Shown: positions 1-48,539 of the stretch, piece by piece | Layout of the letters: each line of letters begins with the position of its first letter | Position numbering within the stretch: the first letter of the stretch is position 1 | IMG/VR virus record: IMGVR_UViG_3300035241_000028 | Coordinates: 1 to 48,539 of that record | From: a virus | Direction: 5' to 3' (one strand) | Length of the DNA: 48,539 bases | Translations under genes and position numbers: made by a program | Notes under the pieces: model-generated | The model's input: the letters and a program-made list of their open reading frames with translations, nothing else | Database searches by the model: none | Told to the model about the DNA's origin: nothing

Positions 1-127
1 AGCTCGCCCCGGGGGTGAGGTCTCTCTTAGTACTTCGGACGCTGCGGCGTTGGACAGGCCACGCTGTAACAGCACTCCGTGGCGTCCAAAGAGACTGTGC
101 CGCCAGGCGTGCTGCTGGCCTCTCTGC
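1..127. repeat. Terminal direct repeat, left copy
   Basis: Bases 1-127 are identical to 48413-48539. A perfect repeat of exactly 127 bases at both ends is what an assembler with a largest k-mer of 127 leaves on a circular or circularly permuted molecule. The true genome is therefore about 48,412 bp and the break point carries no biology. The 3' end of the first minus-strand gene lies inside the repeat. Confidence 0.95.
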
Positions 128-215
128 CTCGCGCTTGAGCAAAGACTAGAAGTCCGCGATCTATCGTAGGGTCATTGATTCGATCAAAACTAAGGGTGGT
201 AGCCTTGCGTCTCAC
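27..215 (-). CDS. Small hypothetical protein with C-terminal CC motif
   Basis: Sixty-two residues, start GTG at 215, preceded by AAGAGGTGA seven to eight bases upstream. No family is recognised. There is no signal peptide or membrane segment. The C-terminus contains ECCYSVACP, a vicinal cysteine pair with a third cysteine, which recalls the two Cys-rich secreted proteins at 266-538 and 17420-17650. The open frame continues upstream through the neighbouring gene, so the GTG is chosen on its ribosome site and on the spacing after the upstream stop at 266. It is the last gene of the leftward block before the convergent junction. Whether it is expressed is uncertain. Confidence 0.4.
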   Translation of the reverse strand: MRRKATTLSFDRINDPTIDRGLLVFAQARGREASSTPGGTVSLDATECCYSVACPTPQRPKY

Positions 216-265
216 TTGGTCACCTCTTGCCTGTGCGTAGGCGTCTGCGTAGGCGTCGTTTGGAT

Positions 266-538
266 TCAGAAGCGGATCAGGGGTGAACACTTCCACCCCC
301 ACTCGCCGCACTCGCTGGGGTACGTCCGACAGGTGGTCGTGCAAGTGCCGCTGTCGGTGTAGCAGCACCTGAGGTCCCCGCCCGCCACCGTCTCGCAGCC
401 TTCGTAGACAGACGGCATGCACATCGCCGGGACCGGCGCCGGGGCGATCAGGAGCATCGTCCCGAGGAGAACGAGGGTGGCGAGGAGCAGTTGCCTGCGT
501 CCGCGCCACCCGTCGGGATCAATCGAAGTCGTGCCCAC
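266..538 (-). CDS. Small secreted Cys-rich protein
   Basis: Ninety residues from a GTG at 538, preceded by a GGAGAGG ribosome site and two bases after the upstream gene's stop. A basic stretch (GWRGRR) is followed by a hydrophobic segment (QLLLATLVLLGTMLLIAP) and a likely cleavage region near PVPA. The mature part of about 45 residues has eight cysteines, including an adjacent pair (RCCYT) and a CTTTC motif. The same arrangement, CC then CTT..C, occurs in the secreted product of 17420-17650, so the two may be distant paralogues. Export to periplasm or medium is inferred; a disulfide-bonded fold is likely. Function is unknown. Shorter starts at the internal ATGs are possible but would shorten the signal peptide. 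Confidence 0.6.
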   Translation of the reverse strand: MGTTSIDPDGWRGRRQLLLATLVLLGTMLLIAPAPVPAMCMPSVYEGCETVAGGDLRCCYTDSGTCTTTCRTYPSECGEWGWKCSPLIRF

Positions 539-540
539 CT

Positions 541-972
541 CTACGCCCCCTCTCCAGCCGGCGGCGCGGGTGGGGCGGCGGGCGTCTTGTCGGCCTCCAC
601 GGCGGCGTCCAGGGCCTGCCGGGCGGTCTCCATCCGCGCCTGCAGAGCGTCGAGATCGTCGGCCACCTTTGCGGCGGCCGTGAGATCGATCCCGGGGTTG
701 GCAGCCAGCGCGTCCGCCACCGCCTGCTTCAAGCGGTCTCCGAACGTGGCGATGTCGGCGCGGGCGGCTTCGTTCGAGGCGAGGAGAAGATCCACCTTGG
801 CGGTCGTCTCCGTGCCCTCGGCGACCAGCCGGTCGAGGATTTCTTGATTCGTTGCCATCTGTCGTTCCATCCTTTCCATGCGAGCGTTGAAAGAACGCAA
901 GCCCTGAGCGATGTCCGCCAGAGCGTGCTCGGTCGGCGTTAATCTGCGGCTGAAGAAGCCGAGGAGCGGCAC
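541..972 (-). CDS. Coiled-coil protein, unknown function
   Basis: About 143 residues starting with GTG at 972, directly after the upstream gene's stop at 973. Nearly the whole chain is predicted helix with heptad-like spacing (residues 15-130), rich in Ala, Leu, Glu and Met, and it ends in an Ala/Pro tail. There is no signal peptide or membrane span. It is translationally coupled to 973-1644, whose C-terminal half is also helical, so the two may interact. No family can be named. Confidence 0.65.
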   Translation of the reverse strand: MPLLGFFSRRLTPTEHALADIAQGLRSFNARMERMERQMATNQEILDRLVAEGTETTAKVDLLLASNEAARADIATFGDRLKQAVADALAANPGIDLTAAAKVADDLDALQARMETARQALDAAVEADKTPAAPPAPPAGEGA

Positions 973-1644
973 CTATGCGCCTCCCTCCGCGATTAGGCTG
1001 AGGACCCCAGCCAGGAATCGCCGCAGCTCTGGCGCGGGGCGATCCCCGAGGGTCGAGCCGAAGATCTCCACGGTGGATCGGATCGACTTCAGGGCTGTCA
1101 GCGCTCCGTCCTCGCGCGAGGGGACGCTGACCCGCGCCGCGAGGGCTGCCTCGATTCGCTGGACGCCCGCCTCCAGGTTGGAAGTCCTGAGCGCGATCGT
1201 CTCCAAGAGCTGCAGGTCGCTCTGCGGCTCGAACGGCGCCGGCGTGGTTGGCGTCCCCGGCGTGGCGGGGGGCTGGGCGGTGCCGGGCTGCTGCGGGACG
1301 ATCTTCCCGGCGGCGATGGCCAGCTTGAGGACGAGGGCTCCCGCGCCCTCGACGAAGTCCAGGTCTGAAAGATCCCAGCGATCCGAGACCCGGTCCGCAC
1401 CCAACATCTCGCGGGCCAGCTCGACAGTCACCTGCGAGAGGTCGCCGCTCCCGTGGCCGCCCACCTTGTTGCGGGCCGGCCAGTCCTTCACGCGCAGGCC
1501 GTCCGGGTTGCCGTAACGCAAGGCGGCATCGACCTGCGTCGGGTCGAAGGTGCCGCGCTTCTCTTCTCCGGTTTGCTGATCCAGCCAGGCCGCGACTTCG
1601 AGTCCGGCCTCCTTGAGCTTCTGTCCGATTGTCGCCATTCCCAT
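973..1644 (-). CDS. Hypothetical protein, Pro-rich linker with helical C-terminus
   Basis: About 223 residues. The N-terminal 115 residues look globular. A Pro/Thr-rich linker follows (around residues 118-140), then a helical segment that may form a coiled coil (LLETIALRTSNLEAGVQRIE). It starts with ATG immediately after the stop of the zinc-finger gene, with AAGGAG overlapping that stop; a second ATG two codons on is equally possible. No catalytic motif or family is recognised. It forms a coupled unit with its two neighbours. Confidence 0.7.
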   Translation of the reverse strand: MGMATIGQKLKEAGLEVAAWLDQQTGEEKRGTFDPTQVDAALRYGNPDGLRVKDWPARNKVGGHGSGDLSQVTVELAREMLGADRVSDRWDLSDLDFVEGAGALVLKLAIAAGKIVPQQPGTAQPPATPGTPTTPAPFEPQSDLQLLETIALRTSNLEAGVQRIEAALAARVSVPSREDGALTALKSIRSTVEIFGSTLGDRPAPELRRFLAGVLSLIAEGGA

Positions 1645-2049
1645 TCACTTCTCCTTTGCGGCCGGAGCCGCGGCTATGTCGGGATGCTTTGTCTTCATGT
1701 GGCGGGCTACGTTCTGGAAGGTCCGGTTGCAACAGGGGCACACCCCGGCGCTGACACGACTCAGCTTCCGCGCCGTCTTCGCGTGCTCGGCCGCCTCGGC
1801 CTCCAATCGCTGTTCGACCCATCGGCGGGCCTGTTGCTCGGAAGCGAGCTGCTTCTCCAGCTTCGCCTTTTCCGACACCCCTGGAACCATGCCGCCCCAG
1901 GGGCAAGCGGGGTTCGGACACCTGACCGTGGCCCCCTCCTCTGTGTGGCGACGCAACAGATGCCAAGGTATCGCGAACACCGTTCCGCAACCTTCGCAGG
2001 TTATCTGATGGAGGGTCACTTCGTAGGCGAGGGTCCGCGCTGCCATCAC
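1645..2049 (-). CDS. Phage zinc-finger protein (CxxC plus C2H2)
   Basis: A protein of about 134 residues with two metal sites. The N-terminal site is CEGCG, followed about 25 residues later by CPNPAC. The C-terminal site, CPCCNRTF then HMKTKH, is a C2H2-type finger. A helical, probably coiled-coil linker rich in Glu, Ala and Arg joins them. Small proteins with this exact layout and the GVCPCCNRTF..L.RHM.TKHP finger recur in GC-rich phages, usually as hypothetical proteins. Nucleic-acid or protein binding is inferred; no target can be named. The start is GTG at 2049 (or the ATG right after it), overlapping the upstream stop by four bases. Confidence 0.8.
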   Translation of the reverse strand: MMAARTLAYEVTLHQITCEGCGTVFAIPWHLLRRHTEEGATVRCPNPACPWGGMVPGVSEKAKLEKQLASEQQARRWVEQRLEAEAAEHAKTARKLSRVSAGVCPCCNRTFQNVARHMKTKHPDIAAAPAAKEK

Positions 2050-2372
2050 GCCTCCGGCTTGCCGCTCGGGTCCAGCGCGCCGCCGTTGTCGGCCGGCGCC
2101 TCGAAGATGGCGTCCATGGCCGTGGCGTGCTCTTTGACAAGGGACCTGCAGACGGCCTCGACCAGGCCGTCCAGCAGGAGCTTGCCCTCCAGGGTCCTAC
2201 TGGCGATCTCCACCTGGACGCGTCCCAGGGGGGCGTTCCCGATGGCCCTTGCGGTGTCGCGGACCATCCGCTCGGCCTTGTCCGACAGCGGGATCAACAT
2301 GCGGGCCGGCTGCTTGGGCTTCTCTCCCGCGTCCGGGTTGATGCCGATGGGTGCCGGGCTAGGTCGTGACAT
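2046..2372 (-). CDS. Hypothetical protein
   Basis: About 108 residues, with no recognised domain, signal or membrane span. The centre (LSDKAERMVRDTARAIGN) and the segment LEGKLLLDGLVEAVCRSLVKEH are probably helical; both ends are Pro/Ala rich and likely disordered. It overlaps both neighbours by a few bases, as is typical of this operon. Confidence 0.6.
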   Translation of the reverse strand: MSRPSPAPIGINPDAGEKPKQPARMLIPLSDKAERMVRDTARAIGNAPLGRVQVEIASRTLEGKLLLDGLVEAVCRSLVKEHATAMDAIFEAPADNGGALDPSGKPEA

Positions 2373-2646
2373 CGGGGTCTCCCCGCCGGGTGATGATGTA
2401 GGTCTCCGGCGAGCGGCTTTGCGGATCGCCGAAGCGAATATCGAACGCGTTCAGCGGGGCGCCGCAGTCCAACCCCTCCAGCTTCGCGAGGAACAGCTCG
2501 GGGCGCATCGCGAGGTACTCCATCGGCAACTCTTCCACCTTGATCGACTCGCCGGGCTCCAAATCGCGAAGGGCGAACGCGACGGGGAAAAGCGGGTTCG
2601 TCTTCTCCTGGGGCGGAACGTAGGGAGCGGTTCGCGAGACCTTCAT
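2359..2646 (-). CDS. Hypothetical protein
   Basis: Ninety-five residues starting MKVSRTAPYVPPQE. The composition is acidic and mixed alpha/beta (YIITRRGDPDVTT at the end). No known motif is visible. The ATG overlaps the stop of the upstream gene, so translational coupling is likely. Confidence 0.6.
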   Translation of the reverse strand: MKVSRTAPYVPPQEKTNPLFPVAFALRDLEPGESIKVEELPMEYLAMRPELFLAKLEGLDCGAPLNAFDIRFGDPQSRSPETYIITRRGDPDVTT

Positions 2647-2852
2647 GGCTGGCCCCCCTCCATGGCTTCCTTGCTCGGCCCGTAGTAACGGCTCAGCGCG
2701 ACCAGCTTTTCGAGGTCGGTCACCAGAATGGATGCCTCCCTCGCGGTGTTGCCCGCGCTTGCCTCGGTGGCCTCACGCTTCAGATTCTGAAACTCCCAAA
2801 GCGCTCGGTTGAGACACTCATCGGCTGCCTTGAATCGCTCGGTCACGTTCAT
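2643..2852 (-). CDS. Small helical hypothetical protein
   Basis: Sixty-nine residues, mostly amphipathic helix (FKAADECLNRALWEFQNLKREA). The ATG at 2852 has GGAGAAGG just upstream, so it is probably read from its own ribosome site. Its first 35 bases overlap the end of the long frame running on from rusA. Function unknown. Confidence 0.6.
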   Translation of the reverse strand: MNVTERFKAADECLNRALWEFQNLKREATEASAGNTAREASILVTDLEKLVALSRYYGPSKEAMEGGQP

Positions 2853-3555
2853 CCTTCTCCTCCTCGAAAAGAGCCGGCTGCGAGGCCGGCGGTTGGGTTT
2901 GATTGGTAGGGGCGGAGGGAATTGAACCCTCTGTCATCTGATTGAAAGTCAGAGCGCTCGACCGTTCGCGCCCGCCCCCAAGGTTGGTAGGGCTGGCGGG
3001 AATCGAACCCGCTAGATCTTCGGGATGAGAACCCGGCCGCTCACCGTTCGCGCTCAGCCCCTCATTATCCAGCGCGCGCACCCGGATCTCGACGAAGGGC
3101 GCTTCCCCTTGCGCGCCCCAAGCCTTCCTCACGCGCAGGTCGGCGATCTGACCGTCATCGTCCCACAAGACAGCCTCGCCGGCGTCGCCGATCGCTTTGG
3201 CGAGGTTGTCGCAATTGCCGTACCGTCCGGTATGCAGGCGGCGCGGAATCGGCTCCCGCTTCCGATGCTTCGAGGCCGGCAGGGCAAAGACGGCGGTGAT
3301 CTCGACGGCGAGCGGGGCGCTACCGAAGTAGGAGCCGCGCACGTGCCCCGGCGGCCAGTCGCCGGCGTCCACCGCTGCCCGGTACATCCGCTCCTGGAGG
3401 TCCACCTTGTAGTGACGTACCTTGGCCGGCTGCCGAACGGTGACGCCCTCGCGACCATCCTTCGCCTTCCACCGACCGACCTTGCCCTGGTTCTGCGGCA
3501 CCGGCTCGCCCGGCACCAGAACGACCAGCGTGCGCTCGGTGGGCTGGTCAGCCAT
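2818..3555 (-). CDS. rusA: RusA-like Holliday junction resolvase with tRNA-derived C-terminal read-through
   Basis: RusA is a homodimeric endonuclease that cuts Holliday junctions; in phages it resolves recombination or replication intermediates before packaging. Residues 1-165 carry the family signature: an early GEPVPQNQGK strand, CDNLAKAIGDA (Asp116, Asp124) and WDDDGQIADL (Asp132-134), which contain the metal-binding acidic residues. The remaining 80 residues are unusual because the frame passes straight through two sense-strand tRNA-Glu genes, producing SIPASPTN and SIPSAPTN stretches, and stops only inside the next gene. The conserved domain ends where the first tRNA begins, so the tail is probably acquired and may not be functional. 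The start ATG lies three bases after the upstream stop. Confidence 0.85.
   Translation of the reverse strand: MADQPTERTLVVLVPGEPVPQNQGKVGRWKAKDGREGVTVRQPAKVRHYKVDLQERMYRAAVDAGDWPPGHVRGSYFGSAPLAVEITAVFALPASKHRKREPIPRRLHTGRYGNCDNLAKAIGDAGEAVLWDDDGQIADLRVRKAWGAQGEAPFVEIRVRALDNEGLSANGERPGSHPEDLAGSIPASPTNLGGGRERSSALTFNQMTEGSIPSAPTNQTQPPASQPALFEEEKDERDRAIQGSR
2904..2979 (-). tRNA. tRNA-Glu (anticodon UUC)
   Basis: On the minus strand this folds as a 76-base cloverleaf. The acceptor is GGGGGCG/CGCCCCT, with a G-U first pair. The D stem is CGC/GCG with GG in the loop. The anticodon stem is TCTGA/TCAGA around CTTTCAA, giving UUC, and the T arm is GAGGG-TTCAATT-CCCTC. The 3' CCA is encoded. Position 8 is G instead of the nearly universal U, and the D stem is short, so it may be slightly degenerate. 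It lies in the rusA frame, five bases downstream of the second tRNA-Glu. Confidence 0.88.
2985..3061 (-). tRNA. tRNA-Glu (anticodon CUC)
   Basis: A 77-base cloverleaf on the minus strand. The acceptor is GGGGCTG/CAGCCCT (first pair G-U), the D stem CGC/GCG, and the T arm GCGGG-TTCGATT-CCCGC, with encoded CCA. The anticodon loop TTCTCAT gives CUC; its stem CCGGG/CCCGA has one mismatch at the top. Position 8 is A, not U. The D arm is nearly identical to that of the neighbouring tRNA-Glu(UUC), suggesting duplication followed by anticodon divergence. Its 5' end falls at codon 165 of rusA. Confidence 0.85.
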
Positions 3556-3558
3556 TGC

Positions 3559-3852
3559 TCAGCCCCCGTCCCCTTCCTCGTCCTCGCCGGTGTCGGTCCG
3601 CACCTTCACGGACTCCTTCCCGGCCTCCAACCACAGCTCGATCCCGTCGACCTTGTACTCGTCAACCCCCATGTCGTGCATCCGGGCGGCGATCAGCGAC
3701 GCCTTTTGCTTCTCCAAAACTTCGTTAGCTCCATGCGGCGGGCTCGGACGTCGTAGAGGCTCCAGGCCGAGGGCATGCAGCTCCTCGTCCCGCTCCGCGC
3801 TCTTGGTTCCCTCGATCTCCTTCTGGCCTGGCTGAGATTTCTTGCCGGCCAC
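3559..3852 (-). CDS. Hypothetical phage protein
   Basis: Ninety-seven residues from a GTG at 3852 with GGAGG six bases upstream; the open frame extends further but this start has the only good ribosome site. The N-terminus is basic (AGKKSQPGQKEIEGTK), the middle is helical (EVLEKQKASLIAARMHDMGV) and the C-terminus strongly acidic (TGEDEEGDGG). No family is recognised. It sits four bases before rusA and is probably co-translated with it. Confidence 0.6.
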   Translation of the reverse strand: MAGKKSQPGQKEIEGTKSAERDEELHALGLEPLRRPSPPHGANEVLEKQKASLIAARMHDMGVDEYKVDGIELWLEAGKESVKVRTDTGEDEEGDGG

Positions 3853-3854
3853 GG

Positions 3855-4406
3855 CTACCTCCGCAGACAGGACTGCACCCCGACCAGGTAGTCCGCGCAC
3901 GCTTGTAGCTTCTCTCGCCGGCTGCTGGTCAAAGCGCGCCAGCCCTGGGACTCCAGCAAGGCACCCACGCACGCCGGCGAGGGCGGTTCAGGACAGGAGG
4001 GGGTCACCGAGGCCGCGGCGCTCTCCGCCCGTGGCGCCGCCGTGACAGCGCACAGGAGCTGCGCCAGCGGCACCTGTTCGCACGTCCGGGCCAGCTGGCG
4101 GCTCTTGACCACCGAGGTCTGGCAGTAAGCCTGCAGCGCCGGGAGTCCGGAACACGCCTGCACGACCTGCGTCCCTCCCCGACCGCTGGCGCAGCCGGCC
4201 AACAGCATCAGCAGCAGGGCCGCGGCGGGCAGGGCCTTGACGGAGCGCTTCACGGCCCGCAGCGCGGCCAACACGATTGCGCAGGTGGCCTTATAGCCGG
4301 CGGCGGAAAACGTTCCCTTCTTCGCCCGCCATTCACTCTCTTCGGCACTAATGGCCGCCAACGCCGCTGTCTTTTCGATCATCTTCCGTTTCACGTTCCG
4401 TTTCAC
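3855..4406 (-). CDS. Putative lipoprotein with cytoplasmic N-terminal extension
   Basis: From the GTG at 4406 (AAAGGAGG four bases upstream) the product is 183 residues. Around residues 60-72 is a hydrophobic stretch ending in a lipobox, LLMLLAGC, normally found within the first 30 residues of a lipoprotein. An internal GTG at 4253 would give VKRSVKALPAAALLLMLLAGC at the very N-terminus, a textbook lipoprotein signal, but it lacks a ribosome site. Either two products are made or the long form is an inner-membrane protein. The exported part has about eight cysteines. The start region contains a tandem 12-base repeat (two copies of GTGAAACGGAAC/G), which duplicates the possible GTG. Function unknown; a surface or lysis role is speculative. 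Confidence 0.6.
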   Translation of the reverse strand: MKRNVKRKMIEKTAALAAISAEESEWRAKKGTFSAAGYKATCAIVLAALRAVKRSVKALPAAALLLMLLAGCASGRGGTQVVQACSGLPALQAYCQTSVVKSRQLARTCEQVPLAQLLCAVTAAPRAESAAASVTPSCPEPPSPACVGALLESQGWRALTSSRREKLQACADYLVGVQSCLRR

Positions 4407-4546
4407 GTTCCCTCCTTTCGGGAGATTTGAGGTTCGCTCAAGTCCCGGCAGCGGCCCGCGGCTGCTCCCTGCCTTCCTTCGCGGACCCACTTCGCGCGGA
4501 AGCTCGCGCTGATGGCGTCGGCGAATTGATGGCCGCTGCCGAGACT

Positions 4547-4906
4547 TCAGCCAATCTCGCCGCTCCTGATCCGGGCGGCAAGGGCCACCGGGCACACCCG
4601 AAGGTGCTGCTCGCTCTCGCCTGGAACGTTTTCCCACAGATCTTCCGGCCAGAACTCGAAGTCGTTGGGGCCGTCTTCCGGGCAGGCGCACCCCGACGCC
4701 TCGACGCCGGCGGCGATCGCCTCGCGGAGGGCGTCCCGCTCGGCGACGAGGCGAAGGATCTCGCGCGATGCTGGCCCCGAATACGCTGGATTCTTCCAAC
4801 CCCAGTGCCCCCTCAGCCGCATGTAGCACCCTTCGCCGGTCACCCGATGCTCCCAGCCGCCCTCCTGCCATTCGTGCTCGGCAACCATCGGCCGCTCGTC
4901 GCTCAT
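4547..4906 (-). CDS. Hypothetical protein
   Basis: About 119 residues from ATG 4906, with GGAGAGAAG upstream. It is Trp-rich and acidic (HEWQEGGWEHRVTGEGCYMRLRGHWGW, then a helix REILRLVAERDALREAIAAG, then CACPEDGPNDFEFWPEDLWENV). A pair of cysteines (CAC) and later VCP might bind metal. No family is recognised. It overlaps the upstream gene by four bases; about 140 bases downstream separate it from the lipoprotein gene and hold only that gene's ribosome site. Confidence 0.55.
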   Translation of the reverse strand: MSDERPMVAEHEWQEGGWEHRVTGEGCYMRLRGHWGWKNPAYSGPASREILRLVAERDALREAIAAGVEASGCACPEDGPNDFEFWPEDLWENVPGESEQHLRVCPVALAARIRSGEIG

Positions 4907-5139
4907 GTCTTCTCTCCGAGCCGCTCCAGCAGGGCTTCCAGGGCGGCGATGGCGCGTTCGTATCTCCACCGACCCTGCGTGCCGGCCTCGAATCTGTTTG
5001 CCCGCCCCCGCTCCGTCCTGATCCGCCGCTTGATGGCGGCGATAACCTCGTCGCGAGCCAAAAGGTTGCCGTTTGGGGAGAGGTGGACCCCCTCGTTTTG
5101 TCCAAACACGGCCACATACCGCTTCAGCTGCTTCGCCAT
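4903..5139 (-). CDS. Hypothetical protein
   Basis: Seventy-eight residues starting MAKQLKRYVAVFGQ. The ATG shares its A with the upstream TGA stop, so the two are coupled. The C-terminal half is helical (RYERAIAALEALLERLGEKT). No motif or family is recognised. Confidence 0.6.
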   Translation of the reverse strand: MAKQLKRYVAVFGQNEGVHLSPNGNLLARDEVIAAIKRRIRTERGRANRFEAGTQGRWRYERAIAALEALLERLGEKT

Positions 5140-5357
5140 CAGCCGGCCCTCCGCTCGTCGCCGATCCAATCCTCCGCGTCGATCGATCCGGCCTCGATGT
5201 GATCGGCAATCATGTAGAGCTCCCGGCGCACCTCCAGGTCCGGGAGAAGGCTGGCCCGCCGCCTGATTCTCCGGGCGAGGAGGTCACGCAGCTCTGACTT
5301 GGCGCGCTGCCGCGCCCTCCACCCCTTGCTCCCCGGTCTCGGTATCGGACTTGCCAT
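5139..5357 (-). CDS. Small basic protein, first gene of a leftward operon
   Basis: Seventy-two residues, very basic at the N-terminus (many Arg/Lys in residues 8-35), acidic at the C-terminus (IDAEDWIGDERR). No helix-turn-helix is evident. Its ATG lies six bases after a -10 hexamer, so the message would start at or next to the AUG: a leaderless gene with no ribosome site. It heads the leftward run through 4903-5139 and 4547-4906. Confidence 0.6.
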   Translation of the reverse strand: MASPIPRPGSKGWRARQRAKSELRDLLARRIRRRASLLPDLEVRRELYMIADHIEAGSIDAEDWIGDERRAG

Positions 5358-5363
5358 GCACTT

Positions 5364-5393
5364 ATGCTAGACTAGGTCCGGACAAGATGTCAA
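5364..5393 (-). promoter_or_regulatory. Sigma70-like promoter, leaderless, leftward
   Basis: On the minus strand TTGACA (5393-5388) is followed by an 18-base spacer and TAGCAT (5369-5364); the ATG of 5139-5357 begins seven bases after the -10. The spacer contains the perfect palindrome GTCCGGAC and the symmetric CTAGtCTAG, both plausible operators. Confidence 0.65.
5365..5373 (+). promoter_or_regulatory. Possible extended -10 promoter, rightward
   Basis: TGCTAGACT reads as TGn plus a -10-like TAGACT on the plus strand, without a good -35. The same nine bases occur at 23019-23027 just before another rightward gene. Here the first rightward gene starts 45 bases on, with its own ribosome site. 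Confidence 0.35.
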
Positions 5394-5417
5394 CCCCAAT
5401 CTTCGAAAGGAGCCGAG

Positions 5418-5642
5418 ATGAACCCAACCGTCTTGCAAGAGAGAATCGCCGAGATCGTCCTGGCAGCTGTCGCGGAGGAGCGGACTCGCGTCCGCCGCGA
5501 GCTGCTGGCGTCCGTCGAGGAGGCCGCGTGGGACACGGCCGCCTCGACAGGAGCACAGCTTCCCGGATGCTTGGTTGTGGATCTAGACGATCTCCGAGCT
5601 GCCCTAGACAAGATCGCCCCCGAGGAGGTCTCCAATGGATGA
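5418..5642 (+). CDS. Small helical hypothetical protein, first gene of rightward cassette
   Basis: Seventy-four residues, predicted largely helical (LQERIAEIVLAAVAEERTRVRRELL). The ATG has a good AAAGGAG site. It heads a run of five rightward genes inside an otherwise leftward arm. No family is recognised. Confidence 0.6.
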   Translation: MNPTVLQERIAEIVLAAVAEERTRVRRELLASVEEAAWDTAASTGAQLPGCLVVDLDDLRAALDKIAPEEVSNG

Positions 5643-5868
5643 GCCGACCATCAAGCTGCTCGCCGAGTCGATCGCCCGGGATCTCTTCACCAGCCGCCTC
5701 CGCCCGGACGAGGTGGCTACGCATTTGGCGCTGATGTCCGAGTCCGCAGTCGGGACCCGCTCTCGCTACCTCGGCGGCTGGTGCGAGAGCGCGGTTGCCA
5801 CCCTGATCGCCCGCAGGCTGAGGCTCGCCTCCGCCCTAGCCCGAGAGACGGAGGTGCTCCATGGCTGA
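5635..5868 (+). CDS. Small hypothetical protein
   Basis: Seventy-seven residues, mostly helical (IKLLAESIARDLFTSR; ESAVATLIARRLRLASALARE). The start overlaps the upstream gene by eight bases, so the two are coupled. Function unknown. Confidence 0.6.
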   Translation: MDEPTIKLLAESIARDLFTSRLRPDEVATHLALMSESAVGTRSRYLGGWCESAVATLIARRLRLASALARETEVLHG

Positions 5869-6883
5869 CAACGGCCTGGCGCTCCTCAACGCCGCCGGGG
5901 CCGCCCGCATGGCCGGACGCGAGCCCACCAAGGAGCAGCTCACCTTCGCCAAGAAATACGCGTGGCCCCACGGCCACGATTTCATCCTCTGGGCCACCAG
6001 GGGGGACAGCGAGAATCATTCGATCTACGCCGCGCTGGCGCTGGCCGACTGGTTGTTCTTCGCGGCTCTCGCCCGGTGGTGGAGGGAGCACGGTTTGTTC
6101 GGCAGCGAGCTGGGCTGCGACAACCGGTACTACAGTTCGGGAGTAGTCGAGGCCATGCTCTTCGCGCGGCTGCAGCTGCTCAAGGCTGGCGCGGCCGCTG
6201 ACGCGGAAGAGATCCGCTTGGCCGTCCGTGCCTACCTGGCATGGCTGGCCCTCGCCGCCATCCCGGTCACCCGGATGCGGGACGAGCTGCACACCGGGGC
6301 GGGAATCATCACGGGAGCCCGTCCAGCACCCAGGCGGGGCAAGGGAGCCAGCCTTCCCGGGCTCTCGGTGGCACCCGCTGGCAACAGGTTCCACGGCCCG
6401 GCCTCGCGGGCTGGCGGCCTCACCACCGACGACGCCGGGAGTGAGCTGCTCCGCGAGGCGATGGACATGCCCGACAGTCACGCCTTGACGCTGGCCGAAG
6501 TCGATCGGCTCCACCTCTGCGTCCTCGGGAGCAAGGAAGCCGCCCGCGAGGTCTCCGCCTGGTTGCTCGGCACCCTGGACGGCTGGCGGTGGACGTTGCG
6601 ACGTACCGACCAGGGCGCCGAGCGCGTCTTTTGGGGTGGGTCTCGCGGCCCGAATCCCAACAAGCCTGCCCGCGCTGTCGGGCAGGTCCTGCCGGACGGC
6701 ACGTACAGGGGCTTGCAGCCCTCCCTTCGCAACGATCCGGGCTGGAGCGCTGGGTGGACTGTCTCCGAGGAGGGAGGCGTCTACGCGGCCTCCTGCGCGG
6801 GCGGGTCGGCATCCCTTCCGAAGCTCGGTGGCGAGGTTCTCTGGACCGTCGAGATCGAAGCCGATAGGGTAGTGTTCTCATGA
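5861..6883 (+). CDS. Large protein of unknown function
   Basis: About 340 residues. The first 140 are helical and aromatic-rich (FILWATRGDSENHSIYAALALADWLFF, then NRYYSSGVVEAMLFARLQLL). A Gly/Ala/Pro-rich linker follows (about 145-200), then a mixed region with repeated Trp and Gly (DGWRWTLRRTD; RVFWGGSRGPNPNKP), ending in beta strands (GGEVLWTVEIEADRVVFS). No signal peptide, transmembrane segment or nuclease motif is convincing. This is by far the largest gene of the rightward cassette and presumably its effector. The start overlaps the previous gene by eight bases. No family assignment is offered. Confidence 0.65.
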   Translation: MADNGLALLNAAGAARMAGREPTKEQLTFAKKYAWPHGHDFILWATRGDSENHSIYAALALADWLFFAALARWWREHGLFGSELGCDNRYYSSGVVEAMLFARLQLLKAGAAADAEEIRLAVRAYLAWLALAAIPVTRMRDELHTGAGIITGARPAPRRGKGASLPGLSVAPAGNRFHGPASRAGGLTTDDAGSELLREAMDMPDSHALTLAEVDRLHLCVLGSKEAAREVSAWLLGTLDGWRWTLRRTDQGAERVFWGGSRGPNPNKPARAVGQVLPDGTYRGLQPSLRNDPGWSAGWTVSEEGGVYAASCAGGSASLPKLGGEVLWTVEIEADRVVFS

Positions 6884-7089
6884 GCGTTCGCGAAAAGATT
6901 GCCGCCGGGGAGTATTGGGGCTTGGCGTGCCGACGCTCCGTCTTCGAGGAAGATCTCCTGCGCGAGCTGAACCTTCTGGAGCACCCCAAGGCTAAAGCGC
7001 TCCTTCATCTCGCGTGGGATCTCGGTCACTCCTCCGGACTGTCCGCTGTGGCGATCATCGCGGGCGAGCTCGCGGAGCTACTACGGTGA
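6880..7089 (+). CDS. Small hypothetical protein
   Basis: Sixty-nine residues, helical (FEEDLLRELNLLEHPKAKALLHLAWDLGH). The start ATGA overlaps the stop of the 340-residue gene. It lacks known motifs and is probably a partner or accessory of that gene. Confidence 0.55.
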   Translation: MSVREKIAAGEYWGLACRRSVFEEDLLRELNLLEHPKAKALLHLAWDLGHSSGLSAVAIIAGELAELLR

Positions 7090-7232
7090 GACGTCTCGGC
7101 TGCCTCGTCGCCGCGCTGATCGCCCTCCTGGTGGCGGCCGTCATCGTCGCCTCCGGGGGCTCGCTGATCCTGGCAGCCCTCGGGGGCGTCCTCGCGGTGG
7201 CCGCCTGCGCCTGCATGCGGTGGGCGGCGTGA
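7086..7232 (+). CDS. Small two-span membrane protein
   Basis: Forty-eight residues from a GTG overlapping the upstream stop (GTGA). Two hydrophobic segments (LGCLVAALIALLVAAVIVA and LILAALGGVLAVAACAC) are separated by a short SGGS turn: a helical hairpin. Holin, toxin-like or membrane-anchor roles all fit. A further GTG at 7229 opens a short frame running into the convergent methyltransferase gene; I do not call it. Confidence 0.5.
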   Translation: MRRLGCLVAALIALLVAAVIVASGGSLILAALGGVLAVAACACMRWAA

Positions 7233-7295
7233 TCGGCTGGGCCGTGATCCCGCCGGACTGGCCGTTCCGGCTGCTCATCTTTGGGACCCGTGAGA

Positions 7296-8132
7296 TCAGC
7301 GGGCCGCGAGCACTTCCATCGCCCGCTCGCCGATCCACCGACCATACGCCGGGGGAATAGCCTGCGAGAGGTACTTCATCGGCATCCAGTCGATCCCCAT
7401 CGCGGCGCGGGCGGCCGCGATCGAGAAGGTCTCGCGGACTTGGTTGGTGATGACGTTGGTCTGCGGGGTGGAGCCGGTCACCGATAGCGCCCTCCTCCCG
7501 CCCCTCGCCAGCTTCTCTTCTGCCCGCCGCCGCAGCTCCCCCGGCGGCGTCATCATCCCGCCGGACATCGCCTTGCCGCCGGCCACGCACAAGACCTTCC
7601 TGCCGGTCCAACCGTCCAGTTTCGTTTCGGCTGTGTGGCCTACGACGCTCAGGCCCCGGGCCGCTCCGTGCTGGCAGGCCGGGCGCAAGGCGATCGACCA
7701 GCTCGTCTCGAAGAGCCTGTGCCGGCGGATCTCCGCGCGCCCGTCCGGCGTTTGCAACCCGAACATGGTCCCGCAGAGCACCACCAGCGAGCCGCCCGGC
7801 GGGGAGACGAGCGGTGCGCCGGGGACATTCTCGATGCACCAGAGGGCGCCCGAGGCCACCAGGCGCTCGCGGACGGCGGCGATCAAGTCCGGGTACGCCT
7901 TGCCGGGGTTGATGTGCCGGAGCGAGCTGTACGCCTGGCAGGGCGGACTGGCGTGGATCAGATCGAACCCCTCGAGCGGGAACTCCAGGGCGTCGGCCTG
8001 GACGAAGGTGCCGCCCCGGTGACACTTCACGGGCTGGATGTCCACCGCCGTCACGTCGAAGCCGGCGAGCTCCAGGCCGAGCGACATGCCGCCGGCCCCA
8101 GCGAAAAGATCCAAGGCTCGCGGCCGGCTCAC
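7296..8132 (-). CDS. DNA (cytosine-5) methyltransferase
   Basis: The product transfers a methyl group from S-adenosylmethionine to C5 of cytosine in a specific DNA site. It has 278 residues from a GTG overlapping the upstream stop. Motif I is ALDLFAGAGGMSLGL (6-20). The catalytic ASPPCQAYSS (61-70) includes the nucleophilic cysteine. ENV is at 101-103, RHRLF near 137-141, and the C-terminal SAM-closing region contains GIDWMPMKYLSQAIPPAY. It is short for the family, so the target-recognition region is compact. No cognate restriction gene is adjacent; two HNH proteins lie just upstream in the operon. Protection of phage DNA from host restriction is the likely role. Confidence 0.92.
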   Translation of the reverse strand: MSRPRALDLFAGAGGMSLGLELAGFDVTAVDIQPVKCHRGGTFVQADALEFPLEGFDLIHASPPCQAYSSLRHINPGKAYPDLIAAVRERLVASGALWCIENVPGAPLVSPPGGSLVVLCGTMFGLQTPDGRAEIRRHRLFETSWSIALRPACQHGAARGLSVVGHTAETKLDGWTGRKVLCVAGGKAMSGGMMTPPGELRRRAEEKLARGGRRALSVTGSTPQTNVITNQVRETFSIAAARAAMGIDWMPMKYLSQAIPPAYGRWIGERAMEVLAAR

Positions 8133-8347
8133 CAGAGCATCCCCGCTTCGGCCAGCGCGGCCCTGTCGGCTCGCGAGAGCCGGCCTTCCAGCGCTGCCTC
8201 TGGCGCCTCGACAAAGTCGCTGTGCTCGGCGCAAAGGTGGCGGATGCACAGCCCGCCGATCGTGTCCCGGAGGAGCAGTCGCTGGCCGGCGCGCCCGCAC
8301 TCCCGCCCGGTTGCCGCGTCCCGGAAGTCGCACAGCTCGCCGTTCAC
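8129..8347 (-). CDS. Small Cys-containing protein, possible zinc ribbon
   Basis: Seventy-two residues from a GTG overlapping the HNH stop. Four cysteines sit in CDFRDAATGREC and LCIRHLCAEH, a spacing compatible with one zinc site. The gene lies between the methyltransferase and an HNH protein, overlapping both by four bases. No family is named. Confidence 0.6.
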   Translation of the reverse strand: MNGELCDFRDAATGRECGRAGQRLLLRDTIGGLCIRHLCAEHSDFVEAPEAALEGRLSRADRAALAEAGMLW

Positions 8348-8886
8348 CAGCCCTCCTCCCGCAACAGAGCGGCCGCCGCTCGCCCCAGGATGGCCCCGAA
8401 GCGCGGAATCGGGAACGTCGGCGGCTGAGGTATGAACCGGCCGCCTGCGTCCCTCTGGCGCCACAGGAGCGTCGCCGCGCCGTGCAGCGCTCCGTGGTAC
8501 TCCGCCAGCACAACGCGGAAGTGGGCCGGGTTGGTGCACCGCAACGCGCCGGCGTGGGCGCACTCGTGGTGGACGTGCTCATCGCCGCGGAGTTGCTGCT
8601 GAGTCTCTCGCCAGACGATGTAACGCGGCAGCCAAGCCCATCCTCCCGAAGTCGCCGCCGGGTGGACCCAGGCGTCTACGGCGCGCCGCCGGCCGCGCCT
8701 GCCCTGCCGGATGGTGACGCGCCGCCAGCCCTCCCGCGGCTCCCGGCTTCGCCCCAGGTAGATCCGCAGCCGCCCCCTCCGATCCTCGGTGACCGTCCCC
8801 GGCCAGTCGCCGGGCAGGTGGACCGCCTTCGTGAACGGCCGGACTGGTCGCCGCTGCGCCGTGCCGTTGCCCGCGAGGGAAATCAT
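8344..8886 (-). CDS. HNH endonuclease-like protein
   Basis: About 180 residues. The C-terminal half carries an HNH fold signature of the homing-endonuclease type: VHHECAHAGALRCTNPAHFRVVLAEYHG (split over residues 105-131), with the HH pair, CxNPxH and final HG that coordinate metal. The N-terminal region is basic (REGWRRVTIRQGRRGRRR) and may contact DNA. It could be a free-standing nicking or homing enzyme, or assist packaging or modification. It overlaps the upstream HNH gene by four bases. Confidence 0.8.
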   Translation of the reverse strand: MISLAGNGTAQRRPVRPFTKAVHLPGDWPGTVTEDRRGRLRIYLGRSREPREGWRRVTIRQGRRGRRRAVDAWVHPAATSGGWAWLPRYIVWRETQQQLRGDEHVHHECAHAGALRCTNPAHFRVVLAEYHGALHGAATLLWRQRDAGGRFIPQPPTFPIPRFGAILGRAAAALLREEGW

Positions 8887-9239
8887 GGCGCCGGCTCCGG
8901 GAACGGAAGGTCAGCGCCGAGGGTCTTTCGGCGGCGCTCGCGGATGCCCTTCCGTCGCTCTGGCGCGTCTATTCGATTGTGACATCTCTGGCAACAAGCC
9001 AGGAGGTTCTCATCCCGGCAGTCCTCCGGCTGGTGGTTGAGGTGGGCGACGGTGAGGACCACCTTGCCGCGGGCGAAGAGGGCCGGCCGTTGATCCTTCT
9101 CCATGCACCGCTGGCCGGGGTGCAGCCCGCACTGCCCGGTACATTCGCAGCGTCCTCCTGCGCGCTCGAACCGAATGCGCTTCGAGATCGCCTTCCAGTC
9201 CGGCGGGTAACGATCGCGGTTCTCGGGGCGAATCGGCAT
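8883..9239 (-). CDS. HNH endonuclease-like protein
   Basis: One hundred and eighteen residues from the ATG at 9239, which shares its A with the upstream stop. It contains cysteine knuckles (CECTGQC) and the HNH core LTVAHLNHQPEDCRDENLLACCQRCHNRID (63-91), close to the phage HNH pattern H-LNH...NL...C..CHN. A very basic tail follows. It differs from the neighbouring HNH gene, so the pair is not a simple duplication. Likely a DNA nuclease; its target is unknown. Confidence 0.8.
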   Translation of the reverse strand: MPIRPENRDRYPPDWKAISKRIRFERAGGRCECTGQCGLHPGQRCMEKDQRPALFARGKVVLTVAHLNHQPEDCRDENLLACCQRCHNRIDAPERRKGIRERRRKTLGADLPFPEPAP

Positions 9240-9553
9240 CAGCACCACCTCATGTCTTTCGCACGCCCGCTGCCTCCGCAGCTGGTGCAAGCGTACGTCT
9301 CGTTGGGATCGATCCATCCGTAGTCGTACCCCAGATCTTCGCCGCTTATCCACCCTTCGCCGCCGCAGACCAGGCAGTCCTCGTCCGGCTCCTGCTCTTC
9401 CTCATAGTCCCGGACCACCTCGGCCGCCCACGCCTGCTCTTCGTCGGTCATTCCGTAGAGTCGCGGCCACGGCTCGACGAAAGGCGCCCGCTCGCCACCC
9501 CGCGGCCACGCTGCCCAACCGCTCTGGGCGCGGGTTAGGCCGGGCGTGTTCAC
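9239..9553 (-). CDS. DnaJ-type zinc-ribbon protein
   Basis: About 104 residues. The C-terminal half contains CLVCGGEGW and, 30 residues on, CTSCGGSGRAKDM: two CxxCxGxG knuckles like those of DnaJ, here probably forming one zinc site. The N-terminus is acidic and helical (DEEQAWAAEVVRDYEEEQE). A similar knuckle pair is inserted in the large terminase of this phage. Function unknown. Confidence 0.65.
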   Translation of the reverse strand: MNTPGLTRAQSGWAAWPRGGERAPFVEPWPRLYGMTDEEQAWAAEVVRDYEEEQEPDEDCLVCGGEGWISGEDLGYDYGWIDPNETYACTSCGGSGRAKDMRWC

Positions 9554-9822
9554 GCGAGAGGCTCCGGGAATCGCTTCTGAAGCTCGGCGAGGGCATAGCT
9601 CAGCTCGCCGTCCGGATCGGCGTCGATCGGCTCTTCATGAGGATGGAGGCTATTCCAGCTCTCCGCGTCCAGGAAGATCTGGCTGATTTCCCGGCGAATT
9701 TCCTTCGCCCGTTCGAGCATGAGGGCCTTCGTCAGCATGTGAGCTTCCATCGCTTCCTCCTGCCGCTCCCGCGGCTTGTCATCGTCTCCGAGCACGCGCC
9801 CGGACCGCTTCTCCGCCATCAT
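9550..9822 (-). CDS. Hypothetical protein
   Basis: Ninety residues, charged and helical (MLERAKEIRREISQIFLDAE; ELSYALAELQKRF). No motif is recognised. It overlaps both neighbours by a few bases. Confidence 0.6.
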   Translation of the reverse strand: MMAEKRSGRVLGDDDKPRERQEEAMEAHMLTKALMLERAKEIRREISQIFLDAESWNSLHPHEEPIDADPDGELSYALAELQKRFPEPLA

Positions 9823-10340
9823 TACCGCAACCTTCGCTCACCCTCAATCGCTGCGTTTTGTAGGAGCATCCGTCGCTCCTGCCTGTCTAAGTGGGGCCAC
9901 AGTTCGATCTCCGACTCGGTCAGCGGGTAGCCGACCGGCGGGGTATCGCCGGGACGCCCGCTGATCTTGCCGTTCCGCGGCTCCACCAGCCCCTGATACC
10001 GGCAGGCTGCCGAGTGCTCGACCGCCGCCGCGGCCCTCTCCGGCCCCATGGCCGCCATCTGCCGATAGAGCGCGGCGAGAGCCACGGGGCCGTACCTTTC
10101 CTTGCGTTCGGACTTGTACGCCAGCCATTGTCCGAGGGCTTCCAGGAGTTCCAGGGGCGGCTCGGGCGCCGGGGCGTCGTCACCAGGAAAGAGTACCCCG
10201 ATCTTGTCGAGCTCCCGGAGATCGCGCTCGGCTGTCCGGACGATCGCCGCCGCGGTGTCCGACGATCGGAGGACGTGCTTCGCCGCGGCCAGCAGGGCGA
10301 GGGCGTGCGCGAGGGCCAGGCGCTGGGGGTCCGGCTTCAT
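9822..10340 (-). CDS. Hypothetical helical protein
   Basis: One hundred and seventy-two residues from the ATG at 10340 (ATGA overlap with the upstream stop). The N-terminal third is an Ala/Leu-rich helical segment (LALAHALALLAAAKHVLRSS). The C-terminal part has a basic, possibly DNA-binding region (VEPRNGKISGRPGDTPPVGYPLTESEIELWPHL). No catalytic residues are visible and no family is recognised. Confidence 0.6.
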   Translation of the reverse strand: MKPDPQRLALAHALALLAAAKHVLRSSDTAAAIVRTAERDLRELDKIGVLFPGDDAPAPEPPLELLEALGQWLAYKSERKERYGPVALAALYRQMAAMGPERAAAAVEHSAACRYQGLVEPRNGKISGRPGDTPPVGYPLTESEIELWPHLDRQERRMLLQNAAIEGERRLR

Positions 10341-10576
10341 GCAGCCGCCTCTGCCGTTGCAACAGCCTTCTCCTCCCACTCCTCCAAGATCTTGCAAACG
10401 GCGTCGATCATCTTGAGGTCGTCCGCCACCATTTCCTTTCCGAGGTGGGCCGAGAAGCGCAGCTCGCCGCCTCCCTTCAGCTTGACGCGCCGAGTGTGCG
10501 CGGCGTGGTAGCGGTGCTCGTCGATTTCGTTGTACGCCTCGTCAATGGCGGTGTGCAGTTGGGCGCGGCTCAGCAT
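10337..10576 (-). CDS. Hypothetical protein
   Basis: Seventy-nine residues from ATG 10576, with AAAAGGAG ideally placed upstream. It has a helical N-terminus, a short beta patch (RRVKLKGGGELRFSAHLG) and a helical, Ala-rich end. Function unknown. It is the first gene after the long non-coding structured stretch, so its message would carry that structure as a leader unless processed. Confidence 0.6.
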   Translation of the reverse strand: MLSRAQLHTAIDEAYNEIDEHRYHAAHTRRVKLKGGGELRFSAHLGKEMVADDLKMIDAVCKILEEWEEKAVATAEAAA

Positions 10577-11244
10577 CTCGCTCTCCTTTTCTGTTTCGCT
10601 TCGCGACCAGGAACCCACACCCCACCGCCACCCCTGTTTCCTGGACCTCCTCTCCCCCTCCCCTCGTCTTCTTCACCCAGAGGCTGAGCGGAGGGAGGGA
10701 GCGAGGAGTAGATCTTCCCCCTACCCCCGCGAAGGGATAGGGAGCAGATCTACGGCGAAGGCGTCGCCTCGGTCGGTCGCTTCGTCGGGTCCCACGTACG
10801 AGCTGAGACCAGAGCATGTCTATCGGGGCTCGTCCCCTCACCGGCAGGCCCACGCCCTTGGGTTTCCCCTCACTCCAGGCCCGCCCCCGCCGCCGGCCGC
10901 ATGGTCTTACGGGGGGCACGCCAAGCCGCTTTCTTTGAGGCTGTGCGGCCCCTACACGGGACCGGATGTCCTCGTGCGGGGGCGCCAAGCGGCTCGGCAA
11001 GGAGGCGCTGCCCCGTTGATGTAGACGAGGGCCGTCCGTGTTGGGGCTTGCGATGGGAAGAGGCTGTGGTATGCTCTTGGCATCGACTTACCTCAGGCCC
11101 CGGCCGGAGTCGCCCTCGTAAGTGGCTCCCCGGGGCCGTCCTCTTTCTGCCTTGCGTTCTCGCTGGCGGCCCGATTTGGCCGGGTTCCATCCAACTCGCA
11201 GAAAGAGGACAACTCCGAAACTCTACGCCCCGCCCCGCCACCCG
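10577..11244 (-). ncRNA. Candidate large structured RNA (gene-free, hairpin-rich region)
   Basis: These 668 bases hold no convincing gene; open frames here are low-complexity and lack ribosome sites. Many stems are visible: 10608-10614 with 10638-10644; 10708-10715 with 10746-10753 (8 bp, continued inward); 10798-10803 with 10828-10833 enclosing 10806-10809/10818-10821; 10924-10931 with 10987-10994 (8 bp) enclosing 10955-10962/10968-10976; 11051-11062 with 11074-11085 (two 5-bp blocks); 11086-11091 with 11118-11123; 11138-11150 with 11198-11210 (13 bp, perfect) enclosing 11167-11171/11178-11182. In the 10708 hairpin two mismatches become G-U pairs only if the minus strand is transcribed, favouring that strand, the same as the operon. 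No known RNA class was recognised. Exact ends are unknown. Confidence 0.5.
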
Positions 11245-11433
11245 TCAAGGCCGCGGGACTCGCGAGATCTCGCGAAATTCCCTGCCGCGCATAACCTCGC
11301 GCAGGCAGGGCGCACAGAACGCGCCCGCAACGGCCCGCCGGCCGCGGATCAGCGCCCCCTCGCACCCGGGGCAGGCGCGGCGGCGGGGGATGGCTCGCTC
11401 GCGGCTCAGCCCAAGCCAACGAATCCTAGGCAT
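11245..11433 (-). CDS. Small zinc-ribbon protein
   Basis: Sixty-two residues, basic, with CPGCEGALIRG and FCAPCLREVMRG: two CxxC knuckles about 19 residues apart, a classic treble-clef or ribbon zinc site. It probably binds nucleic acid or a partner protein. Its first 28 bases overlap the end of the upstream coiled-coil gene. Confidence 0.65.
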   Translation of the reverse strand: MPRIRWLGLSRERAIPRRRACPGCEGALIRGRRAVAGAFCAPCLREVMRGREFREISRVPRP

Positions 11434-11678
11434 ATGCGTCGCTCGACATCGGCGAGGTGGTTTTCGACGCCTTCGACGCGCTTCTCCAGGCCCTCCGGGT
11501 CATCGCGCCACAGGCCGAGCCCCAGCAGGCGGTGGAGGTCGTCCATGCGGCCCTCCAGCGACGCGACGGCCCTGTTGAGGGCGAGGTTCTGTTCTTGAGA
11601 AAGCCGGCCGGCTTCGGTGAGGCTGGCCTCAAGGCTGTCCAGTCGGTCACAAACGATCGTTCGCCAGTCATCGGCCAT
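11406..11678 (-). CDS. Coiled-coil hypothetical protein
   Basis: Ninety residues from ATG 11678, preceded by GAAAGGAA. Mostly a long amphipathic helix (RLDSLEASLTEAGRLSQEQN; RVEGVENHLADVERRI). An intrinsic terminator lies only 20 bases upstream of its start, so it depends on read-through or an unseen promoter. Function unknown. Confidence 0.6.
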   Translation of the reverse strand: MADDWRTIVCDRLDSLEASLTEAGRLSQEQNLALNRAVASLEGRMDDLHRLLGLGLWRDDPEGLEKRVEGVENHLADVERRICLGFVGLG

Positions 11679-11697
11679 CGGGATGTTCCTTTCCGGT

Positions 11698-11734
11698 AAA
11701 AGCCGGGGGCCGGGCGTCTGAAGCCGGCCCCCGG
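11698..11734 (-). terminator. Intrinsic terminator or attenuator inside the leftward operon
   Basis: An 11-bp perfect stem, CCGGGGGCCGG with CCGGCCCCCGG (11734-11724 and 11713-11703), has a 10-base loop and is followed on the minus strand by GCTTTTA. It sits between 11767-12144 and 11406-11678. The short T run suggests partial termination, which would lower expression of the genes to the left. Confidence 0.7.
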
Positions 11735-11766
11735 GGAGGCCCAACGCCGGCACCACGCCGGGCTGG

Positions 11767-12144
11767 TCAACCTTCGCTATCGGTCCACGCGTCCAGGACG
11801 CTCATGATGGAACCCTTAACCAAGACGCCCTCGGTGGGCGAAAGCCTACGCGTCAGGTAGAGAGCAACCTCACCTTCCGGACGCAGCGCGACCGAAGCCG
11901 CCGGCAAATCCTCGCGCCGCGGCCGTGGCCGCAGATCCCTGTTGATGATCGCCGCGGCCTCATTCAGCGCTTTGACAGCATCCCGCAAGCCGGAAATTTC
12001 GTCCAAGTGAAGCCCGAGGCGGATAAGCTGCCGATCTCGGTCTTCCGTTCCGATGATCTGGATGAACTCCAGCAAATCCTCGGCAACTCCCAGGCTCTCA
12101 GAGGTAGGGAAGCGACCAGCGATGACGTTTTCTATGTCGCTCAA
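11767..12144 (-). CDS. Hypothetical protein
   Basis: About 125 residues. Acidic, helical N-terminal half (LLEFIQIIGTEDRDRQLIRLGLHLDEI), then a more beta-rich C-terminus (PEGEVALYLTRRLSPTEGVLVKG). No domain is recognised. It is followed directly by the terminator at 11698-11734. Confidence 0.6.
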   Translation of the reverse strand: MSDIENVIAGRFPTSESLGVAEDLLEFIQIIGTEDRDRQLIRLGLHLDEISGLRDAVKALNEAAAIINRDLRPRPRREDLPAASVALRPEGEVALYLTRRLSPTEGVLVKGSIMSVLDAWTDSEG

Positions 12145-12332
12145 AAATCGATCTCCTCTCTGCCCGGCACCCGGGCGGGCGTGACGCCCACGACGGCGCC
12201 GGACTTGCGGTTCAGGTAGACGCGGCTGCCGTCCTCGCGCTCGACGACTTCCAGCACGCGGGCGAGCATCCGCTTCCGGCTCAGCTCCAGGTCCTCGGCC
12301 GCGACCTTCCGGCGGATTCCGAGGGGGGTCAT
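12141..12332 (-). CDS. Small hypothetical protein
   Basis: Sixty-three residues, basic N-terminus (GIRRKVAAEDLELSRKRMLA), then probable beta strands (EREDGSRVYLNRKSGAVVGVT). It overlaps both neighbours by four bases. Function unknown. Confidence 0.55.
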   Translation of the reverse strand: MTPLGIRRKVAAEDLELSRKRMLARVLEVVEREDGSRVYLNRKSGAVVGVTPARVPGREEIDF

Positions 12333-12645
12333 GATGGCGACTTCCCGTCGAGGATGGCTATCGCCTTTCCAACAAAGCTGTTGAGTTCAGCCCACCGAAA
12401 CTCGCTGGTAGTGTGCAGGAGAAGACTACGGGCCGCGGACAGCAGCTCGCGCAGCTCGCGCCAGGCCGTCCAGCGGCGGACGACCTCCTCGGCCTCTTGC
12501 GGTGATAGCGGCCTACTTCTGGTGGGAATGAACGGGGCAGGAACCCGCACGACGCACTCGTCGGGCCCCGAGCCAGTTCGACGACCGATACGGCCCACGG
12601 CGACGCGTCAATGTCGAGCTTGGCAATGAATTCAGATCGTTTCAA
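12329..12645 (-). CDS. Hypothetical protein with apparent frameshift
   Basis: Two frames appear to encode one protein. From a TTG at 12645 (GAGGAGAG upstream) the product begins LKRSEFIAKLDIDASPWAVS and reads sensibly to VVELARG. It then turns into unlikely Pro/Ser/Arg-rich sequence. A second frame takes over as PDECVVRVPAPFIPTRSRP and ends normally at 12329. Adding one base in the GGGGCCC run at 12563-12569 would join them into about 105 residues. An assembly or sequencing slip, a real mutation, or programmed slippage are all possible. Otherwise the downstream frame would start within 12329-12598. No family is recognised. Confidence 0.5.
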
Positions 12646-12655
12646 TCGTCTCTCC

Positions 12656-12943
12656 TCAGGCGGACTTGCGCCGCCGGTTCGTTTCAGCTTGGGACTCCTC
12701 GATCCGCCTGTCGATCTGAACCTGCTCGCTCAAGAGGGCGGCCGCGCATTCGACGACCTTGCGGTGCTGGCCGGACCAGTGCGCGAGCTCGCCGTTGCGC
12801 CAGCGGCAGACCACTCGCCAGCGGGAGCGCTTTGCGTGCAGCTCCTTGACCGACAGGACGTATCCGGCCCCCTCGGTCGCGAGACGGAACTGCCAGCGGA
12901 CGTAGGCGCCGGGGCCGGCGATCCAGGTGTGGGGCAGGGTCAT
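12656..12943 (-). CDS. Hypothetical protein
   Basis: Ninety-five residues from ATG 12943, overlapping the upstream stop (ATGA). The N-terminal half is rich in aromatic and beta-forming residues (AYVRWQFRLATEG, RWRVVCRWRNGELAHW); the C-terminus is a basic helix (IEESQAETNRRRKSA). No known motif. Confidence 0.6.
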   Translation of the reverse strand: MTLPHTWIAGPGAYVRWQFRLATEGAGYVLSVKELHAKRSRWRVVCRWRNGELAHWSGQHRKVVECAAALLSEQVQIDRRIEESQAETNRRRKSA

Positions 12944-13125
12944 TCTCCACCTCGCGGCGGCACCCTCAGCCAACCCCAGCGCGCGGCGTCCAGGAGGGCT
13001 CCCAGCGCGCCGAGGAAGCACGCGGGCAGGGCAGACAGGGCCCACAGGCCGTAGAAGCCCAGCGCGAGGCTCAGGGGCCAGGAGAGGGCTGCGGCCGCGA
13101 GGAAGCACCAGGGCGGGCGATTCAT
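12940..13125 (-). CDS. Small membrane protein
   Basis: Sixty-one residues. Two hydrophobic stretches (CFLAAAALSWPLSLALGFYGL and WALSALPACFLGALGALL) make this a probable two-span inner-membrane protein ending in a basic tail. The size would suit a holin, but it lies in the recombination operon, not near the endolysin. The ATG overlaps the upstream stop. Confidence 0.55.
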   Translation of the reverse strand: MNRPPWCFLAAAALSWPLSLALGFYGLWALSALPACFLGALGALLDAARWGWLRVPPRGGE

Positions 13126-13355
13126 CAGCGGAGGTCCAGCTTGGAAGGAAACGATTCGGCCCCCGGCGATGGCACCATGGGCGGGACATCCTTGAGCTCG
13201 GTCTCGAACTCGAAGGCGTCCTCGTCGGCGGCAACCGCAAGGCGCGTCACGAACGCGATAACGCGAACGCCCTTCGCCGTGGAGCCTTCCCAAATCCGGC
13301 AGGGAACGCCGTGTATTTCTACGATTTTCGTGGTGTTTTGAAGGATGATATTCAC
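13125..13355 (-). CDS. Hypothetical protein
   Basis: Seventy-six residues, probably a small beta protein (MNIILQNTTKIVEIHGVPCRIWEG, VRVIAFVTRLAV) with an acidic patch (ADEDAFEFETELKD). A ribosome site (AAAGGAGA) precedes the ATG. No family is recognised. Confidence 0.6.
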   Translation of the reverse strand: MNIILQNTTKIVEIHGVPCRIWEGSTAKGVRVIAFVTRLAVAADEDAFEFETELKDVPPMVPSPGAESFPSKLDLR

Positions 13356-13585
13356 TTTCGATCTCCTTTACCAAGAGCTTCGCGAATCCGCTCCGCGAAG
13401 TAGTCGCGATCCAACCCGGCGAGGTAGGTCCCCTCGACCCCGGACGCTCCAAAGGCTTGCGGAGGAACGGCCCGGAAGTCGGCCGAGCAGTCCTTGCAGA
13501 GGTCGAGCTGGGCGCCGGGCGGGAGTTTCTCCCAACACCGGGCGCAACGGACAGGGGCAAACACGGTTGAGTTTCTGCGCATCAA
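13352..13585 (-). CDS. Small zinc-ribbon protein
   Basis: Seventy-seven residues. CARCWEKLPPGAQLDLCKDC gives two CxxC knuckles separated by 13 residues, a compact zinc ribbon. The C-terminus is helical (DYFAERIREALGKGDRK). It lies directly after the S24 peptidase gene with a four-base overlap. It may bind nucleic acid; role unknown. Confidence 0.65.
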   Translation of the reverse strand: MMRRNSTVFAPVRCARCWEKLPPGAQLDLCKDCSADFRAVPPQAFGASGVEGTYLAGLDRDYFAERIREALGKGDRK

Positions 13586-13902
13586 AATTTCCTCATCAGG
13601 TCAACGACGATGCCTTTGATCTGCACCTGGTCCGCGGGGAAGCGCAGGGCCCGCAGGCAGGGGTGCCGGACCATGACGCCCTCACGGTAGTAGCGCTTGA
13701 TCGTGTCTTCGCCGCCGACTCTCGCCACCACCATCTCCCCGGACTCAGCCTGGTGCCGGCGGAGCACGATGACGAAGTCTCCGTCGCAAATCGATTCTTC
13801 GATCATGGAGTCGCCCACAACCCGGAGGACGTAGTGATCCCCTTCTCCGTCCCTCGGGCTCAAGAGGTGTGCGGGCACGGTGATTCGTTCGCCTTCCGAC
13901 AC
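13582..13902 (-). CDS. Stand-alone S24 (LexA/UmuD-like) peptidase domain
   Basis: One hundred and six residues from a GTG with GGAGG upstream. VVGDSMIEESICDGDFVIV contains the nucleophile Ser32 in GDSM, and GGEDTIKRYYREG contains the general base Lys69: the Ser/Lys dyad of LexA, UmuD and phage repressors. There is no N-terminal helix-turn-helix and no evident Ala-Gly cleavage site, so it is neither a normal repressor nor a full UmuD. It sits between the annealing protein and a zinc-ribbon gene. It may respond to RecA filaments, act on another protein, or bind one as a UmuD' mimic. Confidence 0.85.
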   Translation of the reverse strand: MSEGERITVPAHLLSPRDGEGDHYVLRVVGDSMIEESICDGDFVIVLRRHQAESGEMVVARVGGEDTIKRYYREGVMVRHPCLRALRFPADQVQIKGIVVDLMRKF

Positions 13903-13904
13903 GG

Positions 13905-14957
13905 CTAATCCTCCTCTCCCGGCTCGCGATCGCGCTTCAGCTCAGCCAGGCCGGCCAGTTCCCGCTTGAGAGAGTCGAGCCCGTTGGCGAGGTCCCCCGG
14001 CGCCAGCTTTGTAACCGCCAGCCACCCGCCGGCCGCGAAGTGCCGCTGGAAGAGATCCGCCTTATCCTCCCGCTTCGAGGTCAGAGACCGGATCTCGTCC
14101 ACCAGGGCGCCGCGGTCGAGAATGCCCGGACTTGGCTCTGTGCGCTCCGCTGAGCCCCGATCGTCTTCGGGTGGGGCGGCCGCGGGCGCGGCAGGGGCGT
14201 CGCTCGGCGAGGTCTTCTGAGCCAGGAGCCGTTGTGCGAGGGCGTCCGCCCGGGATTCGCTGGGTGCCAGCGTGACGGTTTCGATGACCGGGCCTCCTCG
14301 CTGCTGTCGGCCGATCTCCTCCGGGATGTATTCCGAGCCCACCTCCTCGGGGAAAGCCCTCCGCAGGGCGGCGGCCTCCGCGCACTTCTCCAGCTGTCCC
14401 CGTGGCCGCGTCTCCCACATCTCGTTCGGAACGTCCGAAGCCCCCATGGTGGCGTAGGTCTCCAGCCACCAGACCTTCGGGCCGGGGAAGGCGACGCGCT
14501 GGCCACCGAGCACGCGGTAGACGGTGACTTGCGCCCACAGGGGGAAGGTAACGGACTTCTCGACCTCCTTCGCGTACTGGCCCTTGCCCACGACGCCGTT
14601 GAAGGTGCGCGTTTCGTCCGGGCCGAACGTCGCTTCGTCGTAGCCGGCATGCTGGCCTGTGCGCGCCGCCGTCGTGCGCAGCTCGCCGATCCCCGGCCAA
14701 ACCGATTCGACCTCCCGGCCCAGCTTGGAGTTCCAGACCGGCACGATATGCACCGGTCGCTTGAAGGGGTCCAACCGCCGCGCCCGACAGTACGCCAGCG
14801 CCAGCTCGATGCCCTCTGTCGTCTTGGCGCTCGGCCACACGGCATCGACCAGCGCCATCCAATCACCAGGGGACACCCCGAACGCGTCCTTGGCCCGCGC
14901 AGGGTACGCCGGCCGGCCCTCCGAAACCACCAATGCGGTAGACTTCTGCTCAGCCAT
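13905..14957 (-). CDS. bet: Bet/RecT-like single-strand annealing protein
   Basis: The product anneals complementary single strands made by the partner exonuclease, allowing phage recombination and repair. It has 350 residues from ATG 14957. The Bet core is clear: LALAYCRARRLDPFKRPVHIVPVW, then SVWPGIGELRTTAARTGQHAGYDE, and VTVYRVLGGQRVAFPGPKVWWLETYA. KCAEAAALRRAFPEEVGSEY closes the conserved part at about residue 225. The C-terminal 125 residues are Ala/Pro-rich then helical and probably form the protein-interaction domain. It is encoded with the YqaJ-like exonuclease, separated only by one small gene, forming a lambda Red-like pair. Confidence 0.92.
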   Translation of the reverse strand: MAEQKSTALVVSEGRPAYPARAKDAFGVSPGDWMALVDAVWPSAKTTEGIELALAYCRARRLDPFKRPVHIVPVWNSKLGREVESVWPGIGELRTTAARTGQHAGYDEATFGPDETRTFNGVVGKGQYAKEVEKSVTFPLWAQVTVYRVLGGQRVAFPGPKVWWLETYATMGASDVPNEMWETRPRGQLEKCAEAAALRRAFPEEVGSEYIPEEIGRQQRGGPVIETVTLAPSESRADALAQRLLAQKTSPSDAPAAPAAAPPEDDRGSAERTEPSPGILDRGALVDEIRSLTSKREDKADLFQRHFAAGGWLAVTKLAPGDLANGLDSLKRELAGLAELKRDREPGEED

Positions 14958-15171
14958 TTGGGACCTCCAGTTTTCCGCCGAGGGCCTCGGCAAGCATGCG
15001 AGCCGTAGCCTCGCTCATGGATTCCGCGATCAGGTAAAGCGGGCGAGGCCAAGCGCCCGCGCCTGCTTCCGGAATATACGAATACCGGCCACCACCTTCT
15101 TGGCGCCAGTCCGGTTGCAGCCGTTCATCGCACAGCAACCCTCCCATAGCGCCGTAAAAAAATCGAGTCAT
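14950..15171 (-). CDS. Small hypothetical protein between exonuclease and annealing protein
   Basis: Seventy-three residues from ATG 15171 (ATGA overlap with the exonuclease stop). Residues 1-45 look like small beta structure (MTRFFYGAMGGLLCDERLQ, GRYSYIP); the end is helical (ESMSEATARMLAEALGGKLEV). The position suggests an accessory of the recombination pair, but no function can be read. Confidence 0.6.
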   Translation of the reverse strand: MTRFFYGAMGGLLCDERLQPDWRQEGGGRYSYIPEAGAGAWPRPLYLIAESMSEATARMLAEALGGKLEVPNG

Positions 15172-16079
15172 CGGTTTACCTCGCGCAGCCCGGGGGCCAC
15201 GTCTAAAACCTTCTTGAATGCTTCCCATACCTCCGGCCGCTGCGCGCGCAGCGCCTTCGTGTCGAGCGTCTCGCGGGAGTAGCCGCGATAGCTCAGGATC
15301 TTCTTGCGGTCTCCGTAGTCGGCGCCGTCGCCGTCCCCGAGCATCAGCACCAGCTCCTTCTCCGCAGCCTCTTCCGCTTCCTCCGCCTGTTTGCGCTCCG
15401 CCCGCGCCAGCCTCCAGGCTTCGACCAGCTCGGGGGACACGGCCACCAGCTTGTCCGGCACCCGCCGCACGCGGCGCAGGACTTCGAGCGAGGGGAGGAG
15501 GCCCGCCGGAGGGATGCGCGGCACGACATGCCCTTGCCAGAAGGCGGCGTCGCGATCTACGATCGCCCGGATTAGATCCTCGTTCCGCTTCACCTTGTAC
15601 ATTACCCTTTCAAGGCGATCGAATCTCGCGATCAGTACAGGCACCCATACCAGGTCCAGTTCTGCTACATAGCACTGGTGCTGCACCTGCACCAGCACGC
15701 GCTCGGGAACCTGATCGGTCTCGGGCGCTCCGTAATCCGCGCCGGTCCCCGTTTTGGCCTCCATGGCTTCGTTGCCGCGGAGCACCAGGGCGTCGAGGTT
15801 CGCGCCCATCGGCACGGGCGCATGCCGGGCCACCAGCTCGACGTTCGGGAGGATCTCTACGCCCAGCTCGCGCGCGGCCCAGCGCAGGAGCGGCTCCTCG
15901 AAGTCGTCGCCGATCTCGATAGCTTGGCTGGCGGGGAGTTCCGCGACCTCCAGCGTCTTCTCCAAGTAGACATCCGCTGCATTCGTCCAGCCGGGCGGGT
16001 TCACCCCAACGATGGCCGGGGAGTCGCTGGAACCGATCAGGTTTCGGCGGCGGGAGAGTTGCTCGCGGCTTATTGGCAT
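15168..16079 (-). CDS. YqaJ/lambda Exo-like recombination exonuclease
   Basis: The product is a processive 5'-3' double-strand exonuclease that exposes 3' single strands for the Bet-like partner. It has 303 residues. Family motifs in order: RNLIGSSDSPAIVGVNP (13-29, N-terminal G-SD-P-I-G); EIGDDFEEPLLRW (55-67, catalytic Glu); GANLDALV (93-99, metal-binding Asp); EAKTG (107-111, E-x-K of the PD-(D/E)xK nuclease core); and VQVQHQCYV (130-138, helix with Gln-His-Gln). The C-terminus is a charged helix. It is the first clear enzyme of the leftward operon. Confidence 0.92.
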   Translation of the reverse strand: MPISREQLSRRRNLIGSSDSPAIVGVNPPGWTNAADVYLEKTLEVAELPASQAIEIGDDFEEPLLRWAARELGVEILPNVELVARHAPVPMGANLDALVLRGNEAMEAKTGTGADYGAPETDQVPERVLVQVQHQCYVAELDLVWVPVLIARFDRLERVMYKVKRNEDLIRAIVDRDAAFWQGHVVPRIPPAGLLPSLEVLRRVRRVPDKLVAVSPELVEAWRLARAERKQAEEAEEAAEKELVLMLGDGDGADYGDRKKILSYRGYSRETLDTKALRAQRPEVWEAFKKVLDVAPGLREVNR

Positions 16080-16112
16080 ACATCCTCCTGGTGCGGCACG
16101 CCGCGCAGACGC

Positions 16113-16316
16113 TCAGCCACGGCGCACCGCCTCCGCGACGTCCGCGGCGCAGGGGATGCAGAGACGAGCCTCCAGGCCGCCGCCGGGCTTCGCGCTACGA
16201 AGAACCAGTACGGAGCCCGTTTCGTAGCCGTCGCGCAGGGTGCTGGAACAGAAACAGCACCCCCCGACGCGGCTTGCTGAACCCCATGAAATGCGAACGC
16301 CGGGAGCTTCAGCCAC
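16113..16316 (-). CDS. Small Cys-rich protein, probable zinc finger
   Basis: Sixty-seven residues from a GTG overlapping the upstream gene by eight bases. GGCCFCSST and, about 30 residues later, RLCIPCAADV form two Cys knuckles compatible with a zinc site. There is otherwise little similarity to anything known. Confidence 0.6.
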   Translation of the reverse strand: MAEAPGVRISWGSASRVGGCCFCSSTLRDGYETGSVLVLRSAKPGGGLEARLCIPCAADVAEAVRRG

Positions 16317-16521
16317 GGGACGCCCCCCTGCGAGCCGCGCGTGCCGCTGTGATCTCCTCGATTTCGTCTTCGTAATCGTCGGCGATCTGGCGGCACATCA
16401 CCAGCAGGCGCCGCCGAGCGGCCTGCTCTTCTTCGGACTCCGGAACCTCATCCATGGTGTCGTAGCAGTCCCGGAGATCTCCCAGCGTATTCGTGAATCG
16501 ACAGTAGCTCATGTTGCTCAA
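16309..16521 (-). CDS. Small conserved phage protein (MSYCRF type)
   Basis: Seventy residues starting at TTG 16521 (AAAGGAG six bases upstream) or at the ATG three codons later. The N-terminus MSYCRFTNTLGDLRDCYDT matches a small protein seen in many unrelated phages and annotated only as hypothetical; the rest is a helical, acidic-then-basic segment. Function unknown. Confidence 0.7.
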   Translation of the reverse strand: MSNMSYCRFTNTLGDLRDCYDTMDEVPESEEEQAARRRLLVMCRQIADDYEDEIEEITAARAARRGASRG

Positions 16522-16532
16522 CGGTCTCTCCT

Positions 16533-16973
16533 TTACAGCCGCCCGGCAGCGCGCAGGGCGGCACGCGATTGTTCAGCGCTGACCGTGTTAGCGACCTCCT
16601 GCCGAGCGCTCCCGGGCTCGCCAGGAATCCAGATGACAGGAATGAAGGAAACGACCTCGTACCCGCCGCGGCCCTTAAGCAAGGCTTCCAGCGCGTCCGC
16701 GAGGGCGTCGCGCTGCTGTTCGATATCTTCCACGGCGCGGCAGTGGTCCTTCCAGCCAAGCCACTCTCCAAGCGGATGAGGGCGCAGCACCGTCTGTCCA
16801 CGTTCGACACCCTCGGGATCAGCCCAGCGACGGATCGTCTCCGCCGCCTGAGCCACAGCTTCAGGCGAGCCGGGAGCGGGTTCCTGCGGGAAGGGACCGA
16901 CCGATTTGTTGCTGCGGGGAGAGCGCCCAAAGTCCGGCAGGCCCTCAAAGTAATTCTCGTCCTGGCAGCTCAC
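16533..16973 (-). CDS. Hypothetical protein
   Basis: One hundred and forty-six residues from a GTG overlapping the upstream stop. Residues 1-40 look disordered. A helical centre follows (SPEAVAQAAETIRRWADPEG; HCRAVEDIEQQRDALADALEALLKG), then a short beta patch (YEVVSFIPVIWIPG). No family is recognised. Confidence 0.55.
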   Translation of the reverse strand: MSCQDENYFEGLPDFGRSPRSNKSVGPFPQEPAPGSPEAVAQAAETIRRWADPEGVERGQTVLRPHPLGEWLGWKDHCRAVEDIEQQRDALADALEALLKGRGGYEVVSFIPVIWIPGEPGSARQEVANTVSAEQSRAALRAAGRL

Positions 16974-17344
16974 GGCTGGCCTCCTTCGATCCCGAGCACC
17001 GGGTGGATCTCCCACCAGCGGTGCTTGCCGTCGTACCGGCTGATGCCCCGGACGGTGACCTGCGAGCCCTTCCGGAAACGCTTGCAGGCGTCGCGAATCG
17101 ACGGGATCTCCGGGATGCACTCGGCCACCACGCACCCGCCGGCCGGCCCGCAGATCCGGAGGTGCACGTCGCCGTCCTCCTCGGAGCGCCGGTACTCCAC
17201 CCGTCCGCTCGTCTCGACGTGGGTGTGGGTGTGGATGGTGCCGGCGGCGAGCTGATCGACCGGTACGGGGTGGAAAGCGCGCTCCTCCTCAGCTCTGGCC
17301 GCGAGGGGCAAGAGCAACAGGCAGGCGGCAAAAAAGGCTTTCAT
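16970..17344 (-). CDS. Secreted small beta protein
   Basis: One hundred and twenty-four residues from ATG 17344 with AGGAG upstream. A clear signal peptide (MKAFFAACLLLLPLAARAEE) directs it to the periplasm. The mature part is beta-rich with His/Thr repeats (GTIHTHTHVE), two or three cysteines (CGPAGGCVVAEC) and a region resembling an OB-fold stress protein (GSQVTVRGISRYDGKHRWWEIHPV). Function unknown. It is preceded by a stem-loop that separates it from the Cys-rich peptide gene. Confidence 0.65.
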   Translation of the reverse strand: MKAFFAACLLLLPLAARAEEERAFHPVPVDQLAAGTIHTHTHVETSGRVEYRRSEEDGDVHLRICGPAGGCVVAECIPEIPSIRDACKRFRKGSQVTVRGISRYDGKHRWWEIHPVLGIEGGQP

Positions 17345-17381
17345 CGTTTCTCCTCTCGTTCGAGCCTGGAGCGGCTCACGG

Positions 17382-17407
17382 GGCGGCACCTCCGGGGAGA
17401 TGCCGCC
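17382..17407 (-). terminator. Stem-loop between secreted-protein genes
   Basis: Stem GGCGGCA/TGCCGCC (17382-17388 with 17401-17407) with an inner CTCC/GGAG. There is no T run, so it may be an attenuator or an RNA stabiliser, not a full terminator. Confidence 0.4.
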
Positions 17408-17419
17408 GCCGTCAACCGC

Positions 17420-17650
17420 TCAGAATCCCGGATCGTAGGTTTGATTTTCGGAACACGTAACGTCGTTGGCGCCAACAGGAGTGCAAACCATTGTAGTGCA
17501 GTACCAAACTCCCCAATTATCGAATCCGCAACAAGTCATGCTTCTCCGATCGGGCGAGATCGAGCACGTTTCGCCCCACCCCAAGGATGGTTTTGGCAGA
17601 GCCAAAGAAACCAACGCGACGGACACTAAGACAAGAATGGCCTTCTTCAT
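17420..17650 (-). CDS. Small secreted Cys-rich protein (CC motif)
   Basis: Seventy-six residues with AAGGGAGA upstream of ATG 17650. A textbook signal peptide (MKKAILVLVSVALVSLALPK, cleavage near PSLG) is followed by about 50 mature residues with six cysteines: TC, then MTCCGFDNWGVWYCTTMVC, then DVTC. The adjacent CC and the following CTT..C match the arrangement in the secreted protein of 266-538. It lies between two strong stem-loops, so its message may be a separate, stable transcript. Candidates are a periplasmic modulator, a superinfection factor or a toxin; nothing in the sequence decides. Confidence 0.65.
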   Translation of the reverse strand: MKKAILVLVSVALVSLALPKPSLGWGETCSISPDRRSMTCCGFDNWGVWYCTTMVCTPVGANDVTCSENQTYDPGF

Positions 17651-17699
17651 TGTTCCCGTCTCCCTTCTCTGCCGGGTCAGCCCGGCGGTTGGTGAGCCC

Positions 17700-17750
17700 T
17701 GAGCGGCTCGCGGTGACCCTGGAGGTTCCAGGGCTGCCGTGAAACGCTCA
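17700..17750 (-). terminator. Nested hairpin after the first leftward gene
   Basis: Three coaxial stems: TGAGCG/CGCTCA (17700-17705 with 17745-17750), CGG/CCG, and CCCTGGA/TCCAGGG (17717-17723 with 17727-17733). It overlaps the stop codon of 17748-17966. A T run is absent; it probably limits read-through into the rest of the leftward arm. Confidence 0.5.
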
Positions 17751-17966
17751 GGCGACGACCGTAGCCAACCCGCCCGCGCAGAAATAGGTACGCCCGGGAG
17801 CGAGATCGTAGCGCCAGGCACCGTCCTCGTCCCGAATGGCGTCATCGATAAACACGGGAGCAATCAGCCGAACCGTCCCGGTGATGGGCTTGGCGCCGGA
17901 GCGACGCTTGAAGGAATAGCCGACGATCGTTCCGGCGGGGATGAAGATGTTGGCGGTGGTGGGCAT
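17748..17966 (-). CDS. Small beta protein, first leftward gene at the divergent switch
   Basis: Seventy-two residues, predicted beta (NIFIPAGTIVGYSF, GTVRLIAPVFIDD, WRYDLAPGRTYFCAGG). AAGGAGA precedes the ATG. It is the promoter-proximal leftward gene, opposite the helix-turn-helix gene, and would be the most strongly expressed leftward product. No DNA-binding motif is visible; it could be an antirepressor or a simple host-takeover protein, but neither is shown. Confidence 0.6.
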   Translation of the reverse strand: MPTTANIFIPAGTIVGYSFKRRSGAKPITGTVRLIAPVFIDDAIRDEDGAWRYDLAPGRTYFCAGGLATVVA

Positions 17967-18015
17967 CGGGGGTTCTCCTTGCCGTCTCCGGCCCTATCGC
18001 CGTCGACTGAGGGGA

Positions 18016-18044
18016 GAGTAACACACCGTTTGAGCGCTTGTCAA
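18016..18044 (-). promoter_or_regulatory. Candidate leftward promoter of the divergent pair
   Basis: TTGACA (18044-18039), a 17-base spacer and a poor -10 (TTACTC, 18021-18016). The -35 is the reverse complement of part of the rightward -35, so the two promoters share these bases and should compete. Confidence 0.4.
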
Positions 18045-18066
18045 CAGGTTTCTTTCGTGGTACGAT
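18038..18066 (+). promoter_or_regulatory. Sigma70-like promoter, leaderless, rightward
   Basis: TTGTCA (18038-18043), an exact 17-base spacer and TACGAT (18061-18066); the ATG of the helix-turn-helix gene follows after seven bases. The imperfect dyad TTGA-7-TCAA at 18030-18044 covers both -35 elements and is a reasonable operator. Confidence 0.7.
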
Positions 18067-18073
18067 GCGCTGC

Positions 18074-18298
18074 ATGGAAAAGACAACCTCCCCAACTGAG
18101 CACCTCAGGCAGCAAGCCGCGAAAGCCATGGAGCCCTGCGCGACTTGCGGGCATGCGCCCTCCTACCGGGAGGTGGCAGCCTTGTCCGGCGTCGGCCACG
18201 TCACCCTCTGGCGCTTCCTGTCCGGCAGGGGCGCCACCTCGGACACCCTGGACGCCATCGCCGCCTGGCTGGCGAAGGGAAAAAGGAGGACGGCGTGA
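18074..18298 (+). CDS. Small helix-turn-helix DNA-binding protein
   Basis: Seventy-four residues. The segment YREVAALSGVGHVTLWRFLSG followed by ATSDTLDAIAAWLAKGK is a Cro/CI-type helix-turn-helix with the usual third and fourth helices. A CATCGH motif precedes it. It lacks a C-terminal dimerisation or peptidase domain. The ATG lies about where transcription should start, so the message is probably leaderless, as with lambda cI from PRM. It is the first rightward gene at the divergent region, so autoregulation and control of the leftward arm are likely. It may be a repressor or a Cro-like switch protein. Confidence 0.75.
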   Translation: MEKTTSPTEHLRQQAAKAMEPCATCGHAPSYREVAALSGVGHVTLWRFLSGRGATSDTLDAIAAWLAKGKRRTA

Positions 18299-18753
18299 CT
18301 CTACTGCAACAGCATCTCGACGAGATAGCCGGGGCGCCCGATACCGTCTCCCTTGAGCGAGCCGCGCAGCGGGCGTGGACGGAGTTTCCGAGCGGCAGGT
18401 CTGGCCACAGAGTGGACCGAGCGGTGGCGACGAGAGGCCGGGAGCTATGCGCCGCGAGTCCGCACGCCCACCTTATACCCATCCTCGGGACCCGCCGCAA
18501 GTTGATGCTCGGCGGCTACACCTACCGCGTCGGTTACGGCGGCAACGGCGCTGGCGAGCGGTACGCATGGCACTTCGCCGAGCAGTGGATTGCCGGGCGC
18601 CTTGCCGCGGCGGGGCTCAAACCGGCGGTTGTCCGGGGTGTGCTGGGTTGGTGGCTGTCGTTCCCCCACCGTGCGCTTGCCAGCATCGAAATGGGGGGTT
18701 GGCGCACAAGCTTCGGGCGCAAGGGCGGTAGGCCCAAGAGGAGCGGGACGTGA
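18295..18753 (+). CDS. Hypothetical protein
   Basis: One hundred and fifty-two residues from a GTG overlapping the upstream stop, with AAGGAGG well placed. Helical N-terminus, then a central region with aromatics and glycine (GGYTYRVGYGGNGAGERYAWHFAEQW), and a basic C-terminus (WRTSFGRKGGRPKRSGT) that may touch nucleic acid. No family is recognised. Confidence 0.6.
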   Translation: MTLLQQHLDEIAGAPDTVSLERAAQRAWTEFPSGRSGHRVDRAVATRGRELCAASPHAHLIPILGTRRKLMLGGYTYRVGYGGNGAGERYAWHFAEQWIAGRLAAAGLKPAVVRGVLGWWLSFPHRALASIEMGGWRTSFGRKGGRPKRSGT

Positions 18754-18935
18754 GCCTCTCTTACGATCAGATCCTGCGCCACGTGGCCGACATCATGAAG
18801 AACAAGGGCGACAGCGAGGCCCTCAGCGTGGCCGTCGTCTACCGCGACAATCTCGGGCTCGACGCCTCGAAGCTCCTCGCGGCAGCCCGGGAGCTGAACG
18901 GGAGGGCGCCGCGGCTCGTTCCAGCAGGAGGCTAG
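18750..18935 (+). CDS. Small hypothetical protein
   Basis: Sixty-one residues, helical (YDQILRHVADIMKNKGDSEALSVAVVYRD). The start GTG overlaps the stop upstream. No motif is recognised. Confidence 0.55.
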   Translation: MSLSYDQILRHVADIMKNKGDSEALSVAVVYRDNLGLDASKLLAAARELNGRAPRLVPAGG

Positions 18936-18942
18936 GCATAAT

Positions 18943-19044
18943 ATGCCCTCGAAAAGTAGACTTCCCCGCGCCGCCCTCCGCCGCCACCTCGACGAGAAGC
19001 ACCCAGGCACCGCCAGCCGGTGCGCGAGGTGCGCCAAGTGCTGA
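18943..19044 (+). CDS. Mini-protein with Cys knuckle
   Basis: Thirty-three residues, Arg-rich, ending RCARCAKC, a possible half zinc site. The GTG of the acetyltransferase-like gene lies in its last codons, so its translation may feed that gene. An AGGAGG ten bases before its ATG supports expression. Confidence 0.4.
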   Translation: MPSKSRLPRAALRRHLDEKHPGTASRCARCAKC

Positions 19045-19496
19045 CCGTCCGCCCGATTACTCGCAACGCGGCCCTCCCCTGGATCGCGCAGCACCATCGC
19101 CACCTGAAGCGAGCTGTCACCGGCTGGCTGTTCGGCATCGAGATCTTGGACGGAGCCGGCGAGCGGGTGGGCATCGCCATCGCCGCCCGGCCAGCCTCCC
19201 GGATGCTCCAGGACGGCCTCACCGTCGAGATCACCCGCGTCTGCACCAACGGCACCCCCAACGCCTGCTCTCTCGCCTACGGAGCCCTCAGGCGCGCCGC
19301 CGTGGCGCTTGGCTACCAGCGGGTCGTCACCTACACCCGGGCCGACGAGCTGGGCACGGCCTGTAAGGCGTCTGGCTTCATCGACGACGGGCTGGCCGGC
19401 GGCGGTGAGGCGGACCGTCCCTCCCGCAGACGGCAGCCCTCCGAGGACAGCAGTCCGAAGCGCCGGTGGGTCTGGCGCGCGAGGTGCAGGGGGTGA
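19038..19496 (+). CDS. XF1762/Mom-like GNAT-fold protein
   Basis: About 152 residues from a GTG overlapping the mini-protein stop. The layout matches the XF1762 phage family, a branch of acetyltransferase-fold proteins that resembles Mu Mom. It has HHRHLKRAVTGWLFGIEI near the start, then VGIAIAARPASRM, EITRVCTNGTPNACSLAYGA with conserved Glu-Arg and Asn..Ser, TYTRADELG, and ACKASGF. In Mom these positions form the active site that adds a carbamoylmethyl-type group to adenine in DNA; whether this protein modifies DNA is inference. It is translated together with an N6-adenine/N4-cytosine methyltransferase and an HNH protein, which supports a DNA-modification role. Confidence 0.75.
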   Translation: MLTVRPITRNAALPWIAQHHRHLKRAVTGWLFGIEILDGAGERVGIAIAARPASRMLQDGLTVEITRVCTNGTPNACSLAYGALRRAAVALGYQRVVTYTRADELGTACKASGFIDDGLAGGGEADRPSRRRQPSEDSSPKRRWVWRARCRG

Positions 19497-20203
19497 CGCC
19501 CTACTACGAAGACGACGCGGTCCGGATCTTCCATGGTCGGTGCGAGGACGTCATCCCGCGCCTGCAGCTCTCCGAGGTGGCGATGGTGCTGGCGGACCCG
19601 CCGTACGGGATCGGGATTCAGAAACCCAACGGCGCCGTGTCGTCCATGCGCCGGCACATGACCTCGAGCAGCAAGCTGTCCGGCCGCCTGCAGCTATGCC
19701 CGTCGACGGAGTACCCATCCCTGATCGACGGCGACGCCGCACCGTTCACCCCGCCCGTGGAGCTGCTCTCCCTCCTGGACGGCGCCCATGTCTGCCTGTG
19801 GGGCGGGAACCACTACGCGGACGCCCTTCCCCGCTCGGCCGGCTGGCTCGTCTGGGACAAACGCCACAAGGGCGGCGACTGCTGCTTCGCCGATGCCGAG
19901 CTGGCCTGGACCAACTTCTCCGGCGTCGTCCGCGTCTTCCGCCACTACTGGAACGGCATGCTCCGAGACTCCGAGCGAGGCGCCCGCCAGCACCCCACCC
20001 AAAAGCCCGTCGCCCTCATGAAGTGGTGCCTCTCCCTTGCCAAGCTCGAGCCCGGCTCCCTAGTGCTTGATCCGTATACGGGAAGCGGCCCGGTGCTTCG
20101 AGCAGCAAAAGATCTCGGCTTCCGCGCCATCGGCATCGACTCCCTGGAGTGGTGCTGCGAGAGAGCCGCCGAGAGGTGCCGCCAGGAGACCCTGCCGCTG
20201 TGA
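19493..20203 (+). CDS. DNA methyltransferase (N6-adenine or N4-cytosine)
   Basis: Two hundred and thirty-six residues from a GTG overlapping the upstream stop. The catalytic DPPYG (35-39) comes first and the SAM-binding DPYTGSG (193-199) last, the beta-class order shared by N6-adenine and N4-cytosine enzymes. HPTQKPVALMKW precedes motif I as is typical. About 150 residues between them hold the target-recognition part (SSMRRHMTSSS, GNHYADALPRSAGWLVWDKRH). No matching restriction enzyme is adjacent. Together with the C5 enzyme on the other arm this gives the phage two methylation activities. Confidence 0.92.
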   Translation: MTPYYEDDAVRIFHGRCEDVIPRLQLSEVAMVLADPPYGIGIQKPNGAVSSMRRHMTSSSKLSGRLQLCPSTEYPSLIDGDAAPFTPPVELLSLLDGAHVCLWGGNHYADALPRSAGWLVWDKRHKGGDCCFADAELAWTNFSGVVRVFRHYWNGMLRDSERGARQHPTQKPVALMKWCLSLAKLEPGSLVLDPYTGSGPVLRAAKDLGFRAIGIDSLEWCCERAAERCRQETLPL

Positions 20204-20598
20204 GCAAGCGCCGATCCCTCCATGGTGGCGGAGAGGGCCGCCCCAACGCCGCCGCCCGCGGCTACGGCAGTCTCTGGCGCAAGCGAGCGGCCGCCCACTT
20301 GGAGCGGGTCCGCCAGCGGCAGGAGGCCGAGGGCTGGCCGGGCGGGCCGTGGTGCGAGTGCGAGGTGTGCGAGAACGCCCTGCTTCAGGCGGCAACCGCC
20401 TACGAGAAGGGCTGGCCGTCGTGGGCGTCGCCACTCCAGGCCGACACCGTAGACCACCGCCGCCCCCGGCGCCTCTTCCCCCTGGAGCTCCAGGGCAGCG
20501 ACGCCCCAGGCGGCTCCGATCACCCCGACAACCTCCGGGCGATGGCGCACGGCCACCACTCGCGGCGAAGGGACGACAAGGTAAGGAGACGAGAATGA
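20200..20598 (+). CDS. HNH-like nuclease
   Basis: One hundred and thirty-two residues from a GTG overlapping the methyltransferase stop. A basic start (SKRRSLHGGGEGRPNAAARGYGSLWRKR) leads to a Cys knuckle (CECEVC) and the nuclease core TVDHRRPRRL...HPDNLRAMAHGHHSRR, which gives the H-(P)-N-L...H..R pattern. Free-standing HNH proteins often work with phage terminase, but here it is coupled to modification genes, so it may cut unmodified DNA. Confidence 0.75.
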   Translation: MSKRRSLHGGGEGRPNAAARGYGSLWRKRAAAHLERVRQRQEAEGWPGGPWCECEVCENALLQAATAYEKGWPSWASPLQADTVDHRRPRRLFPLELQGSDAPGGSDHPDNLRAMAHGHHSRRRDDKVRRRE

Positions 20599-21707
20599 AT
20601 TACGATATCGAGGTCAAGTTCCCATGTCCGACCTGTCTTATGGCCGTCCAGGCTCAAGCGGTCGTAGGCAAGGGTGGGGCGCGCCTGGACAGCGTCCTTT
20701 GCCCTGGGTGCCGGCGTACTTTCGCTCTCAAAGTTAAGTTCGTGGACCCGGCCGAGGCGGCGCGATACATTCTGCGCTGCTCGCATGGCCTCAAGGGCCG
20801 GGGCTGGAGCTTCCCGGAGGCGCGGGCTGCGCTGCTGGAGGCATGCCCCGCGTGCCCGGCGGGGACTGACATCTTCATTGAGAAGTGGCCCCCGGGCGGC
20901 TGGCTTGAGAGCCCGTCGCCCAGCGACGGGGCGCCCGCCGAGACGGCTGGGCCGGCGGACGAGAGTCCAGAACAGGAAACCCTGCGCCAGCGACTGGCAG
21001 CGATTCGAGCAGAAGCTGAGGCTCTGCGCCACGCCATTCTTGACGGCCGGGAGAGCCCCTTCACCATAGGGTGCGAGCATGGCTGCGTGGGAAGCGGCGG
21101 GTCCCTTTTCGACGCGATCAGCGGGCTTCTGGACGAGTGCTCCGAGTGCAAGCTCTATCAGGCCCGGCGAGCCGAGTCGGACGCCGCGGACGAGGACGCC
21201 CCGGCTGAGCCACAGCAGGCAGAACAACAGCTCTACGCCGCCCTCAGGGAAGCGGTCGCAACGATAAACGCCGCTGCGGCGAACGGCGAAGTTCCGAAGT
21301 TTTACACCGAGCCGCTGCTTGCGCAACTGAGGAAGTTCTCGACGGAGTTTCGGTTGTCCCGGGAGCGCGCAGGGTCGTCAGAGGGCGCAGAGCCTGTCGC
21401 CCAGCCGCCGGCCGAACCGCCGCCACCGCTCAGCCCGGCCGCCCAGCGCAGGGCCGAGATGGGCCTCCTGATCGAAGCCATGGAGCTGTTGGACGGACGC
21501 CTGGCGGCTTTCGAGGCCCGACTCCGGCGGGGGCGCGCCTACAGGGACGACTACCGGGACGGCCTCTACTTCGCCGGCCAGCTTGGGGCCCACGTGGCCG
21601 AGCTGAAGACGTTGGCGAGCGACCACGACGCCATCGACGACAGGGACCACCGGGAGCGAATGGCGAGCTGGGAGCTAAAGGCCGCCATCAGGAGGGCGCA
21701 ACAATGA
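20595..21707 (+). CDS. Zinc-ribbon protein with long helical region
   Basis: About 370 residues from ATG 20595 (AAGGAGA upstream). The N-terminus has CPTCLMAV and, 25 residues on, CPGCRRTF, a zinc ribbon. A second region repeats Cys pairs (CSHG, CPACP, then CEHGC and CSECKLY). Long charged helices (LRQRLAAIRAEAEALRHAIL) and a Pro-rich linker follow. The C-terminal 90 residues are coiled-coil-like (LLIEAMELLDGRLAAFEARLR). It may be a scaffold or nucleic-acid-binding protein; no catalytic motif is seen and no family is recognised. Confidence 0.6.
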   Translation: MNYDIEVKFPCPTCLMAVQAQAVVGKGGARLDSVLCPGCRRTFALKVKFVDPAEAARYILRCSHGLKGRGWSFPEARAALLEACPACPAGTDIFIEKWPPGGWLESPSPSDGAPAETAGPADESPEQETLRQRLAAIRAEAEALRHAILDGRESPFTIGCEHGCVGSGGSLFDAISGLLDECSECKLYQARRAESDAADEDAPAEPQQAEQQLYAALREAVATINAAAANGEVPKFYTEPLLAQLRKFSTEFRLSRERAGSSEGAEPVAQPPAEPPPPLSPAAQRRAEMGLLIEAMELLDGRLAAFEARLRRGRAYRDDYRDGLYFAGQLGAHVAELKTLASDHDAIDDRDHRERMASWELKAAIRRAQQ

Positions 21708-22000
21708 AGATACGTCTCGGCGGTCCGGAGGAACTCTATCCGCACCACAGCATCGCGCTGGCACTCGACGTCACCGAGGATCTGGACGTGGTCCACGTCG
21801 AGGAGGCCACGGGGCGGCGCTGGCTTCAAGCCTATGAGGACTTCGAGGCGGTTCGGGGAGAGATCGCCAAGGCGTACGAGCTGGTGGACGGGCGGCACCG
21901 GAAGGCCGGACTCCTCAACCGGGCCGAGGAGCTGCGCCGGGAGGCCGAGGCGCTCGAATGCGAGGTCATCTCGCTTGGCGATGCGGGGGCGTGCTTATGA
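21704..22000 (+). CDS. Hypothetical protein
   Basis: Ninety-eight residues; the first half is beta-like (HHSIALALDVTEDLDVVHVEEATG), the second a charged helix (LLNRAEELRREAEALECEV). The ATG overlaps the upstream TGA. Function unknown. Confidence 0.6.
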   Translation: MKIRLGGPEELYPHHSIALALDVTEDLDVVHVEEATGRRWLQAYEDFEAVRGEIAKAYELVDGRHRKAGLLNRAEELRREAEALECEVISLGDAGACL

Positions 22001-22311
22001 CCGAACCGACGCTCTGCGCGGTTGATCTCGCGCTCCTGCTGGCCGCCTGCAGGGAACTGAGAATGAGCCCTTCCTACCTCGCCGCCGTCAACCTGCGGGG
22101 CGACCTGCGCCCCATGGGCCCGCTCCTCGTGCCCGGATGGATCTACGATTTGGTCGTGAAGTCCGGCGTCAAGCTCACCCTGACCACCGAGCTGCCGGAG
22201 CTGACCGCCGAGGCGATCTGGACCACCGAGGGCGGCGGCGAGATGAGTTGCCGGTTCTCTATCAAGAGCCGCAATTCCTTTTCCATGGAATCCTTAGGCC
22301 CCCCGGGGTAG
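21997..22311 (+). CDS. Hypothetical protein
   Basis: One hundred and four residues from ATG 21997 overlapping the upstream stop. Helical first third (VDLALLLAACRELRMSPSYL), then a beta region (VKLTLTTELPELTAEAIWTTEGG). No family is recognised. The following 120 bases (22312-22432) hold no gene; a CCCCC/GGGGG hairpin around the stop of the opposite gene may end transcription from either side. Confidence 0.55.
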   Translation: MTEPTLCAVDLALLLAACRELRMSPSYLAAVNLRGDLRPMGPLLVPGWIYDLVVKSGVKLTLTTELPELTAEAIWTTEGGGEMSCRFSIKSRNSFSMESLGPPG

Positions 22312-22432
22312 GCCGAGACCGGCAGTGCGTCAGACTTCACCCTCGGCGAAAGCGGGACATTTTCTGCCGGAACCGGAAAGCGTGATGCGGATGTCCGGTG
22401 TGGTGATGCGATGTCCAGGGCCGGGGAACCCC

Positions 22433-22984
22433 CTAGACTTCGCTTCGGGGGTAGCATGCGCCCGGTGGGCGCCTAAAGCATACCAGGGCTGTCAAGGTGT
22501 CGAGGTGAAGATGATCTCTCTCGATTGCCAGGCGGCGGACGTCTACTTCGGCGGCGACGGAGTGCGCCGGGAGACCCAAGCCTCTGGCGATGCTGATGCA
22601 GCTCTCGGTCCCCTTGCCGCCGGGAAAATAGATGAGGTGGCGGGCGCTGGACTGGACGAGCATGCGGCTGTTGCGGCGGGGGCCGGCGGCCGGCCAATCT
22701 CCGTCAACCGACAGGACGGGCCACGGCCGGGTGGGGATCTCGGGGTGATGGCGCTGCATCCAGGCGCGGACGGCGCGGTCGGTCCCCCGGCAGTCGCCGT
22801 CGTGCAGCTCGGTCCCTCCGAGGCGGGAGAAGAGAGCGAAGAAGGCGGCCAGCTCTTCCTCGGTGGACTGGCGGTGGCGGCTGCCGGTGATCGCGACGGG
22901 GACGCGCTGGGCGGTTGGCGGGACCGCGTCCCGTTCCAGGGAGAGGCGGGCGAGAAGCTCGGCGGGGGATTCGGCTGCGCTCAT
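22433..22984 (-). CDS. SLOG/DprA-like (DUF2493-type) protein on the opposite strand
   Basis: About 183 residues, leftward among rightward genes. VAITGSRHR with GGTELHDGDCRGTDRAVRAW and LIYFPGGKGTESCISIARGLGLP are hallmarks of the SLOG (YpsA/DprA/LOG) Rossmann fold, which binds nucleotides or nucleotide-derived ligands. Phage members are widespread and of uncertain role. Such domains occur in several bacterial defence systems as sensors, so a phage copy could scavenge or sense a ligand; this is inference. Its isolated orientation suggests a separately acquired gene. Confidence 0.75.
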   Translation of the reverse strand: MSAAESPAELLARLSLERDAVPPTAQRVPVAITGSRHRQSTEEELAAFFALFSRLGGTELHDGDCRGTDRAVRAWMQRHHPEIPTRPWPVLSVDGDWPAAGPRRNSRMLVQSSARHLIYFPGGKGTESCISIARGLGLPAHSVAAEVDVRRLAIERDHLHLDTLTALVCFRRPPGACYPRSEV

Positions 22985-23018
22985 GCCCCCGAGATTACTA
23001 CGGCAGGCACGGCCGCCG

Positions 23019-23027
23019 TGCTAGACT
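23019..23027 (+). promoter_or_regulatory. Candidate extended -10 promoter before the late operon
   Basis: TGCTAGACT (TGn plus TAGACT) with no clear -35; the ATG of 23036-23374 follows eight bases later. The same nine bases occur in the divergent region at 5365-5373. It may start the packaging and head transcript. Confidence 0.4.
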
Positions 23028-23035
23028 TTCCGGCA

Positions 23036-23374
23036 ATGACGATCGATGACCTGTGGGCCAACATCACCGCGGGCGCCTACGCTCTGACGGACGCCGAGGG
23101 GGAGGCGATGGTGGCGGCGGAGCGGACCCGGCGGGCGGGCGCGTTCGAGGTGGACCTGTTGGCGGCCGTAGAGCTCGCGGGCGATCCCCGGGCGCCGGAG
23201 ATACTGAGCCTGTCCCGCCGGCTGGCGGGCGGACCGGACGCGCCGCCGGCAGCCGTGGCGGAGGCGATCGGCGGGTTGGCGAAGATCCTCCGGGCGCCGG
23301 CGGTGTCGGAGGTGGTGGTCAAGGCGAGCCCCGATGTCCCCCTCGCCCCTATGGTTCCCAGGGGAGCCCCCTGA
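23036..23374 (+). CDS. Hypothetical protein upstream of terminase
   Basis: One hundred and twelve residues, mostly helical with Ala/Arg/Glu richness (GEAMVAAERTRRAGAFEVDLLAAVEL) and a disordered Pro-rich tail. The ATG has no ribosome site and lies next to a -10-like element. Its position directly before the terminase genes suits a packaging accessory, but no similarity shows this. Confidence 0.55.
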   Translation: MTIDDLWANITAGAYALTDAEGEAMVAAERTRRAGAFEVDLLAAVELAGDPRAPEILSLSRRLAGGPDAPPAAVAEAIGGLAKILRAPAVSEVVVKASPDVPLAPMVPRGAP

Positions 23375-23673
23375 TGGTCACACGCCGGAACGGCAAGTCC
23401 GTGCTGGCCAACGATCTGGCGGATTGGTGGATGCGCAAGATCCTGCTCGGGAACGCCGCGAGCCCGCCGCCCGGCCTTGCCCTGAACGATCTCGTATCGG
23501 AGTGGCGCCGCAAGATGATGGAATGGGATGCGGCCAGAGTTGAGCGCGGGTTCGCCGAGGTCTTAGGGCGAGGCGTTAGGGTCCTCTGGCCGCGGCTTCC
23601 CGCCGGCCACGCCCTCTACATGACCAAGGGGCTGGCGGTGGTGGCCGACCGGCGACAGGCGGAGGCCCCCTGA
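23374..23673 (+). CDS. Hypothetical protein upstream of terminase
   Basis: Ninety-nine residues from an ATG sharing its A with the upstream stop; basic start (VTRRNGKSV) and a Trp-rich middle (LADWWMRKIL, VSEWRRKMMEW). It overlaps the terminase small subunit start. No family is recognised. Confidence 0.6.
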   Translation: MVTRRNGKSVLANDLADWWMRKILLGNAASPPPGLALNDLVSEWRRKMMEWDAARVERGFAEVLGRGVRVLWPRLPAGHALYMTKGLAVVADRRQAEAP

Positions 23674-24182
23674 TGGCCCGCGGTCGCCCCCGAGTTCCCG
23701 ACGAGCAGAAGAAGGCGGCCGGCACCTACCGCGGGGACCGGGCGAACCTCAACGCCCCGGTGTACCCGGTGGCGGCGCCGGAGCGGCCGGCCTGGCTGAG
23801 TGAGCAGGCGGCGGCGGCCTGGGACAGCCTGATCCCGATCCTGCTGGACAAGAGAGTGCTCGCCGAAGTGGACCTTGGAGTCGCCGCCAGCTATTGCATG
23901 ATGCTGGGCGAGCTGAGGATCAACGCCGAGGTCCTGAAGACGGAGCCCCGCTACTACAAGGTCAACGGTCTGACCAAGGAGCACCCCGCGGGGAAGGCCC
24001 TCCGCGATCTCGGCAACAAGATCCGCTTGCTGGCCTCCGAGCTGGGCCTCTCGCCGGCGGCGCGCGCCAAGGTCTCGGCCGTGGCGCCCGAGCTGCGCGA
24101 CCACGGCGCCGGCAGTCCAGCCGACCCCATGGCGCCGGAGGCGCCGCGCACCGAGCGCAAGCGGCCGGCGTCGATCAACTAG
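23673..24182 (+). CDS. terS: Terminase small subunit (P27 family)
   Basis: The product recognises phage DNA and recruits the large subunit at the start of packaging. It has 169 residues. The N-terminus MARGRPRVPDEQKKAAGTYRGDR and the core PERPAWLSEQAAAAWDSLIPIL, then LGVAASYCMMLGELRINAEVL and HPAGKALRDLGNKIRLLASELGLSPAARAKV, follow the P27-type small terminase pattern. It overlaps the upstream gene by one base and precedes the large subunit by 12 bases. Confidence 0.9.
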   Translation: MARGRPRVPDEQKKAAGTYRGDRANLNAPVYPVAAPERPAWLSEQAAAAWDSLIPILLDKRVLAEVDLGVAASYCMMLGELRINAEVLKTEPRYYKVNGLTKEHPAGKALRDLGNKIRLLASELGLSPAARAKVSAVAPELRDHGAGSPADPMAPEAPRTERKRPASIN

Positions 24183-24194
24183 GGCTGAGCGGGC

Positions 24195-26087
24195 ATGGCT
24201 CTCGCCGCCCCTCGCGATCTGCACCCCGCCACGGCCTACGCGGTAGACGCGGTCGATGGGCGCCTCGTCATCGGCGAGGAGGTGCTGTGGGCCTGCCGCC
24301 GGCACCTACGCGATCTGGAGAAGGGGGAGAAGCGGGCGGGGCTGTGGTTCGACGAGGTCGCCGCGGACCGAGCGCTCCGCTTTTTCGGCGAGCTGCGCTT
24401 CGTCGAGGGCGAGTTGGCGGGCCGGCCCTTCGTCCTTGAGCCCTGGCAGGAGTTCGTTGTCGGGAGCATCTTCGGCTGGATGCGCGGCGACGGCTTCCGG
24501 CGTTACCGCGAAGCCTGGGTGCGGGTGGCCAAGGGCAACGGCAAGTCGCCGCTCGCCGCCGGCATCGGCCTCTACTGTACGGGCTTCGACGGCGCCTGGA
24601 ACGGGCCGGGAGGGACCTGGCAAAAGGAGCAACGGGCGCAGGCGTTCGCCGTCGCCACCAAGCTGAAGCAGGCGGGCATCGTCCACAAGGTAGCCCTCCT
24701 GATGGCCCAGCAGCTCTCGCCGGCTCTCCGCGGCCAGTTCATCATTCCCGCCACCAAGACCGACCGGGCGGTGCAGGTGCGCATCCGGCACCCCGCCAGC
24801 GAGAGCTTCTTCGAGCCGCTGGGCCGGGAGTCGAAAACCGAGGACGGCTGGAATCCACACCTGTCCATCTTCGACGAGTGCCACCAGTACGGGTCCCGCT
24901 TCATGTGGGACCTCTTCGTCGCTGCCTTGGTGAAGCGGCGGCAGTCCCTCATCTTCGCCATCACGACGGCCGGCTACGGGGGACCGGGTTCGTTCGCCGT
25001 CCTCCAGGATGAGTACTATCGCCAAGTCCTTGATCCCAAGTCGGGCGTCAAGAACGACAGCGTTTTCGCCTACATCGCCCAGCTCGCGCCCGAAGTCAGG
25101 TGCGCCCCCTGCCGCGGGACAGGAAAGACGGAGGAGGGGGAGGACTGCGGGAAGTGCAGCGGCCGCGGCGCGACTGGCGACGACTGGCGAGACGAGGTGG
25201 TCTGGCCGAAAGCCAATCCGAACCTCGGCAAGTCGGTGTACGTCGAGGGCCTGCGGGATCTCGTCGAGCGGGCGAAGCAGGACAAGCGGCGCGTCCCGGA
25301 CGTCAAGGTCAAGAACATGAATCTGTGGGTCCAGGGCGGCGTGCGCGCGATCGACCTCGCGGCCTGGGATGCCACGGGCGCCCGGAACCCGATCCCGCCG
25401 GACGCCGAGCTGCGCCGCCGGCCGTGCTTCGCCGGGTTGGACCTCGCGAGCAACCGGGACCTCACGGCCCTCGTCCTCTACTGGCCGGCGTGTGGTCCGT
25501 GGCCGGTAGCCGTCTGCGCGCCCTGGTTTTGGGTGGCCGAGGACACCGTCGAGGAGCGGCGCAAAGAGGGCAGGGATTACCAGGATTGGATTGACGCGGG
25601 GGAGATTGTGGCGACGAATGGCGAATTCGTTCTCCAGGAGCCGATCCGTAAGCGACTCAACGGCTTGGCGCTCGCCTACACCATCGTCAAGGTGGGCTGC
25701 GACCGCAAGTTCGGTGAGAAGCTACTCCCGGAGCTGCAACAGGACGGCTTCGAGGTGGTCCGCGTGGCGCAGTCGCCGACGAACCTATGCCCGGCCTGGC
25801 AGCTGCTCGAGCGGATCGTGGGCCGGCAGGAGCTGGCCCACGGGGACCACCGGGTGCTCAGGTGGAACGCTGGGAATGTGGTGCTGTGCCGGTCCGTCGA
25901 GGGGCTGGAGATGCCGTCCAAGGAGAAGAGCGCGGAGAAAATCGACGGCATCGCGGCGCTGCTCAACGCGATCCATCTGGCCATGACAACGCCCTACGCC
26001 GGCCCGCCCGCTCCTCCGAAAGGCTACCCTCTCTCGAAACAGCGGGGCGGCGGCCGGCGGGAGATCATGGGCGTCTTTGGGAGCTAG
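24195..26087 (+). CDS. terL: Terminase large subunit with zinc-knuckle insertion
   Basis: The ATPase and nuclease that pumps and cuts DNA into the prohead. It has 630 residues, slightly longer than most Terminase_1 members. The ATPase half has VAKGNGKSPLAAGI (about 112-125, Walker A-like), LSIFDECHQYG (about 222-232, Walker B with catalytic Glu) and a coupling region AITTAGYGGPGS. The nuclease half starts at FAGLDLASNRDLTAL (about 412), with further acidic residues around GCDRKFGEKLLPEL. Between them, residues about 302-325, is CAPCRGTGKTEEGEDCGKCSGRG, a DnaJ-like pair of CxxCxGxG knuckles that standard large terminases usually lack. It may bind zinc and contact small terminase or DNA. Confidence 0.93.
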   Translation: MALAAPRDLHPATAYAVDAVDGRLVIGEEVLWACRRHLRDLEKGEKRAGLWFDEVAADRALRFFGELRFVEGELAGRPFVLEPWQEFVVGSIFGWMRGDGFRRYREAWVRVAKGNGKSPLAAGIGLYCTGFDGAWNGPGGTWQKEQRAQAFAVATKLKQAGIVHKVALLMAQQLSPALRGQFIIPATKTDRAVQVRIRHPASESFFEPLGRESKTEDGWNPHLSIFDECHQYGSRFMWDLFVAALVKRRQSLIFAITTAGYGGPGSFAVLQDEYYRQVLDPKSGVKNDSVFAYIAQLAPEVRCAPCRGTGKTEEGEDCGKCSGRGATGDDWRDEVVWPKANPNLGKSVYVEGLRDLVERAKQDKRRVPDVKVKNMNLWVQGGVRAIDLAAWDATGARNPIPPDAELRRRPCFAGLDLASNRDLTALVLYWPACGPWPVAVCAPWFWVAEDTVEERRKEGRDYQDWIDAGEIVATNGEFVLQEPIRKRLNGLALAYTIVKVGCDRKFGEKLLPELQQDGFEVVRVAQSPTNLCPAWQLLERIVGRQELAHGDHRVLRWNAGNVVLCRSVEGLEMPSKEKSAEKIDGIAALLNAIHLAMTTPYAGPPAPPKGYPLSKQRGGGRREIMGVFGS

Positions 26088-26343
26088 AACCGAACCGTGA
26101 GGGCCGAGGTGGAAGCGGAGCCCCGGTGAAGCCAGCCAACAAGAGGCCGTACAGAACCCATAGAAGAGCGAGGAGGGCGGAGCCCCACAACGGGGCGGTG
26201 ATCCACCACCAGGAACAACGGAGGAAGCCCGCCAGCTTGAGGGGCACCAGGATGGCGAGCGCGACGGAGCCCCAGCCGACGCCGTAGGCGTTGTGGAAGC
26301 TGCCGGCTTTTGCGGACTTGGCGCCTTCAAACCTTCTCGGCAT
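26065..26343 (-). CDS. Small membrane protein, leftward
   Basis: Ninety-two residues from ATG 26343 with AAGGAGAG upstream. Two to three hydrophobic segments (YGVGWGSVALAILVPLKLAGFL; WWWITAPLWGSALLALLWVLYGLLLAG) place it in the inner membrane, with basic termini. It overlaps the end of the terminase gene on the opposite strand by 23 bases. Overlap with the upstream ribbon-helix-helix gene suggests one leftward unit. Superinfection exclusion or membrane anchoring of the regulator are possible roles. Confidence 0.6.
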   Translation of the reverse strand: MPRRFEGAKSAKAGSFHNAYGVGWGSVALAILVPLKLAGFLRCSWWWITAPLWGSALLALLWVLYGLLLAGFTGAPLPPRPSRFGSSSQRRP

Positions 26344-26779
26344 GGTCCTCTCCTTCATGGGGTGCGGCTACGTCGCCGCGTGACTCAAATTCGCGAACGG
26401 CTCGCGCCGCCCGCTTAAGGTCGGACTGAATCTGGCTGGTGTCCATTATGAGATGTACGCCGGCGAGCTTCCCTTGCGGCGCTTGGCCAATCAAGCTCAG
26501 CGCCTTCCGCAGCTCGGAGGCGTGCAGAGCCGCATGCTCTCGGCAGTCGAGGCACTGGTGCGAAGCGCACTTCGCTACGATCTCCAGCATCTCCAGGGCT
26601 CCGCGGATTGCCCGCTCCAGTTGGAGACAGGAGGCGTCGTAGAGCAGCCCCTCGCCCTCGGCGAACTTCCGCAGCGCCTGCTCAAGAACCTTTGTGAAGT
26701 TGAGCCCGAGCTTCACCGCCAGCGCGGCCTGCAGCCGCTCGGCCTCCTCGGAGAGTCGAACCGTCGTTTTCTTCCGCAT
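26327..26779 (-). CDS. Ribbon-helix-helix regulator-like protein
   Basis: One hundred and fifty residues from ATG 26779. The start (RKKTTVRLSEEAERLQAALAVKLGLNFTKVLEQALRKFAEG) matches the ribbon-helix-helix fold: a short basic beta strand for DNA contact followed by two helices. The C-terminal 100 residues are helical with a CASHQCLDCREH cluster that could bind zinc. A strong promoter sits immediately upstream, with only three bases of predicted leader. Likely regulates nearby promoters, perhaps with the AlpA-like protein upstream. Confidence 0.7.
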   Translation of the reverse strand: MRKKTTVRLSEEAERLQAALAVKLGLNFTKVLEQALRKFAEGEGLLYDASCLQLERAIRGALEMLEIVAKCASHQCLDCREHAALHASELRKALSLIGQAPQGKLAGVHLIMDTSQIQSDLKRAARAVREFESRGDVAAPHEGEDHAEKV

Positions 26780-26788
26780 GATGCCCCA

Positions 26789-26817
26789 AGCGTAGGGCGG
26801 GGCGCCATACATGTCAA
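26789..26817 (-). promoter_or_regulatory. Sigma70-like promoter, near-leaderless, leftward
   Basis: TTGACA (26817-26812), exactly 17 bases, TACGCT (26794-26789), then nine bases to the ATG of the ribbon-helix-helix gene. The expected start site leaves about three bases of leader. Confidence 0.75.
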
Positions 26818-26831
26818 GGGGCGGAAGTTTA

Positions 26832-27020
26832 CTACCGCCGCTTGATCTCGCCCCAGAGCTGATCGACCGCGTCCTGCTCTACGCGGTATTCGCCGTTGGG
26901 GCCGAAGGGCTGCGCGGCTGGAAGGAGCCCGGAGGCGATGAAGCGGCGCACGCTTTTGGGCTTCATCCCAAGTTGGGATGCCACTTCGCGCACCCTCAGA
27001 GGAGAGCGGGCTTCGGGCAT
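26832..27020 (-). CDS. AlpA/excisionase-like helix-turn-helix protein
   Basis: Sixty-two residues. LRVREVASQLGMKPKSVRRFIASGLLPAAQPFGPNGEYRVEQDAVDQLW is a winged helix of the MerR/AlpA/Xis type: a recognition helix (PKSVRRFI), a short wing (GPNGEYRV) and a closing helix. Proteins of this size act as excisionases or transcription activators. No integrase is present, so activation or repression is likelier than excision. It lies two bases downstream of a membrane-protein gene whose promoter carries three 10-base repeats that could be its sites. Confidence 0.75.
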   Translation of the reverse strand: MPEARSPLRVREVASQLGMKPKSVRRFIASGLLPAAQPFGPNGEYRVEQDAVDQLWGEIKRR

Positions 27021-27022
27021 TC

Positions 27023-27211
27023 TCAGCTCCCGAGCAGCAGGAGCCATCCGCCGAGCGCGATCATCGCAACGGCGGCGGCGGGAATCAGGATTTCGCCGGC
27101 TGCTTCTTCGATGAAAGCCACCAGTCGCCAACGAAGCGGGACTCGCGTTGGCTGAAGAACGACGGCAACCCGCGGCATCACTGCTTGACAGCCCCAGCGT
27201 TGATGATTCAT
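27023..27211 (-). CDS. Small single-span membrane protein
   Basis: Sixty-two residues from ATG 27211 (or 51 from 27178). The C-terminal third is hydrophobic (ILIPAAAVAMIALGGWLLLLGS), a membrane anchor at the very end; the N-terminus is basic. The first ATG lies eight bases after a perfect TATAAT and has no ribosome site, so this would be a near-leaderless message. Unknown function; it may be only the leader gene of the regulator that follows. Confidence 0.5.
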   Translation of the reverse strand: MNHQRWGCQAVMPRVAVVLQPTRVPLRWRLVAFIEEAAGEILIPAAAVAMIALGGWLLLLGS

Positions 27212-27219
27212 GAGGCCAG

Positions 27220-27225
27220 ATTATA
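27220..27225 (-). promoter_or_regulatory. Consensus -10 element before leftward regulator island
   Basis: TATAAT at 27225-27220, eight bases before ATG 27211. No -35 consensus: the -35 region is taken up by three 10-base direct repeats, which suggests control by a bound protein. Confidence 0.6.
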
Positions 27226-27226
27226 T

Positions 27227-27260
27227 CCCCTCTGCGCCCCTCTGCGCCCCTCTGCGCCCG
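27227..27260. repeat. Three 10-base direct repeats (iteron-like)
   Basis: The unit CCCCTCTGCG occurs three times in a row with an exact 10-base period (27227-27256), so each copy faces the same side of the helix. It lies directly upstream of the leftward TATAAT and in front of the portal gene. Candidate binding site for the AlpA-like or ribbon-helix-helix protein. Confidence 0.7.
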
Positions 27261-27278
27261 AGAAGTTGCGGGCGTGCC

Positions 27279-28646
27279 GTGGTCCGCGCGAAGAATATTC
27301 CCGTGGCCCTGCAATCCGTAGCGCGCCCTGGCGTCGCCTCCGTCCCCAAGCTGGGCGGAGACATCGGCCGGTTCATCGCTGATCGCCAGAGCACGGAATT
27401 CTTGCTGCTCGACCTTTTCGGCGAAGATCCCCACCCCTCGAAAATCGTCCGCGACAAGAGCGAGCCGGGCGAGAGGGTGGGCGAGGTCTACGGGCGGATG
27501 CTCGGGACGGACGCCACCCTCGCCGGCCTGGTGGACAAGCGCACGACCGGCGTCCTCGCGTTGCCCTGGTCGATTGATCCGGGGGACGAAACCCCGCTCG
27601 CCCGCGAGATCGCCTACAACGCCTCGAAGATGGTGGAGAACATCGGGAGCCTGGAGGTCAACCTCCGGCACCAGCTCGGCGCGGTCGCTCAGGGGGTCGC
27701 GATCGAAGAGTGCCGATGGGAGTCCGTGCGCGCCGCTGGCCCGCTGAAGGGCCTGTGGTGCCCGGTGGAACTGGTAGACCGGCCCATGCACCGGTTCGGT
27801 TTCAAGCGCGGGGAGCTGCACATCCGCCAGCGCGACGGGCTCGGATTGACGCCCGCCCCGCCGGGTCGGTTCCTGCGCCTGTCCCACGCGACCAAAGACG
27901 ACGCATGGGGCGTGGCGGAGCTGGATAAGGTCTGGTGGTTTTTTTGGTTGACGCTGCACGGCTGGAAGTACTACGGCGTGGCGGTGGAGAAGTGGGCGCA
28001 ACCCACCGTCATGGTCCCCTACAAGCGGACCGCGGACGAGGCGGCCAACGAGCAGCTCGTCTCCGAAGCGCTGCAAACGGCCGCTGGCCTGCAAACGGAA
28101 TTCGCCATGGCGGTTCCGGAGGACCTCCTGCCGAAACTTTTGGAGGCCATGCGGGGCGGCAGCGTCAGCTACGACGGCTTCCTCCACCTGCTGGATCGGG
28201 CCAAGGCGCTGTTCTTGCTCGGCGAGGTGGACACCTCCGGGCTCTCTCAAGGCCCCGGGTCGTTCGCTAAAAATGAGGTCTCCAACGAGGTCCGTTACGA
28301 GACGATCGTGGCGGACGCCTGCGAACTGTCCAACAGCCTCACCAGCGGGTTGCTCCTCCCCTGGACGCTGGTGAACTACGGCGTCGAGGCGCCTCGTCCG
28401 CGGTGGAAATTCGATGTCGAGGAGGCGTCGGACCGCACCCTCCGGCAGGCCGGCGTCCAGGCCGTGTTGGACGAGGGCATGCCGGTGCCGGAGGCGTATT
28501 TCTACCGCGTCCACCAGGTGGCCAAGCCGCGCGCGGGCGAGCCCGTGGTGACGAAGCGCGCACGCCCGCAGCCGCCCGCCATTCCGCCCCCGACGCTCGA
28601 TCCCGCCGCGCTCGCCGCGGACTGGTCGGACCTGGAGTTGCGATGA
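27279..28646 (+). CDS. Portal protein (DUF935/Mu gp29-like)
   Basis: The portal forms the dodecameric ring through which DNA enters and leaves the head. About 455 residues from the GTG at 27279. The family pattern is visible: DIGRFIADRQSTEFLLLDLFGEDPHPSKIV, KRTTGVLALPWSIDPGD, VELVDRPMHRFGFKRGELHIR, FLRLSHATKDDAWGVAELDKVWWFFWLTLHGWKYYGVAVEKWAQPTVMVPY, and a C-terminal SLTSGLLLPWTLVNYG. The frame is open upstream to an ATG at 27210, but that would translate the 10-base repeats as PLCAPLRPR, so a GTG at 27279 (or 27303) is preferred. The ribosome site is weak. Confidence 0.88.
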   Translation: MVRAKNIPVALQSVARPGVASVPKLGGDIGRFIADRQSTEFLLLDLFGEDPHPSKIVRDKSEPGERVGEVYGRMLGTDATLAGLVDKRTTGVLALPWSIDPGDETPLAREIAYNASKMVENIGSLEVNLRHQLGAVAQGVAIEECRWESVRAAGPLKGLWCPVELVDRPMHRFGFKRGELHIRQRDGLGLTPAPPGRFLRLSHATKDDAWGVAELDKVWWFFWLTLHGWKYYGVAVEKWAQPTVMVPYKRTADEAANEQLVSEALQTAAGLQTEFAMAVPEDLLPKLLEAMRGGSVSYDGFLHLLDRAKALFLLGEVDTSGLSQGPGSFAKNEVSNEVRYETIVADACELSNSLTSGLLLPWTLVNYGVEAPRPRWKFDVEEASDRTLRQAGVQAVLDEGMPVPEAYFYRVHQVAKPRAGEPVVTKRARPQPPAIPPPTLDPAALAADWSDLELR

Positions 28647-30112
28647 AAAGCGCGGGCGCCCGCCTCGACAAGCTCCTGCGCTTCTTCGGCGGCGGCCCGG
28701 CCTACGCGCTCGCCACGGAGGACCTCTGGTGCATCAAGCCGGGGGTGTCGCCCGCGATGCTGGCCAACGCCGGGGACCGCCGAGCGGAGTACATGGGCGA
28801 GAGCGGCGACGGCGAGCACAAGCACTACCGGATGCTCGACGGCGGCATCGCCGAGGTGGCCATCACGGGCGTTCTCACCAAGGAAGTTTCGTTCATGCGG
28901 CTCCTCGGCTGGTCCTGCAAGCCCACCCTCGGGGAGCTGGCCTGCGCCGTCCTTGCAGCCGCCGAGGACGAGAACGCCCGCGGGCTGATGCTCTTCATCG
29001 ATACGCCCGGCGGGCAGATCCCGATTGAGCTGGTGGACGCCGTGCGCGAGGCGGTCGCCGTCAAGCCGGTCCACGCCTATGTGTCGGGCTGCGGGTGCTC
29101 AGCCGGCTACTGGCCGGCGGCGCAGGCGCACCGCCTCACCGCCAACCGCGGGGCCGACCTCGGCGGCATCGGCGTCTTCTCTATCCTGCGGGACGCCTCC
29201 AAAGCCGCGGGGCTGATGGGGCTGAAGTTCCACCTGGTGGCTTCGGGGCCTTACAAGGGGGCCGGGGTCGAGCCGGGCGTTGGGATCACGCCGGTGCAAC
29301 TTGAATATTTCCAGGAGCGTAACGACGATTCCGCCGCACTCTTCATCGCCGACGTGGCCACCGGCCGCGGGATGTCCCTCGCTGCCGCAGAGGCCCTCGC
29401 GGACGGCCGCTGCTGGATCGCCTCGCGGGCCGTCGCGAACGGCCTGTGCGACGGCGTCGAGACCTACCAGGAGGCGCTGGCGGCCCTGGCTGCCGCGATC
29501 GAATCCGGGGCGATGCCGGAGCGAGCGCTCGTTCCCCCGCCCACCGAAGAACCCGCAGACGAACCGCCGGCTGAGCCGGAGGAGGAAGCGATGGCCAAGG
29601 AAACCCCGGCCAAGCCGGCCGCCGAGAGTGCCGGCCCCAGCGAGGAGAAGGCCGCAACGGGCCTCCTCGCCAAGATCATCGAATTGGTCTCACCCGCCAA
29701 AGAGGCGCCGGCTCAGGCCGCCGCTCCCGCGGGTATCACCGCCGAGGAGGTGGACGCGAGGATCGCGGCTGCCGTCCAGGCCCAGCTCCAAGCGGCCGAG
29801 GTGGATCGCGACCTCGCCGCCCTGGAAGGCAAGGTCCCGCCCGCCGTCCTCAAGAACGCGGAGACCCGGGGCCTTCTCCTCGACGCCAAAGCAAAGGGGG
29901 CCCAGCGGTACAAGGCAGCCCTCGGCCTCGTCGCCCAGCAGGACGCCAGCTCGCTCCTCGGGGGGCTGATCGCCAGCGACGAGCAGACCGAAGACGCTCC
30001 TGCTGGCCTGGGCGTCAACGCTCGCGAGCAAGCCGCCTTGCGGGCTCTCGGGATGGAGCCCGAGGCCATCCGAGCGATCGAAGCAAAGTACGAACTCCGG
30101 AAGGTCAACTAG
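28643..30112 (+). CDS. Head maturation protease (S49 family) fused to scaffold
   Basis: A serine protease of the SppA/phage C type that processes the prohead, with its scaffold in the same chain (489 residues). The protease core spans about 60-270: LMLFIDTPGGQIP (oxyanion region), VSGCGCSAGYWPAAQAH with nucleophile Ser153, GGIGVFS, and SGPYKGAG with general base Lys205. After a Pro/Glu-rich linker (300-320) comes a charged helical region that serves as scaffold, ending GMEPEAIRAIEAKYELRKVN. An internal start with a strong ribosome site at 29591 can make the scaffold alone, as for lambda C/Nu3. Confidence 0.92.
   Translation: MKSAGARLDKLLRFFGGGPAYALATEDLWCIKPGVSPAMLANAGDRRAEYMGESGDGEHKHYRMLDGGIAEVAITGVLTKEVSFMRLLGWSCKPTLGELACAVLAAAEDENARGLMLFIDTPGGQIPIELVDAVREAVAVKPVHAYVSGCGCSAGYWPAAQAHRLTANRGADLGGIGVFSILRDASKAAGLMGLKFHLVASGPYKGAGVEPGVGITPVQLEYFQERNDDSAALFIADVATGRGMSLAAAEALADGRCWIASRAVANGLCDGVETYQEALAALAAAIESGAMPERALVPPPTEEPADEPPAEPEEEAMAKETPAKPAAESAGPSEEKAATGLLAKIIELVSPAKEAPAQAAAPAGITAEEVDARIAAAVQAQLQAAEVDRDLAALEGKVPPAVLKNAETRGLLLDAKAKGAQRYKAALGLVAQQDASSLLGGLIASDEQTEDAPAGLGVNAREQAALRALGMEPEAIRAIEAKYELRKVN
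29591..30112 (+). CDS. Scaffold protein from internal in-frame start
   Basis: An in-frame ATG at 29591 is preceded by GGAGGAGGAAGCG, the best ribosome site in the region, inside the protease gene. The product would be 173 residues: Ala/Lys/Glu-rich, low complexity, then helices (EEVDARIAAAVQAQLQAAEVD, ALEGKVPPAVLKNAETRG). Size and composition match phage scaffolds such as lambda Nu3, which is likewise encoded in the 3' part of the protease gene. It would fill the prohead and be removed by the protease. Confidence 0.7.
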   Translation: MAKETPAKPAAESAGPSEEKAATGLLAKIIELVSPAKEAPAQAAAPAGITAEEVDARIAAAVQAQLQAAEVDRDLAALEGKVPPAVLKNAETRGLLLDAKAKGAQRYKAALGLVAQQDASSLLGGLIASDEQTEDAPAGLGVNAREQAALRALGMEPEAIRAIEAKYELRKVN

Positions 30113-30121
30113 GAGGGCGCG

Positions 30122-30760
30122 ATGGCAGCAATCACGGTAGACACCCAAAGGGAAGAAGCGGTCGGCTTTATCGAGATCGGACTCCCCGTCAAGGCCGGGG
30201 AGAAGATCCCGGCCGGCGCTATCACGTGCGTAGACACCTCCGGGCGGGCGCTGAATGGCGCCACCACGGCCGGCCTCAAGTGCGCCGGCGTATCGCGCGA
30301 GGGATTCGACAACACGGACGGCGCGGATGGCGTCCTCACCGCTTTCGCGGAAGCTCGGATCATCCGAGTTCAGCGGGGCAAGGCGTTTCTTTTCGCGGTC
30401 GCCGGCTCGCCAGCCATCGGCAAGGCGGTATACCTGGTGAACAACAACGATCTGACAACCGTTGTCGGAAACGTCTTCGTCGGCTGGATCACTCAGCACG
30501 ACGGACAGGGCGGCACCGGGTGGTACGTCTACGTCCCCGGCTTCGCGGTGGGCGGCCTGGCTGGCGCGGCTGTCGGCGCCCTCACGGACAATACGGCAGG
30601 CGCCGCCGCGAATACGACCCTGGAGGCGATCCCGAGTCCGGCGGACACTCCGGCCTCGGCCGACGCGCTCCGCGACGACCTGGTCGCCAACGCGCTCCCC
30701 GCCATCCGCAACAATTTCGCCGACCTCGCGGCGGCAATCAACGCGCTCCGCGGAGCGTAG
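30122..30760 (+). CDS. Head decoration (capsid cement) protein
   Basis: Two hundred and twelve residues directly before the major capsid gene. Residues 1-145 (GLPVKAGEKIPAGAITCVDTSGRAL, GLKCAGVSREGFDNTDGADG, RGKAFLFAVAGSPAIGKAVYLVNNND, VGWITQHDG) have the small beta-barrel pattern of DUF2190/gpD-like cement proteins that bind capsid threefold sites. The remaining 65 residues are Ala-rich and helical, an added tail. AGGAGG precedes the ATG. Confidence 0.8.
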   Translation: MAAITVDTQREEAVGFIEIGLPVKAGEKIPAGAITCVDTSGRALNGATTAGLKCAGVSREGFDNTDGADGVLTAFAEARIIRVQRGKAFLFAVAGSPAIGKAVYLVNNNDLTTVVGNVFVGWITQHDGQGGTGWYVYVPGFAVGGLAGAAVGALTDNTAGAAANTTLEAIPSPADTPASADALRDDLVANALPAIRNNFADLAAAINALRGA

Positions 30761-30769
30761 GGGGACGCC

Positions 30770-31738
30770 ATGCCCGACCTGACCATTCTGAAGTCCGTCG
30801 CCGTCGTGGCGACGCGCCTGGGCCTGCAGCTCTACGACAAGCCCAGCCCAGCCCAGGACATCAGCCTTTTCGCGCAGACGGTGAACAGGCCGACGCGCCA
30901 GAAGACCCTCCACCTGGAGTGGTGGGACGCCTTTCCGCTCATGCGGAAGTGGATCGGCGATCGCCAGACGTTCCGCGGGTACAAGTCCGGCATCGATGTC
31001 ACGGTGGAGCCCTACGAGTTGACGTTCAAGCTCGACCTGCGGGAGCTCGATCTCGACGGCGACCGCTCGCTGATTCAGAGCGCGCAGGACCTCGCGCAGC
31101 AGTTTGCCGCCGGCTTCACCAACGGGCGATTCATTTTCGCTTACGCGCCGCTGCGGACGAATGCCACCACCACTTACGACGGTCAAAACATCTACGACAC
31201 CGACCACACCCACCCGGATGGCGAGACGTTCTCGAACGTCATCGACATTTCGGGCGACGCGCGCATTCCGGATCGCGCGACCAGCGGATTCCCCACCGCC
31301 CTGGAAGCGCAGGCCGAGATCGAGGCCGTGATCGAGACGCTGGAGCAGAACCGGCTCCGCAACGTCACCCTCGTCGAATTGGGCAAGCCGCCGCTGGTGG
31401 TGATTGTCAAGTCGTTCGGGACGTGGAAAGGCTACAACGACCTCCTCACCAAGGAGACGCTGGCCGTCTCGGGCGGGACTACGCTGAACACCTGGCGGAA
31501 CGGTTTCCGCCTGATCCGGGACTTCGACCCGGTGTCGGGCGATGAGAAGAAGATCGATTTCATTCTCGCCGAGCCCAACGGTCCGCGCCCGGTGGTCTTC
31601 GTCCCTGCTCGCAACCCCGGCCCGCTCGTGATGGATGACAAGTGGGTCTTCGATCGGAAAGAAGTTTCGTACGGCTCCGATGCCGACTATGGCTTCGCCG
31701 CCGGCTTGCCGCACGGCACCGTGCGGTTGCAGGAGTAG
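30770..31738 (+). CDS. Major capsid protein (Mu gpT-like)
   Basis: Three hundred and twenty-two residues. The motifs LEWWDAFPLMRKWIGDRQTFRGYKS (about 48-72), TNGRFIFAYAPLRTNATTTYDGQNIYDTDHTHPDG, KPPLVVIVKSFGTWKG, and the C-terminal KWVFDRKEVSYGSDADYGFAAGLPHGTV are those of gpT-like major head subunits of Mu and B3-type phages. Its place after the decoration protein and protease agrees. Note that no separate N-terminal scaffold peptide is present; the scaffold is in the protease gene. Confidence 0.9.
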   Translation: MPDLTILKSVAVVATRLGLQLYDKPSPAQDISLFAQTVNRPTRQKTLHLEWWDAFPLMRKWIGDRQTFRGYKSGIDVTVEPYELTFKLDLRELDLDGDRSLIQSAQDLAQQFAAGFTNGRFIFAYAPLRTNATTTYDGQNIYDTDHTHPDGETFSNVIDISGDARIPDRATSGFPTALEAQAEIEAVIETLEQNRLRNVTLVELGKPPLVVIVKSFGTWKGYNDLLTKETLAVSGGTTLNTWRNGFRLIRDFDPVSGDEKKIDFILAEPNGPRPVVFVPARNPGPLVMDDKWVFDRKEVSYGSDADYGFAAGLPHGTVRLQE

Positions 31739-31741
31739 ACC

Positions 31742-32074
31742 ATGCCGACCGGAACCTACGTCGTGCGCGCGGCGGGCCATATCGTCCGTCGCGGTCTGCC
31801 CCTCTCCAGGCGGCGGGCCGGCATCCCGTTCGGGCCGGAGGAGACGCTGATCTCCACCGAACCGAGCGAGGAGGGAGCCACGATCGTCACGGAGGCGCAG
31901 CTCGCCGCCATCCTCGACGACTCCAACCTCCGGCCAGCCGACTCCACCAACAAGGCGGAGCCGGGCCTGAGGGCGAAGCCGTTGCGGGCGGCACCCCCTG
32001 CCGCCCCGGCCAGTGATGAAGGCGAGAGTGGCGAAGCGTCGCCCATCCGCCGGAGCCATCACCGAAAGGCGTAG
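31742..32074 (+). CDS. Small head-region protein (possibly gp35-like)
   Basis: One hundred and ten residues. The N-terminal half (VRAAGHIVRRGLPLSRRRAGIPFGPEETLI, then TEAQLAAILDDSNL) resembles the small Mu gp35-type proteins that follow the capsid gene and bind near the connector; the tail is disordered and charged. The family call rests on position and a short pattern only. Confidence 0.5.
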   Translation: MPTGTYVVRAAGHIVRRGLPLSRRRAGIPFGPEETLISTEPSEEGATIVTEAQLAAILDDSNLRPADSTNKAEPGLRAKPLRAAPPAAPASDEGESGEASPIRRSHHRKA

Positions 32075-32077
32075 CCG

Positions 32078-32554
32078 ATGGCGACCCGATTCCTCACCGA
32101 GGATGAGCTGCGGATGGAGTACACCGCGGCCACCATCGACGCCCTGGCGGACCGGGACGGCAACGGCTCGCCGGACGCTGGCGTCGTCGAAAGCGCAATC
32201 CTCGACGCGGAGGATGAGGCTCTCGCTCGGCTGCGGAACCGATTCACCGACACCGAAATCCCGGCAGTCCCGGCCGCCGCTTCCCGCATGGTCAAGGTGC
32301 AGGTGGCGGCACTTGCGTATTTCAATCTGTACAAGGTCCGCGCGGCGATGCCGCAAGCCGTTCGCGACGGACGTTTCGCCGCCATGGAGATGCTCAAGCT
32401 CATCCAGCTGGATCAGCTCAGCGCCCTCCTCGAAGAACAGCCGGCGGTGGACACGGCGCGCCCAATCGTCGCCAGCGTTCGCCGGAGCGTCAGTTCCCGC
32501 GAGGAGCCCATTTTTCTCCGCGCCATGCGCGATTGGGGACACTTCGTTCCCTGA
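32078..32554 (+). CDS. Head-tail connector (Mu gp36/DUF1320-like)
   Basis: One hundred and fifty-eight residues. FLTEDELRMEYTAATIDALADRDGNGSPDAGVVESAILDAEDEALARLRNRF is the start typical of DUF1320 proteins, followed by VAALAYFNLYKVRAAMP and helices. These proteins sit below the portal and close the head. Position after capsid genes fits. Confidence 0.85.
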   Translation: MATRFLTEDELRMEYTAATIDALADRDGNGSPDAGVVESAILDAEDEALARLRNRFTDTEIPAVPAAASRMVKVQVAALAYFNLYKVRAAMPQAVRDGRFAAMEMLKLIQLDQLSALLEEQPAVDTARPIVASVRRSVSSREEPIFLRAMRDWGHFVP

Positions 32555-32565
32555 AGGAGATCCCG

Positions 32566-32787
32566 ATGCCTTACCGAGACACCGAGAGCAAGCGATTCGC
32601 CGGGCGCCTGCGTTGGCGCCGCGGAGACGTATTCGACACCGACGATCGCGATGGCGCGCTGGCGGCCGGCGCCGTCGAAGTCACGCGCGAGGAAGCGGCG
32701 GACATCGTCGTGGACGAGCCGATCGCCCCCAAGCCCACGCGCCCCAAGGCTGTGCCCCTCACTCCGGAGCCCACGCCGGATGTCTAG
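32566..32787 (+). CDS. Small head-region protein
   Basis: Seventy-three residues from ATG 32566 with AAGGAGAT upstream. A compact beta start (RFAGRLRWRRGDVFDTDDRDG) and a Pro-rich tail. No family is named; a virion accessory is likely from position. Confidence 0.5.
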   Translation: MPYRDTESKRFAGRLRWRRGDVFDTDDRDGALAAGAVEVTREEAADIVVDEPIAPKPTRPKAVPLTPEPTPDV

Positions 32788-33199
32788 CGAGACGATCACG
32801 TGCCGGCCCGAGGAGTTGGGGGGCGTCCTCAAGGCGGACCTCGCGCGCCATATCGAGATCCAGCGCCAAATGCTGGAGACCGGCGTCGGGTACATGGCCG
32901 AGCGGGCGGCCGCGGAAGCGCCGCGCGACAAGGGCGATTTCGCCGCCTCGATTCGCCCCTACGCCGGCACCCCGGGGCGAACGTGGAAGCGGGGCGGCGG
33001 AGGCGGGACTTCGGGGCGGGCCGAGGCCGCTGCAGTCGCGCGGGCGTGGCGCCCCGGCGAGGAGATCGGCATTGCGAGCGATGCTCCGTACGGGCGCAAG
33101 CTGTTTTTCCACGCCGGCCGGTACACCAAGAAGGTTGCCCGCGGATGGCTCGATCGAATCGTCAAGGCCGCCAACAAGCTCGCGACGGAGGTCAAGTGA
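32780..33199 (+). CDS. Head-tail joining protein (HK97 gp10-like)
   Basis: About 139 residues from ATG 32780, overlapping the upstream gene. The helical segment LARHIEIQRQMLETGVGYMAERAAAEAPRDKGDFAASIRP and the end SDAPYGRKLFFHAGRYTKKVARGWLDRIVKAANKL follow the pattern of HK97-gp10 family tail-completion proteins (helix, then APxDTGxLxxS-like, then a PYA-H-E-GT-like region). A Gly-rich loop in the middle is unusual. Confidence 0.7.
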   Translation: MSSETITCRPEELGGVLKADLARHIEIQRQMLETGVGYMAERAAAEAPRDKGDFAASIRPYAGTPGRTWKRGGGGGTSGRAEAAAVARAWRPGEEIGIASDAPYGRKLFFHAGRYTKKVARGWLDRIVKAANKLATEVK

Positions 33200-34024
33200 A
33201 TGAACTACTCCGCCACCCGCAACGCCCTGGTGCCGTACCTCCGGGCCGGCTATACCGCCCTCACCATCTACAAGGACCCGCCGGGCGACGACTTGCGGAC
33301 CGGAGACGAGGTGCGCGGGTGGGTGGAAATGCACTGGAGGCCAGGAGTGCGGGGTCCCGAGGGCGGGCGGATGGGCCCGAGCTCTACGGAGTACGAGAGC
33401 CCCTTCGCCTTCACCGCGAAGATTCGCATTCCGCGGCAGGCTGGCGGGAGCGAAAGCGCCTGGGACAGGGCCTGGCTCGCCGCCGATGCCCTCGAGGTTC
33501 TGATGCTCGAGGCTCAAGTCGGGGACCTCTCGATACAGGAGACCCACCCTCGCCCCAACGAGGTGGAGTCCGGCGACACGCACGTCCAGATCGACCTGGA
33601 CGTAACGGCCACCCTGCAAGCCTTCCTGAACCGCGGCGACCGCGCCTACGAGGCCGGGCCCGTGGCTAAGGCCGTCAGCGAGCGGATCACCCTGGACGCG
33701 CCCCACGGGCTCTCCGTGGGCCAGATCGTCTATCGGACGGGGGCGGGGCTCGCCCTCGCCGTCGCCTCCGCAGAGGGCACGCTGGCGCAGGGAATAGTCT
33801 CCGCCGTCCATACCGATCAGACCCTAGACGTCACGTTCAGCGGCCTCGTCCGGTGGGCTCACGGCCTCGGCGGACCCTCGACGCCGGCGTTTCTCTCGCC
33901 CGCGGTGCCGGGGACGGCGCAGACGGGCGAGCCGGCAGCCGGGGAGTGGCGCCAGCGGCTTGGCATGGTGTGGGCCAACCCGGACGAGTTCCTGTTCTTG
34001 CCGGCGCCGGGGGAGCTGCTATGA
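33200..34024 (+). CDS. Tail terminator-like protein with C-terminal beta domain
   Basis: Two hundred and seventy-four residues. Residues 1-150 look like a tail-completion protein ([56 protein letters not shown]). Residues 155-274 ([67 protein letters not shown]) form a separate beta domain of the kind found at the ends of phage fibres and decoration proteins. Such a fusion would display the domain at the head-tail junction. Assignment of both halves is tentative. Confidence 0.6.
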
Positions 34025-35466
34025 AGCGGGCGGCCGCCCTCGCCCTCGTCGTGGGGCTGCTCGCCGTGGCCGGCCGCGCCCAGCTCCTGCGCGCCCCCGT
34101 GGTGGTGGCGACGCGGGCGCAACTGCCGGCCAGCGGCCAGTTGAATCGACCCTACCTGGTGGTGGACTGCGAGTCCGCGGCGGCATGTACCACGGGCGGC
34201 GGCAGCGTCCGGCTTTGGCTGGCGTGGACCGGCGCGGGCTACGGGATCGTGGCGGGCGCTGTCGGCCCTCAAGGGCCTGCGGGGCCTCAGGGCGACGCGG
34301 GACCGCAGGGACCGGCTGGCGCGGACGGCGCCGCTGGCGCCACGGGTCCTACGGGGGCAACGGGGCCGACCGGCCCGCAGGGCACCACAGGGACAGCGGG
34401 CGTTACGGGAACGGCCGCCACCGTGGCAGCCGGCACGACCACGACAGGCGACCCCGGCAGCTCCGCCGCCGTGGTCAACTCGGGCACCTCAAACGCCGCC
34501 ATCTTCGACTTCACCGTCCCCCGCGGGGACGTTGGGGCGGCAGGGGCCACCGGCGCCACTGGCCCACAAGGGCCGGCAGGCGCAACCGGTTCGACCGGGG
34601 CTATTGGCCCTCAGGGCGCCACCGGACCGACCGGAGCTACGGGTCCCGCTGGCCCAATCGCCGGGTCCACCACGCAGGTCACCTTTAACGACGCGGGAGC
34701 GGCGGCCGGTGACGCCGGCATGACCTACGACAAGACGACTGATTTTCTGACCCTGCTGGGCGCGATCCAGGCCGGCAACATCAAGGCGACGGGAAACACG
34801 ATCAGCACCACCAACGCGAACGGAAACCTGACGCTCGCCCCCAACGGTACGGGCTTGATTGGTCTGGGTGGCTCGACATCTGCCTTCCCCGCCTTCCAGT
34901 GGCCGGGTGCCCTGGGAATACTTTCGATCAAGGCGGCCGACAACAGCACCTGGGCGATCGTCAACGCACAGCGCTTCAGAATCTTCGATTCGAACGCCAA
35001 CGCCCCCACCGCAACGCTCGTGGACGTTGGAGTCGAACTGAAGAGCGATGGCCTTGTGTGTTGGTCCGGAAACTCAACTGACGCGACGCAGTCGAAGGCG
35101 GCCTGCGTAAAAAAAACTGCGGCTGGTCGGCTAGCTGTGACTGATGGTTCCTCTGGCGGCGGCGTGCTGCTCGGAGTCAAGGGATCAGATGTGCCGAGCG
35201 CCAATAACATCAGCTTGAGCGCAGCCAACTTTTTCGTGGTCACCGGGACGACACAGGTGAACACGATCTCGGCCACCAACTGGACGGCGGGCTCCTGCGT
35301 GGTGCTGCAGTTCTCGGGCTCGCTGACCGTCAAGAACGCGACCGCCGGAACCGGCGCCCAGCTCAAGCTCTCCGGCAGCGCCGATTTTTCGGCGACGGCC
35401 GACGACACACTGCAACTCTGCTACGACGGCACCACTTGGCGCGAGGTCTCGCGCACCGTGATCTAA
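34021..35466 (+). CDS. Collagen-like fibre protein with signal peptide
   Basis: Four hundred and eighty-one residues. A Sec-type signal peptide ([21 protein letters not shown]) is followed by a short beta region, then two blocks of Gly-x-y repeats (about 82-145 and 180-220, for example [19 protein letters not shown]) broken by a folded segment ([29 protein letters not shown]). The C-terminal 250 residues are Ser/Thr/Asn/Gly-rich beta structure, ending in [21 protein letters not shown], as in trimeric fibres. Collagen-like repeats are common in phage fibres, but a cleavable export signal is not; the product may be secreted to coat the host surface, or the signal may be non-functional. The ATG overlaps the upstream stop. 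Confidence 0.75.
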
Positions 35467-35483
35467 ATAAGGAGACGGAGTCG

Positions 35484-35879
35484 ATGCGCCCAATCATCAT
35501 CCTGCTTTCTGCGCTGGTCTTCCTTGGCGTCACGCCGCTGATAGCGGCAACGATCAACACCAATTGCACGGCGCAAGTGCAGGCGACCGGCGCGTGCGGC
35601 TCCGCCAACAACGGCGTGGCCGGCATCCTCTTCGGGTATTGGGTCAGCCTCACGGACGCTGCGCCAGCCGATCCCGATGTGGGCTCTGATGCCGCAGATA
35701 TGAAAGACGCCATCTGTGCCAATTTCGGAATAGCCTCCGGCGGCTGTACGGCGGCATCGGCCGATGGCGCAGTGCGACGGTATCTGGAGTCGCTGGTAAC
35801 AGCCTACCGCAGGAATAAGAAGGTGGTCGCCGTGCCCGCAGCCGCAACGCCTGCGATCGATTCCCAGCAGAATCCATAG
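35484..35879 (+). CDS. Small exported protein
   Basis: One hundred and thirty-one residues from ATG 35484 with AAGGAGA upstream. A clear signal peptide (MRPIIILLSALVFLGVTPLIAA) precedes about 110 residues with four cysteines (NTNCTAQVQATGACG, DAICANFGIASGGC) that could form disulfides. It directly follows the signal-bearing fibre gene, so the two may act together outside the membrane. No family is recognised. Confidence 0.6.
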   Translation: MRPIIILLSALVFLGVTPLIAATINTNCTAQVQATGACGSANNGVAGILFGYWVSLTDAAPADPDVGSDAADMKDAICANFGIASGGCTAASADGAVRRYLESLVTAYRRNKKVVAVPAAATPAIDSQQNP

Positions 35880-35890
35880 GAGATCTAGCC

Positions 35891-37111
35891 ATGCCCACTC
35901 TCGGAAACAGTGCATCGATCCAGGTCCGCGCGGTCCGCGAGGTGACGCCCGGAACTTTGCCGGCCGGCGCCATGACGGTGATTCCCTTCGGAACCATGCC
36001 GTTCAAATCCAGCTTCACTCGGGGCACGGAAGACGATGTCAATAGCCACGGGCAGGCGGAAGACAACCCGGTCGAGGATCTCCAGGTTTCGGCGAACGGC
36101 AGCGGAGACTTCCGCTACGCCCGGCGGGACCTCTCGCGCGAGGAGGTCTTCCGCAACACTCTGACGCCCGCGGTCTCCGTCTCCAGCGCCCTGATCGCTG
36201 CGGTGGCGGCCGGGAACAAGCTGACCCGTGCGCTGGGGTGGGGCACCCTCGCCGCGAATGAATTCATTTGGGTCAACGGCTTCGCCGGCGGAGGCGGCAA
36301 CAACGCGGCTGCCTTCCTCGCGAAAATCGCCAGCTCCTACTCGGGTTCGGGGACCGATCTCCCGCTGGCTTTCCCCATCCTGGTCAACGAGTCGGCCGGA
36401 CCGACCGTCACGGTGAGCCATCTCGGACAGCTCACCTTCGGGACCTCGCTCCTCACGTCGTCGTGGGAGGAGTTCAACTTGCTAACCTCGAAGGGCCGCT
36501 CGCTTTTCGGGATCAGCGCGAACCAGTGGGACATCTCCGTCGATCATCCTTCCCATTGGAAAGAATCGTTCACCTTCGTGGGGATGCAGAAGGCGGCGCG
36601 ACTGAGCGCTCAGCTTGCAAATACGACCACTGCCGCCACGTTGCGAAAGATTTTCAACAGCAACACCAATACGGGCGATTCGACGGTGACCGGAAGTCAG
36701 ATGGGCCTTCGGTACGGTGGCACGCTCCTGACCGATGCCATCCTCAAGAGCCTCAAGCTATCGGTCACCTCGCCCAAGCTCACGGAGGGCGGCACGGGGA
36801 CGCTGGGTCCTCAGGCCATCTCCATCGATGGCATTGTGACCGTCAAGCTCGACCTCAAGTTCCTCCGCTCGGGGTCTGATGTCGACACCTTGATGGATGA
36901 CGCCCTCGACCCGAACGCCGAGAAGTCGTTCGGCTTGGGCTTGAGAGACGGGGACGGTCACCGCGTCTACCTCTGGCTACCGAAAGTGCAGCCTTACAAC
37001 GGCGATCCGGACGGCGTCAAGCGGCAAGGTTCCGAGCAAGTGGACTTGAGCTATACGGCCCGCTACGACGGGGGCCTCGACACCAGCATGCGCTACGCCA
37101 TGCTCACGTAA
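35891..37111 (+). CDS. Major tail tube protein
   Basis: About 406 residues. Beta-rich throughout, starting SIQVRAVREVTPGTLPAGAMTVIPFG, with GDFRYARRDLSREEVFRNTL and the closing DLSYTARYDGGLDTSMRYAMLT; this is the pattern of tail tube proteins of the lambda V/TTP type in B3-like siphoviruses. It is followed by a strong terminator and then the assembly chaperone pair, the usual order for tube, chaperones and tape measure. Confidence 0.75.
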   Translation: MPTLGNSASIQVRAVREVTPGTLPAGAMTVIPFGTMPFKSSFTRGTEDDVNSHGQAEDNPVEDLQVSANGSGDFRYARRDLSREEVFRNTLTPAVSVSSALIAAVAAGNKLTRALGWGTLAANEFIWVNGFAGGGGNNAAAFLAKIASSYSGSGTDLPLAFPILVNESAGPTVTVSHLGQLTFGTSLLTSSWEEFNLLTSKGRSLFGISANQWDISVDHPSHWKESFTFVGMQKAARLSAQLANTTTAATLRKIFNSNTNTGDSTVTGSQMGLRYGGTLLTDAILKSLKLSVTSPKLTEGGTGTLGPQAISIDGIVTVKLDLKFLRSGSDVDTLMDDALDPNAEKSFGLGLRDGDGHRVYLWLPKVQPYNGDPDGVKRQGSEQVDLSYTARYDGGLDTSMRYAMLT

Positions 37112-37120
37112 TTCAACCAT

Positions 37121-37179
37121 CCGCCCCGCCCTCGGGCTCTACGCTGCCACCCGGACGGCGCATCCCGAGGGCGGGGCGG
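37121..37179 (+). terminator. Strong hairpin after the tail tube gene
   Basis: A perfect 16-bp stem (37121-37136 with 37164-37179; CCGCCCCGCCCTCGGG and its complement) with a 27-base loop, followed by GTACTTTATCC. The T run is short, so it probably attenuates transcription, keeping tube protein in excess over the chaperones and tape measure. Confidence 0.6.
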
Positions 37180-37201
37180 GTACTTTATCCGGGGGTTCAA
37201 A

Positions 37202-37696
37202 ATGAACGATCAGGTTATTGAACGGCGCTCGGTGCTCGGCAAGAAGGTCGCGCTCCGGAACGGCGGATGGCTGCGCGTGCGCCCGCGCGTGGACAATATC
37301 GACTACACGGAGAAGCGTCGCCGCCTAGAGGCAGCCATAAGGTCCGAGCGCGACATAGCGCCGGATGCCGACCTGGTGACAGCCCTCGGCCTGCACGACT
37401 ACCTCGACTTCGAAAACCGAGCGCTCATTGGTCCAGTCATCACCGCCTGGGGCGCCTTCGATGACGAGGACGGAAACGAGCTGCCCTGGCACCTGGAGGG
37501 CAGTAGCCTCCCGGATGAAACCATCGGTTGCATGATTCTGCTGCTTCCGGGGGTGGGCAACGACTTCATGACCGCGATGAAACCAATTGACGACGCCCAC
37601 ATGATCCACTACGAGGTAATGGAAAAAAACTCCTCGGAGCCCTCGGTTGGCAACTCCGCAACGGAGGGCTCCTTGACACCTACCGATCCAAACTAG
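37202..37696 (+). CDS. Tail assembly chaperone (G-like, zero-frame product)
   Basis: One hundred and sixty-four residues; the short product of the chaperone pair that coats the tape measure while the tail tube is built. It is read from ATG 37202 to the zero-frame stop after the Ser/Thr-rich tail EKNSSEPSVGNSATEG. The slippery A-AAA-AAC at 37624-37630 allows a fraction of ribosomes to enter the next frame and make the longer GT-like fusion. Position between tube and tape measure is as in lambda G/T. Confidence 0.8.
   Translation: MNDQVIERRSVLGKKVALRNGGWLRVRPRVDNIDYTEKRRRLEAAIRSERDIAPDADLVTALGLHDYLDFENRALIGPVITAWGAFDDEDGNELPWHLEGSSLPDETIGCMILLLPGVGNDFMTAMKPIDDAHMIHYEVMEKNSSEPSVGNSATEGSLTPTDPN
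37624..37672 (+). promoter_or_regulatory. Programmed -1 ribosomal frameshift site
   Basis: Heptamer A AAA AAC (37624-37630) is in the correct zero-frame phase (GAA AAA AAC). Five bases later a stem GGAGCCCTC/GAGGGCTCC (37636-37644 with 37664-37672) forms, with an inner GTTG/CAAC. After the slip the new frame is open through 37726 to 38124. All parts of a classical -1 signal are present. Confidence 0.85.
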
Positions 37697-38124
37697 CGGA
37701 GCGGGAAACCATCCGGAAGGCGCGCATGGAGTCGATCGCAAAATTGAGCGGCGAGCACAGAGAGGCGGCCCTGGTCGCCCTTGAGGCCGAAATGCGCGCC
37801 CGCACTCCGGATCAGCTTTTCGAATACGTCGCTCCCCTGCCGTGCGTCGCGCACATCTGGTCGTGCTTTTGGGATCTCGACGGCGCCCGGCCGATCACGT
37901 TTCTCCCCGCCGGATTGGGCGTCATGATCCCGATTCGCGGTCCGCTACCCTATGACAAGGTCGGGGCCTGGATGGATGAGAACCAGATAACCGGCCGTCA
38001 GGAGCGGCACGAGATTCGCCACTATGTCCGGCTGATGGACGGGGAGTACCAGCGCCACCAGCACGGCCAGATGCCGAGCGCGCCCACAGCGACCGCTGGT
38101 GAGACCGAGGGTGTCGATGGCTGA
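37630..38124 (+). CDS. Tail assembly chaperone extension (T-like, -1 frame)
   Basis: About 164 codons read only after the -1 shift. They begin LLGALGWQLRNGGLLDTYRSKLAERE, pass the in-frame ATG at 37726 and end at 38124, overlapping the tape measure start. The fusion would be about 307 residues. The C-terminal part (FEYVAPLPCVAHIWSCFWDL, RHEIRHYVRLMDGEYQRH) is helical and should bind the tape measure. An independent protein from ATG 37726 is possible but lacks a strong ribosome site. Confidence 0.75.
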   Translation, partial: LLGALGWQLRNGGLLDTYRSKLAERETIRKARMESIAKLSGEHREAALVALEAEMRARTPDQLFEYVAPLPCVAHIWSCFWDLDGARPITFLPAGLGVMIPIRGPLPYDKVGAWMDENQITGRQERHEIRHYVRLMDGEYQRHQHGQMPSAPTATAGETEGVDG

Positions 38125-41100
38125 CGAACGGCGCATCGTCACGAAGGTCTACTACGACACCTCGGGCGTGCTTCAGGGGGCCGAGGCGGCCAAAGCTGCG
38201 GTCGCCAGTTTTGGCGGCGAGACGAAAAAGACATCCAAGGATTCGGAGGCGTCCACGCGGGCGCTGGCAGCTCAGTATCAGCGGCTAGTTGGCCAGATCG
38301 ATCCCGCAGCCAGAGCACAGCTGGCCTACGGGAAGACGGTAGAGGTGACGACGGCGCTCGTCGCCAAAGGAAAGATCACCCAGGAGCAGGCCAACCTCAC
38401 GCTGAGTAAGGCGGCCGACGCTTACAACAAAGCAGGACAGGGAGCCGACGCTTTCGGGAAGGCTCACCAAAATTCCTGGAAATCCATCGCTGCCGGCCTC
38501 GGCGCTGAGCGTCTGCTGGAAATGGGCCTTGAAAAAGTCCGGGAGATGTTTCATGAAACGGTGAAGGCCGTCAAGGAAGCGGAGACAGCCCATGCCCTGC
38601 TAGAAAACACCTACCGCGCTACGGGTGGCGCCGTGGGAATGACGAGTCGCGAGCTGGAAGAGCTGGCCCATCGCGAGGGACGACTGGCGGGCGTGAGCCA
38701 CGATGTGGTGGAGGGCGCCGAAGCGATGATGCTCCGGTACCACCAGATCAGCGGCGAAGCCTTCCCGCGAGCCATTCGTCTGGCTATCGATATGGCTGCC
38801 GCTCAGGGCGAGCCTATCAAGTCCACGGCGCAATTGAGCGGCGCGGTGGAACGCTTGGGCAAGGTGCTGAGCGACCCTCTCCGGGCGGCGACGCTTTTGC
38901 GACGCGAAGGGAAGGCCCTCAACGAAGAGCAGCTCCGGCAGATTGATTCGGCGCTTCGGCAAAACGATCTCGCGAAGGCTCAAGCTGTTGTCTTTGCTGA
39001 GCTGGAATCACAATACGGCCACACGGCCGCGGCGTTGCGGGGTACTCTCGGCGGGGCAGTCGCCGCAGCGGATGTGGCCTGGCATGAGTTGCTTGAGGAA
39101 TTCGGCAAGGGGCTCTTCTTTGATCTCACGGGCATCAACAATCTGACTGAAGCCCTGAGCGATCCGGAGGCTCTGAGGTCGGCCCACGAGCTGGGCAAGG
39201 CGCTGGGCGAGATCGCCGGCGCGGTCCTGAAGCTGACCTCATACAACGACAAAATCAATGCTTTCCTCAAGAGTCTGGCCGACGTTCAAACGAGGTGGCA
39301 GAACTTCGTCCGCGAGAGCATGGGGCTCTCTCGCATGCCCGGCACGGATTGGGAGGCGAGCGTCGGCCACTTTGGAACCCCGCCGCCCACGAAGCCACCC
39401 AAGCCGCCACCCGACCCCGCGGAGATGAGGCGAGCCGCGGCCGAGGTGGCAAAGCTCACGGAGACCTACCGTGCCCTCCTCGCCGAGCACGCCGAGACGA
39501 AGCGCACCCAGGAGGCCATCCTCGCCCTCTACCAGCGCTCCGGCCTCACGCTCGTCCAGGGCCAAGCGGCCGAGAAGCGGATCAACGACGCGCACGCCGC
39601 CCGCGCTGAGATGCTCAAGCGCGAAAGGGAATTCGCCGATCTCGGCCCAGCGGCGGCGCGTCGGATGGCCGAGCAGCTCGCGCGCAACACGGCCGAAGAA
39701 CGGCGGACGAATCAAGAAATCGAGGACCGCAAGGGGCTCCTAGAGGAAATCGAAAAGCTGAATATTCGCATCGCCAAGAGCGTTGGCGATATTGCGCTGA
39801 CGAAGCTGAAAGACAACGTCGTCGCATTCGAGCGCGCCACGGAGCATTTCCTCGAAGCGTTCCGGCAGGCGACGGCCCTGCGGGAGGACCTGTCCTTTGC
39901 CCGCCAGACGACGGCGACGAGCAGCGATCGCTTCGGAGAGATCGAACGGCAGTATCTCGACTTCATCCGGCGCATCGGCAAGGGTTCGATGGAGGAGGGC
40001 GAGAAGGCACTCACCGCCTTCCTGACCGCGACCGGGCAGACCGTCGAGCAGATCAAGGCCAAGCTCGGCGAGCTGTCCGACCTCGACAAGATCAACTCGA
40101 TTCGCGGCGCCGGCCTGACCCAGCCCGAGATTTACCAGGGACAGATCAACGAGCTGCGCCGGCTGCGTGACGTGGCCATCGCAAACGCCCGCGAGCAGGG
40201 ACAGGCGACCTACGACATTGAGCGAGATTTTGCCGCCAAGGAACGAGAGCTGGTGCAGCAGCGCTTCGAGGAGGTGGCCGGCGCCTGGGGTGGGCTGGTA
40301 GATTACATGGGCTCGGCGCTGGGTGGCGTGGCCGCGAAGATCGCCAGCCTGTATCAGCAGATCCAGGGCGCCTCGCAGATGGGCTCGCAGCTCGGGTCCG
40401 CCACCGGGATTGGGTCCGCGGCAGGCGGGATCGCGGGCGCGATCGTGGGCGTATGGGTGGCGGCTTACCAGCACTTCGTGAGCCAAACCGCGAAGGACCG
40501 CGCGCAGTCCTACGGCTTCGGCGCGTCCGTGACGATGGATCGCGGCCGCTGGAACGAGGTCCAATCGAAGGAGCGCCAGCTCTCCGAGCAAATCGAGCAC
40601 CTGGTGGATTCCTTCGTGGACGCGATCGGGGGCGCCCTCACCCGGTTCGCCGATCTCGAAATCCAGGTGCGGCGCGACGGCAAGTATTTCTCCGCCATGG
40701 TCGAGGGGCAGGTGCTCGGCCACTTCGAGACCATGGAGGAGGCCCAGCAGGCGGCCATCCTCGCGGCCTTCCGCTCGTCGGAGACGGTCATCCGGGGAAT
40801 GAGCGCTCTCGCCCGGCAGGGCCTGGAGCAGTTCCGCGCGATCGGCACGGCCGGCAGCTCCGTGGAGAGCCTCCAGGGGTGGCTCTCCTCGCTGCGCGAA
40901 GTGGCCGAGATCCGGTGGGATGACAGCGCCCGCCAGATGGCCGCCACGGTGCGCCACTTCGATGAGCTGTGGGACGCCCTGGGCCGGCTCGACACCGCCA
41001 GCGACACCGCCCGGCAGGGCATGGCGGATCTCGCGCAGACGGAGGTCGAAGCGTGGCAGGCGCGCATCCGGCAGTTCTCGGGCGTCCCGGAGACGGAGGC

Positions 41101-43042
41101 CCAGCAGCGGGCACGGATGGAGCGCGAGGGGAAGCTGATCCAACTACAGCTCCAAATGCGAATTGCGGACATCAAGCTCCGCGAGGCCGAGCTGCGAGAG
41201 GAACGGGAGGCCCTGGCCGCCCGGGGCCAAATCGTCCGCGGGGGCGCCGCCCTCGACGACGCCAGCCTGCGCGGCGGCCGGGAGACGCTGGTGGCCCGCG
41301 CCAAGCTCTACGAGGGGGAGGTCGATCTGACGGCCGCCCACTTGGCGGCGATCGACGCGAGCCTCGAAGCCATGGCCGCCCTCCAGGCCGAGCTGGAGCA
41401 AATCCTCGCGGACTTCGACCCCGCCAACTTCAAGCTGCCCGGGGAAGGCCGCGCTGGGCACGGAGCGGGCGCTGGCGGCGGGCAGAGCCTGTCCGACATG
41501 ATCGCGGAGTCGGCTCGCCAGCGGGCAACGTCGGGCCAAAGCCAATACCTCCAGGGGCTGGCCGAGATCAACCGCAAATGGATTGAGGGAATCGCCGCGG
41601 CGCACCTCCCGGGCAACGCGGAGGCCCAGGCCCGGAAGCAGCGCGACGAGGCCATCAAGGCGGCCAACGGCAATGCCGAGGCGATCAAAAAAGCGAACGA
41701 TGCCTACGAAGCGCAGACGCGCCATATCCACCGCACCCGCGAGGAGATCGAGCGGGCGAACGAGGCTCGCGCTGCCGAGATCGCCCTGCTCCAAGAGCAG
41801 CAACGAACCTCTGTGCGGGGCGACACCACCTCCTTTGTCGAGGGCTCGAACGTCTTTCGCGAGCAGCGCGACCAGGCGGCCGCCCTGCGCCTGCAGTGGC
41901 AGGAGCTGCTCGACACCCAGGCCGTGGGCGCTGCGGAATACGCCTCGGCGCTGGCGGGCATCAACCGCTCGGAGGCGGAGCATCTTCGGCTGCTGGGGCT
42001 GCAGGAGAGCTCAACCCTCTTCGGGCAGCTTCAGGGCCTCCTCCAGACCGCCGGCCTGGGAGAGAGCGGCGACGCGCTCCGGCTCGCGGGCGAGCAGCAG
42101 CGGGCGAACTACGCCCTCCAGCTCGCGGAGGCGCAAGCCCGCTACGCCCAGCTGGTCGCCGAGGGCTACCTCATCGGCGCCAACCGCGACCTCGTCGAGC
42201 GCGTCCTCGACAAGCTGGGATCGGTGGACCTCGGCAAGCTGACGCAGGGAATCGAGACCCAAGAGCAGTTGCAGTCCGCCCTCGCCCAGCGCCAGCAGGA
42301 GGCGCAGGACGCCGCGCGCAAGGCGATCGAGGACGCTGCCAAGCTCCGGGAGAAGTACGCCGCGGGAGAGGACGATCCGCTCCGCCGGCGGTTGGCCGAC
42401 ATCCGCAAGGATTTTGACCTGATCTTTGCATCGCTCGGGCGAGGCGACGAGAACCTGAAGCTCTTCGCGGACGCCGTCAAGGGGACCTTCGACGACCTCA
42501 AAAAGCCCGTCTCGGATTGGCTTGCGTCGCTGGGGCTCTCCGAGTCGTCGCCTCTCACCAGCGCCCAGCAGGCCGCGGAGGCGTCGAAACAGTTCGACGT
42601 AATCGCGGCTCGCATCGCCGGCGGCGACACCAAGGCTTTTGCCGAGCTGGCGGGGGCCGGGAACGCCCTGATTCAGAAAACAGGCGCAGCGTTCGGCACG
42701 AGCACCGCTGAATTCCAGAAGGTGTGGGACCGCGTCTTCGCTATAGGTCACCAGGCCGAAGCGTTGGCGGACGCCATGGCCGTGAATTTCACCGCGACGG
42801 GCTCCCTCGGCGTCGGCAACGTCGCGGCGCTGACCCTCACGACGCAATCCGTGGTCAACGCCATCCTCGCCGGGAACAAGGTGCAGCAGGACGCGGCGGC
42901 GACCCTGCAAAACCTGGAGTCCATCACCGACAGCCAAGCCTTCGCGATCTCGCAGATGGCCGCAGATATTGCCTCTCTCCGGCAGGCCAATGAGTCAATG
43001 GCCCGCGACCTCTCCGCCTTCCGTAACGCGAGGGCTTCCTGA
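38117..43042 (+). CDS. Tape measure protein
   Basis: About 1,641 residues from ATG 38117. The start (RRIVTKVYYDTSGVLQGAEAAKAAVASFGG) is the usual tape-measure N-terminus. Long helices with Ala/Gln/Glu/Arg repeats dominate. One hydrophobic, Gly-rich section around residues 735-785 (YMGSALGGVAAKIASLY; AAGGIAGAIVGVWVAAY) may form membrane-inserting helices during DNA injection. At about 1.5 Angstrom per residue the tail would be roughly 240 nm. The gene fixes tail length and is expelled ahead of the DNA. It overlaps the chaperone frame by eight bases. Confidence 0.92.
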   Translation: MADERRIVTKVYYDTSGVLQGAEAAKAAVASFGGETKKTSKDSEASTRALAAQYQRLVGQIDPAARAQLAYGKTVEVTTALVAKGKITQEQANLTLSKAADAYNKAGQGADAFGKAHQNSWKSIAAGLGAERLLEMGLEKVREMFHETVKAVKEAETAHALLENTYRATGGAVGMTSRELEELAHREGRLAGVSHDVVEGAEAMMLRYHQISGEAFPRAIRLAIDMAAAQGEPIKSTAQLSGAVERLGKVLSDPLRAATLLRREGKALNEEQLRQIDSALRQNDLAKAQAVVFAELESQYGHTAAALRGTLGGAVAAADVAWHELLEEFGKGLFFDLTGINNLTEALSDPEALRSAHELGKALGEIAGAVLKLTSYNDKINAFLKSLADVQTRWQNFVRESMGLSRMPGTDWEASVGHFGTPPPTKPPKPPPDPAEMRRAAAEVAKLTETYRALLAEHAETKRTQEAILALYQRSGLTLVQGQAAEKRINDAHAARAEMLKREREFADLGPAAARRMAEQLARNTAEERRTNQEIEDRKGLLEEIEKLNIRIAKSVGDIALTKLKDNVVAFERATEHFLEAFRQATALREDLSFARQTTATSSDRFGEIERQYLDFIRRIGKGSMEEGEKALTAFLTATGQTVEQIKAKLGELSDLDKINSIRGAGLTQPEIYQGQINELRRLRDVAIANAREQGQATYDIERDFAAKERELVQQRFEEVAGAWGGLVDYMGSALGGVAAKIASLYQQIQGASQMGSQLGSATGIGSAAGGIAGAIVGVWVAAYQHFVSQTAKDRAQSYGFGASVTMDRGRWNEVQSKERQLSEQIEHLVDSFVDAIGGALTRFADLEIQVRRDGKYFSAMVEGQVLGHFETMEEAQQAAILAAFRSSETVIRGMSALARQGLEQFRAIGTAGSSVESLQGWLSSLREVAEIRWDDSARQMAATVRHFDELWDALGRLDTASDTARQGMADLAQTEVEAWQARIRQFSGVPETEAQQRARMEREGKLIQLQLQMRIADIKLREAELREEREALAARGQIVRGGAALDDASLRGGRETLVARAKLYEGEVDLTAAHLAAIDASLEAMAALQAELEQILADFDPANFKLPGEGRAGHGAGAGGGQSLSDMIAESARQRATSGQSQYLQGLAEINRKWIEGIAAAHLPGNAEAQARKQRDEAIKAANGNAEAIKKANDAYEAQTRHIHRTREEIERANEARAAEIALLQEQQRTSVRGDTTSFVEGSNVFREQRDQAAALRLQWQELLDTQAVGAAEYASALAGINRSEAEHLRLLGLQESSTLFGQLQGLLQTAGLGESGDALRLAGEQQRANYALQLAEAQARYAQLVAEGYLIGANRDLVERVLDKLGSVDLGKLTQGIETQEQLQSALAQRQQEAQDAARKAIEDAAKLREKYAAGEDDPLRRRLADIRKDFDLIFASLGRGDENLKLFADAVKGTFDDLKKPVSDWLASLGLSESSPLTSAQQAAEASKQFDVIAARIAGGDTKAFAELAGAGNALIQKTGAAFGTSTAEFQKVWDRVFAIGHQAEALADAMAVNFTATGSLGVGNVAALTLTTQSVVNAILAGNKVQQDAAATLQNLESITDSQAFAISQMAADIASLRQANESMARDLSAFRNARAS

Positions 43043-45294
43043 TGCCCTCCGCGTACTTCCAGTTTTTGGCTGACCCGCAGCGGATCGATCTATGGCTGGC
43101 CGAGATCTATCTCGACGCCGGTACGCTGCGAGTGGCGACGGGGGAATACGCGACTGATCCCTCGGACTCGCCAGCCAACACCCCGTACGGCGCCCGCCTG
43201 AAAGAGGGGCCGAACTTCAACACCGACAGCGCGCCGCCCGGGACTCTCGGCAACCTTCCCGACCGCCGCGGCGGCGAGCTGGTGCTGTTGCAACGCTTTG
43301 GCGACCTCGACAGCTACAAGGCCGTGAGCTGGGACGGGAAACGGATCGTCGTACGGCACGGCGGGTACAGCCCCCGGCTCGCTCGCAAGCTCACCTACGC
43401 CGAGATGGGGACCGCGGAGTACGAGAGCGAGCAGGCTCTCTTTGGCCTCGACGAGGTCACCGTCCAGCTCCGCGATCCGGTCCGCCGCTTCGAGGACCCC
43501 CTCCAGGCCCGGCGTTATATGGGGACGGATTTCACGCTCGCGATCACCGGAGCAACGACCTTCGTCGATTTCGGTGCGGCCGCGAAGTGCAATCTCACCG
43601 GGGACCTCACGATCGAAGCCCGCATCTGGATCGACACCCTCGCCACGGCCATGCGCTTCTTCGTGTGGGATGGCGCGTCGGCCTATCCCTTCGACGTGCT
43701 CATCAACACCACGGGGACCATTCGGTTCTACGCGTCCAACTACTCGGGCACGTTGACCACCACGGCGGCGCTCGCCACCAAGCGTTGGTATCACTTCCAG
43801 ATCACGCGCGCCGGGACGGCGATCACCTTCAACATCCTGGAGGAGGCACCCGGCACGGAGACAGCGGAAGCCCTAACCGCCTCAGCGGCGACGGGGGCTT
43901 CGAACGTTGGGGGCACCCTTCGACACGGCGCGAGCGCCAACCCATTCCGGGGCGTCATCGACAGCTTGCGGCTGTGGAACTACGCCCGGACGGCCGACGA
44001 GTGGCGCGACCAGCGCGGGCGGGAGCTGACTTCGACGGAGAGCGCTCTCTCCGCTCTGAAGCTCGCCTGCCGCTTCAACGACGCCTCCGGCACTACCGTT
44101 TCGGACAGCTCGTCGTCGCCCGCCAACGGCACGATCAGCGGCGCCAACTTCGCGTGGCTGCCGTCACTCCAAGGCAAGGCCGATCTCGCGGGCAAGGTGC
44201 TGCCGGACGGCTTCGGCCTGGTGGAGGACGCCAACCCCATTCTCGTCTACGAGCCGACGCGGATCTATCAGATCCATAGCCGTCAGGTGAACAGCATCAC
44301 CGACGCTTCCGAGGGCGGCGCTTCGATCACCCTCAATACGGCATATACCGATTGGCTCGCCTTCCTCACGGCTACCGTCACGGCGGACGCCAAATACGAC
44401 AGCCTCAATTGCACGGACGGAACCTTTGTGCGATGGAGAAGCAAGCCCTCCAAGCCCATCAGCGTTACATTTCGAGGTGACGCCTCGGGCTCCGGCTACG
44501 TCTCCACCGCGGCCGACATCTGGCGGCGCGTGATCTGTACGCGGGGCACGTCTCCCCTGGTGGACCCGACCGACCTCGACGGCTCCAGCTTTTCGAATCT
44601 CAACACCGCCAACAGCGCCGTGGTCGGGATCTACGTGACGGGCGAGATGACCATTGAGGAGTTCGGCAAGCGGGTGCTCGGCTCAGTGGGGGCCGTAGGT
44701 TTCTTCCGCCGTGTCGATCGGACCTATCGGGTGCTCCTCTTCAAGGGCTCGACGACTGGCGACCTCAGCCCGAGCGTGATCCTTTCCCTGACCGAGAAGC
44801 AAATCCTTTTGATCGCGCCGGCGCCGATCGAGCAACCGGTGCGCGAGGTCATCCTTGCCTACCGGCACAACTACTCGCCGATGACCCTGGATCAGATGGC
44901 CAGCGGTACGATCGACACCGCCCGGCAGGCTTTCCTGGAGAAGCCGACTCGCGATGTCAAGCGCTCCAAGAGCGCTACGAAGACCGCCCACAAATACTCG
45001 CGGGTGGAGACGCCTGAGACGTATCTGACGACGGAAGCGGACGCGATCGCCGAGGCGGAACGTCGGCTCGCCCTGTTCAGCGGCGAGCCCCAAGCGTACC
45101 AGGTCGAGGCTACGGCGGTGGGCTTCGAATTCGACCGTATGGACCCCATCTTTCTGACCGTCCAGGATATCAACGCGAGCGGCGTCGAGCAGGTCCGCCT
45201 CGGCCTCAACGCTCTGCAGTTCATCATCCTCGCGGTCGGCGAGCGCAGCGCCGAGGGCCGCCGATCGCTGACAGTCTGGAGGGAGAGTGCATGA
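43042..45294 (+). CDS. Tail tip protein with LamG-like domain
   Basis: Seven hundred and fifty residues. The first 170 and the region from about 370 onward look like tail-tip or hub structure (WLAEIYLDAGTLRVATGEYATDP; KQILLIAPAPIEQPVREVILAYRHN). Residues about 173-345 are a concanavalin/LamG-like fold: GDLTIEARIWIDT, YPFDVLINTTGTIRFYASNYSG, RWYHFQITRAGTAITFNI, NPFRGVIDSLRLWNYARTADEW. LamG domains bind sugars, so this insert may contact cell-surface glycans. The start overlaps the tape measure stop. Confidence 0.75.
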   Translation: MPSAYFQFLADPQRIDLWLAEIYLDAGTLRVATGEYATDPSDSPANTPYGARLKEGPNFNTDSAPPGTLGNLPDRRGGELVLLQRFGDLDSYKAVSWDGKRIVVRHGGYSPRLARKLTYAEMGTAEYESEQALFGLDEVTVQLRDPVRRFEDPLQARRYMGTDFTLAITGATTFVDFGAAAKCNLTGDLTIEARIWIDTLATAMRFFVWDGASAYPFDVLINTTGTIRFYASNYSGTLTTTAALATKRWYHFQITRAGTAITFNILEEAPGTETAEALTASAATGASNVGGTLRHGASANPFRGVIDSLRLWNYARTADEWRDQRGRELTSTESALSALKLACRFNDASGTTVSDSSSSPANGTISGANFAWLPSLQGKADLAGKVLPDGFGLVEDANPILVYEPTRIYQIHSRQVNSITDASEGGASITLNTAYTDWLAFLTATVTADAKYDSLNCTDGTFVRWRSKPSKPISVTFRGDASGSGYVSTAADIWRRVICTRGTSPLVDPTDLDGSSFSNLNTANSAVVGIYVTGEMTIEEFGKRVLGSVGAVGFFRRVDRTYRVLLFKGSTTGDLSPSVILSLTEKQILLIAPAPIEQPVREVILAYRHNYSPMTLDQMASGTIDTARQAFLEKPTRDVKRSKSATKTAHKYSRVETPETYLTTEADAIAEAERRLALFSGEPQAYQVEATAVGFEFDRMDPIFLTVQDINASGVEQVRLGLNALQFIILAVGERSAEGRRSLTVWRESA

Positions 45295-46730
45295 GCGACC
45301 CCCGCAGAATGGCCATCCTCGCGCCTGACTTCGTTACTCCGGCAGCGGCTACGATGGTGGATAACTACACCGCCGGCACGACGGTGAGCACTATGCCGCT
45401 TGCAAACTTGCTGACTGACGAGCCCTCCGACTCGGCGCGATTGCTGACCCACGATCCATTCGATTCCTATTGGGAGGCCGTCTTCGGGCCGATCAACGCC
45501 GTTACCAGTCCGGTCCGGAACCTCAGCGGCATAGGGCTGGTAAACGGCAACCTCTCCCGCTTTGGTTTTTACCGAGTGATCGCCGACACCGGCGTGGCCT
45601 TCGACATTCGGCTCAACTACTACCAGCGCCTGGCGCCGACAGCCCTGCTTGCGAGCACCAACACAAGCGGCGCAGTTACGGACGTGGACGAGAGCCCGCG
45701 AAGCCCGGACGGCTTGTGGATTACCCCCACAACGCTCGGCACGGAGTGGCAGGCGCGATTTAGCTTCGGTACTCCGGCGGCGACGCCGAGGGTCGGCAGC
45801 AACCGGCAGACGTTCGTCGTTTGGGCCAAACGGGTTAACGGTGATGTTACGTTCGAGTGGCCGCTGCTGACCGCCCACCTCTACGAAAGCGGCGTGTTCA
45901 AGGCGGACCTCGGCTGCCGGGTCGTCAGTTCGGCAACCGGACAGATCCTCGTTTTCCGCTGGGACGCGTCGCTGCTCTCGACTGCATCGGGCGCGGATGT
46001 GGAGGTGCTGCTCAAGGCCAGCGGGCGCTCGCCAGCCAGCGGCACATCGTCGGTCGGCATTCATCTCGGCGCGCTCGCCTGGGACTCGGAAAAAGCGTCG
46101 CCCGCGCCGGCGTTCGATTCTGGATGGCTGGCGTCACCCTTCGACCAGACGAGCAGCCAGTGGGGCGGAACGGCCGCGGACGAGATGGGCGCGGCGCCAT
46201 CCAAAAATCTTCAGCATTTCCCGGCGACGGCCTGGGCGTCCGTCAAGTGGTTGGCCGTTATGGTTAGCGACGACCAGGCGGATGCGAGTTACACGTACAG
46301 CGCCACCGGGATGGCGCCTCCCGCCATGATCCGGGTGCCGGACGGGTATACACAGGCGGGCCATACCGTTGCCGGCGCCGCCTTCATTCCGTCCATCCTC
46401 AACTTCGCCAAGGGGCCACTGCTCGGGACTCGGGAGTCCTCGATTCGGCTGGAAACGCTGGGTGGGCAGGAGGGCGGGAGTCGTCGGCGGCCGCGGCGGG
46501 TGATGCCCGTAACGCTGGAACACCTCACGGACGCGGAGGGATACTCCCTTTTCGACCGCGTCGATTGGCGCAAGGGCTCCAAGCTCCCCATGCTGGTCGT
46601 CAAGTTCCCGGACGGCGACGCGGCTTCGCAGCTCGCCACCCTCTGGTGTACCCTGGAGTCGCCCCAGGGGCTGACGCGCGGGGTGCCCAATAAGCAGAGC
46701 TGGGCCGGGACGTTCGTGGAGAAACTGTAA
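45291..46730 (+). CDS. Tail tip or receptor-binding protein
   Basis: Four hundred and seventy-nine residues, beta-rich (GFYRVIADTGVAFDIRLNYYQRL; RQTFVVWAKRVNGDVTFEWPLLTAHLYESGVFKADLG). It directly follows the LamG-bearing tip protein with a four-base overlap, where receptor-binding or tip-completion proteins usually lie. No catalytic motif is seen. The last 90 residues (VMPVTLEHLTDAEGYSLFDRVDWRKGSKLPMLVVKFP) look like a compact domain. Confidence 0.65.
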   Translation: MSDPRRMAILAPDFVTPAAATMVDNYTAGTTVSTMPLANLLTDEPSDSARLLTHDPFDSYWEAVFGPINAVTSPVRNLSGIGLVNGNLSRFGFYRVIADTGVAFDIRLNYYQRLAPTALLASTNTSGAVTDVDESPRSPDGLWITPTTLGTEWQARFSFGTPAATPRVGSNRQTFVVWAKRVNGDVTFEWPLLTAHLYESGVFKADLGCRVVSSATGQILVFRWDASLLSTASGADVEVLLKASGRSPASGTSSVGIHLGALAWDSEKASPAPAFDSGWLASPFDQTSSQWGGTAADEMGAAPSKNLQHFPATAWASVKWLAVMVSDDQADASYTYSATGMAPPAMIRVPDGYTQAGHTVAGAAFIPSILNFAKGPLLGTRESSIRLETLGGQEGGSRRRPRRVMPVTLEHLTDAEGYSLFDRVDWRKGSKLPMLVVKFPDGDAASQLATLWCTLESPQGLTRGVPNKQSWAGTFVEKL

Positions 46731-46788
46731 TCGCTGGCGAGAGGTGAGGTATCATTTGAGCGAAGCAGAAAGAAAGGAGACCTCCGAC

Positions 46789-47106
46789 ATGCCAGAGCGC
46801 GCTCCCTTCCCCGCTTGGCTCCGTGAGCTGTGTTATTTCGGCGGCCTGATCGTTGCCATTACCGTCTTCGCCATCACCCTGAAGAGCGACCAGCAGGCCA
46901 ACAGCCTGCGCCTGGACGCGATGGCGCAGCAGCTCGCCAGCATCGAAGCACGGCTGCCCAACCGCGAGGTGGACGCGCTCCGTTACAAACAGCTCGAAGA
47001 CACGGTGAAGCAGAACAAGGCCGACGAAGACTTCGCCATCGCGAAGCTGGAAAAGTGGAAGGACGATACCACCCGCTACCTCATCAAGAAAGGAGTCATC
47101 GACTGA
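46789..47106 (+). CDS. Single-span membrane coiled-coil protein (holin or spanin candidate)
   Basis: One hundred and five residues from ATG 46789 with AAAGGAGA upstream. One N-terminal membrane span (LCYFGGLIVAITVFAITL) is followed by a long charged helix (LRLDAMAQQLASIEARLPNRE; KYKQL-like DTVKQNKADEDFAIAKLEKWKDD). Topology resembles an inner-membrane spanin or a phage holin-accessory protein. It opens the lysis group just before the endolysin. Confidence 0.6.
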   Translation: MPERAPFPAWLRELCYFGGLIVAITVFAITLKSDQQANSLRLDAMAQQLASIEARLPNREVDALRYKQLEDTVKQNKADEDFAIAKLEKWKDDTTRYLIKKGVID

Positions 47107-47336
47107 TGCCTATCGACCCGAGGTTGAATTGTGCGGCAGAGATCTGTTGCACCCCCGAGCAGGCACACGCCGCTGCGGTCTCGCTTTTATGCGACTGCGG
47201 CGTTTCGGAAGACGAGGCCCCGCGGATCGCCAAGCGGCTGCGCGAGAAGGGGATCGTCTTCACCTCCTCCGAACTGGCGGACGCCATCCGGCACATCGCC
47301 TTCCCGGAGGTGAAGGGCGGCGATGGCAAGCTCTGA
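47106..47336 (+). CDS. Small hypothetical protein in the lysis region
   Basis: Seventy-six residues with Cys clusters near the start (NCAAEICCTPEQ, LLCDCGVSEDE), then a helical C-terminus (RIAKRLREKGIVFTSSELADAIRHI). No signal peptide. The ATG shares its A with the upstream stop; it overlaps the endolysin start. Possible metal-binding partner; role unknown. Confidence 0.55.
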   Translation: MPIDPRLNCAAEICCTPEQAHAAAVSLLCDCGVSEDEAPRIAKRLREKGIVFTSSELADAIRHIAFPEVKGGDGKL

Positions 47337-47862
47337 TCCTACTTCCGGTCTGGACGTGCGGCAGCTCCGGGATCTCATCGTCCGGCCCGTGCTGGCGTAT
47401 CTCGGGCTCCCAGGCGGCACCGTGGCCGAACGGCTGGTGCTTGGGACTGCGGCCCACGAGTCGGGCTACCGTTACGTCAAGCAAGTGGGCGGCGGGCCGG
47501 CCCTGTCCCTCTGGCAGATCGAGCCGGCGACGGCGCGGGACGCCCTCGGTCGCGTGCCCGAGGAGATCCTGGAGAAGCTGCATGCCCTCGCGATCTTCCT
47601 GCCCAAGCTCTCCGGCGACAACCCTGCAGAGCAGATCATCGGCGAGTTGCCCGGGAACCTCTACCTGGGGCCAGCGATGGCTCGGGCGATTTACTTCCTG
47701 AAGCCCTTCGAGATGCCAGAGAAGGCGACCGCGGAGGATCTCGCCGCGCTCTGGAAGCAGCACTGGAACACCCCGAGGGGGGCCGGCCGGCCGGAGCAGT
47801 TCGTGGACGCTTACCAGAACCTGATCGCCCCGCTCTACCCGCCCGCGCTCGCCGAGGGCTAG
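47323..47862 (+). CDS. Endolysin (lysozyme/transglycosylase-like)
   Basis: Degrades host peptidoglycan at the end of infection. About 179 residues. LVLGTAAHESGYRYVKQVGGGPALSLWQIEPAT (39-70) is the lysozyme-like core: catalytic Glu46 in HESG, followed by the GxxxGLWQIEP-type stretch that lines the substrate groove. ALWKQHWNTPRGAGRPEQFVDAYQNLI closes the fold. No signal peptide, so release depends on a holin; membrane proteins flank the gene. A strong terminator follows. Confidence 0.85.
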   Translation: MASSDPTSGLDVRQLRDLIVRPVLAYLGLPGGTVAERLVLGTAAHESGYRYVKQVGGGPALSLWQIEPATARDALGRVPEEILEKLHALAIFLPKLSGDNPAEQIIGELPGNLYLGPAMARAIYFLKPFEMPEKATAEDLAALWKQHWNTPRGAGRPEQFVDAYQNLIAPLYPPALAEG

Positions 47863-47870
47863 TTGTGGCA

Positions 47871-47910
47871 CCCCGCCGGATGTCTCCTTCTCCGTCCGGC
47901 GGGGGTTTTT
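47871..47910 (+). terminator. Intrinsic terminator after the endolysin
   Basis: A 10-bp perfect stem CCCCGCCGGA/TCCGGCGGGG (47871-47880 with 47895-47904), a 14-base loop, and GTTTTT at the end. This is the clearest Rho-independent terminator in the genome and ends the late transcript. Confidence 0.92.
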
Positions 47911-47936
47911 GATCTGCAAATGGAAAGATTGATCGC

Positions 47937-48389
47937 GTGGCGAATCACCCTAGCCCCCAGCCCCCAGCCCCCGGCGTATCCCTCCAGGAATTCGTCGAGC
48001 GCATCCTCGCCGAGAGGGACATCCGATACGAGCAGCGATTCGCGGCGCAGGAGACCGCCGGGGTCACCGCCCTCGTTGCGGCCAAGGAGACCCTCACCAC
48101 CGCTCTCACGGGGCTGGAGAAGGCCAACGCGATCGCCATCGACGCCAACCGCGTGCTCGCTGCCAAGGCCGAGGAATTCGCCGACCAGAAGCTCCAGACC
48201 CACAACGCCATCAAGCCATGGGTGCAGAGCTTGATCGACGTGCAGAACGAGAAGCTGCTGGCCCTTGAACGACGGGTGTCGAAGTTCGAGGACCGCGAGA
48301 GCGGGATCACCCTCACGACCAAAATCCTGATCGGGGCGATAAGCCTGGCTGCTACGATCGCGGGGCTCTACTTCATGTTCCATCGGTGA
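47937..48389 (+). CDS. Coiled-coil protein with C-terminal membrane anchor
   Basis: About 150 residues from GTG 47937. Residues 15-120 are one long helix (VERILAERDIRYEQRFAAQE; LEKANAIAIDANRVLAAKAEEFADQ), and the last 25 (LTTKILIGAISLAATIAGLYFMFHR) are a tail anchor. This architecture is seen in XhlA-like and other phage holin-associated proteins. It lies beyond the terminator, so it needs read-through or its own promoter; none is obvious. Confidence 0.6.
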   Translation: MANHPSPQPPAPGVSLQEFVERILAERDIRYEQRFAAQETAGVTALVAAKETLTTALTGLEKANAIAIDANRVLAAKAEEFADQKLQTHNAIKPWVQSLIDVQNEKLLALERRVSKFEDRESGITLTTKILIGAISLAATIAGLYFMFHR

Positions 48390-48398
48390 AGAAGTGGG

Positions 48399-48423
48399 CG
48401 GGGCGGGCGGGTAGCTCGCCCCG
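48399..48423. terminator. GC hairpin between convergent gene blocks
   Basis: Perfect 7-bp stem CGGGGCG/CGCCCCG (48399-48405 with 48417-48423) with an 11-base loop, located where the rightward and leftward arms meet once the circle is closed. There is no T run, so its terminator role is tentative. Confidence 0.4.
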
Positions 48424-48539
48424 GGGGTGAGGTCTCTCTTAGTACTTCGGACGCTGCGGCGTTGGACAGGCCACGCTGTAACAGCACTCCGTGGCGTCCA
48501 AAGAGACTGTGCCGCCAGGCGTGCTGCTGGCCTCTCTGC
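48413..48539. repeat. Terminal direct repeat, right copy
   Basis: Identical to bases 1-127. It contains the end of the first leftward gene in partial copy and should be removed when the genome is circularised. Confidence 0.95.

Follow-up and report, generated by a model that had tools for sequence, protein, structure and literature searches.

A structured, non-coding 668-base gap and its putative leader RNA in the leftward operon of an environmental phage

The gap and its flanking genes

The window analyzed here is the 48.5-kb record of an uncharacterised environmental phage (IMGVR_UViG_3300035241_000028). Within its leftward arm, positions 10577-11244 form a gap of 668 bases, the largest of the operon and, according to a simple gene caller, of the whole window. 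The gap is bounded on both sides by minus-strand genes. The downstream gene (10337-10576) starts at 10576 behind an AGGAG-type ribosome site at about 10583-10588, and encodes a 79-residue protein of unknown function for which a family search returned no match. The upstream gene (11245-11433), ending at 11245, encodes a 62-residue zinc-ribbon-like protein (CxxC...CxxC), and its stop codon overlaps the predicted promoter described below. The simple gene caller overlooks this small gene, which is taken to be real because a related phage contig, L002, carries a homologue at 6126-6230 with 60% identity over 35 amino acids.

Open reading frames inside the gap have codon log-likelihoods of -0.2 to -0.36 per codon, compared with +0.05 to +0.41 for the called genes; they match nothing in Pfam, and by E-value nothing significantly in PHROGs. 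The interval 10577-11244 is non-coding in all six frames, and the gap in a gene-packed arm that the initial annotation described is confirmed, with its limits set by the flanking genes. An overlooked protein-coding gene was considered for the gap and rejected, there being neither a codon signal nor a conserved protein.

Other features of the window are recorded alongside. A short rightward gene cluster lies on the plus strand at 5418-7232 within the otherwise leftward arm, and its largest protein (340 aa) has no family match in PHROGs. A strong inverted repeat of the leftward arm, with 39-nt arms that are 77% complementary, occupies 4407-4569, just upstream of a lipoprotein-like lysis gene, and holds the best 200-nt fold of the window (z -5.4, plus strand). 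At 37121-37179, where late genes leave a gap, a perfect 16-bp stem closes a loop of 27 bases. Rfam reports two tRNA-like genes at 2904-3061 on the minus strand and ARAGORN one (tRNA-Glu); they overlap the ORF of a RusA-like resolvase (2818-3555) in its C-terminal part.

Predicted promoter, hairpins and folding

A sigma70-like promoter, TTGACG-17-TAGAGT, is predicted on the minus strand at 11220-11248, at the upstream edge of the gap, with a start at about 11213. Counting both strands, the 48.5-kb window has seven sigma70-like sites at a 9-of-12 calling threshold, this one included. The predicted start, 11213, falls three bases ahead of a 13-bp stem, and hairpins H1 and H2 follow directly. Scanning the minus strand of the gap for terminator-like sites returned none, and the ribosome site of gene 10576-10337 comes directly afterwards; any RNA begun at this promoter would hence, if not processed, be a long leader.

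The gap contains nine perfect 8-bp inverted-repeat words, against 1.6 expected from its length, and ranks third of 144 windows in this respect. Hairpin H1 (11138-11210) has a perfect 13-bp stem, with arms at 11138-11150 and 11198-11210, and a 47-base loop enclosing an inner hairpin, the stem and loop lengths being those given in the initial annotation; the window has just one other perfect inverted repeat of at least 12 bp, and the hairpin reaches z -5.6 on the minus strand and -4.8 on the plus strand. Immediately after it, at about 11096-11137, H2 pairs GGCCCCGG with CCGGGGCC (z -2.0 minus, -5.0 plus). Further on, at 10895-11000, come two hairpins that include a long stem, GCCGAGCCGCUU/AAGCGGCUUGGC (z -4.1 minus, -2.3 plus). 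Hairpin H3 (10708-10753) comprises 20 pairs, two of them G-U on the minus strand, with z -6.9 minus and -4.2 plus. H1, H3 and the excess of inverted repeats are confirmed. Two further stems do not stand out from their composition: the purine/pyrimidine hairpin at 10643-10712 (z -1.7 minus, -2.0 plus), which composition largely accounts for, and the CCAGGAA/TTCCTGG stem (z +1.2).

The palindromes are strand-symmetric and the gap sits among RecT, YqaJ and replication-like genes, a setting in which a DNA-level element of the replication/recombination operon, such as a replication origin or a recombination site, may be considered. An iteron-like direct-repeat array was looked for in the gap and was not present, nor does the gap contain an AT-rich stretch, and a reading at the DNA level is considered very improbable.

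The G-U pairs of H3 had been put forward as favoring a minus-strand RNA. The local observation is correct: two C-A mismatches of the plus strand become G-U pairs on the minus strand, and the folding energy is -33.5 kcal/mol on the minus strand compared with -24.5 on the plus strand. As a general argument for the strand it fails, because H2 (11096-11138) behaves in the opposite way and favors the plus strand. The G-U signal is contradictory within the gap, and the minus strand is favored by the predicted promoter only. The far greater stability of H2 on the plus strand is compatible with a small plus-strand RNA, antisense to the operon and containing H2 and H1, which would arise from a weaker site, TTGCGA-16-TATGCT, at 11049-11076; an extended -10 element, TGGTATGCT, is present in the sequence there. 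This site is below the 9-of-12 threshold, such an RNA would account for the right third of the gap only, and the orientation in L002 is sense, all of which make it very improbable.

As a whole, the 668-nt gap folds with z -3.6 on the minus strand and -4.2 on the plus strand, all shuffles being less stable on both strands. The putative structured leader from the predicted start to the end of the gap (10577-11213, minus strand), likewise non-coding, reaches z -4.6, none of 80 shuffles being equally stable, and z -3.3 on the plus strand; control windows average about -0.7, with a standard deviation of 1.3-1.6. One control window in late coding genes reached z -6.6, a value obtained with only 16 shuffles. 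The strong folding of the gap is unusual, not unique.

A parallel gap in a related phage

L002 (IMGVR_UViG_3300046825_000021), a contig of 42.7 kb reached through its RecT protein (60% identical), is the sole syntenic phage contig that was found. Both it and the window carry YqaJ, RecT, the zinc-ribbon protein, a Dcm methylase and the tail of a replication-like protein. The largest non-coding gap of the L002 genome, 4568-5326, lies in the same RecT-to-Dcm operon and contains, in sense orientation, a predicted promoter, TTGACG-18-TACCAT, with a start at about 4754 inside the gap. It folds with z -3.7 in sense and -4.6 in antisense, and has no match in Rfam. The two gaps are alike in being the largest of their surroundings, in lying in the RecT-to-Dcm operon, and in having a predicted TTGACG promoter with two tandem hairpins behind it. 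They differ in that the L002 gap is found across the zinc-ribbon gene from where the window gap lies, extends about 570 nt after the start, has a dissimilar body and, unlike the window gap, is not enriched in perfect inverted repeats. Beside the L002 gap, a small gene is flanked by an exact direct repeat of 26 nt (4084-4109 and 4604-4629).

Both predicted RNAs open with two adjacent hairpins. The core of H1 is CUCUUU/AAAGAG in both, and the H2 stem at the position of the window's GGCCCCGG/CCGGGGCC is GUGCCCG/CGGGCAC in L002. A start of this H1-H2 kind is absent from the predicted transcripts of six other promoter-like sites of the window and L002. Pairing is consistent in the comparison of H1-H2 between the two phages, a comparison of two sequences that proves nothing by itself. 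Aligned over the first 150-250 nt, the two RNAs were beaten by 0-6 of 200 shuffles in two schemes and did not stand out in the third, and these counts are not clean probabilities, as the schemes and segments were picked after the data had been seen. When the L002 element was aligned against the whole window, the gap site ranked first under two of four schemes; in scans in the opposite direction, the corresponding place came about seventh at best. A covariance model of the window's H1-H2 placed L002 4764-4850 first in that contig with 13.8 bits, tied with another site and at an E-value of 0.48, which is noise level, and the reverse model, built from the L002 element, did not recover the window match. 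The rest of the two RNAs, about 500 nt in the window, shows no relation by sequence or by pairing profile, and a structure-profile comparison of the full window RNA with the full L002 RNA was no better than shuffles. Common descent of the two 5' domains is no more than suggested by these sequence comparisons.

Searching related contigs, as had been proposed, yielded no full-region homologue in phages, plasmids, the viral loci retrieved here or the sampled bacterial genomes. Distant blastn of the gap against phages and plasmids gave nothing beyond short matches, which fell in coding genes of no relation to it, and the same was obtained with 398 genomes from the order to which the Rhizobiales genome of locus L010 (G002) belongs and 369 genomes from the class of the Rhodoferax genome of locus L011 (G003). 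Two of the short DNA matches, L020 and L127, were examined as possible relatives and, lying in unrelated coding genes, taken as chance. Protein-neighbor searches with gene 10337-10576 and with ORF 20067-21707 returned no relatives, and searches of viral contigs with RecT and the zinc-ribbon protein returned L002 alone. Dcm led to 78 viral loci, YqaJ to 24 and terminase to 6; L002 aside, the Dcm and YqaJ loci have at most single genes in common with the operon, and no sequence-similar gap. Across 1.5 Mb of phage loci, the H1-H2 model gave only chance-level matches.

Other large gaps near YqaJ or RecT, in loci L106, L105, L123, L107 and L010, were rejected as relatives, having no similarity to the window gap; by eye they are ordinary hairpins or terminators, tRNA- or attachment-like regions, or regulatory regions. 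The gap of L106, another phage, is an ORF-poor interval (13619-14095) downstream of YqaJ whose sense strand folds with z -6.75, dominated by a long hairpin around GGGTTTAGAAAAACCC.

A gap with no conserved relative may also be a functionless or recently acquired palindrome-rich spacer, its structure a product of base composition together with some inverted repeats that are mobile or arose by chance. The nearly equal fold stability of the two strands, the conflicting G-U evidence among the hairpins and the very good folding of the coding-region control are all compatible with this explanation. The count of nine 8-bp inverted-repeat words against 1.6 expected, the predicted promoter at the gap edge and the parallel L002 gap of the same anatomy argue against it, and idle stretches of 668 bases are rarely kept in phage arms. 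A mere spacer is unlikely on balance, although it deserves serious weight.

Interpretation and comparison with known phage RNAs

The absence of a coding signal, the hairpin excess, the promoter at the edge and the parallel gap in L002 support the conclusion that the gap is structured, non-coding and probably transcribed. To this extent the reading of the initial annotation is supported. Membership of GOLLD or ROOL is not, as no Rfam family matches the gap at the gathering score and the matches at E-values up to 10 include neither of these nor any other large RNA.

The preferred reading, with a probability of slightly under one half (about 0.48), is that the gap is a long (~640 nt) structured, cis-acting 5' leader that opens a second transcription unit of the leftward early operon. 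RNA polymerase would start on the minus strand at the predicted site, about 11213, and the RNA would form the tandem hairpins H1 and H2 and then a hairpin-rich body. Transcription would presumably continue through the gap into gene 10576-10337 and beyond. The leader would most likely work in cis, on the transcript as it is being made, with the downstream genes as its target. In the simpler version, the leader would set the translation or stability of those genes. That the promoter-proximal hairpin pair instead modifies the polymerase against termination, by analogy with the put RNA of phage HK022, is distinctly doubtful. There is a slim chance that the promoter and H1-H2 represent a new family of RNA antiterminators, put-like in action but unrelated, with a fast-evolving structured body behind; as part of the same slim joint reading, environmental phages with no other relationship would share the family, each at a start site within the recombination/replication operon.

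Outside HK022-like phages, few protein-independent phage leader RNAs are known. Another such leader of separate origin, or a new large ornate RNA, would help to test how phages control long early operons; the present element is a reasonable candidate, with three strong hairpins and a start site that is predicted.

ROOL and GOLLD are large, hairpin-rich non-coding phage RNAs, found in phages that also have tRNA genes, and are characterised by a location near those tRNA genes and by RNA-only multimeric assembly (PMC12286853). The gap is likewise large, hairpin-rich and non-coding, in a tRNA-bearing phage. A free-standing RNA of this style, cut or ended before gene 10576 and acting in trans or by assembly, would fit the size, the phage context, the several strong stems and the tRNA genes (2907-3061) in the same leftward arm. 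It is rather improbable, given that the gap has no covariance-model match to GOLLD, ROOL or any other large RNA, lacks a minus-strand terminator-like site, lies about 7.5 kb from the tRNA genes and has no set of homologues in the searched collections.

The leader reading is closer in anatomy to the put RNAs (putL and putR) of HK022, which are ~70 nt long, consist of two tandem stem-loops and have similar sequences among themselves; putL lies just downstream of the promoter in the early operon (PMC9378689). Put RNA binds the zinc-binding domain of the beta-prime subunit of RNA polymerase and suppresses termination without a dedicated protein (PMC9378689). H1-H2 resembles it in anatomy only, as two tandem stem-loops at the predicted start of a phage early transcript, and differs in that the pair spans ~115 nt instead of ~70 nt, with another ~500 nt of structured sequence behind it.
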